Shown here: positions 1-55,224 of the stretch, in pieces | How the letters are laid out: every line of letters begins with the position of its first letter | How positions within the stretch are numbered: the first letter of the stretch is position 1 | NCBI GenBank assembly: GCA_949299165.1 | Contig: CASFZJ010000008.1 | Coordinates: 1 to 55,224, forward strand | Direction of reading: 5' to 3' | Length of the DNA stretch: 55,224 nt | Origin: an uncultured bacterium | Lineage (GTDB): Bacteria; Bacillota_I; Bacilli_A; RFN20; CAG-826 | Translations under genes and position numbers: made by a program | The notes under the pieces: model-generated | Database searches by the model: none | Told to the model about the DNA's origin: nothing | Seen by the model: only the letters and a program-made list of their open reading frames with translations

Positions 1-93
1 ACGCAGTGGACACACCTCTTCCCATCCCGAACAGAGAAGTTAAGCACTGCAGTGGTGAAGGTAGCCTTTGGCAAGAATAACACGTCGCCGGGC
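1..93 (+). rRNA. rrf: 5S ribosomal RNA, 3' part
   Basis: The window opens inside a 5S rRNA gene. The conserved core CCCATCCCGAACAGAGAAGTTAAGC (written in two parts: CCCATCCCGAACAGAGAAG then TTAAGC) lies near positions 21-45 and the 3' end CGTCGCCGGGC is followed at once by a T-run, so the closing helix plus T-run can terminate the rRNA transcript. The 5' end lies outside the window. An rRNA operon directly before the asp23/yloU-like gene differs from B. subtilis. Confidence 0.93.
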
Positions 94-231
94 TTTTTTT
101 GTTGAAATAAGTAGGCTTTATTTATTAAATTCAAACTTAATTTCGCCCGTGAAAACTTTTCAATTTTCGTGAAAACTTAAAATTAGCGAGTTTTTGCAGG
201 CTTTTATGGATTTTTTCTAGCCATATTAATG

Positions 232-260
232 TTTATGTTAGTGCTTTATTATGATATAAT
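232..260 (+). promoter_or_regulatory. Extended -10 promoter of the asp23-like gene
   Basis: A perfect TATAAT at 255-260 is preceded by TGA (an extended -10); the -35 position holds only a weak TTTATG at 232-237, spacer 17. Transcription would begin near 267, so translation starts at ATG 286, not at the in-frame ATG at 229. Two copies of CGTGAAAACTT at 148-158 and 168-178, exactly 20 bp apart, lie upstream. Confidence 0.6.
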
Positions 261-285
261 AATTGCACATTTTAGGAATAAGTTT

Positions 286-636
286 ATGGAAAAGAGTGCT
301 GAAAAAAGTATTAAAATTTCACTAAGTGTGAAAGACGTTGCAAATTTAGTTGGTGAAACATGTTCTGAATGTTATGGAGTTGTTGGTTTAACAAACTCAA
401 AATCAATTAAAGAAAAATTGATTATTTTAAAGAAAGAAAATTTCGTTGAAGGCGTAAATGTTACTCGTGATAAAGATAAATTTAACGTTGATGTTCATTT
501 AGTTTGCGCTTATGGAATAAAAGTTACTGAAATAGTTAATGAAGTCAGTAAAAGAATTGGCTATGTTTTAACCAAAAAATATGGAGAACTATTTTCTAAA
601 ATAAATGTCTACGTTGAAGAATTACGTGATCTTTAA
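286..636 (+). CDS. Asp23/Gls24 (YloU-like) envelope stress protein
   Basis: A 116-residue Asp23/Gls24-family protein. The start at 286 follows AGGA at 274-277 and fits the promoter just upstream; an in-frame ATG at 229 lies upstream of that promoter and is rejected. The sequence shows the family pattern of an N-terminal segment (VKDVANLVGETCSECYGVVG) followed by a beta-rich region and VTEIVNEVSKRIGYVLTKKYG. In Bacillota these proteins are membrane-peripheral and linked to envelope stress. Its position before fakA matches yloU-yloV in B. subtilis, where function is not well defined. Confidence 0.85.
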   Translation: MEKSAEKSIKISLSVKDVANLVGETCSECYGVVGLTNSKSIKEKLIILKKENFVEGVNVTRDKDKFNVDVHLVCAYGIKVTEIVNEVSKRIGYVLTKKYGELFSKINVYVEELRDL

Positions 637-657
637 TCGTTTTTATGAGGATTTAAT

Positions 658-2355
658 ATGAAATTTATTGATGGTAAAATTTTCAAAATGATGGTTATAA
701 GTGCTTCAAATAACCTTTATAATCATTATCCTGAAGTTGATGCATTAAATGTTTTCCCTGTACCTGATGGTGATACAGGTATGAATATGAATCTCACAAT
801 GACTAGTGGTATGAAAGAAGTCGCAAATCGTAGCGATGATAATCTTTACGATATTGCCAAAACTTTCTCTCGTGGTTTGCTTATGGGTGCAAGAGGAAAT
901 TCTGGTGTTATCACAAGTCAAATTTTTAGAGGATTTTCTGATAGTTTAGTAAATAAAACAAAAATTGATGCTGTTGGACTTGCTGAAGCTTTCGATAACG
1001 GCCGTAAAGTCGCTTATAAAGCAGTTTTGAAACCAGTCGAAGGTACAATTTTAACAGTTATCAGAGAATCAAGCGCTAAACTTTTAGAAAGTGTTAACCC
1101 TAAAACTACTATTGAAGAAGCTTTTGAAATTTTACTTGCTGAAGCTAATGCTTCACTTGATCGTACTCCAAATCTTTTACCAGTTTTAAAAGAAGTTGGG
1201 GTTGTTGATAGTGGTGGCGCTGGCCTTATTAAGATTTTAGAAGGTATGCAAAGTGCTGTTACAGGGTACGTTATCAATCGTCACGAAGCTGAAGCGGTCA
1301 ATGCAAGTGGACAAGCTCAAGTTGCAGCAAGTGAAGAAAACGAAGAATTTGGTTATTGCACAGAATTTATTTTACGTTTAGGTCCAAGCGACAATAAAAA
1401 ACCATTCAATAAAAATAGATTTACTAGTGTTTTAAATGCACATGGTAACTCTCTTGTTGTTGTTCAAGATGAAGACTTGGTTAAAGTACACGTTCATACA
1501 TTAAAACCTGGTGATATCTTTAACTACGCTCAACAATTTGGTGAATTCGTTAAATTAAAATGTGAAAACATGACAGAACAACATAACGAAATTTTATTTA
1601 ACGAAAAAAGTGGAAATGGTCCACATATGGCAGCTAGTGAATTAAATAAAGCTCCTCTTGCAGCACCAAAAGAAAATGAACCTCAAAAAGAATATGCAAT
1701 TATTGCTACATCAAGCGGTAAAGGAATTGATGAATTATTTAATGAAGTTGGTGTTGATTATATTGTAAGTGGTGGCCAAACCATGAATCCATCAACCAAT
1801 GATTTTTTAAATGCAGTTGAAAAAGCAAATGCTAAAAATATCTATATTCTTCCAAATAATGGCAACATTATTATGGCTGCAAACCAAGTTAAAGATGTTG
1901 TAAAAGATAAATCAAATGTTGTTGTTATTCCTAGCAAAACAATCATGCAAGGCGTTGTTGCTGCTATGAATTTTAATCCAGATTTATCAATTAAAGATAA
2001 CGAAAAAGTAATGAACGAATCTCTTTCTACAGTTAAATCAGGCCAAGTTACTTTTGCAATTAAAGACACTGAAATTAATGGTATTAGAGTTAAAAAAGAT
2101 GAATTTATGGCTATTTTAAATAGCAAAGACATTCTTTCATCACACAAAAATAAATTTGACGCTTTAAAAGTTTTGCTTAAAAACATGGTCGATGAAGACA
2201 GTTCAGTTATTACTGTTTTACTTGGTCAAGATGTTGCAAGCGAAAAAGATAAAGAAAAAGTTGAAAAATATATTGAAAAAGAATTCAAAGATTGCGATGC
2301 AGATGTAAGAATTGGAGATCAACCGGTTTATTCATTTATCGTTGGAGTTGAATAA
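658..2355 (+). CDS. fakA: Fatty acid kinase subunit FakA (DAK2/YloV)
   Basis: A 565-residue FakA-type kinase. With a FakB fatty-acid-binding partner it phosphorylates exogenous fatty acids to acyl-phosphates at the membrane. The N-terminal DhaL domain carries the nucleotide/Mg motif PVPDGDTGMNMNLTM (residues ~32-46) and the GARGNSGVI loop; a middle domain containing GYCTEFILRL and a C-terminal domain follow, as usual for the family (~550 residues). No FakB is seen here. A terminator-like hairpin follows, then plsX, which uses the acyl-phosphate product; this adjacency fits a fatty-acid scavenging route. Confidence 0.93.
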   Translation: MKFIDGKIFKMMVISASNNLYNHYPEVDALNVFPVPDGDTGMNMNLTMTSGMKEVANRSDDNLYDIAKTFSRGLLMGARGNSGVITSQIFRGFSDSLVNKTKIDAVGLAEAFDNGRKVAYKAVLKPVEGTILTVIRESSAKLLESVNPKTTIEEAFEILLAEANASLDRTPNLLPVLKEVGVVDSGGAGLIKILEGMQSAVTGYVINRHEAEAVNASGQAQVAASEENEEFGYCTEFILRLGPSDNKKPFNKNRFTSVLNAHGNSLVVVQDEDLVKVHVHTLKPGDIFNYAQQFGEFVKLKCENMTEQHNEILFNEKSGNGPHMAASELNKAPLAAPKENEPQKEYAIIATSSGKGIDELFNEVGVDYIVSGGQTMNPSTNDFLNAVEKANAKNIYILPNNGNIIMAANQVKDVVKDKSNVVVIPSKTIMQGVVAAMNFNPDLSIKDNEKVMNESLSTVKSGQVTFAIKDTEINGIRVKKDEFMAILNSKDILSSHKNKFDALKVLLKNMVDEDSSVITVLLGQDVASEKDKEKVEKYIEKEFKDCDADVRIGDQPVYSFIVGVE

Positions 2356-2379
2356 AATCCCTGCAAAACGGGGATTTTT
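2354..2379 (+). terminator. Small intrinsic terminator between fakA and plsX
   Basis: AAAATCCC (2354-2361) can pair with GGGATTTT (2371-2378) across a short loop and is followed by a T-run. It begins within the fakA stop codon and ends 20 bases before the plsX start, so it may only attenuate read-through. Confidence 0.6.
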
Positions 2380-2398
2380 CCTTTAAAAAGGAGTGATT

Positions 2399-3379
2399 AT
2401 GAAATTTGTAATTGATATGATGGGTGGCGATAATGGAGTTAAAGCTACCATTTCTGGCACAAAAGAATTTATTAAAAGACATAAAGATGTTGAACTCTTT
2501 TTGGTTGGTGATTTAAATGCTTTAAGCGAATTTAAAAATGTGCCAAATATTACTCTTGTTGAATCAAAATCTGTATTAAAAATGGACGTCGATCCATTAA
2601 GCGCACTAAAAGACAAAGAATCTAGCTTAATGGTCGCGATTAAAACTTATCTTGATAATAAATGCGATGCCTTAATTAGTGCAGGAAGTACTGGCGCTTT
2701 ATTATCAGCCTCAATTTTTAAGATTAAACGTATTGAAGGAATCACTCGTCCTTGTTTAATTACATCTTTCCCGACTGTTAAAAAGAATAAGAAATTTGTC
2801 GTTTGTGATCTTGGCGCAAATAATTCAAATACTAAAGAAGAACTCGTTCAATTTGCGATTATGGGTTCAATTTATTATTCAATTGTCTATCATGAAGAAA
2901 ATCCAAACGTTTATCTTTTATCTAATGGAACTGAAGAAGAAAAAGGCTCTCCATTAAATAAAGAAGCTTATCCACTTTTAAAAGAATGTAAATCAATCAA
3001 CTTTAAAGGTAATATTGAAGGCAGAGATCCACTTTTTGGTGATATTGATGTTCTTGTGAGTGATGGCTACACTGGAAATATTTTCCTTAAGTCAGTTGAA
3101 GGCACAGCAAAAGCTATGTCTCGTATGATTAAAGAAGCTTTTAAAAAGAACATTTTAACGATGATAGGCTATCTTTTCTCAAAAAGTGGGGTAAATGAAA
3201 TCAAAGAAAGAATGGATTATAAAAATGTTGGTGGCGCTTTGCTTATGGGTGTAAATGGCGTTGTTATTAAGGCACATGGAAGCAGCGATACTAAATCATT
3301 TTTAAGCGCTTTAGAAAACGGATATAAACTTGTAAGCGTTAATATTGTAGAAAAATTCAAAGAGGAACTTTCAAAGTGA
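2399..3379 (+). CDS. plsX: Phosphate acyltransferase PlsX
   Basis: PlsX (326 residues) interconverts acyl-ACP and acyl-phosphate, feeding PlsY in phospholipid synthesis. It starts with the family signature IDMMGGDNG and contains SAGSTGALL and DVLVSDGYTGNIFLKS. ATG at 2399 is chosen over GTG 2393 because AAAAAGGAG ends at 2392, giving good spacing. Unlike B. subtilis there are no fapR, fabD, fabG or acpP genes around it; rnc begins inside its stop codon (GTGA overlap), implying translational coupling. Confidence 0.95.
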   Translation: MKFVIDMMGGDNGVKATISGTKEFIKRHKDVELFLVGDLNALSEFKNVPNITLVESKSVLKMDVDPLSALKDKESSLMVAIKTYLDNKCDALISAGSTGALLSASIFKIKRIEGITRPCLITSFPTVKKNKKFVVCDLGANNSNTKEELVQFAIMGSIYYSIVYHEENPNVYLLSNGTEEEKGSPLNKEAYPLLKECKSINFKGNIEGRDPLFGDIDVLVSDGYTGNIFLKSVEGTAKAMSRMIKEAFKKNILTMIGYLFSKSGVNEIKERMDYKNVGGALLMGVNGVVIKAHGSSDTKSFLSALENGYKLVSVNIVEKFKEELSK

Positions 3380-4062
3380 AAACAATTGATGAGTTTTTAG
3401 AAAAATTTCATATTGAAACAACTAGAAAAGATCTATACGAGATGGCTTTCACCCACTCTTCTTTTAATAGTGATGCTAAAACTCATCATCATGACTATGA
3501 ACGTTTAGAATTTATGGGTGATAGCGTACTTGGTTTTGTTATTGCTTCAATGCTTTTTAACGAACATGCAGATATGCTTGAAGGAGCTCTTACAAAAGCG
3601 AAAAGTTTCCTTGTTCAAAGTGAATACCTTGCAAAACTGGCACGAAAAATTGGATATCCAGAATTTATTAGAGCAGGAAAAAGTCTTTCTACCCAAGAAG
3701 TTATGAATAATCAATCGATTTTAGAAGATGTTTTTGAAGCAGTTATTGGTGCCGTTTATCTTGATAAAGGAATAGAATTTGCTCGTAAATTTATTGAAAA
3801 TATTTATCAAGATGATGTTAAAAATTTTACTTTAGAAGAAGTTAAAGATTATAAATCGATTCTTCAAGAAGCAATGCAAGCTGAATATCGTGAATCAGTT
3901 AATTACAAAATTGTTTTTGAAAAAGGACCACCTCATAATCGAACATTTTTTGCAGAAGTTCGTTTTAATGGAATAGTGCTTGGTCGAGGTGAAGGAAGAA
4001 GCAAAAAAATCGCCGAACAAGAAGCCGCAAAAGATGCTTTAAATAAAAAAGCAGTTTTATAA
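3376..4062 (+). CDS. rnc: Ribonuclease III
   Basis: RNase III (228 residues) cleaves double-stranded RNA in rRNA precursors and mRNAs. The catalytic signature ERLEFMGDSVLG is at residues ~42-53, the second acidic motif EDVFEAVIGA near 117, and a double-stranded-RNA-binding domain covers ~157-225. The GTG start overlaps the plsX TGA. acpP, which precedes rnc in B. subtilis, and smc, which follows it, are both absent. If the peptide cassettes at 10.9-11.9 kb form sense-antisense duplexes, this enzyme would be the obvious processing factor (inference). Confidence 0.96.
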   Translation: MKTIDEFLEKFHIETTRKDLYEMAFTHSSFNSDAKTHHHDYERLEFMGDSVLGFVIASMLFNEHADMLEGALTKAKSFLVQSEYLAKLARKIGYPEFIRAGKSLSTQEVMNNQSILEDVFEAVIGAVYLDKGIEFARKFIENIYQDDVKNFTLEEVKDYKSILQEAMQAEYRESVNYKIVFEKGPPHNRTFFAEVRFNGIVLGRGEGRSKKIAEQEAAKDALNKKAVL

Positions 4063-4073
4063 AAAGGATATTT

Positions 4074-5102
4074 ATGGGTTTATTTAAATTTTTAAAAGAG
4101 AAATTTTCTAAAAAAACAAGTGAAACTCAAGAGATAAAAGTCGAAACAAAAGAAGAGAAAAAAGAAAAAGAATCACTCGAAAAATACGATAAAGGTCTTG
4201 AGAAATCACGTAAAAACTTTTCGAATAAGCTTGAAGAATTGGCAAAAAGATATAAAAACGCCAATCAAGATTATTTTGAGGAACTTGAAGAAATTTTAAT
4301 TGAAGCTGATTGTGGCGTTTCTTTTACTATTAACACAATTGAAAACTTACTTGAATATACTAAAGAAAAAAATATTGATAACCCTAAAGAAATTAACGAA
4401 CTTTTAGTTGATAGAATGTTTTTAAATTACCTTAAAGAAGGAGAAGATATTAAAAACGAACTTACTTTCGATCATAAACCTGTTGTTTTGCTGATGACAG
4501 GTGTAAATGGCGTTGGAAAAACTACAACTATTGCTAAACTTGCAAAAAGATACATAAACCAAGGCAAAAAAGTAATGCTTGTAGCAGCAGATACCTTTAG
4601 AGCTGGCGCTAAAGAACAACTTACAATTTGGGCAAATCGTTTATCTATTCCTATTGTTGCTGGAAATGATAATGAAGATCCTGCAAGTGTCGCTTATAAA
4701 GGCACAAAAAAAGGAATTGATGAAGGTTTTGATTTAGTAATCATAGATACAGCTGGTAGACTTCAAAATAAAAAGAATTTAATGGAAGAATTACGTAAAA
4801 TTTATAATGTAGTTACAAAATTAAGTAGAATAAATCCAGAATGTTTCTTAGTTATCGATGCAACAACTGGTCAAAATGGTGTTTTACAAGCTAAAGCATT
4901 TAAAGAATTAATTAATATTACAGGTATTGTAATTACCAAAATGGATGGCACATCAAAAGGTGGTATCATCCTTGCTATTAGAGAAGAGCTTGGAATTCCA
5001 GTTAGATTTATTGGACTTGGCGAAAAAGATTCTGATTTAGAAGAATTCGATTTAGATAAATATTTATATGGACTCTGTTCTAGTTTGATAAAAGATGAAT
5101 GA
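4074..5102 (+). CDS. ftsY: Signal recognition particle receptor FtsY
   Basis: FtsY (342 residues) is the membrane-docking GTPase for SRP. A charged lysine/glutamate-rich A region (residues ~10-50) precedes the NG domain: P-loop GVNGVGKTTT near 143-152, DTFRAGAKEQL, DTAGRL and TKMDGTSKGG. Length is typical for Bacillota. Its last bases overlap ylxM by 8 nt, making an ftsY-ylxM-ffh run that encodes the whole protein part of SRP targeting. Confidence 0.96.
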   Translation: MGLFKFLKEKFSKKTSETQEIKVETKEEKKEKESLEKYDKGLEKSRKNFSNKLEELAKRYKNANQDYFEELEEILIEADCGVSFTINTIENLLEYTKEKNIDNPKEINELLVDRMFLNYLKEGEDIKNELTFDHKPVVLLMTGVNGVGKTTTIAKLAKRYINQGKKVMLVAADTFRAGAKEQLTIWANRLSIPIVAGNDNEDPASVAYKGTKKGIDEGFDLVIIDTAGRLQNKKNLMEELRKIYNVVTKLSRINPECFLVIDATTGQNGVLQAKAFKELINITGIVITKMDGTSKGGIILAIREELGIPVRFIGLGEKDSDLEEFDLDKYLYGLCSSLIKDE

Positions 5103-5412
5103 TTTAGAAAAAGTAAACGAAATAAACATTTTGTTTGATTTGTATAAAAATTTATTAACTGATAAGCAAAAGATAATTATGGAAAAATATTATTCTTTTA
5201 ATTTATCTTTGAAGGAAATTAGTGATGATTTAAGTATTTCTCGAAGCGCAGTTTTAGATACAATCGAGCATTCTACTAAAAAACTATATGAATTTGATAA
5301 AAAATTGTTGCTCCGTGAAAAGAAATCAAAAATCGTGAAAACTTTTAAACAGTTAGAAATTCCAGATGATATTAAAGAAAAAATTATTAATGAGGTGATT
5401 TATGGCGTTTGA
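5095..5412 (+). CDS. ylxM: YlxM-family SRP accessory protein
   Basis: YlxM (105 residues) is a small helix-turn-helix protein found next to ffh in Bacillota; in streptococci it modulates SRP GTPase activity. The sigma-70 region 4-like helix-turn-helix reads LSLKEISDDLSISRSAVLDTIEHS. It overlaps ftsY by 8 nt and ffh by 11 nt, so the three genes are probably translationally coupled. Confidence 0.9.
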   Translation: MNDLEKVNEINILFDLYKNLLTDKQKIIMEKYYSFNLSLKEISDDLSISRSAVLDTIEHSTKKLYEFDKKLLLREKKSKIVKTFKQLEIPDDIKEKIINEVIYGV

Positions 5413-6754
5413 AGCTTTAACAGAAAAATTTTCAAAAGTTATTAAAAAGATTAAAGGCGAGTCGCATTTAACTGAAAAAAATATGGATGAAATGCTTAAA
5501 GAAGTGCGTATTGCTCTTCTTGAAGCTGATGTTAACTATAAAGTTGTAAAAGACTTTGTTAATAATGTAAAAGAAAAAGCGCTTGGTGAAAAAGTTTTTG
5601 ATAAATTAAACCCAAGTGAAATGGTTGTTAAAATTGTTCGCGATGAACTTGTTAATCTTTTAGGCAGTGATAGTTGTGAACTTGTTTATAACAAAAATAA
5701 ACCAACAATTATTTTACTTGTCGGTCTACAAGGTAGTGGTAAAACAACAACCGCAGGCAAACTTGCTTTATTAATGAAATCAAAACTTAATAAAAAAGTT
5801 TTACTTGCTGCTTGTGACGTTTATCGTCCAGCTGCTGTCGATCAACTTGATCAAATCGCAAAGCAAATTAATGTTCCATTAATCAACATGGGCACTAATA
5901 TGGATCCGGTAGATATTGCATTAAAAGCAAAAGAAGAAGCCTATAATGATCACTTTGATGTTTTAATTATCGATACTGCAGGTCGTTTGCAAATTGATGA
6001 AACTTTAATGACTGAGCTTAAAAATATTAAAGGTAAAGTAATTCCTGATGAAATTCTTCTTTTAACAGATGCCATGGCTGGTCAAGATTCAGTTAATGTT
6101 GCTAAAAAATTTAATGAAGATTTGAAACTTACTGGTGCAATCATGTCCAAGATGGATGGTGATTCAAGAGGTGGTGCTGCTTTATCAATCGCACACGTTA
6201 CTGGCGTTCCAATTAAATTTATTGGTACTGGCGAAAAGTTATCTGATCTTGATATTTTCCATCCAGACAGAATGGCTGAAAGAATTCTTGGAATGGGTGA
6301 TGTTTTAACCCTTATTGATAAAGTTAGTGAAAATATTGATGAAAAAGAAGCCAAAAAGAGTGTTAAAAAAATGGTTGAAGGCAATTTTACACTCGATGAT
6401 ATGCTTAAACAAATGAAGCAAGTTCAAAAATTAGGTTCTCTTGGCGGACTTTTAAAACTTATTCCTGGTATGCCTAAAATTAACGATGCTCAACTTGGCG
6501 CAGCAGAAAAAGAAATGAAAAATTTCGAGGTAATCATTAACTCAATGACACCTGAAGAAAGAGCCCATCCAGAAATTTTAAAGAATTCTAGAAAAGTTAG
6601 AATTGCAAATGGTAGTGGAAAAACTAATGCCGATGTTAATAAAGTACTTAAAAAGTATGATCAAATGAAACTCATGATGAAACAAATGAAGGGCAAAAAC
6701 GGAAAATTCAATATGCCTAACATGAGTGGGTTTGGTGGTAAATTTCCATACTAA
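5402..6754 (+). CDS. ffh: Signal recognition particle protein Ffh
   Basis: Ffh (450 residues) is the SRP GTPase that binds signal sequences and SRP RNA. It has an N domain, a G domain with GLQGSGKTTT near residues 108-117, DVYRPAAVDQL, DTAGRLQID and SKMDGDSRGG, and a methionine-rich M domain from ~295 to the end (MKQVQKLGSLGGLLKLIPGM). GAGGTG before ATG 5402 lies inside ylxM. In B. subtilis rpsP follows in the same direction; here the rpsP-trmD block follows in inverted orientation. Confidence 0.97.
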   Translation: MAFEALTEKFSKVIKKIKGESHLTEKNMDEMLKEVRIALLEADVNYKVVKDFVNNVKEKALGEKVFDKLNPSEMVVKIVRDELVNLLGSDSCELVYNKNKPTIILLVGLQGSGKTTTAGKLALLMKSKLNKKVLLAACDVYRPAAVDQLDQIAKQINVPLINMGTNMDPVDIALKAKEEAYNDHFDVLIIDTAGRLQIDETLMTELKNIKGKVIPDEILLLTDAMAGQDSVNVAKKFNEDLKLTGAIMSKMDGDSRGGAALSIAHVTGVPIKFIGTGEKLSDLDIFHPDRMAERILGMGDVLTLIDKVSENIDEKEAKKSVKKMVEGNFTLDDMLKQMKQVQKLGSLGGLLKLIPGMPKINDAQLGAAEKEMKNFEVIINSMTPEERAHPEILKNSRKVRIANGSGKTNADVNKVLKKYDQMKLMMKQMKGKNGKFNMPNMSGFGGKFPY

Positions 6755-6760
6755 ATTAAA

Positions 6761-6797
6761 AAATAGTTGAGTTTTGCAAGGTTTTTGGTTAAATTAG
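6761..6797 (+). repeat. Copy of a ~30-bp interspersed repeat
   Basis: The core AGTTGAGTTTTGCAAGGTTT lies just downstream of ffh, at the left edge of the inverted rpsP-trmD block. It matches 28 of 30 positions with the copy inside dxr (22245-22274); related copies are at 49121-49157 and 31661-31699. In intergenic copies the motif reads in the same direction as the gene that has just ended. Confidence 0.7.
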
Positions 6798-6837
6798 TAG
6801 GTTTTAAGTACATAAAAATATACTAGAAAAGTACTGA

Positions 6838-7608
6838 TTATTTACTTTTAAAACCTTTTTTTATTGCTTCAATTTCCCAGGAGCCAATTTCGTTATTATC
6901 GATTTCTTGCAAAAGTTTTTTGTCTTGCTTAGATAATTCTAATTGATCAAAAAGATCCTTTCTTAATTCTCTAGTTAATTTTAATGCTTCTTTTCTTCTC
7001 CGCTTTTTAACAGCTTCATGATTTCCAGAGTAAAGAATATCCGGCACTTTTTTCCCATCATATTCATATGGTTCTGTATATTGTGGATATTCAAGTAAAT
7101 TATTATCAAAACTTTCTTCTGAAATACTTTCTTTGGTGATGACTCCATCAATTAAACGCGAAACAGAATCAACAATACACATCGCAGCAGGTTCACCACC
7201 TGTTAAAATGTAGTCCCCAATTGAAATAATTTCATCAAAATAAGAATAAACTCTTTCATCAAATCCTTCATAATGCCCACATAAAATAAGAATATCATCG
7301 TATTTTTTGGATAGTTCTATCGCAAGAGATTGCTTAAAAGTTTTTCCTCTAGGAGAAAGCAATATTTTATGAGTAGTAGGAGTTGAATTCTCATTTAATG
7401 CATCAATAATTGGCTGACATTTCATGATTAGTCCTGCGCCTCCACCAATTGGAGGTGTATCAACTCTATGATATTTATCTTTTGTATAATCTCTAATATT
7501 TACTAATTTTATTTCAATTAGTTTTTCTCCAATTGCTCTTTTTAAAATTGAAGAAGCAAAAAAAGAAGAAAACATTTCAGGAAATAAAGTTAAAATTGTA
7601 AATTTCAT
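6838..7608 (-). CDS. trmD: tRNA (guanine37-N1)-methyltransferase TrmD
   Basis: TrmD (256 residues) methylates G37 of tRNAs to prevent frameshifting. Family motifs include MKFTILTLFPEMF at the start, the SAM-binding trefoil-knot segment ILCGHYEGFDERV, and ISIGDYILTGGEPAA. It begins at the stop codon of rimM (TAATG, 1-nt overlap). It is the last gene of the rpsP-khpA-rimM-trmD operon and converges on ffh. Confidence 0.97.
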   Translation of the reverse strand: MKFTILTLFPEMFSSFFASSILKRAIGEKLIEIKLVNIRDYTKDKYHRVDTPPIGGGAGLIMKCQPIIDALNENSTPTTHKILLSPRGKTFKQSLAIELSKKYDDILILCGHYEGFDERVYSYFDEIISIGDYILTGGEPAAMCIVDSVSRLIDGVITKESISEESFDNNLLEYPQYTEPYEYDGKKVPDILYSGNHEAVKKRRRKEALKLTRELRKDLFDQLELSKQDKKLLQEIDNNEIGSWEIEAIKKGFKSK

Positions 7609-8123
7609 TAATCAGTCAAACCTTCTATTAAATGAATTTTAATATAGCCTTTTTCAAGGTTAATTTCTTTAACAAAAAAATCATTAAATGGAACAAAAAA
7701 GTGACCTTTTGCAGGGTTTTTTGAAATTTTAAGGGTAATTTGTGCTGGAAATTCCTCAACTGAATCAACAGTTCCTAACTCTTTTTCTTCTTCGCTAATT
7801 ATTTTTAATCCGATTAAATCATCGTAATAGTATTCATCTTTTGAGAGAAGCTTTGTGTCTTTTAATGCGAAAAGTTCTTTCCCAATCAAAAAAGAAATTT
7901 GATTGATATCGTTATATTCTTTAAAGGATAAACTATCAATATTTCCTCCTTTAAAAGAATGAGTAGCAATAGTTAAAGGAATGTATTGATCATTATTTTT
8001 ATAATAAAGTTTGTTCCCTTTTTTATATCTAATATTAGAAAAAGTGGAATAAGTGTAAACTTTCATTTCACCTTTTAAGCCAATTGTTTTTAAAACTTTA
8101 CAAACTAATAAATATTTATCCAT
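7608..8123 (-). CDS. rimM: Ribosome maturation factor RimM
   Basis: RimM (171 residues) assists 30S head assembly together with S19. The N-terminal beta-barrel begins with LVCKVLKTIGLKGEMKVYTYS and the C-terminal PRC-type barrel contains EYYYDDLIGLKII. It is coupled to trmD by a 1-nt overlap and separated from khpA by 26 nt. Confidence 0.93.
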   Translation of the reverse strand: MDKYLLVCKVLKTIGLKGEMKVYTYSTFSNIRYKKGNKLYYKNNDQYIPLTIATHSFKGGNIDSLSFKEYNDINQISFLIGKELFALKDTKLLSKDEYYYDDLIGLKIISEEEKELGTVDSVEEFPAQITLKISKNPAKGHFFVPFNDFFVKEINLEKGYIKIHLIEGLTD

Positions 8124-8149
8124 AAATTAGACATAAAAAAGGGAGGAGA

Positions 8150-8425
8150 TTATTCTCCTTCCTTATTTTCCTCACCTTCTAAAGATTCAAACTTAATAAA
8201 AGTTTTTTTGTTTTCAAGTTTACCAGCGATTGAAACGACTTCTCTAATAGCGTTTGCGATGCAACCTTTTTTACCAATTAAACGAGCGATGTCGTTACTT
8301 GGTGCACAAATTAAGAAGGTTAAATCATCTTTTTTGGTTTCACTTGGAAGTTCTCTAATAAGAATTGCTTCTGGATCAGAGACAAATGAATCGACAATAG
8401 TATGAATTAATTTTTTATAATCCAT
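8150..8425 (-). CDS. khpA: KH-domain RNA-binding protein KhpA (YlqC)
   Basis: A 91-residue single KH-domain protein; the GxxG loop is in ARLIGKKGCIANAIREVV. KhpA, usually with KhpB, binds small and messenger RNAs and influences cell elongation in Gram-positive bacteria. Position between rpsP and rimM matches B. subtilis ylqC (ylqD is absent). The start lies two bases after the rpsP stop. Confidence 0.92.
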   Translation of the reverse strand: MDYKKLIHTIVDSFVSDPEAILIRELPSETKKDDLTFLICAPSNDIARLIGKKGCIANAIREVVSIAGKLENKKTFIKFESLEGEENKEGE

Positions 8426-8427
8426 TT

Positions 8428-8754
8428 TTATTTAGCCTCTTTTACTGGTGATTTTGTTGAGACGACTTTACTTTTTTTAACTGTTGTTTTTGCTTTTTCA
8501 GCTTTAGCTTTTTCAATTAATCCTTTTGAAGCAAGAATTGCTTTAACTGTGTCGGAATATTGAGCGCCGCTGACGAGCCATTTGATTGTGAGTTCTTCGT
8601 TTAAATTTGCACTTGCAAGACCTTTAAGTGGGTCATATGTGCCTAAATTTTCAAGATATCTACCATCTCTTGTGTATCTGCTATCAGCAACAACAACTCT
8701 ATAAAAAGGTAAGTGTTGTCTACCTTCTCTTGCTAATCTAATCTTAACTGCCAT
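8428..8754 (-). CDS. rpsP: 30S ribosomal protein S16
   Basis: S16 (108 residues) begins MAVKIRLAREGRQHLPFYRV, an unmistakable family start. The ATG at 8752-8754 is preceded on the minus strand by AAAGGAGAAAAAGAAT, an excellent ribosome-binding site; in-frame extension to 8841 would run through the promoter and is rejected. The lysine-rich C-terminal tail is longer than the minimal S16. First gene of the inverted rpsP-khpA-rimM-trmD operon. Confidence 0.96.
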   Translation of the reverse strand: MAVKIRLAREGRQHLPFYRVVVADSRYTRDGRYLENLGTYDPLKGLASANLNEELTIKWLVSGAQYSDTVKAILASKGLIEKAKAEKAKTTVKKSKVVSTKSPVKEAK

Positions 8755-8778
8755 ATTCTTTTTCTCCTTTGCTCGAAT

Positions 8779-8807
8779 ATAATATGTTAAGTAAAATTGC
8801 TTGTCAA
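8779..8807 (-). promoter_or_regulatory. Promoter of the rpsP operon
   Basis: On the minus strand TTGACA (8802-8807) and TATTAT (8779-8784) are separated by exactly 17 bases, close to the sigma-A consensus, and the S16 ribosome-binding site follows. The -35 is one arm of the palindrome at 8802-8823. Confidence 0.85.
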
Positions 8808-8823
8808 GTAAAATTACTTGACA
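8802..8823. repeat. Perfect 10-bp inverted repeat with TTGACA in both arms
   Basis: TGTCAAGTAA (8802-8811) and TTACTTGACA (8814-8823) are exact reverse complements separated by AA. The minus-strand arm is the rpsP -35. The same segment is also a 17-bp tandem direct repeat with two mismatches (8789-8805 and 8806-8822). It could be an operator or a by-product of tandem duplication. Confidence 0.75.
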
Positions 8824-8842
8824 GAAAAAAATATTTTTCATG

Positions 8843-8871
8843 TTGATTATTTTTTGTTTTATTGGTATTAT
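8843..8871 (+). promoter_or_regulatory. Promoter of rplS
   Basis: TTGATT (8843-8848), a 17-base spacer and TATTAT (8866-8871) with an upstream TGG (extended -10) predict a start near 8878. It diverges from the rpsP promoter 36 bases away. Confidence 0.65.
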
Positions 8872-8877
8872 TTACGA

Positions 8878-8960
8878 GCGCGTAAGGCGATACGGATGTT
8901 CCAATGTAAATAGTCACTTTATAAGAACACCAAGAGAACGATTTAGAGGAGGAAAAAGAG
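8878..8960 (+). promoter_or_regulatory. Structured rplS 5' leader (candidate L19 leader)
   Basis: The predicted ~83-nt leader can fold by pairing GGATGTTC (8894-8901) with GAACACC (8925-8931), with one bulged A, just ahead of AGAGGAGG at 8945-8952. Bacillota rplS genes often carry an autoregulatory L19 leader; the match to that family is inferred from position and stem, not from a covariance search. Confidence 0.45.
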
Positions 8961-9314
8961 ATGAATACAAATTTAATTAATGAAGTTAACAAAACTCAAT
9001 TAAGAACTGATTTTCCTTTCTTCAAAGCAGGTGATACTGTCAGAGTCAACGTTAGAATCGTTGAAGGTGGCAAAACAAGAATCCAAGCTTTTGAAGGTGT
9101 AGTTATTGCTCGTAGAGGACATGGCGTTAGCGAAACATTCATGGTTCGTAAAATGTCAGATAGAATCGGTGTTGAAAGAGTATTTGGCGTCCATTCACCA
9201 AACGTTGTAAGCGTTGACGTCTTAAAAATTGGTAGAGTTAGAAGAAGTAAGATTTTCTACTTACGTGAGAGAAGCGGTAAATCTGCTAGAATTAAAGAAG
9301 TTTTAAAGAAATAA
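8961..9314 (+). CDS. rplS: 50S ribosomal protein L19
   Basis: L19 (117 residues) with the family core [33 protein letters not shown] and [25 protein letters not shown]. It sits at the 30S-50S interface. It has a strong AGAGGAGG site and is followed by a clear terminator. It keeps its B. subtilis orientation relative to ffh and rbgA although the rpsP-trmD block between ffh and rplS is flipped. Confidence 0.97.
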
Positions 9315-9344
9315 GTTAAATAAATAAGAAAGATTAGTGACTAG

Positions 9345-9376
9345 AACGGTGTGGAAAAATTCACACCGTTTTTTTA
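9345..9376 (+). terminator. Intrinsic terminator of rplS
   Basis: AACGGTGTG (9345-9353) pairs perfectly with CACACCGTT (9362-9370) and is followed by a T-run. Confidence 0.92.
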
Positions 9377-9380
9377 TAAT
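9352..9380 (+). promoter_or_regulatory. Candidate rbgA promoter embedded in the rplS terminator
   Basis: A perfect TATAAT (9375-9380) directly follows the terminator T-run; TGGAAA at 9352-9357 gives a 17-base spacer but is a weak -35. The predicted start (~9387) is three bases before the rbgA ATG, so the mRNA would be essentially leaderless. Confidence 0.45.
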
Positions 9381-9389
9381 TTTAATCGT

Positions 9390-10265
9390 ATGGAATTTAA
9401 TTCAGCTAAAAATATTCATTGGTTTCCAGGACATATGAAAAAAGCATATGTGAGGATTGAAGAGCAAATTAAATTTATTGATTATGTAATCATTGTTTTA
9501 GATGCTCGTGCGCCTTTAGTGAGCGCAAATGATTATCTTGTTAAATTATTCGCTGGCAAACCTCGCATCTACATTTTAAATAAAGAAGATTTAGCTGATC
9601 CAATAACAACTCAAGAATGGATGAAATTTTATAATCAAGAAAATGCTAGGTGTATCTCTTTGAAACACACAAGCAACTTAAAGAAAATAATTGAAGACCA
9701 TTTAACTTATTTAACTGAAGAAAAAAGACTAAAAAATCTTAAAAAAGGGATTAAAAATTCTATTTTTAGAGGAGTAGTTGTCGGCTATCCTAATGTTGGA
9801 AAATCGACAATTATCAATAAATTAATCGGTTCTCGAAAACTTGAAGTCGCTAATCGACCAGGAGTTACGCGCAATGTAAACTGGGTTAAAATTTCTAAGA
9901 ATTATTTTTTAATGGACACACCTGGCATTACAACTCCACGTTTCGAAAAAGAAGAAGATTCAATTAAGCTCGCCTTAATCGGCTCAATAAGACAAGACAT
10001 TCTTCCTTTTGAAAAAATAATTAATTATGCACTTAATTTTTTGAAAAAATATTATCCACAAGCATTACTAGATTATCTTAGAGAATATATCCCTGTTGAA
10101 AAAGCAATAGGGCTCAATAATATCAATATTATTGAAGGAATTGCTGAAAAATTTATCCCTCGTTTACCAAACGGAAAACTAGATACAGAAAAAGCTCAAA
10201 CCAAATTTTTAAATGACTTAAAAAATGGAGTCATCACTCGACTTTGTTTTGATCGACCAGAATAA
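9390..10265 (+). CDS. rbgA: Ribosome biogenesis GTPase RbgA (YlqF)
   Basis: RbgA (291 residues from ATG 9390) is a circularly permuted GTPase for late 50S assembly. It starts with the family signature IHWFPGHMKKA, then NKEDL (G4), GYPNVGKSTIINKL (G1, P-loop) and DTPGIT (G3). The in-frame ATG at 9351 lies inside the rplS terminator stem and is rejected. No Shine-Dalgarno sequence precedes 9390 and a TATAAT ends only nine bases upstream. rnhB follows without a gap, as in B. subtilis. Confidence 0.93.
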   Translation: MEFNSAKNIHWFPGHMKKAYVRIEEQIKFIDYVIIVLDARAPLVSANDYLVKLFAGKPRIYILNKEDLADPITTQEWMKFYNQENARCISLKHTSNLKKIIEDHLTYLTEEKRLKNLKKGIKNSIFRGVVVGYPNVGKSTIINKLIGSRKLEVANRPGVTRNVNWVKISKNYFLMDTPGITTPRFEKEEDSIKLALIGSIRQDILPFEKIINYALNFLKKYYPQALLDYLREYIPVEKAIGLNNINIIEGIAEKFIPRLPNGKLDTEKAQTKFLNDLKNGVITRLCFDRPE

Positions 10266-10266
10266 T

Positions 10267-10890
10267 ATGTTAACTTTTGATCAAACTTTTTATAAAGATG
10301 GTGTCGAATATATAGTTGGCGTTGATGAAGCAGGACGAGGCCCTCTTTGTGGACCAGTTGTTGCGGCTTCTTGTATACTTCCAAAAGACTATTTTAATGA
10401 ACATATTAACGACTCAAAAAAATTAAATAGTAAAAAAAGAGACGAGGTTTACGAGGAAATTATTCAAAATTGCCTTGATTTTGGAGTTGGAATTGTTGAT
10501 GCAACACGTATTGATGAAATCAATATTTATGAAGCAACTAAAGAAGCGATGCACCTTGCAATCTCTTCTTTAAAACACAAATATGACCTCATTCTTACTG
10601 ATGCAATGAAACTCGAAAATGAAAAAGTTGAAGTCATTCCTCTTATTAAGGGAGACGCAAAATGTGAATGTATTGCAGCAGCAAGTATCATCGCTAAAGT
10701 CACACGAGATAGAATGCTTCTTGAATATGATAAAGAATATCCAGAATATGGCTTTAAATCTCATAAAGGTTATGGCACAAAAAGACACATTGAAGCAATT
10801 AAAGAATTTGGTGTCATTAAAAATTTTCATCGTTATACTTATGAGCCAATAAAATCTTTATTAAAAAACAAAGAAATTAAAGAAAGATAA
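10267..10890 (+). CDS. rnhB: Ribonuclease HII
   Basis: RNase HII (207 residues) removes RNA from RNA-DNA hybrids. The catalytic DEAGRGPLCGPVVAA is at residues ~20-34, with KGDAKCECIAAASIIAKVTRDRM downstream in two parts (KGDAKCECIAAASI, IAKVTRD) and the GYGTKRHIEAI motif near the end. ATG 10267, one base after the rbgA stop, fits the family better than the in-frame ATG at 10225, which overlaps rbgA; neither has a clear ribosome-binding site. Confidence 0.93.
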   Translation: MLTFDQTFYKDGVEYIVGVDEAGRGPLCGPVVAASCILPKDYFNEHINDSKKLNSKKRDEVYEEIIQNCLDFGVGIVDATRIDEINIYEATKEAMHLAISSLKHKYDLILTDAMKLENEKVEVIPLIKGDAKCECIAAASIIAKVTRDRMLLEYDKEYPEYGFKSHKGYGTKRHIEAIKEFGVIKNFHRYTYEPIKSLLKNKEIKER

Positions 10891-10933
10891 AACTTTTTCT
10901 TTTTTTTGAAATTTTTTTAACATTTTTCGAATT

Positions 10934-10969
10934 AATCTCCTTCGTAATAAGTGAAAGGAGATTTTTTTA
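10934..10969 (+). terminator. Intrinsic terminator after rnhB (first of three hairpin copies)
   Basis: AATCTCCTT (10934-10942) pairs with AAGGAGATT (10955-10963), followed by seven T. It probably ends the rbgA-rnhB transcript. Confidence 0.85.
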
Positions 10970-10972
10970 TTT

Positions 10973-10990
10973 ATGGTTAACAAAGAATAG
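10973..10990 (+). other. Conserved five-codon mini-ORF, unit 1
   Basis: ATG GTT AAC AAA GAA TAG (peptide MVNKE). The second unit has MINKE at 11453-11470. AAAGGAG ends 12 bases upstream, at the same distance as the SD of dprA in the partial third copy. It may be a leader peptide or a vestige of a duplicated dprA start; no function is known. Confidence 0.35.
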
Positions 10991-11098
10991 GGACAAGAGC
11001 TAAAGTCCTAAAAACTCCTTATTTGCAATGCAAATCTATTGATTTTCAAAATGGTTTATTTCGCCTAATTTGCACGTATGTGAAAGGAGGTGATTAAA

Positions 11099-11179
11099 AT
11101 GGAAATGGTAGTTATTTTGTTGCTATTAGTGATCCTAGTTTCGGTTATAAAAAAAGATGACCGCGATGAAGATCGCTAA
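11099..11179 (+). CDS. 26-residue membrane peptide, unit 1 (putative type I toxin)
   Basis: The ORF encodes 26 residues: MEMVVILLLLVILVSVI (one transmembrane stretch) then KKDDRDEDR, a highly charged tail. AAAGGAGGTGAT (11083-11094) is a full-length match to the anti-SD end of 16S rRNA. CTCCTT at 11015-11020 could mask this site, and a minus-strand promoter at 11201-11228 would give an antisense RNA across the gene. Size and layout resemble type I toxins (Fst/TxpA class), but the sequence matches none I recognise, and toxicity is inference. The sense promoter was not identified. Confidence 0.65.
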   Translation: MEMVVILLLLVILVSVIKKDDRDEDR

Positions 11180-11200
11180 TCATCACTAATCACCGAATTC

Positions 11201-11228
11201 ATTGTAAACCAAATTTGTTAAAAAGCAA
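11201..11228 (-). promoter_or_regulatory. Antisense promoter, unit 1
   Basis: On the minus strand TTGCTT (11223-11228), 16 bases, TACAAT (11201-11206). The second unit has TTGCTT, 16 bases, TAGAAT, while the spacer itself differs, as expected for a selected promoter. Transcription would start near 11194, 15 bases past the peptide stop, and run back across the peptide gene, its SD and the variable leader. The 3' end of the antisense RNA is unclear. Confidence 0.6.
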
Positions 11229-11415
11229 TAGCGGTTAAAGAAAAAACTGAAGTCAAACTTGAGGAACGGCTTATCAATGTGCGCCTCTTGATATCGATTA
11301 CGCGTTATCGTTGGCACAATAAATTTCAGGAAAAAATTGTGCTTTAAAAGTTCGTTCCTTTCCTTAATAAAATTTTTTAACTTTTTTGAAATTTTTTTTA
11401 ACATTTTTCGTTTTC

Positions 11416-11448
11416 ATCTCCTTCGTAATAAGTGAAAGGAGATTTTTT
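11416..11448 (+). terminator. Intrinsic terminator between cassette units
   Basis: ATCTCCTT (11416-11423) pairs with AAGGAGAT (11436-11443), followed by a T-run; near-identical to the hairpin at 10934-10969. Confidence 0.8.
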
Positions 11449-11578
11449 ATTTATGATTAACAAAGAATAGGGACAAGAGCTAAAGTCCTAAAAACTCCTT
11501 ACTTGTGTTATAAGTCGCTTGCTTTTAGCGATAGTTTGTTACTTCGAATTTACACTTTTGTGAAAGGAGGAAGTAAAT

Positions 11579-11659
11579 ATGGAAACTGTTGTTATTTTAT
11601 TGCTACTAGTGTTCCTAGTTAAGGCTATAAAAAAAGATGACAACGATGAAGATCGTTAA
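11579..11659 (+). CDS. 26-residue membrane peptide, unit 2 (putative type I toxin)
   Basis: Paralogue of the peptide at 11099-11179, also 26 residues: METVVILLLLVFLVKAI followed by KKDDNDEDR. AAAGGAGG at 11563-11570 precedes the ATG. Hydrophobic changes are conservative and several codon differences are synonymous (GTG/GTA-type and TTA/TTG changes), consistent with selection on the protein. Anti-SD CTCCTT (11495-11500) and the antisense promoter (11678-11705) are placed as in unit 1. Confidence 0.65.
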   Translation: METVVILLLLVFLVKAIKKDDNDEDR

Positions 11660-11677
11660 TCATCCCACAGCTATTTC

Positions 11678-11705
11678 ATTCTAAACTATTTTTAGCAAAA
11701 AGCAA
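11678..11705 (-). promoter_or_regulatory. Antisense promoter, unit 2
   Basis: Minus strand TTGCTT (11700-11705), 16 bases, TAGAAT (11678-11683); predicted start near 11671, 12 bases past the peptide stop codon. Same geometry as unit 1. Confidence 0.6.
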
Positions 11706-11893
11706 GACGGTTAAAGAAAAAACTGAAGTCAAACTTGAGGAATGGCTTATCAATGTGCACCTCTTGATATCGATTACGCGTTATCGTTAGCACTAATAAA
11801 TCACGGGAAAAAATTGTGCTGTAAAAGCTTGTTCCTTTCCTTAATAAAAATTTTTTTACTTTTTTTCAAAATTTTTTAACATTTTTCGTTTTC

Positions 11894-11920
11894 ATCTCCT
11901 TCGTATTAAGTGAAAGGAGA
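11894..11920 (+). promoter_or_regulatory. dprA: Hairpin enclosing the dprA ribosome-binding site
   Basis: The third hairpin copy, ATCTCCTT (11894-11901) with AAGGAGA (11914-11920), has lost the long T-run. Its 3' arm contains GGAG, the only SD-like sequence before the dprA ATG (11931), so folding would hide the site. In units 1 and 2 the same hairpin is followed by T-runs and acts as a terminator. Confidence 0.5.
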
Positions 11921-11930
11921 ATTTATATTT

Positions 11931-12722
11931 ATGGCATGTAGTGCAAAAGACGTATTAGGGGCACTTTCATTCAAACATGATGGATGTTGGGAAAGAATCT
12001 ATACCGCTTTAAAAGACAAACAGATGTTAAAAAACGAAGAAATTGAAAATTTATCTTCAAAGATTTCATCCAAATATTTTTATATGACCTCAAGCGAATA
12101 TCCTCGTTTCCTCATTAATGAATTAAATTGCCCACCAATCGTTGTTTATTATAAAGGTGATTTATCTATATTAAATAAACGCGATGAATTTCATTATATT
12201 GGCATTGTCGGATCCAGAGATGCATCTGATTATGGAAAAAAAGCAGTGCGCGACATTGTAAAAGAACTTCCTAAAGAAACAATTATTGTAAGCGGCCTAG
12301 CAAAAGGGATTGATGCATGTGCTCATACCGCTGCAATGGATTATGGTTTAAAAACGATTGCAGTTTTAGGAAATGGAATCGATTACATTTATCCAAGTGA
12401 AAACAAAGATATATATGAAAGAATTCTTGATCAAGGAGGACTTATTTTAAGTGAATATCCAAATCTTGTTAAGCCAAAACCTGATCAATTTATATTCCGT
12501 AATCGAATAGTGGCTTCAATTAGTGAATTTTTGTTAATTGGCGAAGCACACGAAAGAAGCGGAAGTTCAACCACTGTAAACTTTGCTCTTCAAGCAGGGA
12601 AAAATATTGGTTGCGTACCTTATCCAATAGGCACGAAAAGTCTATGTAATCGTTTAATAAAAGATGGCGCAGCTTTAATTGAATCAGCAAGCGACATCAT
12701 GTTTGAACTCGGGAGGAAATAG
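11931..12722 (+). CDS. dprA: DNA processing protein DprA (Smf)
   Basis: DprA (263 residues) loads RecA on incoming single-stranded DNA during transformation. The Rossmann-like core includes IGIVGSRDASDYG, IVSGLAKGIDACAH, AVLGNGIDYIYP, LILSEYPN and FIFRNRIVASIS. ATG 11931 is chosen; GTG 11910 lies inside the hairpin. No C-terminal winged-helix domain is evident, so the protein is shorter than many DprA. Position before topA matches B. subtilis smf-topA. Confidence 0.93.
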   Translation: MACSAKDVLGALSFKHDGCWERIYTALKDKQMLKNEEIENLSSKISSKYFYMTSSEYPRFLINELNCPPIVVYYKGDLSILNKRDEFHYIGIVGSRDASDYGKKAVRDIVKELPKETIIVSGLAKGIDACAHTAAMDYGLKTIAVLGNGIDYIYPSENKDIYERILDQGGLILSEYPNLVKPKPDQFIFRNRIVASISEFLLIGEAHERSGSSTTVNFALQAGKNIGCVPYPIGTKSLCNRLIKDGAALIESASDIMFELGRK

Positions 12723-12724
12723 TT

Positions 12725-12946
12725 TTGATTGTTTATAGAATCACTAAGAAGAATTTAGATAACAATGATTTTCAATTCGTGAGAAAGATAAAATATGAAG
12801 ATGATTACATCATAATTACTTCGGTTTTACCGCGTTTAGAAAAAGAAGAAAAGAAAAAAGTTATCGTGACTGTACCAGCAAATGATAAAAATTGGATGGT
12901 CTTTAAACAAAAATTTTTCAATAATGAAAAAACTTCTAATATATAA
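12725..12946 (+). CDS. Small hypothetical protein between dprA and topA
   Basis: A 73-residue ORF with a TTG start; GGGAGG at 12711-12716 inside the dprA end gives good spacing. The product is lysine/glutamate-rich (VIVTVPANDKNWMVFKQKFF near the end) without signal or membrane segment. I do not recognise the family. Tight spacing to dprA and the SD make it plausible as a real, co-translated gene. Confidence 0.5.
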   Translation: MIVYRITKKNLDNNDFQFVRKIKYEDDYIIITSVLPRLEKEEKKKVIVTVPANDKNWMVFKQKFFNNEKTSNI

Positions 12947-12980
12947 GATATATTAGGGAAAATAATGTGAAATTTTTACT

Positions 12981-13009
12981 TTGACAAAACTTAAAAGTGA
13001 TTTTATATT
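12981..13009 (+). promoter_or_regulatory. Promoter of topA
   Basis: TTGACA (12981-12986), 17 bases, TATATT (13004-13009): a near-consensus sigma-A promoter with start near 13016 and a GAGG ribosome-binding site at 13019-13022 before ATG 13029. Confidence 0.85.
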
Positions 13010-13028
13010 TAACAAGCGAGGAACCTAA

Positions 13029-15119
13029 ATGAAACTTGTTATTGTTGAATCACCTACTAAAAGTAAAACTATTGGACATTATCTAGGCGACGAATATGTT
13101 GTCGAAGCTAGTGTTGGCCATATTAGAGATCTTTCGATATCTGGGAAGGGAGGTTTTGGTGTTGATGTTGATCACGATTTTAAACCAACCTATGTTATTG
13201 AAGATGATAAAAAAGATATTGTTAAAAAACTTCTAAGTTTAAAGAAAAAAGCTGATGAAGTAATTCTTGCTACCGACCCTGATAGGGAAGGGGAAGCAAT
13301 TGCTTGGCACTTGGCACAAGTCTTAAATTTACCAATTGAAACTACTAAACGTTTAGAATTTCACGAAATTACCCGTAATAGCATCTCTAACGCTATTGAA
13401 AATCCACGAGTAATTAATTTAGACTTAGTCCATTCTCAAGAAACTAGAAGAATAATTGACCGTATTATTGGTTTTAAACTTTCATCTTTATTAAAATCTA
13501 AAATTAGAAGTCAAAGCGCAGGCAGAGTCCAAAGCGTAACTTTAAAGATGATTGTTGAGCACGAAAAAGAAATTAATGAATTTAAAAGTGAAGAATATTG
13601 GACTATCGGCTCTTCAATTGAAGAAAATGGAAAAAAATATAACCTAAATTTAACTAAAGTTGATAACCAAAACTATAAATTACATAACAAAGAAGAAGCT
13701 GACCAAGTCTTAAATTACACAAAGGAAAACGTTAAAATCGATTCTATCGAGAAAAATGAAAGAAGTGTTTCTTCAAAAGAGCCTTATCGAACTTCCACGC
13801 TTCAACAGGATGCCTTTACAAAATATGGATTTAAAACAAGGGAGACTACCTATCTTGCTCAACAACTCTATGAAGGTATTGAAATTGACGGTAATTTAGT
13901 TGGTTTAATCACCTACATCAGAACAGATAGCACTAAATTAAGTGATGTTTTTGTTAACCAAGCCAAGGATTTCATTATTTCTAAATATGGTGAAAAATAT
14001 TATAAAGGTGAAAAAGGAGTAAAAGATGTAAAAGGGGCACAAGATGCTCACGAAGCAATTAGACCTACAAATCTTGAACTTACTCCACAAAAAGTTAAAC
14101 CTTTTGTTAAAGATCATGTTTATAAACTTTATAAAATGATTTATGAACGCACACTAGCTTCACTTATGGCCAATAAGATACTTGAAGTTACTATTGTCAC
14201 ATTTAAAAATTCACATTTAACCTTTGAATTAAAGGGAAATCGAGTCATTTTTGATGGCTATAACGTCATTAAATTTGATGATAATGAACAAAATATTATT
14301 CCAGAATTTGTCGAAAATAAAGAATACGAATTACTAGATGTAACTGCTGAACAAAATTTCACAAAACCACCAGCACGTTATACCGAAGCTCGTATTGTTA
14401 AACTTATGGAAGATAAGGGAATTGGTCGTCCTTCAACTTACTCAGCTACCATTCAAACTCTTGTTACAAGGAAATATGTAACAAGTGAAAAAGGCGTATT
14501 AATTCCTACAGAACAAGGTATTTTAACAAGTAATGTTTTAAATAAATATTTCAAAGACTTAATGAATACAGAATATACCGCTGAAATGGAAACATGTCTT
14601 GATAAAATCAGTGAAGGCACACTTTCTGAACTAGAAGTTATCAAAGAATTTTACTATCCATTCATCGAACATTTTGAAGAAGTTAAGAATGTAATGTATA
14701 AAGAGCCTTTAAAAACAACTGGTGAAAAATGTCCTATTTGTGGTTCTGATCTTGTAATTAGAAACGGAAAACATGGAGAATTTATCGGTTGTTCAAATTA
14801 CCCTGCCTGTCACTATGTTAAAAAAGAAGAAAAAGAAGCTCCAGCTCAAGCGGGCAGAAATTGTCCAAATTGTGGAGCGCCTCTCTTAATTAGGAAAAAT
14901 AAACGTGGACAAGAATTTATCGGTTGTTCAAATTATCCTAAATGTCGTTATGTTGAATCACTTGAAAAACCAGAAGAAGAACAAGAAGAAAGATTTTGTC
15001 CAGATTGTGGAGCAAAACTTGTAATAAAATACTCTCGAAAAGGCAGATTCTGGGGTTGTTCGAATTATCCAAATTGTAAGCACGTTGAACCTTATAAGAA
15101 AAATGGCACCAAAAATTAA
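13029..15119 (+). CDS. topA: DNA topoisomerase I
   Basis: Type IA topoisomerase (696 residues) that relaxes negative supercoils. The TOPRIM domain opens with VIVESPTKSKTIGHYLG and contains DPDREGEAIAWHL; the active-site tyrosine is in LITYIRTDST near residue 296; RIVKLMEDKGIGRPSTYS follows. Three C-terminal four-cysteine zinc ribbons start near residues 567, 612 and 657 (CPICGSD, CPNCGAP, CPDCGAK), each ending in a GCSNYP-type motif. Its end overlaps trmFO by 17 nt. Confidence 0.97.
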   Translation: MKLVIVESPTKSKTIGHYLGDEYVVEASVGHIRDLSISGKGGFGVDVDHDFKPTYVIEDDKKDIVKKLLSLKKKADEVILATDPDREGEAIAWHLAQVLNLPIETTKRLEFHEITRNSISNAIENPRVINLDLVHSQETRRIIDRIIGFKLSSLLKSKIRSQSAGRVQSVTLKMIVEHEKEINEFKSEEYWTIGSSIEENGKKYNLNLTKVDNQNYKLHNKEEADQVLNYTKENVKIDSIEKNERSVSSKEPYRTSTLQQDAFTKYGFKTRETTYLAQQLYEGIEIDGNLVGLITYIRTDSTKLSDVFVNQAKDFIISKYGEKYYKGEKGVKDVKGAQDAHEAIRPTNLELTPQKVKPFVKDHVYKLYKMIYERTLASLMANKILEVTIVTFKNSHLTFELKGNRVIFDGYNVIKFDDNEQNIIPEFVENKEYELLDVTAEQNFTKPPARYTEARIVKLMEDKGIGRPSTYSATIQTLVTRKYVTSEKGVLIPTEQGILTSNVLNKYFKDLMNTEYTAEMETCLDKISEGTLSELEVIKEFYYPFIEHFEEVKNVMYKEPLKTTGEKCPICGSDLVIRNGKHGEFIGCSNYPACHYVKKEEKEAPAQAGRNCPNCGAPLLIRKNKRGQEFIGCSNYPKCRYVESLEKPEEEQEERFCPDCGAKLVIKYSRKGRFWGCSNYPNCKHVEPYKKNGTKN

Positions 15120-16395
15120 AATTATCGGAGCAGGTCTTGCCGGCACTGAAGCTGCAAATTTTTTAGCTAATCTCGGCTATAAAGTTGATTTATACGAGAA
15201 AAGACCTCTTGTAAAATCACCTGCTCATCATACAGATTTATTTGGCGAACTAGTTTGTTCTAATTCTTTAAAAAGCAAAAAAAGTGATAACGCTTGTGGA
15301 ATCTTAAAAGAAGAAATTAATCTTTTAGGCTCTTTAATGATGGAAGCAAGTCGAGTAAGCGAAGTTCCAGCTGGAGATAGTTTAGCGGTTGACCGCACAC
15401 TTTTTGCTGAATATATCACGAAAAAGATTAAAGAAAACAAGAACATAACAATTCATTATGAAGATGTTGAATCGCTTGATCCATGTGAGGGATATACTTT
15501 AATTTGCACAGGACCTTTAACTGAAGGCACATTATTAAACGAAATTAATCGTATTTCTGGCGAAAAATCGTCAGGTTTTTTTGATGCAAGCGCACCAATA
15601 ATTTATAAAAATTCAATCGATTTTTCTAAAGTTTTTGTTAAAGGCAGATATAATCAAGGTGAAGAAGGTTACATCAATTGTCCAATGCAAAAAGACGAAT
15701 ATATTCGCTTTTATAATGAATTAATTAATGCTAAAAAGGCACCATTACATGATTTTGATACCGAATATTTTGAAGGTTGTTTGCCGGTTGAAGTTATTGC
15801 TTCGCGTGGTGTAGATACATTGCGTTTTGGCCCATTAAAACCAAAAGGCTTAGAACATAATGGCGAAGAGTTTTATGCTGTCGTTCAATTAAGACAAGAT
15901 GATTTAATTGGTGATTTTTATAACATGGTTGGTTTTCAAACTAATTTGACCTATCCTGAACAAAAAAGAGTCTTTTCGATGATTCCAGGATTAGAAAATG
16001 CTAAATTTGCTCGTTATGGTTTGATGCATCGAAATTCTTACGTTTACGCTCCGAAAGTTTTAAATAGTGATTTAAGTATGAAAAAAGCGCCAAATATTTT
16101 TATTTGTGGTCAATTATCTGGCGTAGAAGGATATGTAGAAAGTTCAGCTTCAGGCTTACTTGCTGCTTACTATCTTTTACAAAGACTTAATCAACTTGAA
16201 TTTAAAGAATTATCATTTTATTCTGTTTTAGGCTCTTTAGTTAGATATATCACACATACTGGTGCAAATAATTTTTCACCAATGAATGCAAATTTTGGAA
16301 TTGTATATAAAGCAAATAAAGATCCAAAAGATATTGTTAGAGATAGGGCGTTAAATTATATCGAAAAATTTAAAGCTTATTGCCATGGAAATTGA
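15103..16395 (+). CDS. trmFO: Folate/FAD-dependent tRNA methyltransferase TrmFO
   Basis: TrmFO (430 residues) makes m5U54 in tRNA using methylenetetrahydrofolate. The FAD-binding start IIGAGLAGTEAANFLANLG is followed by CSNSLKSKK (nucleophile cysteine region) and, late in the protein, FICGQLSGVEGYVESSASGL and THTGANNFSPMNANFGI. ATG 15103 gives the normal N-terminus; a TTG at 15085 is possible but less likely. It overlaps topA, and xerC begins inside its last codons, matching the topA-gid-codV order. Confidence 0.96.
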   Translation: MAPKIKIIGAGLAGTEAANFLANLGYKVDLYEKRPLVKSPAHHTDLFGELVCSNSLKSKKSDNACGILKEEINLLGSLMMEASRVSEVPAGDSLAVDRTLFAEYITKKIKENKNITIHYEDVESLDPCEGYTLICTGPLTEGTLLNEINRISGEKSSGFFDASAPIIYKNSIDFSKVFVKGRYNQGEEGYINCPMQKDEYIRFYNELINAKKAPLHDFDTEYFEGCLPVEVIASRGVDTLRFGPLKPKGLEHNGEEFYAVVQLRQDDLIGDFYNMVGFQTNLTYPEQKRVFSMIPGLENAKFARYGLMHRNSYVYAPKVLNSDLSMKKAPNIFICGQLSGVEGYVESSASGLLAAYYLLQRLNQLEFKELSFYSVLGSLVRYITHTGANNFSPMNANFGIVYKANKDPKDIVRDRALNYIEKFKAYCHGN

Positions 16396-17305
16396 TTACG
16401 TTCAAGAATTTTATAACTTTTTAAAATACGAACTAAATATGTCTGAAAATACGGTAAAATCCTATATTTTCGATGTAAATTTATTCATGAATTTCCTAGA
16501 AAAAGAAGGAATTGATTTAAAAAGTGTAGACAAAAACGTAATTCGAAATTGGATGACTGAAAGACTTGAACACACGACATATCGTGGAAATTTAGAAGGC
16601 GAAAGAAGTTTAGCAAGACGAATTTGTTCGTTGAAAAAGTATTTTAAATTTTTACTAAACAAAAAATACATTTCTGAGAATCCGTTTATTTCGATAACTT
16701 CACCTAAAAAAAGAATCAAAAATCCAGATGTTTTATATGCAAAACAAGTTGCAGAGTTATTAAAAGCAAATCGAGAAAGAACTGATGAACTTGCAAGTCG
16801 AGACCAGGCTCTTTTAGAAATAATGTACTGTAGTGGTTTACGTTGTTCTGAAGTTACTGGACTTACAATTACTCAAATTGATTTTCATAGCAGAACAATT
16901 TTGCTTAAAGGTAAAGGCGGAAAAGAAAGAGTGGTGCCTTTTTCTGAAAATTGTAAGGAATATTTATTAGATTATGCTAAAAATCTACGTAAAAAATTAG
17001 AACAGTTAGCCGGGGAAAGAACAAATTATTTCTTTTTAAATTCAAAAGGAAAGAAATTAACAAATCGTGGACTTGAATATATTATCGAAAGTATAAGCAA
17101 AAAAGCTGGTTTAAGTTTAGGATTTAGTTTACATCCACATGTTTTGCGACACTCTTTTGCAACAAATCTTTTAGAAAACGGAGCTGATTTAAGAGTCATT
17201 CAAGAACTATTAGGTCATTCATCAATTAATACAACTCAAATTTATACACATGTTTCTAAAGAAAATTTAAAATCGCAATATGATGAATTTTTTCCAAAAA
17301 AGTAA
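16385..17305 (+). CDS. xerC: Tyrosine recombinase XerC/CodV-like
   Basis: A 306-residue Xer-type recombinase for chromosome dimer resolution. It has an N-terminal SAM-like core-binding domain (ENTVKSYIFDVNLFMNFL) and a catalytic domain with GLRCSEVTGL (Arg), GKGGKERVVPF (Lys), HVLRHSFATNLLENGADLRV (His-x-x-Arg, shown from HVLRH) and the nucleophile in INTTQIYTHVS. It overlaps trmFO by 11 nt. In B. subtilis codV is followed by hslV, hslU and codY, all absent here. Confidence 0.92.
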   Translation: MEIDYVQEFYNFLKYELNMSENTVKSYIFDVNLFMNFLEKEGIDLKSVDKNVIRNWMTERLEHTTYRGNLEGERSLARRICSLKKYFKFLLNKKYISENPFISITSPKKRIKNPDVLYAKQVAELLKANRERTDELASRDQALLEIMYCSGLRCSEVTGLTITQIDFHSRTILLKGKGGKERVVPFSENCKEYLLDYAKNLRKKLEQLAGERTNYFFLNSKGKKLTNRGLEYIIESISKKAGLSLGFSLHPHVLRHSFATNLLENGADLRVIQELLGHSSINTTQIYTHVSKENLKSQYDEFFPKK

Positions 17306-17513
17306 AATGAGAAAAAGAGACTTTTTTGCATTTTTCCTAGGGAATTTTTCATTTTTTCCAAGAATTTTTAATAAAATAGTACTTTTTGTGATTTTTCCCA
17401 GAAATTTGATAATATTTCCCAAGTTTTTTAAAAAGATATATATTTTTAGGGATTTTCGTTGAAAATATTGCTAAAAGTAGGGTTTTTGACATTTTTAAAT
17501 TTTTATTTTTTTC
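17306..17513. other. AT-rich intergenic stretch before the rpsB promoter
   Basis: About 200 bases of T-rich sequence with several imperfect repeats of TTTTTCC(C)A(G/A)GAATTT. Short ORFs on both strands here have no coding features. No convincing terminator for xerC was found. A TTGACA at ~17486 has no -10 at usable spacing. Confidence 0.5.
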
Positions 17514-17543
17514 TTGTTTCAAAGCATGAAATTGCGATATAAT
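17514..17543 (+). promoter_or_regulatory. Promoter of rpsB-tsf
   Basis: TTGTTT (17514-17519), 18 bases, TATAAT (17538-17543); start predicted near 17550. Confidence 0.65.
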
Positions 17544-17549
17544 AAATAG

Positions 17550-17661
17550 ACTTTTGCGGACGCAAAAGAATACACACATTATGGATTCATTTTCCGAGTC
17601 TGATTTTTCAGGGAAAATGTTCGAAGTAATGGAGGTTTTAACAAATTGGAGGTAGCCCTAA
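17550..17661 (+). promoter_or_regulatory. Structured 5' leader of rpsB
   Basis: The transcript would begin with a perfect hairpin, CTTTTGCG (17551-17558) GA CGCAAAAG (17561-17568). A second stem pairs CATTTTCC (from ~17588) with GGAAAATG (to ~17619). GGAGG precedes ATG 17662. This could be an S2-autoregulatory leader or simply an RNA-stabilising 5' hairpin; I cannot assign a family. Confidence 0.5.
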
Positions 17662-18678
17662 ATGGCAGAAGAAAAAACAGTCGCTAACCTCAGCGAAGAA
17701 AAAGTAGAGGAAACAAAAGAAGCAAATATCATGGAAACAATCGTTCATGATGAAAATGCTGAAGTCGTTACATTAAGAAAATTACTTGAAGCTGGAGTTC
17801 ATTATGGCCATCAAACCAAAAGATGGAATCCAAAAATGAAACCTTACATCTATTGCGCAAGAAATGGTATTTATCTTATCGATTTAAACAAATCAAAATC
17901 AGCTTTAACAGATGCTTATAAGAAACTTGAAAGTATCGTTTTAGATGGTGGTAAAGTTTTAATCGTCGGCACAAAAGATAACGTTAAAGAAATCGTTAAA
18001 GAAGAAGCAGAAAGAAGTGGTTCTTTCTACATCACAAATAGATGGTTAGGTGGTATCTTAACAAACTTCAAGACAATTCAAACAAGAATTAGAAGATTAA
18101 AAGATTTAGAAAGTGCTCAAGAAGATGGTTCTTGGGAAAAACTTCCTAAAAAAGAAGTTATCGCTTTAAACAAAGAAAAAGAAAAATTAGCTAAGAACCT
18201 CGAAGGCATTAAAGAAATGAGAAAAATTCCTAATGCTTTAGTTGTTGTTGACCCAACTGTTGAATATAACGCAGTTAGAGAAGCTAATAAATTAAATATC
18301 CCTGTCTTTGCAATTTGTGATACAAACTGTGATCCAGATGGAATTGACTATGTCATCCCAGGAAATGATGATGCAACAAAATCAGTTAAACTTATCATTG
18401 GTATTTTAAATGATGCTGTTGTTGAAGCTAAAGGTGGTATCGCTGAAGTCGCATTTGCTAAAGATGAAGGTGAAGCTTTAACTATGAAAGATGCTATTAG
18501 ACAAGCTGATAGAGAAAACGCTTTAAGACTTGCTGCTAGAAGAGAAATGCAAAGAGAAAAACTCGAAAGAGAAAAAGCAAGAAGAGAATCATTCCTTGCT
18601 AGACAACAAGCAGCTCAACAAGCACAAAGCGTCGAAAACAAAAAAGAAGAAAAACCAGCTGAAGAAAAAGCTGAATAG
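17662..18678 (+). CDS. rpsB: 30S ribosomal protein S2, extended at both ends
   Basis: S2 core begins VTLRKLLEAGVHYGHQTKRW near residue 36 and contains NRWLGGILTNFKTI and VPVFAICDTN-type segments. At 338 residues it is about 90 longer than typical S2: an acidic N-terminal tail of ~35 residues and a C-terminal helical, charged extension (REMQREKLEREKARRESF... ending in a KE-rich tail). Similar extensions occur in some Mollicute-related S2 proteins. The start is fixed by GGAGG 10 bases upstream. First gene of the rpsB-tsf operon. Confidence 0.95.
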   Translation: MAEEKTVANLSEEKVEETKEANIMETIVHDENAEVVTLRKLLEAGVHYGHQTKRWNPKMKPYIYCARNGIYLIDLNKSKSALTDAYKKLESIVLDGGKVLIVGTKDNVKEIVKEEAERSGSFYITNRWLGGILTNFKTIQTRIRRLKDLESAQEDGSWEKLPKKEVIALNKEKEKLAKNLEGIKEMRKIPNALVVVDPTVEYNAVREANKLNIPVFAICDTNCDPDGIDYVIPGNDDATKSVKLIIGILNDAVVEAKGGIAEVAFAKDEGEALTMKDAIRQADRENALRLAARREMQREKLEREKARRESFLARQQAAQQAQSVENKKEEKPAEEKAE

Positions 18679-18690
18679 TGGAGAGTAATT

Positions 18691-19563
18691 ATGGCAGTTA
18701 ATGTTGAATTAATTAAAATATTACGTGATAGAACAGGCGCAGGCATTATGGATTGTAAAAATGCTTTAGCTGCTTGTGAAAATGATGTCGACAAAGCTTG
18801 CGATTGGTTAAGAGAAAAAGGTATTGCAAAACAAGCTAAAAAAGCTGATAGAATTGCAGCTGAAGGTTTAGTTGTTATCCATACTTGCGAAAAATGTGGA
18901 AAAGCTTCAATCGTTGAAGTTAACTGTGAAACAGATTTCGTTTCTCACGCTGATCCATTCAAAGAATTAGTTGAAAACTGTGCTAAAGTTGTTTTAAAGA
19001 ATGATTGCAAAACTGTTGAAGAAGCAGTCGCTGCAACTCAAACAGATTTCACAAACGCAACAGTCAAACTTGGTGAAAAATTAAGCTTCAGAAGATTTGA
19101 TGTTGTTGAACCAACAGGCGATGAAAAGATTTATTCTTACATCCATATGGGTGGTAAAATTGGAGTTTTAGTCCTTCTTGCTAAAGAAGATGCAGAACTT
19201 GGAAAAGGTCTTGCAATGCACATTGCTGCTAATAACCCAAAATTTGTCCACTTTGAAGACATCCCAGCTGCTCAAATCGAAAACGAAAAGAATATTCAAA
19301 TTGAAGCATGCAAAAACGATCCAAAACTTGCTAACAAACCAGAAGTAGCATTAAAGAAAATCGTTGAAGGTAAAGTTAATAAATTCTTCTCTGAATCAGT
19401 TTTAGATGAACAATCTTACTTACTCGATCCAGAAAAGACTGTTGCTCAAGCTTTAAAAGAAAAAGGTAACAGCGTTGTTAAATTCATCCGTTACCAAGTT
19501 GGTGAAGGTATCGAAAAAAGAGTTGATAACTTCGCTGAAGAAGTTGCAAAACAAGCTCAATAA
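18691..19563 (+). CDS. tsf: Elongation factor Ts
   Basis: EF-Ts (290 residues) recycles EF-Tu-GDP. The N-terminal UBA-like domain with LRDRTGAGIMDCKNAL and the CETDFV motif (ASIVEVNCETDFVSHADPF) identify it; the core and C-terminal coil follow. A CEKCGK pair of cysteines appears before the TDFV motif. It lies 12 bases after rpsB and is followed by a strong terminator. Confidence 0.97.
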   Translation: MAVNVELIKILRDRTGAGIMDCKNALAACENDVDKACDWLREKGIAKQAKKADRIAAEGLVVIHTCEKCGKASIVEVNCETDFVSHADPFKELVENCAKVVLKNDCKTVEEAVAATQTDFTNATVKLGEKLSFRRFDVVEPTGDEKIYSYIHMGGKIGVLVLLAKEDAELGKGLAMHIAANNPKFVHFEDIPAAQIENEKNIQIEACKNDPKLANKPEVALKKIVEGKVNKFFSESVLDEQSYLLDPEKTVAQALKEKGNSVVKFIRYQVGEGIEKRVDNFAEEVAKQAQ

Positions 19564-19576
19564 CTTTAATTATGAT

Positions 19577-19612
19577 AAATCCGCTTCGAGTAATCCTCTT
19601 AGCGGATTTTTT
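19577..19612 (+). terminator. Intrinsic terminator of rpsB-tsf
   Basis: AATCCGCT (19578-19585) pairs with AGCGGATT (19601-19608), followed by a T-run. Confidence 0.93.
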
Positions 19613-19675
19613 CTATAAAAAATTCACATTTTTATAGACTTTTTTGCTAAATTTTGCCCATTTTTATTTGCTTTT

Positions 19676-19684
19676 TGATATAAT
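19676..19684 (+). promoter_or_regulatory. Extended -10 promoter of pyrH, predicted leaderless
   Basis: TGA TATAAT (19676-19684) ends six bases before the pyrH ATG (19691); a start seven bases past the -10 would fall on the A of ATG. A weak -35, TTGCCC at 19654-19659, gives a 19-base spacer. There is no Shine-Dalgarno sequence. Confidence 0.6.
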
Positions 19685-19690
19685 TTTTTT

Positions 19691-20416
19691 ATGGAAAATT
19701 TTAAATACAACCGAGTTATTTTAAAAATCAGTGGTGAAGCTATTGAAGACGACTCTTCTCGTCTTATTTTAAGTGCTACAAAATTAAACAACATTGGTAA
19801 ATTAATTAAAACGTTAGTTGGCTTCGGAATTAAAGTTGGCGTTGTTTGTGGCGCAGGAAATATTTTTAGAGGGCGAATTGCTGAAGAAGCAGGAATCGAT
19901 TCAATTGATGGCGATTATATGGGAATGATTGGAACAGTCATTAACTTAAAAGCAATATCAAGTATTTTAAATAAATATGAAGTTCCTAATTTACTTATGA
20001 GCTCACTTGAAGTAGAAGACGTCGCAAAAAAATATAATCTTGAAGAAGCGCGAAATGCTTATGATTCTGGCACAGTTGTTTTATTTGCAGGTGGCTTAGG
20101 TCGCCCTAAAATTACAACCGATACAACGGTTGCTAAGCGTGCAATAGAGATGAACGCTGAAGTAATTCTTGCAGGGAAAAATGGCGTAGATGGCGTTTAT
20201 ACAAGTGATCCAAATAAAAATAAAGATGCAAAATTTATCAAAGAAACAAATTATCAACATGTCCTTGATTTAAATTTAAAAGTCATGGACAAAGAAGCGA
20301 TTGAGCTTTTAAAAGATACAAGTGTTGTAACACGAGTATTCTCAATGGAAGATTTAGAAAATTTTGTTAAAGTCATCAAGGGAGATGATTTTGGCACAAC
20401 AATAAAGAAGGAGTAA
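19691..20416 (+). CDS. pyrH: Uridylate kinase PyrH
   Basis: UMP kinase (241 residues) of the amino-acid-kinase fold: VILKISGEAI at the start, GVVCGAGNIFRG, LFAGGLGRPKITTDTTVAKRA (in two parts: LFAGGLGRP, TTDTTVAKRA) and KNGVDGVYTSDP. It starts a pyrH-frr-cdsA-dxr-rseP-polC run with gaps of a few bases or overlaps. The mRNA seems to start at its ATG. Confidence 0.97.
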   Translation: MENFKYNRVILKISGEAIEDDSSRLILSATKLNNIGKLIKTLVGFGIKVGVVCGAGNIFRGRIAEEAGIDSIDGDYMGMIGTVINLKAISSILNKYEVPNLLMSSLEVEDVAKKYNLEEARNAYDSGTVVLFAGGLGRPKITTDTTVAKRAIEMNAEVILAGKNGVDGVYTSDPNKNKDAKFIKETNYQHVLDLNLKVMDKEAIELLKDTSVVTRVFSMEDLENFVKVIKGDDFGTTIKKE

Positions 20417-20419
20417 ACT

Positions 20420-20962
20420 ATGGATATTTTAGATGAAGTAAAAGAAAGGATGGAAAAATCCGTCGAATCATTAAGAGCTAATCTTAATACTTTAAGAACT
20501 GGTAGAGCAAATGCTGCTTTACTTGATAACTTATATTGCGATTATTATGGCGAAAAAATGTTAGTTAACCAAATCGCAGCAGTTAAAGTTCCTGAACCAA
20601 GACAACTTTTAATTATGCCTTATGATGCAGGAGATATTAAAGCAATTGTTGCTGCAATTAATGCTAGTGAAATTGGAATTAATCCAGTTGTTGATGGAAA
20701 ACAAATTAGACTCATCATCCCTGCATTAACTGAAGATAGAAGAAAAGAACTTGGTAAAAAAGCTAAAGGATATGGTGAAGAAACTAAAGTCGCTGTAAGA
20801 AACATCCGTCGTGATGCTATGGATAAAATTAAAAAAGATGAATCTTACACTGAAGATACTCTTAAAAAAGAAGAAGATGCTATTCAAAAATTAACTGATC
20901 AATATATCAAAAAGATTGATGAAGTTGTAAAAGAAAAAGATAGCGAAATCATGTCTATTTAA
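20420..20962 (+). CDS. frr: Ribosome recycling factor
   Basis: RRF (180 residues), which with EF-G splits post-termination ribosomes. Characteristic segments are SLRANLNTLRTGRANAALLD, VPEPRQLLIMPYD and LTEDRRKELGKKAKGYGEETK (split here at GEETK). AAGGAG precedes the ATG three bases after pyrH. B. subtilis has uppS next; here cdsA follows immediately. Confidence 0.97.
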   Translation: MDILDEVKERMEKSVESLRANLNTLRTGRANAALLDNLYCDYYGEKMLVNQIAAVKVPEPRQLLIMPYDAGDIKAIVAAINASEIGINPVVDGKQIRLIIPALTEDRRKELGKKAKGYGEETKVAVRNIRRDAMDKIKKDESYTEDTLKKEEDAIQKLTDQYIKKIDEVVKEKDSEIMSI

Positions 20963-20964
20963 CA

Positions 20965-22104
20965 ATGGCTGATCTAGAAAAAGAAACTAATAAAGATAAT
21001 GCTCTCACAACTGATCTTGAAGAAGAAAACAAAGCTAATTCAAGACTCACAAAAAAGCAGCATTACATGAACAATCTAAATTTAGATACTAAGAATTCTA
21101 TGAAAAATAGAATTCTTGTAAGTATCCTTTTAGTTTTAATTTGCGTTCCTTGCATTATTGTTGGGAACTATGTTTTTGCTGCACTCATTCTTCTGGCTGC
21201 TTCAATTGCATGTCACGAAATAATCAAAGCTCCTCAATCAATTGAAAGAAAATTTTCAAATCTCATTTATATCTTCTCATATTTCATGATGATTGCTTTG
21301 ATTGGATGGGTTATTGTGAAAAATAACCTCGTAGAACTGGCACGAAATCCAAATAATTTTGTTTTTGATCTCTCGTCTCAATTCTATGGACCCCGTATCT
21401 CATTGACTTGCTTTTTTATCTGTATGACATTTTTCTTTATTAATGTTTTATTTGATAAAAATTTCTCAATTCAAGATGCATTTTATTTTATAACGATGCT
21501 TTTTATTGTTTCACTTGGTTTTCAATCGATTCTTTATTTAAGATATTGTCCATTTACTTATTCAAGTCTTGTAAGTGGAAGCGGAGGTCAAACATGGAAT
21601 TATTACGAGGCACCATATTATTTTAGATATGGCCAATCAATGCTTCTTATTTTCTACATGTTAATTGGCACATGCATGAATGATGTTGGAGCTTATTTTA
21701 TTGGTGTTTTATTTGGAAAACACAAAATGAGTCCACGTATTTCACCTAAAAAGACATATGAAGGTTTAATTGGTGGAATTGTTATTTCATTTATTTTTAG
21801 TGCTTTGTTTGCGCTTATTTTAGATTTATGTGGCGTTCCAATTCTTGCTGGAATTCTTGATATTAATCATTTCTATAACGTAATTGTTTTAAGTATTTTG
21901 ATGCCTATATTTGGCGTATTTGGTGATCTTATTTTTTCAGCAATTAAAAGACATTTCAAAATTAAAGATTTTGGCACAGCACTTAAAAGTCATGGTGGAA
22001 TATTAGATAGACTCGATTCAATTTTAATTGTTTCAATTATGCTTTCATTATTTATTGAAGTAATGTCTCTTAATTGGAATTTTATGTCTAATGGTATTTA
22101 TTAA
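20965..22104 (+). CDS. cdsA: Phosphatidate cytidylyltransferase CdsA
   Basis: CDP-diacylglycerol synthase (379 residues), an integral membrane enzyme of phospholipid synthesis. Its C-terminal signature includes NDVGAYFIGVLFGKHKMSPR, ISPKKTYEGLIGG and SHGGILDRLDS. About eight membrane helices follow a ~48-residue charged cytoplasmic tail, which makes it ~100 residues longer than B. subtilis CdsA. It starts two bases after frr; uppS is missing. Confidence 0.95.
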   Translation: MADLEKETNKDNALTTDLEEENKANSRLTKKQHYMNNLNLDTKNSMKNRILVSILLVLICVPCIIVGNYVFAALILLAASIACHEIIKAPQSIERKFSNLIYIFSYFMMIALIGWVIVKNNLVELARNPNNFVFDLSSQFYGPRISLTCFFICMTFFFINVLFDKNFSIQDAFYFITMLFIVSLGFQSILYLRYCPFTYSSLVSGSGGQTWNYYEAPYYFRYGQSMLLIFYMLIGTCMNDVGAYFIGVLFGKHKMSPRISPKKTYEGLIGGIVISFIFSALFALILDLCGVPILAGILDINHFYNVIVLSILMPIFGVFGDLIFSAIKRHFKIKDFGTALKSHGGILDRLDSILIVSIMLSLFIEVMSLNWNFMSNGIY

Positions 22105-22107
22105 AAG

Positions 22108-23268
22108 ATGAAAAATGTCTTACTTCTTGGAGCTAGTGGCTCAATTGGCACTCAAACAATTGAGGTAATTTTAAAGAATAAAGATAGTTTTGCTTTATCT
22201 GGAATTTCAGTTGGCGAAAGAGTTGAAATAATTGATGAATTAATCAAAAACCTTGCAAATCTCAACTATTTTTGTGTAAAAAACGAAAAAGACTACTTAA
22301 AATTTAAGTTAAAATATCCTGAAAAACACTTTTATTTTGGTGATGAAGGACTTATAAAAATTATTAATGAATGTCCATGCGATATGGTCGTAAATGCACT
22401 TATTGGTTTTGTTGGTTTTTTACCTAGTGTTGAATCTTTAAAACTAAATAAAATTTTGTGTTTATCAAATAAGGAAAGCTTAGTAGTAGGTGGTGAAATC
22501 ATAAATAAACTTATAGCTGAAGGAAAAGGAAAACTTTATCCGATTGATTCAGAGCACGTTGCAATTGCTAAATGTTTATATGGAAAAAATATAAATGATG
22601 TTAAAAAGATTTTAATCACAGCAAGTGGTGGTCCATTTTTCTTTTTAGATAAAGAAAAATTTAAAGATATTACGCCAAGTGATGCTTTAAAACACCCAAC
22701 CTGGTCAATGGGAAGAAAAATTACAATCGATAGTTCAACTATGATGAATAAATGCTTTGAAATTATTGAGGCACATTATTTATTTAAGGTTGATGCAAGT
22801 AAAATTGAGCCTGTTGTTGACAGAAAAAGTCACGTTCACTCAATGGTTAAAATGAAAAATGATGATATCTATCTTCAAGTTGGACCAAGTGATATGAAAC
22901 TTCCAATATCTTACGCCTTGCATGAAGGTAAACCAGATACAAGCGAAGGTTTTATAGATGTTGAAAAAAACACATTCGATAATTATACTTTTTATCCTAT
23001 GGATTATGAAAAATTTCCACTTATTAATTACGCTTATGAATGTTTAAAGAAAAAAGGAAATTATGGTGCGGCACTAAACGCAGCAAACGAAGTATTAGTT
23101 GACAGTTTCTTAAATAACAAAATTAAATATAACACCATAAGCGAAATTCTTGATAAAATTATGAAAGTGTTTTCTTATATAAAAGAAGTCAATATTAATG
23201 ATTTAATTGAAACTGATAAAAAAGTGAGAGAACTAACGAAGGAATATATTAAAGAGTATGCAAATTAA
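22108..23268 (+). CDS. dxr: 1-deoxy-D-xylulose-5-phosphate reductoisomerase
   Basis: Dxr (386 residues) catalyses the committed step of the MEP isoprenoid pathway. NADPH-binding LLGASGSIGTQTIEVI at the start, NKESLVVGG, DSEHVAIAKCL, LITASGGPFF and PTWSMGRKITIDSSTMMNK (given from PTWSMG) are family motifs. Codons ~47-56 lie over a copy of the ~30-bp interspersed repeat (22245-22274, antisense), encoding KNLANLNYF. It overlaps rseP by 11 nt. Confidence 0.96.
   Translation: MKNVLLLGASGSIGTQTIEVILKNKDSFALSGISVGERVEIIDELIKNLANLNYFCVKNEKDYLKFKLKYPEKHFYFGDEGLIKIINECPCDMVVNALIGFVGFLPSVESLKLNKILCLSNKESLVVGGEIINKLIAEGKGKLYPIDSEHVAIAKCLYGKNINDVKKILITASGGPFFFLDKEKFKDITPSDALKHPTWSMGRKITIDSSTMMNKCFEIIEAHYLFKVDASKIEPVVDRKSHVHSMVKMKNDDIYLQVGPSDMKLPISYALHEGKPDTSEGFIDVEKNTFDNYTFYPMDYEKFPLINYAYECLKKKGNYGAALNAANEVLVDSFLNNKIKYNTISEILDKIMKVFSYIKEVNINDLIETDKKVRELTKEYIKEYAN
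22245..22274 (-). repeat. Interspersed ~30-bp repeat inside dxr
   Basis: CCTTGCAAATCTCAACTATT and flanking bases match intergenic copies at 49128-49157 and 6761-6797 (reverse strand), each 28 of 30 positions. This is the only copy seen inside a coding region and the only one antisense to its gene. Confidence 0.7.
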
Positions 23269-24826
23269 CGTATTAGCTGGATTTAACTGGAATACTGTCT
23301 TATCGATAGTATTATTTTTTGTTGCTCTTGGAGTTCTTGTTACAATCCACGAATTTGGGCACTTTTTAGCCGCTAAATCTTTTAAAGTTTATTGCACTGA
23401 TTTTTCAATTGGTTTTGGCCCTAAAATTGTTAAGATAAAAAGAAAAAAAGGCGAGACAACTTTTTCTGTTGGCATTCTTCCTCTTGGAGGATATGTTTCA
23501 ATGCTTGGGGAAGATGATGAAGAAAGCGTCCCTGAAGGAATTGTAGTTTCAAAAGAAAGAACACTTATTGGTATTAAAAGATGGAAAAGAATCATTATCA
23601 TGGCAGCTGGAATTGTCATGAATTTTATTCTTGCTTATCTTATCTTTTTAATTAGTGCATCTTGTTTCCCTCAAGTTCAAGTTAATGCTTGGTATCGAGT
23701 GAGCGATAATCCAGGAATTGTATCTTTAGTGAGCGACGCAAAATTTGACGATAACGATCAGCTTTATCCAACAACTTTCTATTACGAAAATGGCGAATTT
23801 CATGAAGTAAAAGAAGGTGAAGAAGTTTCTCAAACTAATCAACTTAATATTTTAAATGAAGGCTATTTCACTCGTCAAAACGATACAGAGCACAAATATG
23901 TGGCAGTACTTTCTTATCAATTAACAGGCGTTAATGATACCGATATTTCAAAAAATATCTATCTTTTTGAAACAACTGAAGAAAATAAGTTTGCCGATAC
24001 AAATTATTACATGCCTATTGTTAATCAAAATGGTCAATTTGTTCAATATGAACATAAAGAAGGCGACTCTTTCAAATTTGAGGCTCTTTTTGCAGATGCT
24101 TTACCAAATGAAAACGAAAATATAGATGAAGCTCCAAGTTATGTTCGCGACGAAAATGGCACACTTAAAACTTATCCATGCGAAATTACTTTAACAAGTA
24201 ATGGCACAAGTTTTAATCCGCTTAATGTTTCTTTTTATAAATATGATTTGTGGTATGGGGCAAGAAGTTTTGAAGTTGCTGGAGAACAATGGGTCCAATC
24301 TAGTGGTTTAATAGGTCAAGCTTTAGTTGGACTATTTATTGGAAGAGGTTGGGATCAACTTGGTGGTCCACTTGCAATTTTTTCTCAAACAACAACAATT
24401 TTAGAAAACAATCCATTCTATGCTTATTTAAATACTTGGGGTGTAATTAGTGTTAATCTTGCTTTATTTAATTTATTACCTTTCCCTGGATTAGATGGAT
24501 GGCAAATTCTTGTTGAACTTGTTGAAGGTAGTGTAAATGGTGTAAGAAAAGCAAAATATAAATTAAGCCTTAAGAAAAAAGAAGAAGATGAAGTAAAAGC
24601 GCCTCAAGAAATCGATTTATCTAAAACTCAAAATCATGAAGATACAGTAACTGCAAATAAAGATGTTAATTTAACTATTGGTGCTGACACTAAAAATGAA
24701 GAAAAAACATTTAAAGAATGGGAAATTCCTACCAAATTTAAAACAATCATGTCCTATGTTGGACTTGGTTTATTATTGCTCTTAATGATTTTTGTCTTTG
24801 TCAAAGACATCATTGCAATGATTTAA
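23258..24826 (+). CDS. rseP: Site-2 zinc metalloprotease RseP/RasP family
   Basis: A 522-residue intramembrane protease of the S2P family. HEFGH at residues ~31-35 supplies zinc ligands and the second motif is NLLPFPGLDGWQIL near 410. Membrane helices flank both, with a last helix at the C-terminus. The extracytoplasmic middle (~140-370) is long and I see no usual PDZ signature. A charged linker (~440-490) precedes the last helix. proS, next in B. subtilis, is absent; polC follows by two bases. Confidence 0.92.
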   Translation: MQINVLAGFNWNTVLSIVLFFVALGVLVTIHEFGHFLAAKSFKVYCTDFSIGFGPKIVKIKRKKGETTFSVGILPLGGYVSMLGEDDEESVPEGIVVSKERTLIGIKRWKRIIIMAAGIVMNFILAYLIFLISASCFPQVQVNAWYRVSDNPGIVSLVSDAKFDDNDQLYPTTFYYENGEFHEVKEGEEVSQTNQLNILNEGYFTRQNDTEHKYVAVLSYQLTGVNDTDISKNIYLFETTEENKFADTNYYMPIVNQNGQFVQYEHKEGDSFKFEALFADALPNENENIDEAPSYVRDENGTLKTYPCEITLTSNGTSFNPLNVSFYKYDLWYGARSFEVAGEQWVQSSGLIGQALVGLFIGRGWDQLGGPLAIFSQTTTILENNPFYAYLNTWGVISVNLALFNLLPFPGLDGWQILVELVEGSVNGVRKAKYKLSLKKKEEDEVKAPQEIDLSKTQNHEDTVTANKDVNLTIGADTKNEEKTFKEWEIPTKFKTIMSYVGLGLLLLLMIFVFVKDIIAMI

Positions 24827-24827
24827 T

Positions 24828-27800
24828 ATGAAAGAAAGAACTGAACGTTTTTTAAAATCAATTGGAATTGATGATGTCTCTTCTTTTGATATCGACTTTA
24901 ATTCGATTATGAAGAGCAAATATTTTCCAAATCGTTTTGTTTTTTCAGTGGAAAAAGAAACACCTTGGGAATATGGCTTACTTGATCGCTTTATAAATGC
25001 ATTACATAATATCACAAGCTATAGCTATGAATTTTCTTTCGTCTATAAAATTAAACCTGATAAAGAAAATATTTCTTCAATCATCAAAGAATGGTATTTC
25101 AATCAAACTTATTCAGAATTAAATGCAAATATTGATTTGATAGACGATGAAATTTCTGTGTCATTTGATGATGAAAACGAGTTTTTAACTTTTGACAAGA
25201 AAAATAATGATTTAAAAATGTTTCTTGAATTTATTACTTACCCTTCTCATTTCATTTTTCACTATGAAGAAAAGAAAAAAGAAGAGACAAAAGAAGAAAT
25301 AAAAATCACTAAAGAAGAAATCCAAGAAGAAAACAAAAAAGTTGAAAATGAAGCTGAAAACGATGCAATAAAACAAATTGAAGAAAATTATCGTCAAATG
25401 CTTTTTGAGCGCTCTCAAAAAGATATGTTTAAAAGAGGCGACTATGGATTTATCGAAATTGATATGATTGATTCAAATAGTGGTGCAGTCGATTTTAATG
25501 GATATGTTTTTGAGAAAAAAGATCCTCGTACCTCTCGAAACGGAAATACTATTTTAAGTATTGGCGTAGGAAATAAGAAAAATATTAAAGCTGCAATTTA
25601 TGTAACTTTAATTTCTAATTCAAAAAGCATGCCTGCTGAATCTTTTAATGATATCAAAGTCGGAAGTAATATTAGAATTAAAGGAAAAGTTGGCTTAGAT
25701 AGATTTGGCAAAAACATGTATGTTTTAGCTCACTATTTTTATATGCTTCCAGATGATCCATTGAGGGATGATACAAGTGAAGTTAAAAGAGTAGAGCTCC
25801 ATCTTCATTCTAAAATGAGTGATATGGATGGCGTAACAAGTATCACTGATTATTGTAAACTTGCTAAACACATGGGGCACAAGGCCATCGCTTTAACTGA
25901 CCATGGAGTTGTTCAAGCTTATCCTGAAGCACAAGCTGCCGCTAAAAAATATGGACTTAAAATGCTTTATGGTTGTGAACTTTATTTAATCAATGATTAT
26001 TTTAAAGGTGCAATTAATACAGGGGATATCAATCTTAATGATGCAACATATGTTTGTTTCGACCTTGAATCAACTGGTTTAAGTATAAAATACGATAGAA
26101 TAACCGAGTTTGGCGCGGTTAAAATTAAAAATGGCCTAGTTGTTGATCGAATGGATATTCTTATTAATCCAGGTATGGAGATTCCTTACGAGATTGAAGA
26201 ACTTACTCATATCACAAATGAGATGGTCAAAAATCAACCAACCATCAAAGAAGTTTTACCAGAAATTTTAGAATTTTTTGGCGACTCTGTTGTCATCGCT
26301 CATAACTTTGAATTTGACTACAACATGATTAAAGAAGCGATGAAGGTAAATGGCTTTGGTGAATTTAAGCAACCTGCAATTGATACTCTTGCTCTTTCAC
26401 GTTTTGTTTATCCAGAAAATACACAACATTCTCTTGGCGCATTATCAAAACGTCTTGAAGTAGATTATGATTCAGAAAGCGCACATAGAGCAGATTATGA
26501 TGCTGAAGTCTTGGCAAATTGTTGGCTTGCTTTAAGGAATATCTTACAAAAAGATAAAAAGATGACTCTTTTAAAAGAACTTGAAAAACTTCCAATTGCT
26601 AAAGCTACTCTTAAACATTATAGAGGTGCAACTCACGCCACAGTTTTAGTAAAAAATAGAGAAGGTTTAAAAGATTTATATAAAATTGTTTCTTTTTCAC
26701 ATACTGACCACATGGGTGCACATCCTTTCGTACCTCGCTCTTTGCTTGAAAAATATCGTAAAAATTTACTGGTAGGTAGTGCATGTTTTAATAGTGAAGT
26801 ATTTTATGCTTCAACAAATCGTTCTGAGGAGCAACTTGAAGAAGCTGTTAAATTTTATGATTATATTGAGCTTCAACCTTTAGCTAATTATTCTTATCTT
26901 ATTAATGTAAATACCATAAAAGACGAAGAGACTTTAAAGATATATATAAAAGATATTATTAAAGCGGCTAATAAAGCTAACAAAATGATTGTTGCAACAG
27001 GTGATTGTCACTATTTAAATCCAGAAGATAAAGTAGTTCGAGACGTCTACATTCAAAATGAAGCAGTAGGTGGCGTGCGTCATCCTTTAATGCCTTATTT
27101 TAGACTTGAAAATCAAACTAAAGGAATTTTCTTTGATAATCCTGATCAGCATTATCGCTCAACCGATGAAATGTTAGAAGCTTTTGAGTGGCTTGGGAAA
27201 GATGTAGCTTATGAATATGTCGTAACAAATTCAAACAAAATAGCTGACTTTTGCGAGGTTATTGAACCAATTCCTGATAAATTATTCACTCCAACTATTG
27301 ATAATTGTGAAAATTTACTTCGTGAACTTTGTTATAAAACAGCTTTTGAATTATATGGCGATATTAACGACACTAGTGATCCTGCTAAAGTATTTATTAA
27401 GAACAGATTGGATACTGAACTTAAAGGTATTATTGAAAACGGATATTCAGTTATTTATTACATAGCCCATAAACTTGTTCAAAAATCAAATGATGATGGC
27501 TATCTTGTTGGAAGTAGAGGCTCAGTTGGAAGTAGCTTTGCTGCCACAATGGCAAAAATTACCGAAGTTAACGCTCTTCCACCTCATTATCGTTGCCCAC
27601 ATTGTAAAAAAGTTATTTTTTATGAAGGAAACGACATTAAATCCGGCTATGATTTACCAGAAAAACTTTGTCCAGAATGTGGCACAAAAATGAATAGTGA
27701 TGGACAAAATATTCCTTTCCAAACATTCCTTGGTTTCCAAGCTGAAAAAGTTCCTGATATTGATTTAAATTTCCCAACTGATTATCAAGCTACCGCTCAT

Positions 27801-29216
27801 CAATACACCAAAGTTTTACTTGGTGAAGATAAAGTTTTTAGAGCAGGCACAATTTCAACTGTTCAATTTAAAACAGCTTTTGGTTATGTTAGAAAATATT
27901 TTGAAAATTTAGGAATTAATCCAAATAATGTTAAGGGTTCAGTTACAGCTTGTCTTGCACATCGCTGTGAAGATGTAAAACGTACTACTGGTCAACATCC
28001 AGGAGGAATTGTTGTTATTCCACGTGATTATGAAGTTTACGATTTTACTCCTGTTCAATATCCAGCAGGAGACACTGATGCAAGCTGGAAAACAACTCAT
28101 TTTGATTTCCATTCGATTCACGATACTATACTTAAACTTGATATGTTAGGTCACGTTGATCCTCAAGCTTTAAAAATGATGAGCGATCTAACCAAAATTG
28201 ATTGTCGAACTTTACCATTTGATGACAAAAAAGTTATTTCGCTTTTTTCAAGTGATGATGCGCTTAATTTACAACATAAATATATGGAAAAAGATAATGG
28301 GGCACTTGGAATTCCAGAATTTGGCACTCAATTTGTTAGACAACTTTTACGTGAAACAAATCCTAAATCATTTAGTGATCTTTTAATTATTTCTGGTTTA
28401 TCACATGGGACTGATGTTTGGACAAATAACGCTCAAGAATTAATTGATAAAGGAATTACCGATTTAAGAGGGGTTATCGGATGTCGTGATGATATTATGT
28501 CTTATCTCATGTCAAAAGGAATTGAAGGGCACGAATCTTTCGTCATTATGGAAAAAGTTAGAAAAGGAAAGAAACTTTCCGCGGAAGAAGTGACATTAAT
28601 GAAAGAACATGATGTCCCAGATTATTACATTGATAGCTGTTCAAAAATTAAATATCTTTTCCCTAAAGGACATGCTTGTGCTTATGTCATGATGGCAATT
28701 AGAGTTGCTTATTACAAGGTCTATTATCCTCTTGAATTTTATGCAACTTTCTTCTCATTACGCTGCGAACAATATGACATTCAATCAATGATTAATGGAA
28801 TTGACGATATCCATGCTCGACTTGAAGAATATTCATCGCGTAAAAAGTCAAATAATGTTGAGCTTGCCTTATCTCCAAAAGAGGTAGAAATAGAAAAAAC
28901 CCTGCAGGTCGCCCTTGAAATGTGCGAAAGAGGATTTATATTTGAGAACATATCAATTGATAAAAGTGACGCAACAAATTTCGTTGTTTCTAAAGAACAC
29001 AATGCTTTAATTCCACCTTTTAAAGTTTTAGATGGACTTGGAGAAAGTGGCGCTAGTGAAATTGTTAAAGCGAGAAACGAACGTCCTTTTGAATCACAAG
29101 AAGATCTTAAAAATAGAGCAAAAATTTCTGATAAAAACATCAAGAAATTAAGAGAACTTCATGTTCTTGATCATTTAAGAGAAAATGATCAACTCTCTCT
29201 ATTTGATTTTATGTAA
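24828..29216 (+). CDS. polC: DNA polymerase III alpha subunit, PolC type
   Basis: PolC (1462 residues), the Gram-positive replicative polymerase. Order: N-terminal domain, charged linker (~145-190), OB domain, PHP domain (ELHLHSKMSDMDG near 323, LTDHG), inserted DnaQ-like 3'-5' exonuclease (CFDLESTGLSI near 410; AHNFEFDYNM), zinc ribbon (CPHCKK...CPECGT near 925-950), and catalytic palm with VPDIDLNFPTDYQ and LDMLGHVDPQAL. Length is close to the B. subtilis enzyme. End of the pyrH-polC run. Confidence 0.97.
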   Translation: MKERTERFLKSIGIDDVSSFDIDFNSIMKSKYFPNRFVFSVEKETPWEYGLLDRFINALHNITSYSYEFSFVYKIKPDKENISSIIKEWYFNQTYSELNANIDLIDDEISVSFDDENEFLTFDKKNNDLKMFLEFITYPSHFIFHYEEKKKEETKEEIKITKEEIQEENKKVENEAENDAIKQIEENYRQMLFERSQKDMFKRGDYGFIEIDMIDSNSGAVDFNGYVFEKKDPRTSRNGNTILSIGVGNKKNIKAAIYVTLISNSKSMPAESFNDIKVGSNIRIKGKVGLDRFGKNMYVLAHYFYMLPDDPLRDDTSEVKRVELHLHSKMSDMDGVTSITDYCKLAKHMGHKAIALTDHGVVQAYPEAQAAAKKYGLKMLYGCELYLINDYFKGAINTGDINLNDATYVCFDLESTGLSIKYDRITEFGAVKIKNGLVVDRMDILINPGMEIPYEIEELTHITNEMVKNQPTIKEVLPEILEFFGDSVVIAHNFEFDYNMIKEAMKVNGFGEFKQPAIDTLALSRFVYPENTQHSLGALSKRLEVDYDSESAHRADYDAEVLANCWLALRNILQKDKKMTLLKELEKLPIAKATLKHYRGATHATVLVKNREGLKDLYKIVSFSHTDHMGAHPFVPRSLLEKYRKNLLVGSACFNSEVFYASTNRSEEQLEEAVKFYDYIELQPLANYSYLINVNTIKDEETLKIYIKDIIKAANKANKMIVATGDCHYLNPEDKVVRDVYIQNEAVGGVRHPLMPYFRLENQTKGIFFDNPDQHYRSTDEMLEAFEWLGKDVAYEYVVTNSNKIADFCEVIEPIPDKLFTPTIDNCENLLRELCYKTAFELYGDINDTSDPAKVFIKNRLDTELKGIIENGYSVIYYIAHKLVQKSNDDGYLVGSRGSVGSSFAATMAKITEVNALPPHYRCPHCKKVIFYEGNDIKSGYDLPEKLCPECGTKMNSDGQNIPFQTFLGFQAEKVPDIDLNFPTDYQATAHQYTKVLLGEDKVFRAGTISTVQFKTAFGYVRKYFENLGINPNNVKGSVTACLAHRCEDVKRTTGQHPGGIVVIPRDYEVYDFTPVQYPAGDTDASWKTTHFDFHSIHDTILKLDMLGHVDPQALKMMSDLTKIDCRTLPFDDKKVISLFSSDDALNLQHKYMEKDNGALGIPEFGTQFVRQLLRETNPKSFSDLLIISGLSHGTDVWTNNAQELIDKGITDLRGVIGCRDDIMSYLMSKGIEGHESFVIMEKVRKGKKLSAEEVTLMKEHDVPDYYIDSCSKIKYLFPKGHACAYVMMAIRVAYYKVYYPLEFYATFFSLRCEQYDIQSMINGIDDIHARLEEYSSRKKSNNVELALSPKEVEIEKTLQVALEMCERGFIFENISIDKSDATNFVVSKEHNALIPPFKVLDGLGESGASEIVKARNERPFESQEDLKNRAKISDKNIKKLRELHVLDHLRENDQLSLFDFM

Positions 29217-29235
29217 TCAAGTAGTTATTATTTTA

Positions 29236-29282
29236 TTTGTGTCTAAGAAAATTATTTATTTTCTTGATATGTTAGACACAAA
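29236..29282. repeat. Long inverted repeat upstream of tRNA-Arg
   Basis: TTTGTGTCTAA (29236-29246) and TTAGACACAAA (29272-29282) are exact 11-bp inverted repeats; inside them GAAAAT and ATTTTC also pair. The stem is followed by A residues, not T, so it is not a standard terminator for polC, although it could still act as an mRNA 3' end structure. Confidence 0.8.
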
Positions 29283-29287
29283 AAAAC

Positions 29288-29364
29288 GTCCATATAGCTC
29301 AGTTGGATAGAGCGATTGCCTCCTAAGCAATAGGTCGGAGGTTCAAATCCTCTTATGGACGCCA
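29288..29364 (+). tRNA. tRNA-Arg(CCU)
   Basis: A 77-nt cloverleaf: acceptor GTCCATA/TATGGAC, D-loop AGCTCAGTTGGATAGAGC, anticodon stem ATTGC/GCAAT with loop CTCCTAA (anticodon CCT), T-arm GGAGGTTCAAATCCTC and encoded CCA. It decodes AGG and marks the boundary between core and accessory DNA. Confidence 0.97.
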
Positions 29365-29376
29365 GTTGTAAAAGTT

Positions 29377-29403
29377 AACCTGTAGCAGTTGCTATGGGTT
29401 TTT
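29377..29403 (+). terminator. Terminator of tRNA-Arg
   Basis: ACC/GGT and TAGCA/TGCTA pair around GT, with 2-nt internal mismatches, followed by a T-run. Confidence 0.75.
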
Positions 29404-29489
29404 AATTATTTTGGAAGACAAGGTTACTTTGGTTATGCCTACAAAAGATTATATGTAATTTATTGAATGATTATTCTTATTAATTTTTT

Positions 29490-29819
29490 CTAATTTAGTT
29501 CATCATCGGTAAAATCAAAAAGTTTTTGAAGATAGTTTTGCTTTGAATGCAATATACGTACTACACAAACACTATCATTTTTTAGGTAATAAAAAATAAG
29601 GTATTTATCACAAATTAGATATCGAAAATTTGTTTTAAAGAGCGAATTGAATTTAACAGGAGAACCTATTTCTGGAAAATTTTCTAATAAAAGTATTCTT
29701 TTATAAATCTTTGAAATCGTTTTTATTGCAGCAATTTCGTTTTGTAAATCAAAACTTAAATAAGTCTTGATATCATCAAGATCTTTTAATGCTTTGTTTG
29801 AATAGTTAACTTTCATCAT
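29490..29819 (-). CDS. RelE/ParE-family toxin
   Basis: A 109-residue RelE/ParE-superfamily toxin: VNYSNKALKDLDDIKTYLSF opens the fold and FRYLICDKYLIFYYLKNDSV...VRILHSKQNY is the typical C-terminal beta sheet with Arg and His. The family either cleaves mRNA at the ribosome or blocks gyrase. It overlaps the upstream antitoxin by 14 nt, the standard coupled layout. The start could be either of two adjacent ATGs (29819 or 29816). Confidence 0.88.
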   Translation of the reverse strand: MMKVNYSNKALKDLDDIKTYLSFDLQNEIAAIKTISKIYKRILLLENFPEIGSPVKFNSLFKTNFRYLICDKYLIFYYLKNDSVCVVRILHSKQNYLQKLFDFTDDELN

Positions 29820-30066
29820 TATTTATTCCGAGAATTTTTGCAGCAGTTTCAGAGTCAACCCATCCTTCGTCTTCTCCGGATTTTTCTCCGACTGAAAGTT
29901 CATTAATTAACTTTAATATAGCTTGCGTTTGTTCGTAATCTTCCATATCTACAATTGCATAACGTCCTCTTCCGTTTTTAGTTAAAAAAACCGGTTCACC
30001 AACTGAGATATCTTTTAAGACATCAGTATAGTTTCTTAAATCTGAAATAGGTCTAATATTTGGCAT
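29806..30066 (-). CDS. Phd/YefM-family antitoxin
   Basis: An 86-residue Phd/YefM antitoxin: IRPISDLRNYTDVLKDISVG, EPVFLTKNGRGRYAIVDMEDYEQ (from EPVFLTKNG), with an acidic C-terminal toxin-binding tail. AAAGGAGA precedes the ATG. The product is expected to neutralise the RelE-like toxin and repress the promoter at 30089-30117. Confidence 0.9.
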   Translation of the reverse strand: MPNIRPISDLRNYTDVLKDISVGEPVFLTKNGRGRYAIVDMEDYEQTQAILKLINELSVGEKSGEDEGWVDSETAAKILGINNDES

Positions 30067-30088
30067 AATTTTCTCCTTTGCTGTAAAA

Positions 30089-30117
30089 AGTGTACCATAA
30101 TTTTAAGGCAAATACAA
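30089..30117 (-). promoter_or_regulatory. Promoter of the toxin-antitoxin operon
   Basis: Minus strand TTGTAT (30112-30117), 17 bases, TACACT (30089-30094) with an upstream TGG (extended -10); it lies 23 bases before the antitoxin start. Confidence 0.7.
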
Positions 30118-30119
30118 CA

Positions 30120-30494
30120 GCAGAATATTTAATCCATCGGATAATATGCGTTTTAATCATTTTCTCTTTTTTAGTAAATTGTGAGATGAATTTTTTGTTA
30201 TGATTTAGAGCAATCAAAATAATGTATTTACTATCGCAATAATAATTGTGAAATAAATTGCATAATAGAAAACACAATGCCTCGTAAGTAAATCTGAATA
30301 AATTCTAGATTTAAAAGATGTTTATTTAAAGATTTTTGATCTTTATGCTTATTCGACGCGATTTTTTAATCGAGCAATCATTTTAGAAAAACTTGATAAA
30401 ATAATTCGGAAAATTATTGTCGAAAACTGTCGTATTATAATGATTGTGGACTTAGAAATGGCGAGATATCAATAATAATACCATTCTTTCGAAT
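30120..30494. other. Non-coding stretch between antitoxin and transposase remnant
   Basis: No ORF with coding features. The right half may include the decayed N-terminal part of the transposase, but no reading frame persists. No terminal inverted repeat could be fixed. Confidence 0.4.
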
Positions 30495-31060
30495 ATAGTT
30501 TGGATTGATGAAATATATGTTAATTACATATCTATCGATAAGGAGGAAGGTGAACCTTCAAAAAGAGGCTTAAGCGACGAACAGATATGCATAATAGTTG
30601 CAATCGATTGCTATAAGAATGTTTTTGTAAAAAAGTTGGAAACGGAAAACCAAACTCCGAGATTCTATATGAAGCACTAAAAAATAGGATAAAGCCTAAA
30701 TCGAGACTTATCCATGATCTTGAAAAATCGCATATAAAATTAGTTAAAGAACTTAAACTTATCGATGAAGGTATTAAATGTGATCCTACCGATAAAAACT
30801 ATCTCACGAAGATGTCTTTAGTAAATAATCTATGTTCATGGGTAAAAAGATATTATTATCGTTTTTTAGGAATGAAACTACGATATTTAGATGAGTATCT
30901 AAATTGGTATGTTTACTTATTTAAAGTCAAAAAGGATTTGGAAAAATATCCAGCTGTTAAAGGAGTAATTAGACATTTATTTTTTACGGATTCACGACTT
31001 ACAAGAGAAGAATTATTCGATAATAATCGCAAAAATAAGGTAGAAACTGTAGATGACTAA
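30495..31060 (+). pseudogene. Decayed IS1595-type transposase
   Basis: Two reading frames together spell an ISXO2/IS1595-like DDE transposase. Frame one from 30495 reads VWIDEIYVNYISIDKEEGE then PSKRGLSDEQICIIVAIDCY and stops at 30678. Frame two, from about 30638, reads GNGKPNSEILYEALKNRIKP, RLIHDLEKSHIKLVKELKL and MSLVNNLCSWVKRYYYRFLG to 31060. A frameshift lies between 30600 and 30640; the N-terminal zinc ribbon is gone. The element is inactive. Confidence 0.8.
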
Positions 31061-31688
31061 AAATCACCAACACTTTGGTTAATCATTAGAAAAAATATTT
31101 ATTAATTTTGTTACAAAAGCATCCACTGTTTATACTTTTTTAGTTGCACCTATTTCTTCTTGCTTATTACTTGATTAGAAATTTTTAAGCAAAATATATG
31201 TCTGGATTCTTAAGAAAATTGTTTGCATTTTTGCTTAAAACTTCTTTGTTAAAAGGTAGCCAAAGTTAATAATAAATAAGAAAATGGTGAGATAAATGGC
31301 AAGATAATTGCGAGATAAAAATTCTCATTTAAAACAATAATTTTAGAATTTTATATTTATCTATTAAAACATGTAATTGAATAAAAATTTATTTGTCATT
31401 TAATCAATTATTGTAACTCTGTTCGATGAAAGAAGTAGTTCTTGCGTAAAACTTCACAGATAAGTTCACAGAAAACTTCACAGGAAATTTCTCGAGTAAT
31501 ACACAAAATGCCAAAATTAAAAGGTTTGAGTTTAGTTGAGTAAAATTTTATGTTAAAAAGCAGTAAGATAAAAAATCTGCAATAAATCTATAAGTGGTTT
31601 AAGGGATTATTTATCAAGAAATATTTTGTCGATGAATTAGTATTTGTTTTGGGGATATTGGCTAATTTGCTAGAAACCCCCGCAAATC
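31061..31688. other. 628-bp intergenic stretch, no gene
   Basis: No coding ORF. It includes small repeats such as three ACTTCACAG/GTTCACAG units around 31448-31485 and GAGATAA repeats around 31290-31318. At its right end is a reverse-oriented copy of the interspersed repeat. Confidence 0.5.
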
Positions 31689-31699
31689 TCAACTATTTA
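31661..31699 (-). repeat. Diverged copy of the interspersed repeat
   Basis: On the minus strand AATAGTTGAGATTTGCG continues into GGGGTTTCTAGCAAATTAG, matching the 6761 copy in both the core and the AAATTAG tail. It covers the stop codon (31689-31691) of the minus-strand gene that ends here. Confidence 0.65.
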
Positions 31700-33464
31700 A
31701 TGTATATTTAAACTCTAATTGACTATATATCTTGTTTATTTCAGAATTAGGATTATCTTTACTTTCTTTAATAGAAGTAGCGTATATTCCGTCTTTTATA
31801 ATTCCATTTTGATCATAATTAAATTCATAAACATCACTAGGAGAAGAACTTAGTTTAATTTCACTTGTTTCTTCATTTATGAAATATTTAGGACTAGAGT
31901 TACTTTCTTTTCCTTCTTTAATGATTCCTTTAAGATATTCAGAATCATATATTAAGTAAGCATCATAAAAGAGATTAACATATTCTTTTATATAACTTAT
32001 TGCTTCGCTTTCACTAAGAGAAGAAGTATTAACAAGCGTTGAATCTTCATAGTTATTTATCTTATATTTATTTGTTTCTTCATCAAGTGTTATCTCTATT
32101 TTATAAACGATAGGTCCACCTTTTACTGAAGTCTCAGCTATATCATCAAACCTTGATTCATAGCTAAAAGAATATATATCGTTTACTTTATTAAACGAAG
32201 AAAGAAGATATCCGTCACTAGTTACATCGTTATATTTTGAAGTGGCAAGTTTTAAGTCAAAACTAGTTACTTCATTAAAGAACTCATCTTTTGTGATGAA
32301 TGTTTCTTTATTAATATCTTCTTCATTTATTTCTTTATATGGATCTTTATTTAATAGATTAATGGATATAGGAACAAGTATTGCAACTAAGATAACTAAT
32401 ATAGTTGTACCAATTATAACTCCTTTATATTTAGATTTACTAAATAACTTAATAAGTGAAAGTGGGTTTAACTTTACACTTAGAGGGAGTTTCTTAGAAT
32501 CTTGTTTGTCGTCTTTTTCTTGAGACTCAGATGAAGTGGATGGAAGAGGCTGAGTGACTGGCTCAGTCGAAATTTCTTCTTTAGTAGGAACAGTTTCTGG
32601 CACAATTATGGTGTTTTCTGTTTTAGCTTTCTTGTCAGTTTTGACTTCTTTTTCTTCCTTATTATCTTCATCTTTAGAAGTGCCAAAATCTTCTTTCTTA
32701 ATTTCAGGAAGAGTAGTGTTTTTATCTTTCTGTTCTTTAGCTTTATCTAAATCATCCTCTTTATTAGAAGGAAGATTTTTTTCTTCTATATCGTTAGATT
32801 TATCTCCTTTCTCTTTAGGGAGATTGGCTTTAGAAGAATCTTCTTTTATTACTTTGTTTATGTCTATGTCTCTATTATCTTTTTCAATAATAGTAGCATC
32901 AATTACATCTAAATCTTCTTTATCTTTATTATCTTTATCTTCCTTATTATCTATATCTTCTTTTATAGGATCGATTATTTCTGGATCTGTTATAGTTTCT
33001 TTATTATCTTTTTCGTTATCTAAAAGAGAAGGAGTGAGTTTATCTTCTTCTTTTATAGTTAGTTCGTTTTTTGTTTCTTTACTTGTTTCTTCTTGAAGAG
33101 GAGAAGGAAGTTCTTTTACTAGGTTAGATGTTTCTTCTAGATTTTCTTTTGTTTCAACTTGTTCTAGAGAAGTATTATCTTTAGCTTCTTTATTTTTAGT
33201 ACTTGATGTTTTCTTAGAAGATTTCTTGGAAGAAGTTTTCTTGCTTGTTCCTTTTTTAGAACTAGATTTAGTTTTAGAAGTAGTAGATTTAGTATTTGCT
33301 TTACTAGATTTTGTTTTTGTTGTTTTTGATTTAGATTTAGAATTTGATTTTTTAGTTTTAGTTTTTTTAACTTCTGTTGCTTTTTCTTCATTAACAAAAA
33401 CAGATTTAGTATTTTCTAAACCAATTTCTTCTTCAATAATAATTGTTGTTCTTCTTTTTGCCAT
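31689..33464 (-). CDS. Single-pass membrane protein with basic and acidic low-complexity regions
   Basis: A 591-residue protein of unknown family. Residues ~30-95 are an extreme Lys/Ser/Thr region reminiscent of histone H1 tails; ~95-325 is a Glu/Asp/Lys-rich region of expected disorder; one transmembrane helix (VIIGTTILVILVAILVPISI) lies near 350-372; the last ~220 residues are probably extracytoplasmic, with no cysteine-rich or known domain. There is no signal peptide, so the charged half should be cytoplasmic. It may link membrane and nucleic acid or act as a scaffold (inference only). Confidence 0.75.
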   Translation of the reverse strand: MAKRRTTIIIEEEIGLENTKSVFVNEEKATEVKKTKTKKSNSKSKSKTTKTKSSKANTKSTTSKTKSSSKKGTSKKTSSKKSSKKTSSTKNKEAKDNTSLEQVETKENLEETSNLVKELPSPLQEETSKETKNELTIKEEDKLTPSLLDNEKDNKETITDPEIIDPIKEDIDNKEDKDNKDKEDLDVIDATIIEKDNRDIDINKVIKEDSSKANLPKEKGDKSNDIEEKNLPSNKEDDLDKAKEQKDKNTTLPEIKKEDFGTSKDEDNKEEKEVKTDKKAKTENTIIVPETVPTKEEISTEPVTQPLPSTSSESQEKDDKQDSKKLPLSVKLNPLSLIKLFSKSKYKGVIIGTTILVILVAILVPISINLLNKDPYKEINEEDINKETFITKDEFFNEVTSFDLKLATSKYNDVTSDGYLLSSFNKVNDIYSFSYESRFDDIAETSVKGGPIVYKIEITLDEETNKYKINNYEDSTLVNTSSLSESEAISYIKEYVNLFYDAYLIYDSEYLKGIIKEGKESNSSPKYFINEETSEIKLSSSPSDVYEFNYDQNGIIKDGIYATSIKESKDNPNSEINKIYSQLEFKYTLNS

Positions 33465-33681
33465 CGTTTTCTAACTTTTAATATATAACTTATTTTGCGG
33501 GTTGGGTAGGGTTAATTTTAATATTTATGACTTATGGCACGCCAAAAGATGATGTTTATCAATAGAAATTTTAATCTTGAATAAGTTAAAAATGAATCAA
33601 TATTAGTGTGTAATCTTATTTAAAGCAAAAATTCTTGATAAAATATTTTTGGAATTTGAATGATTATTAGGAGTATTTTTG

Positions 33682-36405
33682 GTGTTTAATAGTAAATATT
33701 GGAAGAGAGAAATCTTAAATTCATGTGATTTAATTGATTGGAATTTATCGATAATTAATGAATTAAACAGAGAATATGTTCTTGGAAATATTTTAAATTG
33801 TTTAAGAAATCTAGTTGAAGCGATTTTTTGTTTTGAATATACGTTAAACAATGATGTTAAATGTGATAAGCGATACGATTTAATTAATGCGTCGATCAAA
33901 AAAATCAACAATAAAAAAAGTAATTTTCTGGCTAAGTTTCATGAATATTTACAGCAAAGTGTCTCGCATTATACTGTGTGTGGTGAGCATGCCGAAAGGT
34001 TAATGCAAAAATACATTCATTATTTATTCAAGATTAAAGAACTGCTTAAAAATGAGTTTTCTATTGATGCTTTAAAAAATCTGAATAAATATCCTTTAGA
34101 TTTGGATAGAGACTCTGAGGCTTATTACAAAAAAATAAAGCAACTTTTACCGAATTCATCAAATGCAGAAAAGAGCGGCTCTAATACGTATTATGTTCAA
34201 AAGAAAAAGATTGTTATTATTGATGGCGTTTTATTCTATGAATATACATTAACCGAAGGCATTGACAACGTAAGCAAATTCGATAGATTTATTGCATACT
34301 CAAAAATAGATATATATGATAATTATGCAATAAGATGCGTTTTCGAAGAAAAAAACTTAGAAATTTTCGGTAAAGATAGTTTGATTACTTTTATAACAAA
34401 TTATCGGGTCGCGCTAAGACCGTGTGAACTGGACAAATTAGCTAAAATCTTTGGATTAAAACAAGCACATCGAAGGACTCTTGAATACGAAAATTTGATG
34501 AATTTCATTCAGGAAAATCATATGTCTCTAGTTAAAATTGTTCGTCTTGCTGATAATAAATATAATGATTTAATTAGTAAAATCGCATCTAAAAAGCAAC
34601 AAACATCTTATTTAATTTCTTTGCTAAACACTTTAAGAGGATTCTTATTAAAAGAAAAGACTGGTACAAATGTCATAAAATATTTAGCATCAATATCTAG
34701 AAATCAAGTTCTGAAAGATCAATTAGCTAAAGAAGAAAATTTGAAAGTATCAAATCTGTTTTTAAAGAGCGGTGTCTTGGTTTTTGATAATACGCCATTT
34801 AGTGGATCTTTAATCAACCATAATCCTATTTACAAAATTTTGTTTGATTTATTTGGTAACGAATTATTTGAAGATGATATTTTTGCTCATCAAATAATAA
34901 ACGAAAGCAATAATTCTAGCTCAATTTATATCGAAATAAATAACGACGAAATTGAAGTAATTGATCAGCTAATCGAAAGACACAACCGTCGAATTCCGAA
35001 ATTTCAACCTGAACGTTCTTTAAAACGTTTTAAAAATAATGTTTATGTTGTTGGGAACGAATCCAGAACGAGCAAACTTCTTAATAAACTTATGGGGTTT
35101 ACTGGCATCATAAATTTACCAGAATACGAAAGTTACGTTTCAGCACAAATTGTAAAAAAGAACACAATTTTTGATGATGATTTGAAGAAAAACAGCATAA
35201 TAAAAATGTTTGCCCGTTCTAGCTTATTTTGCGTTTATGGTGCTGCAGGTACTGGTAAATCGACATTAATCTGTACTGAGTTAGGTTTATTAGAAAAATA
35301 TACTAAATTATGTTTAACTAATACGCATACAGCCCTTTATAACTTAAAAAGCAAAATGAAAGATTCAGATGTTGATTTTTATACAATCAAAAGTTTTATT
35401 AAAAGTAATTTTATAGATAATAAATATGATGTTGTCGTTATAGATGAATGCAGTACTGTATCAACTAGAGATATGTATGATTTAATTGAAAAACTGGATG
35501 CTAGAGTGTTAATTCTTGCTGGTGATATTTGCCAATTACCTGCTATTGAATTTGGTAATTGGTATGCTTTATTGCGAAAATTCATTAAAAGGGAAAATTT
35601 CGTCGATTTAAACCATAATTATAGATGCTCGAGTTCAGCTTTTCTAAATGAACTTTGGCAAAAAGTTAGGAATATCAACGGAGATATTCAAGAAAAGTTA
35701 AATATTCATGATATTTCTCATGTGATAGATAACAGTATTTTTAAAAGAGAAGGAGACGATGAAATAACCCTAGCTTTAAATTATGATGGCTTTTATGGTA
35801 TTAATAACTTAAATAGAATTTTGCAAACGAATAACCCAAATAGTGAAGTTCGTTGGAAGCAATATGTTTTTAAAATCGGAGATCCGATAATTTTCAATGA
35901 TACTGATTATTTTGAAGGTTGCCTTTTTAATAATTCAAAAGGAATCATAAGAAATATTGTTAATAGTTCTGAAAACATAACTTTTACTATAGAAGTTAAT
36001 GTTTCCATTGAACCTTCACTATGGTATCGTAATTTTACTGTTTTAGAAACATCAGATAATAAATCTTTAATTGAATTTACAGTTCAGAACAGTAAAGAAA
36101 ATGATTATGACAATGATACTAGCGATTTGTTTAAAGTGCCTTTTGAAGTTGCTTATGCTATCTCTATACACAAAGCGCAAGGTTTAGAATATAACCACGT
36201 AAAAATAATTATAACTAAAGAAGTTGAAGAGCAAATCTCTCATAACGTCTTTTATACAGCAATTACAAGAGCAAAAGAATCTCTTAAGATTTTTTGGTCG
36301 GCAGAGACAGAGAACTTTGTTATACAATCTTTTAAGGCAAAAAATTTTAATAAAGATGCTCGTATATTAGCGAATAAATTTAAGTTTGAAATATTAAATG
36401 ATTGA
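33682..36405 (+). CDS. SF1 (RecD/UvrD-like) helicase with large N-terminal extension
   Basis: A 907-residue protein. Helicase motifs occupy the C-terminal half: Walker A VYGAAGTGKST near residue 520, motif II VVIDECST near 588, motif III LAGDICQLPAI, NHNYRCSS (motif IV), AISIHKAQGLEY (motif V) and FYTAITRAKESL (motif VI). The first ~500 residues are not recognised; no nuclease motif is obvious. AGGAG at 33669-33673 favours GTG 33682 over TTG 33679. It sits just before a restriction operon, so a defence role is plausible but unproven. Confidence 0.82.
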   Translation: MFNSKYWKREILNSCDLIDWNLSIINELNREYVLGNILNCLRNLVEAIFCFEYTLNNDVKCDKRYDLINASIKKINNKKSNFLAKFHEYLQQSVSHYTVCGEHAERLMQKYIHYLFKIKELLKNEFSIDALKNLNKYPLDLDRDSEAYYKKIKQLLPNSSNAEKSGSNTYYVQKKKIVIIDGVLFYEYTLTEGIDNVSKFDRFIAYSKIDIYDNYAIRCVFEEKNLEIFGKDSLITFITNYRVALRPCELDKLAKIFGLKQAHRRTLEYENLMNFIQENHMSLVKIVRLADNKYNDLISKIASKKQQTSYLISLLNTLRGFLLKEKTGTNVIKYLASISRNQVLKDQLAKEENLKVSNLFLKSGVLVFDNTPFSGSLINHNPIYKILFDLFGNELFEDDIFAHQIINESNNSSSIYIEINNDEIEVIDQLIERHNRRIPKFQPERSLKRFKNNVYVVGNESRTSKLLNKLMGFTGIINLPEYESYVSAQIVKKNTIFDDDLKKNSIIKMFARSSLFCVYGAAGTGKSTLICTELGLLEKYTKLCLTNTHTALYNLKSKMKDSDVDFYTIKSFIKSNFIDNKYDVVVIDECSTVSTRDMYDLIEKLDARVLILAGDICQLPAIEFGNWYALLRKFIKRENFVDLNHNYRCSSSAFLNELWQKVRNINGDIQEKLNIHDISHVIDNSIFKREGDDEITLALNYDGFYGINNLNRILQTNNPNSEVRWKQYVFKIGDPIIFNDTDYFEGCLFNNSKGIIRNIVNSSENITFTIEVNVSIEPSLWYRNFTVLETSDNKSLIEFTVQNSKENDYDNDTSDLFKVPFEVAYAISIHKAQGLEYNHVKIIITKEVEEQISHNVFYTAITRAKESLKIFWSAETENFVIQSFKAKNFNKDARILANKFKFEILND

Positions 36406-36782
36406 ATAGTTAAAAAGTATCAAAACGGTTATTAAACGGCATTCAATTAAAATGATTAAATGTTTTAGTGGTTGATAAGGTTTTTACGTGTTAAACGTTC
36501 AGAAATTTTCGATTTTTTACTCTATTTATGTCGAAATCAGGCATGTTTTGCGTTAAAATACAGATAATGTTTTAAAATAAAGTTATGTTTGGTTGTAAAA
36601 AAATATTAAAAAAAAGCGAATTATCTAATAAGACATGATTAAGACAGGGCGATTATTTAACTCATGTTTATTTAAGACATCCAAAACCTAGATATTGCAA
36701 TTGGATTTGAATTTAATAATAAAATAGTCGCTCTTTAGTTAGAATGCCACTTAAATTGGTGAACATTAATGAGGTGAACAGA
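36406..36782 (+). other. Intergenic region upstream of the restriction operon
   Basis: No gene. A possible promoter, TTGCAA (~36694) with TAATAA 16 bases on, lies ~65 bases before hsdM; GAGGTG precedes the hsdM ATG. An in-frame ATG at 36744 lies upstream of this SD. Confidence 0.4.
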
Positions 36783-38840
36783 ATGAGTGATAAGCTTAAT
36801 ATAAATGAACAAGTACAAATGATTCTTGATATTGCTAATCAGCTTAGAGGACCATTTAAGGAAGATGAATACCAAAATGTTATTATTCCTATGACTATCT
36901 GCAGACGCTTTGAATGTATATTAGACGAAACAAAAGAAGATGTACTCAAAGAATATGCTAATGGTGAAAGAAACGAAAAAGCTCTCAAAAGAATTAGTGG
37001 TTTTAGTATTTATAATACATCGAAATTCACCTTGTCAAATTTATTAAACGATTCTCAAAATTTGAAAAGTAATTTTAAAGATTACTTAGAATCTTTTAAT
37101 AGCATAGCTTTTAATATTTTTTCTCAGATGAAGTTTTTTGACACTATTGAACAAATGGACAAAGGGAAAAAACTTTATGTTGTTATTAAGAAATTTGCTA
37201 ATACTGATTTAAGTGTAGAACATGTTTCTTCAATGCAAATGGGTTATATCATGGAAGAAATTATTCGAACATACTCTGAAAATGCAAGTGCTGGTGATCA
37301 CTTTACACCAAGAGAAGTTATTAGATGTTTGACCCAACTTTTACTTGCTGAAGGCTGTGATGATTTATACGAAGACGGAAAAATAGTAACTTTGGGTGAT
37401 TTTGCTTGTGGTACTGGAGGCATGTTATCTGAAGGCTACCGCATGATTAAGGATTTGAACAGTGACACTAAAGTTGCTTTATACGGTCAAGATAATAATG
37501 GTTGGTATGAGGGCATCGCTCAAGCTGAAATGATTATCAAAGGACAAGATCCTGAAAATATAAAACTTGTCACAAGTACACTTACTACGGATCCTTTCCC
37601 AGATAAGAAAGTTAGATTGATTTTGATGAATCCTCCTTTTGGATTAAGTTATGCTAAAAAAGAAATTGGTGATGATGAATATAAAAAGATAATCGAACAA
37701 AACAAAAAAGGCGGTTGGTATGAAGGTGGTCTTCCTGGAACTGGTGACTCACAAATGCTATTTTGGCAATATGCACTTAATAAATTAGATGACAATGGAA
37801 GAGCAGCTATCATTTGTAATGCATCACCTTTATTTAGTGGCGGTTCATCAAGTGGCGAATCATCTATTCGTAAATGGATATTTGAAAATGACTGGGTTGA
37901 AGCGATTATTCAATTTTGTCCTGAACTTTTCTATAACACGGGCATTTCTATTTACTCGATTATTTTTAATAAAAACAAATCAGAAAGAAGAAAGAATAAA
38001 ATTCAATTGATAAATGCTTCTTCTATTTTTACAAGAATGAACAAGGGCTTAGGCTTTAAGAGAAATAAAATCTCTGAAGAATCAAACAATAACCAAATCG
38101 CTAAAATTGTAAAGTTGTATGCTGATTTTGACAAAGCGGATCCTAGTATGTCTAAGATATTTTCTAAGGAAGATTTTTACTACCGAGAAGTAGCAATACA
38201 ACAACCATTCCAACGTAACTTTAAAATATCTTTAGATAGAATTGATAACTTAAACTCTAGCAATGCTTTTAATAAACTTTATGATGAAGATAAATATCAA
38301 GAATTAGATGAACAAGCATCCAAAACCCAAGCTCAATTAGATTTAATGAGCGAGATGCTAAAAGGTAAAGAATATCAAGAAAAGATCGTTGATACATTAA
38401 AAACTAACGTTAGTGATAAAGTTTATTTAAATAGAGATGAATTTACTAAATATATTATTTCTTTGCTTCCTGAATTAAGTGATAAGAAGCAAGCGTCATT
38501 ATTAAAAGGTATTGTATTAGCCTTATCCGAACATGATGAAAACGCAGATACTTATAAAAACAAAAAAGGAATATACGAGCCAGATAGCGAATTAAAGGAT
38601 ACGGAGTTGATTCCTTATAAAGAAGATATCCATGAGTATTTTGATCGAGAAGTAAAACCATTCCTTCCTTTAGCATGGATGGAAGATGACGAAGATAAGA
38701 TTAAGGTCGGTTGTGAAATTAATTTCAATAAATATTTCTATGTATATCATGAGCCTGAATCAAGTGATGATATTTTAGAAAGACTTAAAAAGTTATCTGA
38801 AGAAGAAAAAGAGTTGGAGAGTGAATTATATGGAGAATAA
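36783..38840 (+). CDS. hsdM: Type I restriction-modification methyltransferase subunit HsdM
   Basis: HsdM (685 residues) methylates adenine in the recognition site and forms the M2S core. The N-terminal HsdM_N domain precedes the SAM-binding DFACGTGGMLSEGYR near 206 and the catalytic motif LMNPPFGLSY near 282. The end carries a coiled, acidic tail. ATG 36783 is fixed by GAGGTGAACAGA. First gene of hsdM-hsdS-hsdR-TIR; hsdS starts inside its last 11 bases. Confidence 0.96.
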   Translation: MSDKLNINEQVQMILDIANQLRGPFKEDEYQNVIIPMTICRRFECILDETKEDVLKEYANGERNEKALKRISGFSIYNTSKFTLSNLLNDSQNLKSNFKDYLESFNSIAFNIFSQMKFFDTIEQMDKGKKLYVVIKKFANTDLSVEHVSSMQMGYIMEEIIRTYSENASAGDHFTPREVIRCLTQLLLAEGCDDLYEDGKIVTLGDFACGTGGMLSEGYRMIKDLNSDTKVALYGQDNNGWYEGIAQAEMIIKGQDPENIKLVTSTLTTDPFPDKKVRLILMNPPFGLSYAKKEIGDDEYKKIIEQNKKGGWYEGGLPGTGDSQMLFWQYALNKLDDNGRAAIICNASPLFSGGSSSGESSIRKWIFENDWVEAIIQFCPELFYNTGISIYSIIFNKNKSERRKNKIQLINASSIFTRMNKGLGFKRNKISEESNNNQIAKIVKLYADFDKADPSMSKIFSKEDFYYREVAIQQPFQRNFKISLDRIDNLNSSNAFNKLYDEDKYQELDEQASKTQAQLDLMSEMLKGKEYQEKIVDTLKTNVSDKVYLNRDEFTKYIISLLPELSDKKQASLLKGIVLALSEHDENADTYKNKKGIYEPDSELKDTELIPYKEDIHEYFDREVKPFLPLAWMEDDEDKIKVGCEINFNKYFYVYHEPESSDDILERLKKLSEEEKELESELYGE

Positions 38841-40071
38841 TAAATATGCTTCACAAGCTCAAAATTCTTTTCAATTAAAACGTTTTAAATATTGCTATAC
38901 ATCATCTCATGCAGGAATGGTTATTGATAAATCATGGTGGAACGAGGGAAAAGAACTACTTTACACTTGCCAAGAAACTCCAATGATGTCTAGTTTTAAC
39001 AAGTTTCCAAAGAATCTAAAAACAAAATCCACAGATCTGTTATTAACTAGGAACGCAACTCCATATATATTTATTCCAGAAGTTGGTTCAATTTTTAGTA
39101 ATGTAGTTCAAAAAGTTACAATTAATACTAAAAATTATTCAATTAAATTTTTGCAATATGCTTTATCATATGCCACAGAGTCAGTCAAAGCTAACGGAAA
39201 CACTATTCCAAGTTGGAATATGCAAATTTGGGATAATTTATATCTCCCCTTGCCTGATATCCAAAAACAAAAACAAATAGCCGATTTTCTTGATGATAAG
39301 GTTGGAAAGATTGAAAAATTAATAGAATTATATAGAAATAAGATTGCAGAAATGAATAATTTTAAATTTCAATTAATTAGCAAAGTCGTTAGTACTGGCT
39401 TAAATGTTGGCGTTTGCTATAAAAATACTGGAAATATTTGGATACCTAAAATACCTAAGCATTGGTGTTTAAAACGTGCAAAATATGTGTTTGATGTTTT
39501 AAATAAAGGAAACGGAATAACAAAAGAACAGGTTTATGAAAATGGTGATACACCATGTATTAGGTATGGTGAAATTTACACGAAATATAACTATGGTTTT
39601 TTTGATACTTATTCAAGAACAAATAAAAAAGAAATTGATTCTGTAAAAGTTGCTCATTATGGCGACATTTTATTTACTGGAACCGGAGAATTAATTGAAG
39701 AAATTGGTAAAAATGTTGTTTATTTGGGGAACGATAGTATTTTAGTGGGTGGCGATATTATTATCGGAAAACATCATCATAATCCTATTTTTTTAAATCT
39801 CGCTCTTCTTTGTCCTTTATCTCAAGAGCAAAAAGGCCGCGGAAAAAGCAAATTGAAAGTAGTGCATATTTCTGCAGCTGAAATTGGAAACATAATTTTG
39901 CCTGTTCCTCCTAGAAATGAGCAAGATGCTATAGCTGATTATTTAAATAAAAAAATAAAAATTATTGAAAGTATTACGAATAAATATAACGAAAAAATTA
40001 GTACATTAAAAAAATACAAAAAATCTCTTATCTATGAATATGTCTCTGGCAAAAAGGAGGTTACTTTATGA
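38830..40071 (+). CDS. hsdS: Type I restriction specificity subunit HsdS
   Basis: HsdS (413 residues) reads a bipartite target with two recognition domains (about 1-150 and 205-365). Each is followed by a conserved spacer helix: LPLPDIQKQKQIADFLDDKV near 138-157 and LPVPPRNEQDAIADYLNKKI near 357-376. ATG 38830 is preferred over GTG 38821 because GGAG lies at 38815-38818. It overlaps hsdM by 11 nt and hsdR by 4 nt. Target sequence cannot be read from the protein. Confidence 0.95.
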   Translation: MENNKYASQAQNSFQLKRFKYCYTSSHAGMVIDKSWWNEGKELLYTCQETPMMSSFNKFPKNLKTKSTDLLLTRNATPYIFIPEVGSIFSNVVQKVTINTKNYSIKFLQYALSYATESVKANGNTIPSWNMQIWDNLYLPLPDIQKQKQIADFLDDKVGKIEKLIELYRNKIAEMNNFKFQLISKVVSTGLNVGVCYKNTGNIWIPKIPKHWCLKRAKYVFDVLNKGNGITKEQVYENGDTPCIRYGEIYTKYNYGFFDTYSRTNKKEIDSVKVAHYGDILFTGTGELIEEIGKNVVYLGNDSILVGGDIIIGKHHHNPIFLNLALLCPLSQEQKGRGKSKLKVVHISAAEIGNIILPVPPRNEQDAIADYLNKKIKIIESITNKYNEKISTLKKYKKSLIYEYVSGKKEVTL

Positions 40072-43000
40072 GTTTAGCTGATTTAACACAACTTAATGAA
40101 AGAAATGGATTTCAAAAAGTATTCTTGCATCATTTAATTAATGATAATGGTTTCGTTCAAGGACTTAATTCCAACTATGACAAAACCTATGCAATTGATA
40201 AAAAATATCTTTTTGGATACCTTTCAAATAGTCAACCTAAGGATTTTGCGAAACTAATTAAAGTAAAAAACTATGAAGTTGAGTTTATAAAATATCTTAG
40301 AGAAGAAATCCATAAACGTGGGTTGCTTGATGTTTTAAGAAATCAAGTAAAGTTTTATGGTGCTCATTTTGATATGCTTGGAGCAATTCCTCATAATGAC
40401 TTTGGTGAAACAACAAAACTTAAGTATCAATCAAATATTTTTAGTGTTACCGAAGAATTAGAATACGAAAATGTAGTTGATGAACAATCTCAATCTAAAC
40501 GAGGAGATCTAACATTATTCATTAATGGAATACCTATTATTTGGTTTGAACTTAAAAGTAATGCAAGTGGTCAATTTTGCAAGGACGCAATAGAACAATA
40601 TAAGAAGACCAGAAATCCTAATGAACCAGTTTTTAAGTTTAAAGAAGGTTGTTTAGTATTCTTTGCTATGGATCATGACGAAGTTGCCTTTACCACTAAA
40701 TTAGCAAAAGATGATACTTTCTTCATGCCTTACAACAAAGGCGTCAATAAAAGAAAAGGCAATCCTGAGGTTAAAGACAACATTAAAACTTCCTATATGT
40801 GGAGGGAAATTTTAACTAAGGATAATATCCTTGAGTGGTTGACTGAATACTTAGTTTTAGAAGTAAAAGAGGAAAAAGGATATAACAACAAGAAAAAGAA
40901 AACTGAAAGAATCATATTTCCTAGATATCACCAATTTAATGAGGTCACGAGAATTATTGAAGATGTGAGAAAAAAGGGTGTATCAGGCCAAAATTATTTA
41001 GTTATGGATAGTCCTGGAAGTGGGAAGACTTATTCCATAGCTTGGCTTGCTCATCATTTGGCTAACTTGCACGATACAAATAACAATAATATCTACGATT
41101 CGGTCATCATTATTACTGATAGATTGGTTGTTGATTCTCAGCTTCAAGATGCGATGCTAAGAATTCCGCATGAAGAAGGTGAAGTAACTGTCATGGATGA
41201 TGATGCTAGTTCTAGTGATTTGTCAGATGCGATTAATAATGGCGATAAGATTATTGTCTCTACTATTCAAAAGTTCTCTTATATTTTAGCCAAAGTCAAT
41301 CCTAATAAAGACAAACACTACGCTATCATCATTGATGAATGTCATTCTTCAACTAAAGGTAATTATATCGCCAACACGACCAAGGCTTTATCTGCGGAAG
41401 AAGCTAGAAAAGAAGATGAAGCTAACGATAATAAAGATGGGCAAGATGATATCAATGATGCTATCGAAGAAGATATCGCAAGGACTGGAAAACAAGGAAA
41501 TATAACTTTCTTTGGTTTTAGTGCTACTCCTAAAAAGAAAACACTGGAAAAATTTGGAACTAAATCAACTGATGAAGAAGGTAAAACCTTAAGCGCTCCA
41601 TTTACTTGTTATTCAATGCAGCAAGCGATTGATGAAGGTTTTATTTTAGATGTTTTAACTAATTACACAACTTATGAAACGTATTTTAAAATTAATAAAA
41701 TAATCAAGGACAATCCTGAATTTAAAAAAGCTAAAACTCAAAGAGCCATTTATCGTTATGCTATGCTTCATCCAACTAACATTAAGCAAAAGATAGAAAT
41801 CATCATGGAGCATTTTATGGATCATGTGATGTTTTTGCTTAATGGTGATGCTAAAGCGATGGTTGTTACTGATAGTAGAGAAGCCGCGGTTAAATATAAA
41901 TTAGCATTTGATGAGTATATAACCGAACATAACATTGAAAATATAAAAGCTCTAGTAGCTTTTACTGGAAAGTTGAAGATAAAAAGTTATGGCGATAAAG
42001 AGTTTAGTGAGCCTAAGTTAAACGAAATGCCCGAGAAAGAAACAAAAGACGCGTTTAATACATCCGAATATCAAGTTTTACTTGTAGCAAATAAATATCA
42101 AACTGGTTATGATCAACCATTACTATGTGCGATGTATGTTGATAAAAAATTAGATGGAATTAATGCTGTTCAGACTTTAGGAAGGCTTAACAGAGTTTAT
42201 CCAGGTAAAGAAGGAAATATCTTTATTCTAGATTTTAGAAACACATATGAAGATATGAAGGATGCTTTTGCTCCTTATTACGAAGATTTAACTTTAGTTG
42301 GTGAAACAGATCCTAATAAAGTTTACGATCTTGAGCGAAGGATTGATTTATATAATCTGACTAATCAATATGACATAGAAGAATTTGTAAAAATTGCGTT
42401 TAAAGAAAAAATAACAGATAGAGATAAAGAAAAATACTATAGCTATCTTTCTAAAGCAGAAAGCTTTTATCACAAAATTGCTGATGAAAAAGAACGAAAA
42501 ACACTAAGGAAAACTATAAAAATGTTTGTTGAATCCTATTCTTGGATAATCCAAACAACTGTTTTTGATGATCCCGAATTACATAAAAAATGGATTTTTT
42601 ATAAAGCATTAAGCAAGCGTCTATCAGGAGATAGCGACCCATCTATTGACCCTTCAAAACTAGTAGAAGTTACTAAGATAAAGCAAAAGAAAATTAAAGT
42701 AATTAAAGTTTCAAAAGCTAATATTGAGCCTATAACAATCACTAAAATTGGAAATGTCAGCATTACAGTTAATCCAGAAGATTTATTTGCTAGTATTGAT
42801 GAATTAATTAAAGAACTTAATGAAAGATTTGGGAAAGAATTCGATACTGACTCAACTTCCGGTATAATCATTGGATTAATAAGAATGCTAGGCGAAGACG
42901 AAGAAGTTAGAAGAAGAGCGCAAGCAAATGATCCTGACCTATTTAGAGTTTTTTTAAAAGAGAAAATTGATGATGTTTTATTTAAAGGTAGAAACAACAG

Positions 43001-43148
43001 CGTTAAATTCTATAGATATATGCTAGATAACGAGGATGCTGAAGATGCTTTACTTTCTTATTTAAATAATATTATTTACAATGAAGCTAGGAAGAAAATT
43101 GATGACTACAACCGAGAACTTCTAAACGAAAAGGAATTTGATAAATGA
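40068..43148 (+). CDS. hsdR: Type I restriction endonuclease subunit HsdR
   Basis: HsdR (1026 residues) translocates and cuts unmodified DNA. The N-terminal nuclease has the D...ExK pattern in RGDLTLFINGIPIIWFELKS (residues ~145-164). The SF2 motor shows DSPGSGKTYS (Walker A, ~314), IIDECHSS (motif II, ~420), FFGFSATP (motif III) and QTLGRLNRVYPG (motif VI). AAGGAGG precedes the ATG, which overlaps the hsdS stop (ATGA). The TIR gene starts in its own stop by the same 4-nt overlap. Confidence 0.96.
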   Translation: MSLADLTQLNERNGFQKVFLHHLINDNGFVQGLNSNYDKTYAIDKKYLFGYLSNSQPKDFAKLIKVKNYEVEFIKYLREEIHKRGLLDVLRNQVKFYGAHFDMLGAIPHNDFGETTKLKYQSNIFSVTEELEYENVVDEQSQSKRGDLTLFINGIPIIWFELKSNASGQFCKDAIEQYKKTRNPNEPVFKFKEGCLVFFAMDHDEVAFTTKLAKDDTFFMPYNKGVNKRKGNPEVKDNIKTSYMWREILTKDNILEWLTEYLVLEVKEEKGYNNKKKKTERIIFPRYHQFNEVTRIIEDVRKKGVSGQNYLVMDSPGSGKTYSIAWLAHHLANLHDTNNNNIYDSVIIITDRLVVDSQLQDAMLRIPHEEGEVTVMDDDASSSDLSDAINNGDKIIVSTIQKFSYILAKVNPNKDKHYAIIIDECHSSTKGNYIANTTKALSAEEARKEDEANDNKDGQDDINDAIEEDIARTGKQGNITFFGFSATPKKKTLEKFGTKSTDEEGKTLSAPFTCYSMQQAIDEGFILDVLTNYTTYETYFKINKIIKDNPEFKKAKTQRAIYRYAMLHPTNIKQKIEIIMEHFMDHVMFLLNGDAKAMVVTDSREAAVKYKLAFDEYITEHNIENIKALVAFTGKLKIKSYGDKEFSEPKLNEMPEKETKDAFNTSEYQVLLVANKYQTGYDQPLLCAMYVDKKLDGINAVQTLGRLNRVYPGKEGNIFILDFRNTYEDMKDAFAPYYEDLTLVGETDPNKVYDLERRIDLYNLTNQYDIEEFVKIAFKEKITDRDKEKYYSYLSKAESFYHKIADEKERKTLRKTIKMFVESYSWIIQTTVFDDPELHKKWIFYKALSKRLSGDSDPSIDPSKLVEVTKIKQKKIKVIKVSKANIEPITITKIGNVSITVNPEDLFASIDELIKELNERFGKEFDTDSTSGIIIGLIRMLGEDEEVRRRAQANDPDLFRVFLKEKIDDVLFKGRNNSVKFYRYMLDNEDAEDALLSYLNNIIYNEARKKIDDYNRELLNEKEFDK

Positions 43149-43969
43149 TTTTTATTAGCCATTCATCCAAGGATATAGAATTAGTTGAACTTTTTAATCA
43201 ATTTTTAACGTCTTTAGGTATAAAAAAAGAAGATATTTTTTGCAGTTCTCTAAACGGACAAGGTGTTAATAATGGGGCGAGAATTACAGATGTAGTATTA
43301 GATTATTTAAAAAAATCAAACCTTATCATTTATTTAGTTACTAATAATTTTCTTAAAAGCCCATATTGTACTCAAGAATTAGGCATAGGCCGGTCATTTA
43401 GTAATGAGGAGAGTATTTTTATATTGAAAGCAGAAGATGTAAAAATAGAAGAGATAAAAGGCTTCGTTTCGTCCGATTATAAATATTCTTTGATTGATTC
43501 TAATGGTTTAAGCGAACTATGTGATAGGGTTGCGGACTTGGGATATGAAATGTCCAACAAACATAAAATTATTAATGATTCAATAAATCATTTTTTAAAT
43601 TCCGCAAAGAAAGTTGTATCTATTTTGATAGAAACCAGGGATTTAACAGATGATGAAGCAAATAGGAAATTAGTGGAGAACTTGGAAAAACAATATGATA
43701 ACCTTGCCAATGGGGCGAAAGTTATACTTGCGAACATATATTTTTCTAATGACGGAGTTTGTTACTATCAAATAAATAATGGCGTTGTTCAATCTCTTAC
43801 TGATAAACACTTTATTAGACGTGTTACAACCGTATCGACAGGATATTTTTCTTTTGCATATGAATTACAACCATGGGCTTTTGAGTTTATAAAAAGAAAT
43901 TCTACCGTTCAGGAAGAGTTGAAAAATATAATCAAGGATAAACCCACTCCAACTGTTCCAGAGTGGTAA
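43145..43969 (+). CDS. TIR-domain protein in the type I restriction operon
   Basis: A 274-residue protein with an N-terminal TIR domain (1-~135): MIFISHSSKDIELVELFNQF, then DIFCSSLNGQGVNNGARI, and LKSPYCTQELGIGRSF, whose Glu near 78 is in the position of the catalytic glutamate of NAD-cleaving TIRs. The C-terminal ~130 residues include a probable winged-helix-like region (LANIYFSNDGVCYYQINNG). ATGA overlap with hsdR places it as the fourth coupled gene, so it is probably made together with the restriction complex. Role as NADase effector or sensor is inference. Confidence 0.85.
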   Translation: MIFISHSSKDIELVELFNQFLTSLGIKKEDIFCSSLNGQGVNNGARITDVVLDYLKKSNLIIYLVTNNFLKSPYCTQELGIGRSFSNEESIFILKAEDVKIEEIKGFVSSDYKYSLIDSNGLSELCDRVADLGYEMSNKHKIINDSINHFLNSAKKVVSILIETRDLTDDEANRKLVENLEKQYDNLANGAKVILANIYFSNDGVCYYQINNGVVQSLTDKHFIRRVTTVSTGYFSFAYELQPWAFEFIKRNSTVQEELKNIIKDKPTPTVPEW

Positions 43970-44136
43970 TGAATACCCTAATTATTGCTCATTTTGTAAT
44001 GAAATTAAAATTTTTGATACCAACGAAAACAATAATTCTTACGAAAACTTACTCAAATTAATCAAATATTTCATGAAGAAATGTGCCGGTATTATAGGCC
44101 AATTAAATTCAGAAGCTAATATTTAATTTATCTTTA
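43970..44136 (+). pseudogene. Possible coding remnant downstream of the TIR gene
   Basis: In the +1 frame relative to the TIR gene, 43971 onward reads EYPNYCSFCNEIKIFDTNEN and continues to LNSEANI before TAA at ~44127. It has a CxxC pair but no start codon of its own. It could be a frameshifted C-terminal part of the TIR gene or of a deleted neighbour. Confidence 0.3.
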
Positions 44137-44142
44137 TTTATC

Positions 44143-44169
44143 AAAATACTTGAGTTTTGCAGGTTTATT
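44143..44169 (+). repeat. Short copy of the interspersed repeat
   Basis: ACTTGAGTTTTGCAGGTTTA at the 3' side of the restriction operon, oriented with it. It shares the TTGAGTTTTGCA core with the 6761 copy. Confidence 0.5.
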
Positions 44170-44171
44170 TA

Positions 44172-44708
44172 TCAATCCACACTCTTCCTCCCAAACCCAA
44201 CAACAGTACTTGCTATAGTTTCAGGAGATTCTTTACATCCATTATCTAACCAATATAATACTAGACCTATAACACCACGAATAAAGAAGATATTAGCGAG
44301 TATTATTTTATGTTCATCCTGATAGCCATGTTTCATGGCTTCAGGGATGAAGTGTTTATTTAATATTTCATTAAAAGATACATCTCCTTCTAATATATCT
44401 GTATTTTTTAAATAGGCTTTAAATAGGTTAGGATATTTCTTAACGAAGTTAATATATTTTGTAACTACATCTAAAGAAAGATAATCAAAGTTATCGTTAT
44501 GAGGTATATCTTTAAATTCTTCATCTAAACCTTTTAGTGCTTGATCTTTTGCATCAAGAAGAAGTTCAAAGGTGTTGTCGTAATAAGCATAGAATGTTGT
44601 TCGATGAACTTTAGCGACAACACATAGCTCCGATACTGAAATATCATTAAACTCTTTAATAGATAATAGTTCAAAAAAAGCATTTAGTAATTTTTCTTTA
44701 GCATTCAT
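44172..44708 (-). CDS. TetR-family transcriptional regulator
   Basis: A 178-residue TetR-type repressor. The N-terminal helix-turn-helix reads FNDISVSELCVVAKVHRTTF followed by YAYYDNTFELL; the C-terminal domain (ligand pocket) is family-variable and resembles those with a TetR_C_8-like end. It is divergent from the 112-residue membrane protein gene and faces two TCCTACACTT sites in the shared intergenic region, so autoregulation and control of that gene are likely. Confidence 0.9.
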   Translation of the reverse strand: MNAKEKLLNAFFELLSIKEFNDISVSELCVVAKVHRTTFYAYYDNTFELLLDAKDQALKGLDEEFKDIPHNDNFDYLSLDVVTKYINFVKKYPNLFKAYLKNTDILEGDVSFNEILNKHFIPEAMKHGYQDEHKIILANIFFIRGVIGLVLYWLDNGCKESPETIASTVVGFGRKSVD

Positions 44709-44715
44709 TTTTAAA

Positions 44716-44725
44716 TCCTACACTT
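44716..44725. promoter_or_regulatory. Half-operator near the tetR start
   Basis: TCCTACACTT, identical to the first ten bases of the palindrome at 44803-44818, lies eight bases upstream of the regulator's start codon. Confidence 0.55.
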
Positions 44726-44769
44726 TTTTAAATTCTTGTCGTGTTAATTAAACTTAGTTAAGTCGACAA

Positions 44770-44775
44770 TATAAT
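44770..44775 (+). promoter_or_regulatory. -10 element upstream of the membrane-protein gene
   Basis: A perfect TATAAT; no good -35 at 16-18 bases. TTGTCG (44736-44741) and CGACAA (44764-44769) are an inverted repeat abutting it. Confidence 0.45.
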
Positions 44776-44802
44776 CACAAGATTTAGGAAGAAGAATTTA
44801 TT

Positions 44803-44818
44803 TCCTACACTTGTAGGA
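44803..44818. promoter_or_regulatory. Palindromic operator, probably for the TetR regulator
   Basis: TCCTACA CT TGTAGGA is a perfect 7-bp inverted repeat downstream of the TATAAT and upstream of the ribosome-binding site, where a bound repressor would block elongation or initiation. Confidence 0.7.
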
Positions 44819-44845
44819 TAACAAATTAAGGAAGGAGAAAAAAGA

Positions 44846-45184
44846 ATGAAAAATTACGATGAAGAAAGATTAAGAGAAGAGTACAGCACAAAACCTAAAA
44901 CAGGACTAGACGAAGCTAAAAAGCTTGACCAAAAATGTAAATTACCTGCTTATATCTTTGCCTACACCTTTGGTATTTTAGGTGCACTCGTATTAGGAAC
45001 AGGAATGTGCCTAGCAATGGAAGTTATTGCCGGTGGTCCAATAATGGTAGCACTTGGCGTTATAATAGGAATCATTGGAATCATCATGGTTTCTATTAAC
45101 TACCCAATCTATAACAAGATTTTAAAAGCTAGAAAAGAAAAATACGCAAGTAGCATTATTCTTGCTCTTAATAAGAAAGATTAA
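44846..45184 (+). CDS. Small two-helix membrane protein
   Basis: A 112-residue protein with a charged N-terminus and two long hydrophobic segments (YIFAYTFGILGALVLGTGM and VALGVIIGIIGIIMVSINYP), then a basic tail. AAGGAAGGAG precedes the ATG. Such proteins often sit next to TetR regulators in Bacillota, without known function. It is the likely target of the divergent repressor. Confidence 0.8.
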   Translation: MKNYDEERLREEYSTKPKTGLDEAKKLDQKCKLPAYIFAYTFGILGALVLGTGMCLAMEVIAGGPIMVALGVIIGIIGIIMVSINYPIYNKILKARKEKYASSIILALNKKD

Positions 45185-45188
45185 TTAA

Positions 45189-45818
45189 ATGCCTTTGATA
45201 GATTTTGTTAAAGACAAAAATAAAAGACATAAGACAATAGTTGTTATAGGTACGATATATGGATATCTATGGTCACTTATTAAAATGATTATAGGTATCC
45301 TTACTGGTGCCTATTTTTATCTTTTAAGTGGTTTATCTACCTTTTTTACAGGTTTAAATAGGCATATCTATTTAAGATCAACTAAAAAGGAAAAAGAGAA
45401 AATAGGCCCGCTTCTTATGGGAATATTTTTTGTATTAATTGGGCTATTTTATCTTTTTTATGAAATGAGATTATTTTTCATTGAAGAAGAGATAAAAGAA
45501 TATTCAGTAATTGTTGCAATAGCAATTGCTGCATTTTCTTTTCTTTAACTTGGTCTATCTATATATAACTTCGTTATTAATAGAAAAAGTAAAAACATGA
45601 CTGTTATATCTTTTAGAACAATGAATCTTGCTTTATCTATATTTGCTATTGTTAATACTCAAAGTGCTTTACTTATGGCGCAAGGTGTACCTAATCAAAT
45701 GGGAGATGCAATATTTGGAGTTATTGCTGGAAGTGTTGCGGTTATATTAGGAATTGTATTATTTGCGAAAGGTGTTAAGTATAGAAGGACGTATATTGAA
45801 AACGAAGAAAATAAGTAG
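45189..45818 (+). pseudogene. Multi-helix membrane protein interrupted by an in-frame TAA
   Basis: Two ORFs (45189-45548 and 45597-45818) are in the same reading frame, separated only by TAA at 45546-45548; translation past it reads LGLSIYNFVINRKSKNM straight into the second ORF. Together they form a ~209-codon protein with about six membrane segments. A single base change (for example TTA to TAA) explains the split. The second part could be re-initiated at ATG 45597 but has no SD. The function is unknown; it is probably co-transcribed with the gene before it. Confidence 0.7.
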
Positions 45819-45829
45819 GTTTTGCAAGG
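45814..45829 (+). repeat. Core-only copy of the interspersed repeat
   Basis: AGTAGGTTTTGCAAGG directly at the stop codon of the preceding gene; shares GGTTTTGCAAGG-type core and orientation with other copies. Confidence 0.4.
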
Positions 45830-45958
45830 AATTTATATGAAGAAAAGCGATTTAATTTTTTTAATTTAATATGATGAACGGCAATAGTAGAGCATAATTT
45901 TGCCAACTTGCATCCTATTTGAAAGGTAGCTAGTTCGTGTTTTTATTTTGAAAAAACC

Positions 45959-45986
45959 TTTAAAAACGGCGGGGGGGGGATAAAAT
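45959..45986 (+). promoter_or_regulatory. Lipoprotein promoter with a G9 tract in the spacer
   Basis: TTTAAA (45959-45964) and TAAAAT (45981-45986) are 16 bases apart, and the spacer contains nine consecutive G (45971-45979). Loss or gain of one G by slippage would change spacer length to 15 or 17. The -35 and -10 are inferred. Predicted start ~45993, followed by AAAGAAAGG before ATG 46017. Confidence 0.6.
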
Positions 45987-46016
45987 AAAGATAGCTTTAA
46001 AGAAAGGTTTTTCAAT

Positions 46017-48029
46017 ATGAAAAAAAGTAAAATTTTATTAGCTCTTTCATTAGTAAGTTTACTTACTGGATGTGGCGCACCTCAGCAAGGTGAAAATAAC
46101 AATAATAACCAACAACAAGTAATTAATGGAAAAGATGGAGTTGGCATTAAATCAATCACATTAACCGGAACTGAAGGAAATGTAGATATTTATACGATTA
46201 CTTATACTGATAATACAACTTCAATTTTTAAAGTGACTAACGGAAAAGATGGTGCACAAGGAATACAAGGCGAGTCAGGGAAAGATGGTGTAACACCTAC
46301 TATTGAAATTGGTGAAAATGGTAATTGGATTATTAATGGAGAAGATTCAGGAATTAATGCTAGTGGTACTAAAGGCGATAAAGGAGATAAAGGCGACACT
46401 GGCGAACAAGGTCCACAAGGTGAGAAAGGTGAGACTGGTGAAAAAGGAGAAACTGGTGATCAAGGCCCAAAAGGTGATAAGGGTGATACCGGAGAAAAAG
46501 GAGAACAAGGTCTTCAAGGAGAAAAAGGTGATAAAGGTGAGACTGGCACTGGCATAGAAAAAATTGAACATACTGATTCCAGCGATAATATTGATACTTA
46601 TACGATTTATTTCACGGATGGGACAACAACTACATTTACGATAACTAACGGAACTGATGGTTCTCAAGGCGTGTCTGGAGAAGACGGAAAATCTGCTTTT
46701 GAAATTTATAAAGAATATTATCCAGAGTATCAAGGCACTGAAGAAGATTGGATAAATGATGTTATAAATGGTGAGTTCAACAAATTTAAAGTAACCTTCG
46801 ATGCAAATGGTGGCAAATTACAAAAAGAAACTCAAATTGAAGTTAAAAAAGGTCTTGCTATCGGTGAAGCTCTTCCTGTTCCAACAAAAGAAGGAAAAAA
46901 ATTTTTAGGTTGGTTTACGGGTTGGAGTGCAAACGACATTCAAATTACAGTAAATACACCCATATATGCAGATTTAAACTTAGTTGCTAAGCGGGATACT
47001 TACGATGTTGACTTCATGAACTTTGATGGAAGTGTATTTGAAAGTTTTGATGTTAAACATGGTGAATTAGCATCTAAACCTTCTAAAGAGCCTACTAAAC
47101 CAACTGATGAAAATCACTCTTATTATTTCGAACATTGGGATTTTGATTTTTCCCAAAAAATTTATTCAGATATTCACATTAATCCAATACGGGATGAGAA
47201 AGAACCTGTTTATACTATTGAATTTGGCTCTTATCCTCAATCTGTAGTAAGTGATGAGACTTTAAAAGCGGAACTTGCTTCACTTGAAAACGGGACTGTT
47301 AGTGGAACTATTTTAGAATATGATTCTGATGGAGATAAGATTGCCGAAAGATATTTATGCCAAAAAACTGTAATACAAGTGAGAGCGGATGATGGGACAA
47401 AGATAGAGGCTGGAATAAATTATTTTAAATATGAACCAATTGAATGGAGAATTTTATCGCAAGATTCATCATCATATTTTGTAGTTTCACAAAAAGTTCT
47501 GGATCAACTACCTTGGGATAGTAAAGGGTATCTTTATGAAGATCCGGAAACTTATCAAAAAATATGGATATACAATAATTACGAAAAATCTGAGGTTAGA
47601 ATGCGGTTAAACGAAACATTTTTGAATACTGCTTTTACTGATGAGGAGCAACAGAAAATATTTACTACTTTGGTAGATAATACTATTGATTCAACATTAG
47701 ATGAAACAAATGAATATATATGTAGTGATACTGAAGATAAAATTTATCTATTAAGTAAAAAGGAAGCAACTATTTTCTTGGCTACAACAAATACTTTAGA
47801 TGACAACGAAAATAGAGTAGCAAAAGCAACCGACTATGTAAAATCTATGGATGTTACTGGTTTATCGACTGAAATCGATTCGTATGGTAATTGCGGTTGG
47901 CGGCTTAGGTCACCTTTTTACAAATATCAGAGTGAAGTGTATTTAACATACTATGATGGACATATTGGGGCAACTAGTGGTACTGGGAATCGTTATGGTA
48001 TCCGTCCTACAATGCATATAAGTTTATAA
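46017..48029 (+). CDS. Collagen-like surface lipoprotein with DUF6273-like C-terminus
   Basis: A 670-residue lipoprotein: signal peptide with lipobox LLTGC (Cys19), an Asn/Gln-rich linker, GKDG-containing beta repeats, a Gly-X-Y collagen-like run (~116-180, about 20 triplets such as GDKGDTGEQGPQGEK), two Listeria-Bacteroides-type repeats (VTFDANGG...FLGWF near 260-310; YDVDFMNFDG...FEHWDF near 325-375) and a C-terminal domain from ~395 (EFGSYPQS, WRILSQDSSSYFVVS, CGWRLRSP, GIRPTMHISL) typical of a formylglycine/C-type-lectin-like fold. Probably exposed and adhesive. Promoter spacer contains G9. Confidence 0.85.
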   Translation: MKKSKILLALSLVSLLTGCGAPQQGENNNNNQQQVINGKDGVGIKSITLTGTEGNVDIYTITYTDNTTSIFKVTNGKDGAQGIQGESGKDGVTPTIEIGENGNWIINGEDSGINASGTKGDKGDKGDTGEQGPQGEKGETGEKGETGDQGPKGDKGDTGEKGEQGLQGEKGDKGETGTGIEKIEHTDSSDNIDTYTIYFTDGTTTTFTITNGTDGSQGVSGEDGKSAFEIYKEYYPEYQGTEEDWINDVINGEFNKFKVTFDANGGKLQKETQIEVKKGLAIGEALPVPTKEGKKFLGWFTGWSANDIQITVNTPIYADLNLVAKRDTYDVDFMNFDGSVFESFDVKHGELASKPSKEPTKPTDENHSYYFEHWDFDFSQKIYSDIHINPIRDEKEPVYTIEFGSYPQSVVSDETLKAELASLENGTVSGTILEYDSDGDKIAERYLCQKTVIQVRADDGTKIEAGINYFKYEPIEWRILSQDSSSYFVVSQKVLDQLPWDSKGYLYEDPETYQKIWIYNNYEKSEVRMRLNETFLNTAFTDEEQQKIFTTLVDNTIDSTLDETNEYICSDTEDKIYLLSKKEATIFLATTNTLDDNENRVAKATDYVKSMDVTGLSTEIDSYGNCGWRLRSPFYKYQSEVYLTYYDGHIGATSGTGNRYGIRPTMHISL

Positions 48030-48485
48030 GTATAATCGTAGAATCATATTTTTAAACTTAAGCTGTCAACATTAGGATGCTTAATCGATTGGCATAATTA
48101 AAACTGGTGATAAATAATAAGTTGAGTTCTAATGATTATTTCGAATAATTTGACTAAATACTACTTGACTATTTTAACTTGCTTCAGTTTTCGCTAGTTT
48201 CTTTTGACTAAAAATAAATATAATCTAATTATTTTTTCGTAACTTTGCTTATTTAATCTTCGTTTATATGAATAAAAGAAGTTTATGCGCTCCATTTTAA
48301 TTAATAATATAAGACATATGAAATTAATAGTGTTTTACTAATGAAAGTAAGTTGAAGGCGTCCGACTAAAAGTAATATTCGCAAAATTAAGAAATTTTAT
48401 TTAATCGGGTGAGTGGAAAAATAATATCGTATTTACTAAAAATATTTGTGAAAATTACAAAAATGTTAGAAAAAAGACGATGCTT
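48030..48485. other. 456-bp intergenic stretch, no gene
   Basis: No ORF with coding features and no clear terminator. The stretch lies between convergent genes and is AT-rich with no repeats I can define. Confidence 0.5.
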
Positions 48486-48758
48486 TTACTTACTTTTTAG
48501 ATCATCATGCATTACTTTACTTGCTTCAAGAAAGCCATTTAAAACACTTTTATAATGTTTCTTATATTCTTCGTTTTTAATCTTACTAAGGTTCTTTTCT
48601 AGTATTGAATTTTCTCTATTTTGATCATGAGTAGGGAAATTATGTTCTTCTTTATAGCGACTAATAAGTTTAACCATATTCATTCTTTTTTCGTATAATT
48701 CGATGATTTTTTCGCCAATCTCATCAAGAGATTTGCAATACATATCAAGTTTTTCCAT
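48486..48758 (-). CDS. Chorismate mutase (AroQ type), duplicate copy
   Basis: A 90-residue AroQ-class chorismate mutase domain: SLDEIGEKIIELYEKRMNMV, KLISRYKEEHNFPTHDQNRE and a helical end. The conserved Arg (EKRM), Lys (YKEEH) and Asp-x-x-Arg-Glu positions are present. It is ~90% identical to the copy at 49145-49423. GGAGATCAG precedes the ATG. Upstream it is fused to a truncated copy of the transporter end, so it is a segmental duplicate; expression is uncertain. Confidence 0.8.
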   Translation of the reverse strand: MEKLDMYCKSLDEIGEKIIELYEKRMNMVKLISRYKEEHNFPTHDQNRENSILEKNLSKIKNEEYKKHYKSVLNGFLEASKVMHDDLKSK

Positions 48759-48773
48759 ATTAATCTGATCTCC

Positions 48774-48895
48774 TAAAATACTAATAAACCTATTGGATAA
48801 GATTCAAGAAGTGAAACTATTAAAGATAATATCATTAATATTGAGCCATAAATAAAGACATCTTTTGTTAAACAAGTTTCACTTGATGCAATAGT
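48774..48895 (-). pseudogene. Truncated duplicate of the SLC13-type transporter 3' end
   Basis: About 120 bp that match 49438-49559 (last ~40 codons of the transporter, including the TSKDV/CSTKDVFIYGSILM region) with a few substitutions. It lies directly upstream of the duplicated chorismate mutase, in the same arrangement as the intact pair. Confidence 0.85.
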
Positions 48896-48916
48896 AATTA
48901 AAATCAAAATAAATAA

Positions 48917-49049
48917 TCAAAAATGTGATTTTTTATCCAAATTTTATACACAAAATTGTGATTTTATATATTTAATTAAGGTACAAAAATGTGATTTCTT
49001 GTCCCAATTTTATATACAAAAATGTGATTAATTTATAAAAAATACACGG
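48917..49049 (+). repeat. Direct-repeat array, 33-bp period, four units
   Basis: CAAAAATGTGATTT-type units start at about 48917, 48950, 48983 and 49016. The first half of each unit is conserved, the second half is AT-rich and variable. A period of 33 bp (about three helical turns) places the units on one DNA face. The array ends just before an SD and ATG at 49048-49063. It is not a CRISPR array (no spacer/repeat structure). Confidence 0.75.
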
Positions 49050-49060
49050 AGGTATATTTA

Positions 49061-49096
49061 ATGTTAATCATTAGAATATTTTTTCAAAAAATATAG
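49061..49096 (+). pseudogene. Orphan start of a lost gene after the repeat array
   Basis: GGAGG (49048-49052) and ATG 49061 open an 11-codon ORF, MLIIRIFFQKI, followed by TAG. N-termini of this kind (M-I-I-R-x-x-Y-L-x-x-L) are common in AAA ATPases with DUF4143. With the repeat array upstream, it looks like the promoter and first codons of a deleted ATPase gene. Confidence 0.4.
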
Positions 49097-49120
49097 GGAA
49101 TTTTAAATTTTTTGTTGGAT

Positions 49121-49157
49121 TTTTTGCCAAAAACCTTGCAAATCTCAAATATTTTTC
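49121..49157 (-). repeat. Copy of the ~30-bp interspersed repeat
   Basis: On the minus strand ATTTGAGATTTGCAAGGTTT continues to TTGGCAAAAAATCC. It overlaps the last codons of the chorismate mutase at 49145-49423 and matches 28 of 30 positions with the dxr copy. Confidence 0.7.
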
Positions 49158-49423
49158 ACTTTTTTATCATCTTGCATTGCTTTACTTGCTTCAAGAAAGC
49201 CATTTAATACACTTTTATAATATTTTTTATATTTTTCGTTTTTAATCTTACTAAGATTTTTTTCTAGCATTGAATTTTCTCTATTTTGATCATGAGTAGG
49301 GAAATTATGTTCTTCTTTATAGCGGCTAATAAGTTTAACTATATTCATTCTTTTTTCATATAGTTCAATGATTTTTTCATCAATCTCATCAAGAGATTTG
49401 CGATACATATCAAGTTTTTCCAT
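49145..49423 (-). CDS. Chorismate mutase (AroQ type)
   Basis: A 92-residue monofunctional AroQ-type chorismate mutase, converting chorismate to prephenate. SLDEIDEKIIELYEKRMNIV, KLISRYKEEHNFPTHDQNRE and the C-terminal helix with FLEASKAMQ correspond to the three helices; active-site Arg, Lys, Asp and Glu/Gln positions appear filled. It lies 14 bases after the transporter in an operon with a U32 peptidase. No other aromatic pathway gene is in the window. Confidence 0.85.
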   Translation of the reverse strand: MEKLDMYRKSLDEIDEKIIELYEKRMNIVKLISRYKEEHNFPTHDQNRENSMLEKNLSKIKNEKYKKYYKSVLNGFLEASKAMQDDKKVKNI

Positions 49424-49437
49424 ATTAATCTGATCTC

Positions 49438-50886
49438 CTAAAATATTAATAAACCTATTGGATAAGATACAAGAAGTGCAACTATTAAAGATAATATCAT
49501 TAATATTGAGCCATAAATAAAGACATCTTTTGTTGAACAGGTTTCGCTTGAAGCAATAATTGCAATATGTGGCATCGAAGGAGGTGTTGCAAAAGCAAAA
49601 CTAGATAGCATGCCTACAATGCATATCGTCGCTTCTAGATTAAGTGAAGTTAAAGTAGAAGAAATAATAGTGCCAGCTACTGTGCCAACAAGAGTTGCTG
49701 TAACCATGTTTGACGATAAATTTGTTTGAACAATTGCCCATAAAGCAAAGATAAATAAAAGTAGGATAGGGGCAAGATTAACTAGTGAATTTCCAAGATT
49801 TGTTTGAAGGAAAGTGATGAGTCCTATGTCTTGACTTTTTATTGCTTCGCCTAGTGCTAAAGTTGCTGCGCACATTATTAAACTTCCCCATGGAATACCT
49901 TTTTTAAAAGCTTCATCAAGAGTTATTAATGGTTTGTTATCTACTCTTATAACACAAAGTAATATTGTGCCAAGAAGTGGAGGCATAATAGTTCCATACT
50001 TATTAAAGAACTCATATATCGGATAATAGATGAATTCAAATAGAGCAGGAACAATCCATAAAACCAAAACAGAGATAAAAATAATAAGAGTAATTATTTC
50101 TTTTTTAGTTAACTTTTGCGTGGTTTCTTTTAGTTTTGAGACGTTTTCAAAGTTTAGTCCGTCTTTCTTTGGTCTTAAAAATATGAGTAACATGAAATAC
50201 ATTAAGATGAATAAAATAAGGCCAGTTGGGAAAGCAAGGGCGATATATTCAAAAGTAGAGACTTCAATATTTGCTGCGTTTATAGCAAGTAGAGGAAAAA
50301 CATGAGCAATAGGTGTCATGCCACTACTTAAAGAGACAGTAAAGCCAAGGCCTAAAAGCAAGATTTTAGCGATATTATCTTTTTTATCAATATTTAAGAT
50401 ATTTAATATTTCTTCAAGTATTGGAAGAAGGACAACAAATAGAACACTAGGGGAGATAAAAAGACCCAAAACTAAAGTTGCAAGTAAAAAGAAAAAGATG
50501 AATAGATAGGTATTTTTTTGTGCCACTTTGAAATTAACAAAAGTAAGTGCAACGCGCTTTATAAGAGACGTTTTAGAAAGCGCATAAGTACAAACAAAAG
50601 TAAAAAGCAAAAATGCAAAAGTAGAATTACCTAAACTTGAAGTAAGTACTTTGTTAAAGCCAAATTTATCGATGAAACCGAGTGCAAAAAGGCAAAGTAA
50701 ACTAGGCCAATCAATTCCAATGGTAAGCCACAAGATTAGTACGCCAACAAAAATAAAAATAACGCCAAAAGCATCACTAGAAAGGCCGTAAGTACTAGGA
50801 ATAAATTGTCCAACAAAACAAAGAATGATTGATAGAGGAATGATTATACTTCTAAATATCTTGTTATCTTTTAATCGAGTTTTCAT
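49438..50886 (-). CDS. SLC13/DASS-family anion transporter
   Basis: A 482-residue membrane protein with ~12 helices. Two hairpin motifs typical of divalent-anion:Na+ symporters are visible: SLSSGMTPIAHVFPLLAIN near 188-206 and TNLSSNMVTATLVGTVAG with ATPPSMPHIAIIASSE later. Substrates of the family are dicarboxylates, citrate or sulfate; the substrate here is unknown. It overlaps the U32 gene by 4 nt and is followed by chorismate mutase, so an aromatic-precursor substrate is conceivable. Confidence 0.85.
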   Translation of the reverse strand: MKTRLKDNKIFRSIIIPLSIILCFVGQFIPSTYGLSSDAFGVIFIFVGVLILWLTIGIDWPSLLCLFALGFIDKFGFNKVLTSSLGNSTFAFLLFTFVCTYALSKTSLIKRVALTFVNFKVAQKNTYLFIFFFLLATLVLGLFISPSVLFVVLLPILEEILNILNIDKKDNIAKILLLGLGFTVSLSSGMTPIAHVFPLLAINAANIEVSTFEYIALAFPTGLILFILMYFMLLIFLRPKKDGLNFENVSKLKETTQKLTKKEIITLIIFISVLVLWIVPALFEFIYYPIYEFFNKYGTIMPPLLGTILLCVIRVDNKPLITLDEAFKKGIPWGSLIMCAATLALGEAIKSQDIGLITFLQTNLGNSLVNLAPILLLFIFALWAIVQTNLSSNMVTATLVGTVAGTIISSTLTSLNLEATICIVGMLSSFAFATPPSMPHIAIIASSETCSTKDVFIYGSILMILSLIVALLVSYPIGLLIF

Positions 50887-52097
50887 TGTATCTTTTTACG
50901 TAATATATCGTATTTATTAAGTTTATATGGACATTTAATGTAGACATGTTCTTTGATGCGCTTAACTTCACTTACTGGATTATGTTCTAAATCAAGAATT
51001 TCAGATACGACAAACTTTTTATTAAATGAATCATTACTTGATAAGATTTCAAGTTCATCACCCAGTACAAATTTGTTACGGTGTTCAACAAGAACATAGT
51101 TATCTTTACTTTCTTCAAGAACAACAGCGATATATTTATAGGTTTCAGCTTGTTTAGAAGTGAGTAAATTTTCTTTATGAGTATCGCCAAAATAAAAACC
51201 AGTTGTAAAATCGCGACTTGCTGTTTTTCTTAGTTCTTCTAAATAGTCAAATGATGGCTTTTTATTTTCGTAATAATCATCGATCGCTCTTCGATAGGCA
51301 TTAACAGTTGTTGAAACATAATAATTTGTTTTCATTCTGCCTTCAATTTTTAAACTAGTAACGCCAGCTTCAACAAGATCTTTTATATGGTTAACCATAC
51401 ATAAATCTTTACTGTTTAAAACATAAGTGCCACGTCCATCTTCCTCAATTGGAAAATAAGTCGTTCCATCAATTTCGTTTTTAATTCCAAGAGCATAGTT
51501 CCATCTACATGGTTGAGCGCATTCTCCTTTATTAGAGTCTCTTCCAGTTAAATAGTTAGAAAGAAGACAACGTCCACTATAAGAAATGCACATTGCGCCA
51601 TGTCCAAAACATTCAATATCGATATCATCTCCTAATTCATCTTTAATTTCTTTTATTTCTTTGATTGAAAGTTCGCGAGCAAGAACGAGTCTTTTAGCGC
51701 CCATTTTTACCCACATTTTGGCTGAGTGAATATTAGTGACATTTGCTTGAGTTGAAACATGAAGTTCTAAAGAAGTGTATTCTTTTACTAAACTTGCAAT
51801 TCCTAAATCACTTACAATAACGCCATCTACTTTTGCCTCATCTAAAAATTTAAGATAATCTACTAAACCATCAAAATCTTCATTATGAGCAAGTATGTTA
51901 ACGGTGATATAAACTTTTACATTTCTTTCATGAGCATAATTAACGGCTTTAATAATTTCTTCTTCATCAAAATTGTTAGCGAATGCTCTTAAACCAAATT
52001 TTTTACCAGCAAAATAAACAGCATTAGCACCAAAATGAATTGCGCTAACGAGTCTTTCAAAATCTCCACAAGGAGCTAATAGTTCTAACTTTTTCAT
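50883..52097 (-). CDS. U32-family peptidase/tRNA hydroxylation protein
   Basis: A 404-residue U32-family protein: KKLELLAPCGDFERLVSAIH, FGANAVYFAGKKFGLRAFA, HVSTQANVTN, FGHGAMCISYSGRCLLSNYL, CAQPCRWNY and LKIEGRMKTNYYV. Family members described as collagenase-like peptidases include TrhP, which is needed for 5-hydroxyuridine in tRNA wobble position 34; the four conserved cysteines fit an iron-sulfur site. ATG 52097 gives the family start; ATG 52103 is also in frame. First gene of the U32-transporter-chorismate mutase operon. Confidence 0.9.
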   Translation of the reverse strand: MKKLELLAPCGDFERLVSAIHFGANAVYFAGKKFGLRAFANNFDEEEIIKAVNYAHERNVKVYITVNILAHNEDFDGLVDYLKFLDEAKVDGVIVSDLGIASLVKEYTSLELHVSTQANVTNIHSAKMWVKMGAKRLVLARELSIKEIKEIKDELGDDIDIECFGHGAMCISYSGRCLLSNYLTGRDSNKGECAQPCRWNYALGIKNEIDGTTYFPIEEDGRGTYVLNSKDLCMVNHIKDLVEAGVTSLKIEGRMKTNYYVSTTVNAYRRAIDDYYENKKPSFDYLEELRKTASRDFTTGFYFGDTHKENLLTSKQAETYKYIAVVLEESKDNYVLVEHRNKFVLGDELEILSSNDSFNKKFVVSEILDLEHNPVSEVKRIKEHVYIKCPYKLNKYDILRKKIQ

Positions 52098-52103
52098 ATG
52101 CAT

Positions 52104-52247
52104 TAATAGTTTATATCAATTGAGGTTAAATTACTTGTAAAAGTAGTGATTATGAGGAAAGTTTAAACGCATAATTTGATTATCATTTTTTTAATCTGAA
52201 GGTTTTCGTCCCTAATATTGAGAGTGTACCAACATCGTTGTTAGCAA
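52104..52247. other. Intergenic region upstream of the U32 operon
   Basis: No gene. It separates the U32 operon from the repeat array; no strong promoter match was fixed. Confidence 0.4.
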
Positions 52248-52343
52248 ACTCGCTCATAAAATTTGAGAATTCAAGAAAAACTCGCTCATAAAATTTCAAA
52301 AATCCTTAAAAAGTCGCTCATAAAATTTCAAAATTGTTTAATA
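52248..52343. repeat. Direct-repeat array, 32-bp period, three units
   Basis: Units starting at 52248, 52280 and 52312 share A(C/G)TCGCTCATAAAATTT(C/G)A. Their second halves are variable and A-rich, as in the array at 48917. On the minus strand the core reads AAATTTTATGAGCGA. Confidence 0.8.
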
Positions 52344-52368
52344 AACATTGTTGAAATGTAAAACAATT

Positions 52369-52414
52369 TACCTCAAAAGTTGAAAATAAAATACCTCAAA
52401 AATTGAAAACGATT
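52369..52414. repeat. Direct repeat, 23-bp period, two units
   Basis: TACCTCAAAA(G/A)TTGAAAA at 52369 and 52392. On the minus strand it reads TTTTGAGGTA, similar in form to the neighbouring TTTTATGAGCGA units. Confidence 0.6.
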
Positions 52415-52749
52415 ATCAATTTATGCGATAAAATACGTATATTTTTATCATATGAATTTATGGAATATTTTAATGGTGTTAAAGAGTGTAAATTGGATAT
52501 AAAATTTGGAATTATTTTCTTCTATTTAATTGTTAGTCCAAAAAGAAGTGATAGAACTATTTTTTAATCAATAAGCATACATTTAAGAGAAATTTTTAGA
52601 TGAGAAAGAGAAAATATATTAATAAGTGAACAAGTATCTTCAATCAAACTTTTAATAGTTTATGTAAAAAAAGCGAAAGATTTTTTCTTTTCCGCCATTC
52701 ATCGTTTAAAATATTAACAATCACTTATTCGTTTTGTAGAAATGTGTCG
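52415..52749. other. 335-bp non-coding stretch before the ATPase gene
   Basis: No ORF with coding features, no clear SD before the ATPase start, and no confident promoter. AAAAAAGCGAAAGA...TCTTTTCCGC around 52667-52694 could form a weak hairpin. Confidence 0.4.
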
Positions 52750-54156
52750 ATGAACAATAAACTATTTGGGAGAAAAGAAGAACTCGAATTATTAACTGAG
52801 CGCTTTAATAGCAATCGTTTTGAGTTTGGATATTTATATGGCGAAAAGTTTATTGGAAAAAGTTCCTTTGTTAAAATGTTTTGTAAAAGCAAGAAACATT
52901 TAATTTTTTATGCAAAAGATTCTGAAGATATCGATATTAGACTTACTTTTTCAGAAACTTTGAATGAAGCAAAGAAAGATATTGGATTTTATGATACTTG
53001 GTATGACTTTTTTGTAGAACTTGATAACTATGTTGGTGATGAAAAGATTGTGGTTGTGATTGAGGAATATCAAAATATTTTAATTGGTCGAGATGGGAAA
53101 AGGAAAAAATCTGTTTTTGATTCATACTTACAAAAAGCGGTTGACTTGCTCTTTAAAAAGAGAAAATTTACTTTGATATTAACATCAAGTAATGTTTCTT
53201 TTATTAATGGTGAAATCGTTGATATTAGAGCGCCTTTATTTTTAAGACACACTTTTTCGCTTAAGCTATTTAAACTTGATCTTGATGAAGCTTTACTTGG
53301 TTATAAAGAAGTTAAAGATAATTTTGAAAAAGCTAAATTCTTGTCTTTGACTAATACATACCCTAATTACATTTCGTTAATTAATGCAAAAAAGTCATTT
53401 GATGAAAACCTAGATAATTTATTTTTTAATCGTGATGCAATAATCGTAAACAATACAAGTAAGGTAATAAAAAGTGAAATCTCAAAAGGTGGTTTATACG
53501 CTTCCTTAATTAAATATATCGCTAGTGGTTTAGATACAGTAAAATCACTGTCTGAATACTTTAAAATGCCAAGTGCAAAAATAAGTAAATATTTAAAAGA
53601 ACTTTTAAACGATGAAGTTATTATTAAAAGAAAAACATTTAAAAAACCAAAAAATGTACGTTATGAAATTAAAGATCCAATGCTTGCATTTTATTACCGT
53701 TTCATCAGAGATAATGAAGACTTGATTAAAGATGGATTTGGAAAAAAGATTAAAGCAAAGTTTAAAAATGAAATAAATGATTTTATTTCTAACGAATTTA
53801 AAAAGCTTTGTTTAACATATCTAGATTATTTGTGTAAAAATTTAAAGCTGAGTGGTTTCTTTTTTGAATTTGAAAATTATCATTACTCTAAGATAAATAA
53901 AAAAAGTGCTAGAAGAATTGATTTTGTTTCTTGTGATGAAGACAAATTATTAATTGTTTCATCTAAGTTTTCGTTAGACAAAGAAACAATTGATGATTAT
54001 TATTCATTGCTTTCTGATTTAAAAGCAAAAGATTTTGCAGCTTATAAAACCATAGAACTTTATATTTTTAGTGCAAGCAGTTTTACCGATGAACTCAAAA
54101 ATATAAAAGATGAACACTTACATCTTATTGATTTAGAAACAATGTATAATTGCTAA
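52750..54156 (+). CDS. AAA ATPase of the archaeal-ATPase/DUF234 type
   Basis: A ~468-residue STAND/AAA-like ATPase: FGRKEELELLTERFNSN, P-loop YGEKFIGKSSF, Walker B VVVIEEYQNIL, then LPLFLRHTFSLKLFKL-like and a winged helix (SLSEYFKMPSAKISKYLKEL) followed by the DPMLAFYYRFI motif and a C-terminal PD-(D/E)xK-like DUF234 region (RRIDFVSCDEDKLLIVSSKF). These proteins are common in archaea and host-associated bacteria; their function is not established. ATG 52750 or GTG 52744. A repeat array lies ~400 bp upstream. Confidence 0.82.
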   Translation: MNNKLFGRKEELELLTERFNSNRFEFGYLYGEKFIGKSSFVKMFCKSKKHLIFYAKDSEDIDIRLTFSETLNEAKKDIGFYDTWYDFFVELDNYVGDEKIVVVIEEYQNILIGRDGKRKKSVFDSYLQKAVDLLFKKRKFTLILTSSNVSFINGEIVDIRAPLFLRHTFSLKLFKLDLDEALLGYKEVKDNFEKAKFLSLTNTYPNYISLINAKKSFDENLDNLFFNRDAIIVNNTSKVIKSEISKGGLYASLIKYIASGLDTVKSLSEYFKMPSAKISKYLKELLNDEVIIKRKTFKKPKNVRYEIKDPMLAFYYRFIRDNEDLIKDGFGKKIKAKFKNEINDFISNEFKKLCLTYLDYLCKNLKLSGFFFEFENYHYSKINKKSARRIDFVSCDEDKLLIVSSKFSLDKETIDDYYSLLSDLKAKDFAAYKTIELYIFSASSFTDELKNIKDEHLHLIDLETMYNC

Positions 54157-54287
54157 TTCTTTTTCTAATATCATAAATTTTGAAAATAAATTGAAATAAG
54201 ACAGGTTTTGCAGACTTTTTGAATGAGAATAATACATTAAGAAATAGAGACTTGCAGATTTCTAATGCAGTTAATGAAGATAATTAA
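54157..54287 (+). other. Intergenic, with a core copy of the interspersed repeat
   Basis: ACAGGTTTTGCAGACTTTTT at 54201-54220 follows the ATPase stop in the same orientation as other copies of the repeat family. Confidence 0.35.
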
Positions 54288-54653
54288 ATGCAAATAAGGA
54301 AAATGGAGTTCTATTCGATACTCAAAAAAGCAAATATTGAAAATTCAAAGCCGGACATTCATTATAATGAGCCGGATATTGAATGCTTAAAACCGGACAT
54401 TAATATGTTAAAAACTGGCTTTCCTGATACAGTATTTCTTTCCGACTCAGATAAAATCAGTTCAAATACAGACATTGAAATCAGCAAGTTATTTAATGAA
54501 TTTGGCTATAAAAAGTTATTTGGAAGAAGCGATGTAATGAGTTTGCTAAACATTAAATCTTCAAGAGCATCTGAACTAATTTTGAGTTTAAAAAATATGA
54601 TTTAATTTATCCGGTTTCTGGATACGGCAAAGGAAAATAAAGATTTAAAAACC
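54288..54653 (+). pseudogene. Remnant of a helix-turn-helix protein (Fic/AlbA_2-type C-terminus)
   Basis: The ORF 54288-54605 ends LFGRSDVMSLLNIKSSRASE then LILSLKNMI. Adding one A to the A6 run at 54590-54595 restores KKYDLIYPVSGYGKGK, and the next codon is TAA followed by AGATTT, where related proteins have KGKYRF. So a 1-nt deletion and a stop mutation have broken the typical C-terminal winged helix of Fic or AlbA_2 DNA-binding proteins. The N-terminal part contains repeated (K/E)PDI motifs and is otherwise unrecognised. Confidence 0.6.
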
Positions 54654-55036
54654 GTAATAAGAAAACTTTTTGATCTTAAGGATTTATTTTTAAATCTACC
54701 AATCGATTTTGCCGAGATTAACAAGAAAATAGATATCGCCATCATCCAAGTTACGTATAATTTATATAATGCTAATTACAGTGGCAGAATAATCTATAAT
54801 AAAGATGGTAAAGTTTTTTGAAAATTAATAAATGGTTATGGAAATCGATAGCAATTTGCTAAATTAAATGTTGATTTATACTTTGGTGCTAATAATTTTA
54901 GTGATGTTAGCACGAAAGTAACAAACAGAAGAAACATATAACAAGATATAAAAAGATATAATAAGTTATAAAAAAATTTGAAACATATAATAAGTTATAA
55001 AAAGATATTAAAAATTTTCCCGTTGCTAAAAGATGT
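54654..55036. other. Decayed and repetitive stretch
   Basis: From ~54606 the frame of the preceding ORF stays open for ~70 codons (ending DGKVF, stop ~54819) without a start, likely pseudogene DNA. Around 54935-55010 are two imperfect copies of ATATAATAAGTTATAAAAA, ~35 bp apart. Confidence 0.4.
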
Positions 55037-55042
55037 TATAAT
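55034..55042 (+). promoter_or_regulatory. Extended -10 promoter of the RNA candidate
   Basis: TGT TATAAT (55034-55042); the -35 is weak (TTTTCC at 55015-55020, 16-base spacer). Start predicted near 55046-55049. Confidence 0.55.
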
Positions 55043-55045
55043 GAA

Positions 55046-55210
55046 GGAATTTTATTTTCATCATCCTACGGTTAAGTAGAATTTTCCGCCTGCCTCGTTT
55101 TGATGTCATTTTAAAAACTAAATAATGTATTGGTAAATAACTTACATTTGCCCAATTTTATAAAGTATTTAAGCAATAAAAAAGCGAAATTCCGTAAAAC
55201 TTCGCTTTTT
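55046..55210 (+). ncRNA. Candidate structured non-coding RNA
   Basis: About 165 nt between an extended -10 promoter and a strong terminator, without a coding ORF. Possible helices: CCTAC (to 55069) with GTAG (55076-55079); CATCA (55059-55063) with TGATG enclosing it; and the 5' end GGAATTT (55046-55052) with AAATTCC (55187-55193), which overlaps the terminator's 5' arm, so the two pairings exclude each other. This could be a 6S-like or regulatory RNA or a riboswitch leader for a gene beyond the window. I recognise no known family. Confidence 0.45.
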
Positions 55211-55211
55211 G
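55178..55211. terminator. Bidirectional intrinsic terminator
   Basis: AAAAAGCGAA (55179-55188) pairs with TTCGCTTTTT (55201-55210); T-runs are present on both strands. Confidence 0.88.
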
Positions 55212-55224
55212 GGTGAATTCAACC

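Follow-up and report, generated by a model that had tools for sequence, protein, structure and literature searches.

The rnhB–dprA interval in the 55,224-nucleotide stretch of DNA analysed here (the window; contig C8 of a 1.43-Mb genome that is 98% complete) holds two tandem units of ~480 bp, 84% identical to each other, and each unit is probably a competence-linked type I toxin-antitoxin-like module, in which an antisense RNA would restrain a membrane peptide. The order of parts is the same in both: a ~55-bp element ending in a Shine-Dalgarno (SD) sequence, a five-codon ORF, a leader of ~105 nt, a strong SD, a 26-codon ORF, a minus-strand promoter and a structured block.

Tandem genes for putative 26-residue membrane peptides

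Positions 10891-11400 align with 11371-11877 (84% identity, E 5e-152), which bears out the tandem repeat of the preliminary description; a third recurrence at 11853-11934, before dprA, consists of the promoter part alone. The two putative toxin ORFs lie on the plus strand at 11099-11179 (MEMVVILLLLVILVSVIKKDDRDEDR) and 11579-11659 (METVVILLLLVFLVKAIKKDDNDEDR) behind the SD GAAAGGAGG, as described at the outset, and each encodes 26 residues with one hydrophobic run and a mixed-charge tail.

Between unit 1 and its paralogue on contig C6, we counted 13 synonymous and 14 non-synonymous differences. Random change would be expected to yield 3.9 synonymous ones, a count of 13 was reached in 0 of 5000 simulations, and ~39% of the random change sets contained a stop. 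Units 1 and 2 are too close in sequence for such a comparison, and their synonymous excess was not significant (P 0.30). Note that the paralogous peptides are 31-38% identical, with hydrophobicity and charge retained. These codon patterns indicate that the peptide is a real product, small, hydrophobic, preceded by a ribosome binding site (RBS) and constrained at the protein level, as in type I systems.

Pfam and NCBIfam gave nothing above cut-off for the peptides, neither Fst nor any other family, with sub-threshold matches only. Hol_Tox (PF16935, putative holin-like toxins) matched one paralogue at E 0.041 and 14.2 bits, the curated cut-off being 23.3, and left the window peptides unmatched. 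A tblastn search of plasmids and phages with the peptide as query returned no match, and Rfam, run over the units, no family at the gathering threshold, with chance-level matches only.

The preliminary description proposed to look for the peptide in relatives, and a peptide profile indeed matched, at E<1e-11, five copies in the window genome and three in G013, a genus-mate. The further copies of the window genome are at C6:50327 (MEVVFILLLLVILVKEIKKSDNDENR), C21:8453 (MESVLIILLLILFLRKLKEKDDHNNGRR) and C6:54041 (MIYEILLVIALIFLIKELKNDDRKDHR); one of the three in G013 is an additional tandem copy (MYDVLLAIVLLFLIRELKKDDREDHQ), and a single copy is present in G017. Close cassettes occur in three of the 26 genomes of the genus, and the same layout is seen in weaker relatives, which belong to other genera of the family and, in one case, to another part of the order (L138-L141, L147, L198). 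Eight copies from two genomes retain the sense promoter, the five-codon upstream ORF (uORF), the antisense promoter and the antisense terminator. In G206, the loci C2:9435 and C20:5693 (L140, L203) encode the identical peptide MEEAILLLLILCILVYMIKKSPSDNNR, and one of them carries on its 3′ side a second tandem antisense promoter-terminator set, whose ORF is not intact. A weak DNA match in G005 was dropped, as its locus is unrelated. In G013, rnhB, the element and dprA follow each other without units; because the rnhB–dprA intervals read in congeners lack them, the units are dispensable.

The element at the head of each unit is shared with competence genes

No sense promoter had been found at first, but a candidate exists in the ~55-bp element at the head of each unit, on the plus strand at 10907-10962 in unit 1 (core TTCGTAATAAGTGAAAGGA, 10941-10959) and at 11388-11442 in unit 2 (core 11422-11440). 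A third copy, at 11866-11921 (core 11900-11918), would serve the neighbouring dprA (DNA-processing protein A; 11931-12722, plus strand; TIGR00732, PF02481). The consensus, TTTTTAACAtttTTcgAATTgAcCTCCTTCGTAwTAagTGAAAGGAG, has 23 sites in the genome and directly precedes dprA, recA (preceded by an ORF that is CinA-like by eye), comEA (identified by TIGR01259/TIGR00426), a ComFA-like zinc-finger helicase gene (named from its layout; Pfam detects the helicase) and a pilus operon containing a T2SSE/ComGA-like ATPase. Since it is common to all of these, the element looks like the promoter of a competence regulon, one that the peptide units would share with canonical com genes, and this promoter points to competence as the inducing state.

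Most genus members with a readable dprA start have a variant of the element at the dprA SD, and none has units there. In a second genus (g23), the motif sequence differs. In G206, dprA and both peptide genes have TTTTCTTCCTCTATTTATTAAATG in common, and in G215 the shared sequence is CTCTTAGTATAGTGAGG; the peptide-gene promoters of these two genomes gave local-alignment z values of 12-18 against their own dprA and under 6 against those of other genomes. The match to the own dprA promoter is weak or ambiguous in G017 and G214. That the promoters co-vary between genera is our strongest reason for placing the peptides in the dprA regulon.

The element also occurs elsewhere in the genome. It stands before the gene of a 61-aa hydrophobic peptide (MGNKIPLSQRELC...) at C3:124143 (L070; ortholog L162), where it is kept in G013, and before a C39-peptidase ABC gene at C3:70712; from their sequences, the two look like a competence-linked bacteriocin set. 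At C7:48085, C1:66183 and C15:30700 (L064, L069, L075), it precedes ORFs whose products resemble, by eye, transposon proteins of the TnpB type. At C17:4104, C2:53895 and C6:31061 (L068, L077, L080), it precedes the mini-ORF ATGACTTA(A/G) (M-T-stop) and a stretch devoid of long ORFs, and these stretches may possibly be noncoding RNAs of the same regulon.

A conserved uORF and a predicted 3′ structure

The uORFs of units 1 and 2 read MVNKE* (10973-10990) and MINKE* (11453-11470) on the plus strand. None of the eight copies in the two closest genomes has lost the start codon, stop or SD, all of them following the pattern M(I/V/T)(N/F)(K/E)x*, and the uORF overlaps neither the toxin ORF nor the antisense RNA. 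Downstream, the leader of unit 1 carries the motif AAAAACTCCTT (11010-11020), with the CTCCTT (11015-11020) that had been proposed as a conserved sequence hiding the toxin SD. Judging from the copy alignment and folds, it could pair with either SD, and the folds of units 1 and 2 pair it with that of the uORF; its sequence is CTCCC or CTTCTT in paralogues. The SD-masking proposal thus lacks support in its original form. In predicted folds, the toxin RBS is ~0.6-0.7 paired in all copies, with no common partner. Folds in which the 3′ UTR returns to the start region were inconsistent and were not retained.

The 3′ end of the presumed sense mRNA holds a structured block (11261-11360 in unit 1, 11737-11837 in unit 2), predicted to form a closing stem and three hairpins. 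Among four copies, both sides are altered at four pairs, and pairing holds in 96.9% of cells, versus 37-48% when the partners are slid. Single-sequence folding z-scores on the plus strand are mixed (−2.5 to +0.6), and the support therefore comes from covariation; with four sequences, two of which are orthologues, we hold this structure with moderate confidence. On the sense strand, no T-run follows the hairpin within the ORF, and the transcript would run on into the 3′ block.

A predicted antisense terminator lies within the peptide codons

A promoter-like pair of hexamers, with a spacing of 16-18, lies on the minus strand beyond the stop codon in every copy. The window units have TTGCTT-16-TACAAT (11228-11201) and TTGCTT-16-TAGAAT (11705-11678), exactly as first reported, and the −10 is TATAAT in copies C6a and G013a, TAGAAT in C21 and TATTAT in C6b. 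Note that many genes have a sequence with a promoter-like score of 8/12 on their downstream side (142 of 363 long ORFs), and the argument for an antisense promoter is therefore one of position and conservation, not of score.

Some 10-25 bases beyond this promoter, the minus strand encodes a hairpin and then a U-run, together a candidate intrinsic terminator (11149-11184 in unit 1, 11629-11664 in unit 2). In unit 1 it reads GATGATT-A-GCGAT-CTTC-ATCGC-GGTCATC-TTTTTTT, and on the plus strand AAAAAAAGATGACCGCGATGAAGATCGCTAATCATC, which is the KKDDRDEDR codons plus the stop. The charged tail of the peptide thus appears to overlie the antisense terminator, one DNA stretch serving for both. The stop codon is covered by a terminator of this kind in 11 of 16 units versus 2 of 363 long ORFs, and the hairpin is stronger than those of synonymous recodings of the tail (fraction 0.002-0.05 in seven copies and 0.15-0.17 in two, of nine compared).

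The predicted antisense RNAs are ~46 nt (11149-11194) and ~43 nt (11629-11671) long on the minus strand of the window, and 33-46 nt in most copies; L198 has 64 nt, and the length outliers C6a2 and G017 reflect a T-run misplaced by the script. Since it would end at the terminator within the KKDDxDEDR tail codons, the antisense RNA would not reach the SD, leaving the RBS uncovered. Local alignment of the leader against the 3′ region gave no significant second RBS-complementary region (combined P 0.34). The antisense transcript of the preliminary description stands as to its promoter, conserved in position in every copy, and is corrected as to its extent: it is predicted to be short and to end inside the ORF. 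A second antisense terminator in the leader (a stem, then AAGGAGTTTTT) was considered and rejected, with weak energies and no need for it given the terminator in the ORF. By its anatomy, the unit would thus place an antisense gene with its own promoter and terminator opposite the toxin mRNA, as in type I systems.

On C6 and at the orthologous locus of G013, the first unit is decayed: promoter, leader and the N-terminal half of the ORF are gone, and the antisense promoter (TTGCTT-16-TATAAT) and hairpin are retained. The two hairpins differ at six positions with pairing intact throughout, one pair being altered on both sides from C-G to T-A (pairs assigned by eye); the arms GGCGTTAGCG/CGTTAGCGTC versus GATGTTAACG/CGTTAACATC have changed together. 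That a toxin-less copy keeps a paired antisense hairpin suggests selection on the antisense gene itself.

Comparison with known type I systems

The cassettes resemble Fst/par of Firmicutes (pAD1 par, RNA I/RNA II; PMC7472228) in the short hydrophobic peptide with a charged tail, the convergent promoters and a predicted antisense RNA, ~40 nt in length and largely a terminator hairpin, on the 3′ side of the toxin gene, the 33-46 nt predicted for most copies agreeing with the length of RNA II. Unlike Fst/par, the aligned peptides show, by eye, no tryptophan and no P/D/S/TxxxG motif, there is no shared bidirectional terminator, and the cassettes have a competence-type sense promoter and a uORF; direct repeats like DRa/DRb, through which the par RNAs gain complementarity to the RBS region, were not significant between leader and 3′ region (combined P 0.34). 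Because these defining features, where tested, are absent, we do not file the cassettes as Fst.

BsrG/SR4 of B. subtilis has an antisense RNA whose overlap with the toxin mRNA is confined to the 3′ part and which probably acts via decay. TxpA/RatA of B. subtilis (PMC4147584) has the same arrangement, and the cassettes are like it in this respect, with the differences from both systems that peptide and antisense RNA are much shorter here and that the units are not prophage-borne. In E. coli, three of the type I toxins have a link to the SOS response (PMC4147584), and TisB/IstR-1 and DinQ/AgrB are like the cassettes in combining a small membrane toxin with the sense promoter of a DNA-related regulon, SOS there and competence here; regulon, peptide and antisense layout are otherwise different. 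With hok/Sok (PMC4147584), the cassettes have in common a uORF in a structured leader, a structured mRNA and a (here predicted) antisense RNA; unlike in hok/Sok, the five-codon uORF does not overlap the toxin ORF, the antisense RNA lies at the 3′ end and not over the uORF, and the peptide is unrelated. On these comparisons of sequence and layout, the cassettes are best read as a type I toxin-antitoxin variant that is new and linked to competence.

Proposed mechanism and alternatives

In such a module, the competence-type promoter would make an mRNA with a ~150-nt leader containing the uORF, the coding sequence of a 26-residue single-span membrane peptide and a structured 3′ end, and a vegetative-type promoter just beyond the stop would give an antisense RNA of ~45 nt that runs into the ORF and ends at the tail-codon terminator. 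During ordinary growth, this RNA would base-pair with the peptide mRNA over the 3′ half of the latter, which would then decay or be blocked from use; by analogy with TxpA/RatA and par (PMC4147584, PMC7472228), synthesis of the antisense RNA may be constitutive and the outcome of 3′-half pairing may be decay. When the competence regulon is on, the sense mRNA would be in excess over the antisense RNA, allowing synthesis of the peptide. Its character suggests toxicity at the membrane, where it could act to slow or arrest growth during DNA uptake. The type I reading with an unfamiliar peptide, put forward in the preliminary description, gains from the codon-level selection, the position of the antisense promoter and the covarying terminator; the SD masking, as first put, is unsupported. 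The sense promoter, the five-codon uORF, the shortness of the antisense RNA and the structured 3′ block had been overlooked.

The promoter step could be wrong on its own, the type I layout being right and the element being an intrinsic terminator with an SD and no competence link. Many copies do have a CCTCC...GGAGG dyad followed by T-runs, and the element often comes after a gene end; however, strong conservation reaches ~30 bp upstream of the dyad (TTTTTAACATTTTTCGAATTGA), recA has a broken dyad, the element is directed into a start codon or leader, and the dprA version varies within the genus yet stays at the SD, and we consider this explanation unlikely. Antisense control and a competence promoter would suit equally well a non-toxic membrane peptide, made in competence and tuned by the antisense RNA, that modulates a transporter or the uptake complex, but the paralogues have diverged (31-38% identity) and preserved hydrophobicity and charge, the copies are multiple and tandem, and their occurrence is sporadic, all of which is more toxin-like than expected of a fixed partner and makes such a regulator quite improbable.

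We give a low probability to a competence-induced secreted killing peptide (fratricin or leaderless bacteriocin) that hits neighbours, with the antisense RNA as a mere pre-competence off-switch: the peptide has no leader or double-glycine site and consists of 26 aa with a single hydrophobic run and a mixed-charge tail, the unit is without an immunity gene, and the antisense terminator and uORF are like type I toxin control, even though the same promoter precedes the C39-peptidase ABC gene and the 61-aa hydrophobic peptide gene and the S. mutans competence-pheromone system also drives bacteriocin genes (PMC4615949). Finally, the units might be a selfish or decaying repeat spread by recombination between promoter repeats, with the ORF and antisense features as passengers, as the tandem units, one of them decayed, and the unit-free rnhB-element-dprA arrangement of G013 might suggest; the synonymous excess against the C6 paralogue, the compensatory changes in the antisense hairpin and the promoter matching across genera leave this explanation very little room.

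For the competence-linked type I module, we rate at slightly better than even the broader proposal that the units represent a type I toxin family within a natural-transformation programme, driven by the dprA/comEA/recA promoter, with the terminator in the C-terminal codons, and linking competence to self-restraint or killing. In our searches of open-licence full texts, no paper emerged that connects competence with a type I toxin. If the link is true, growth arrest or lysis of competent cells would have a direct explanation in this lineage. In the coding-sequence terminator, one DNA stretch would be selected as peptide tail and antisense terminator at once, an overlap that could make tiny systems of this kind findable by sequence alone in uncultured Bacilli.

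Other features of the window

On the minus strand, 48486-48758 and 49145-49423 are nearly identical chorismate mutase-like ORFs of 90 and 92 aa, which look like a recent tandem duplication. A lipoprotein-like ORF with collagen-like GXX repeats occupies 46017-48029, and a type I restriction-modification-like operon at 36744-43148 is followed by an ORF that is TIR-like by eye (43145-43969).
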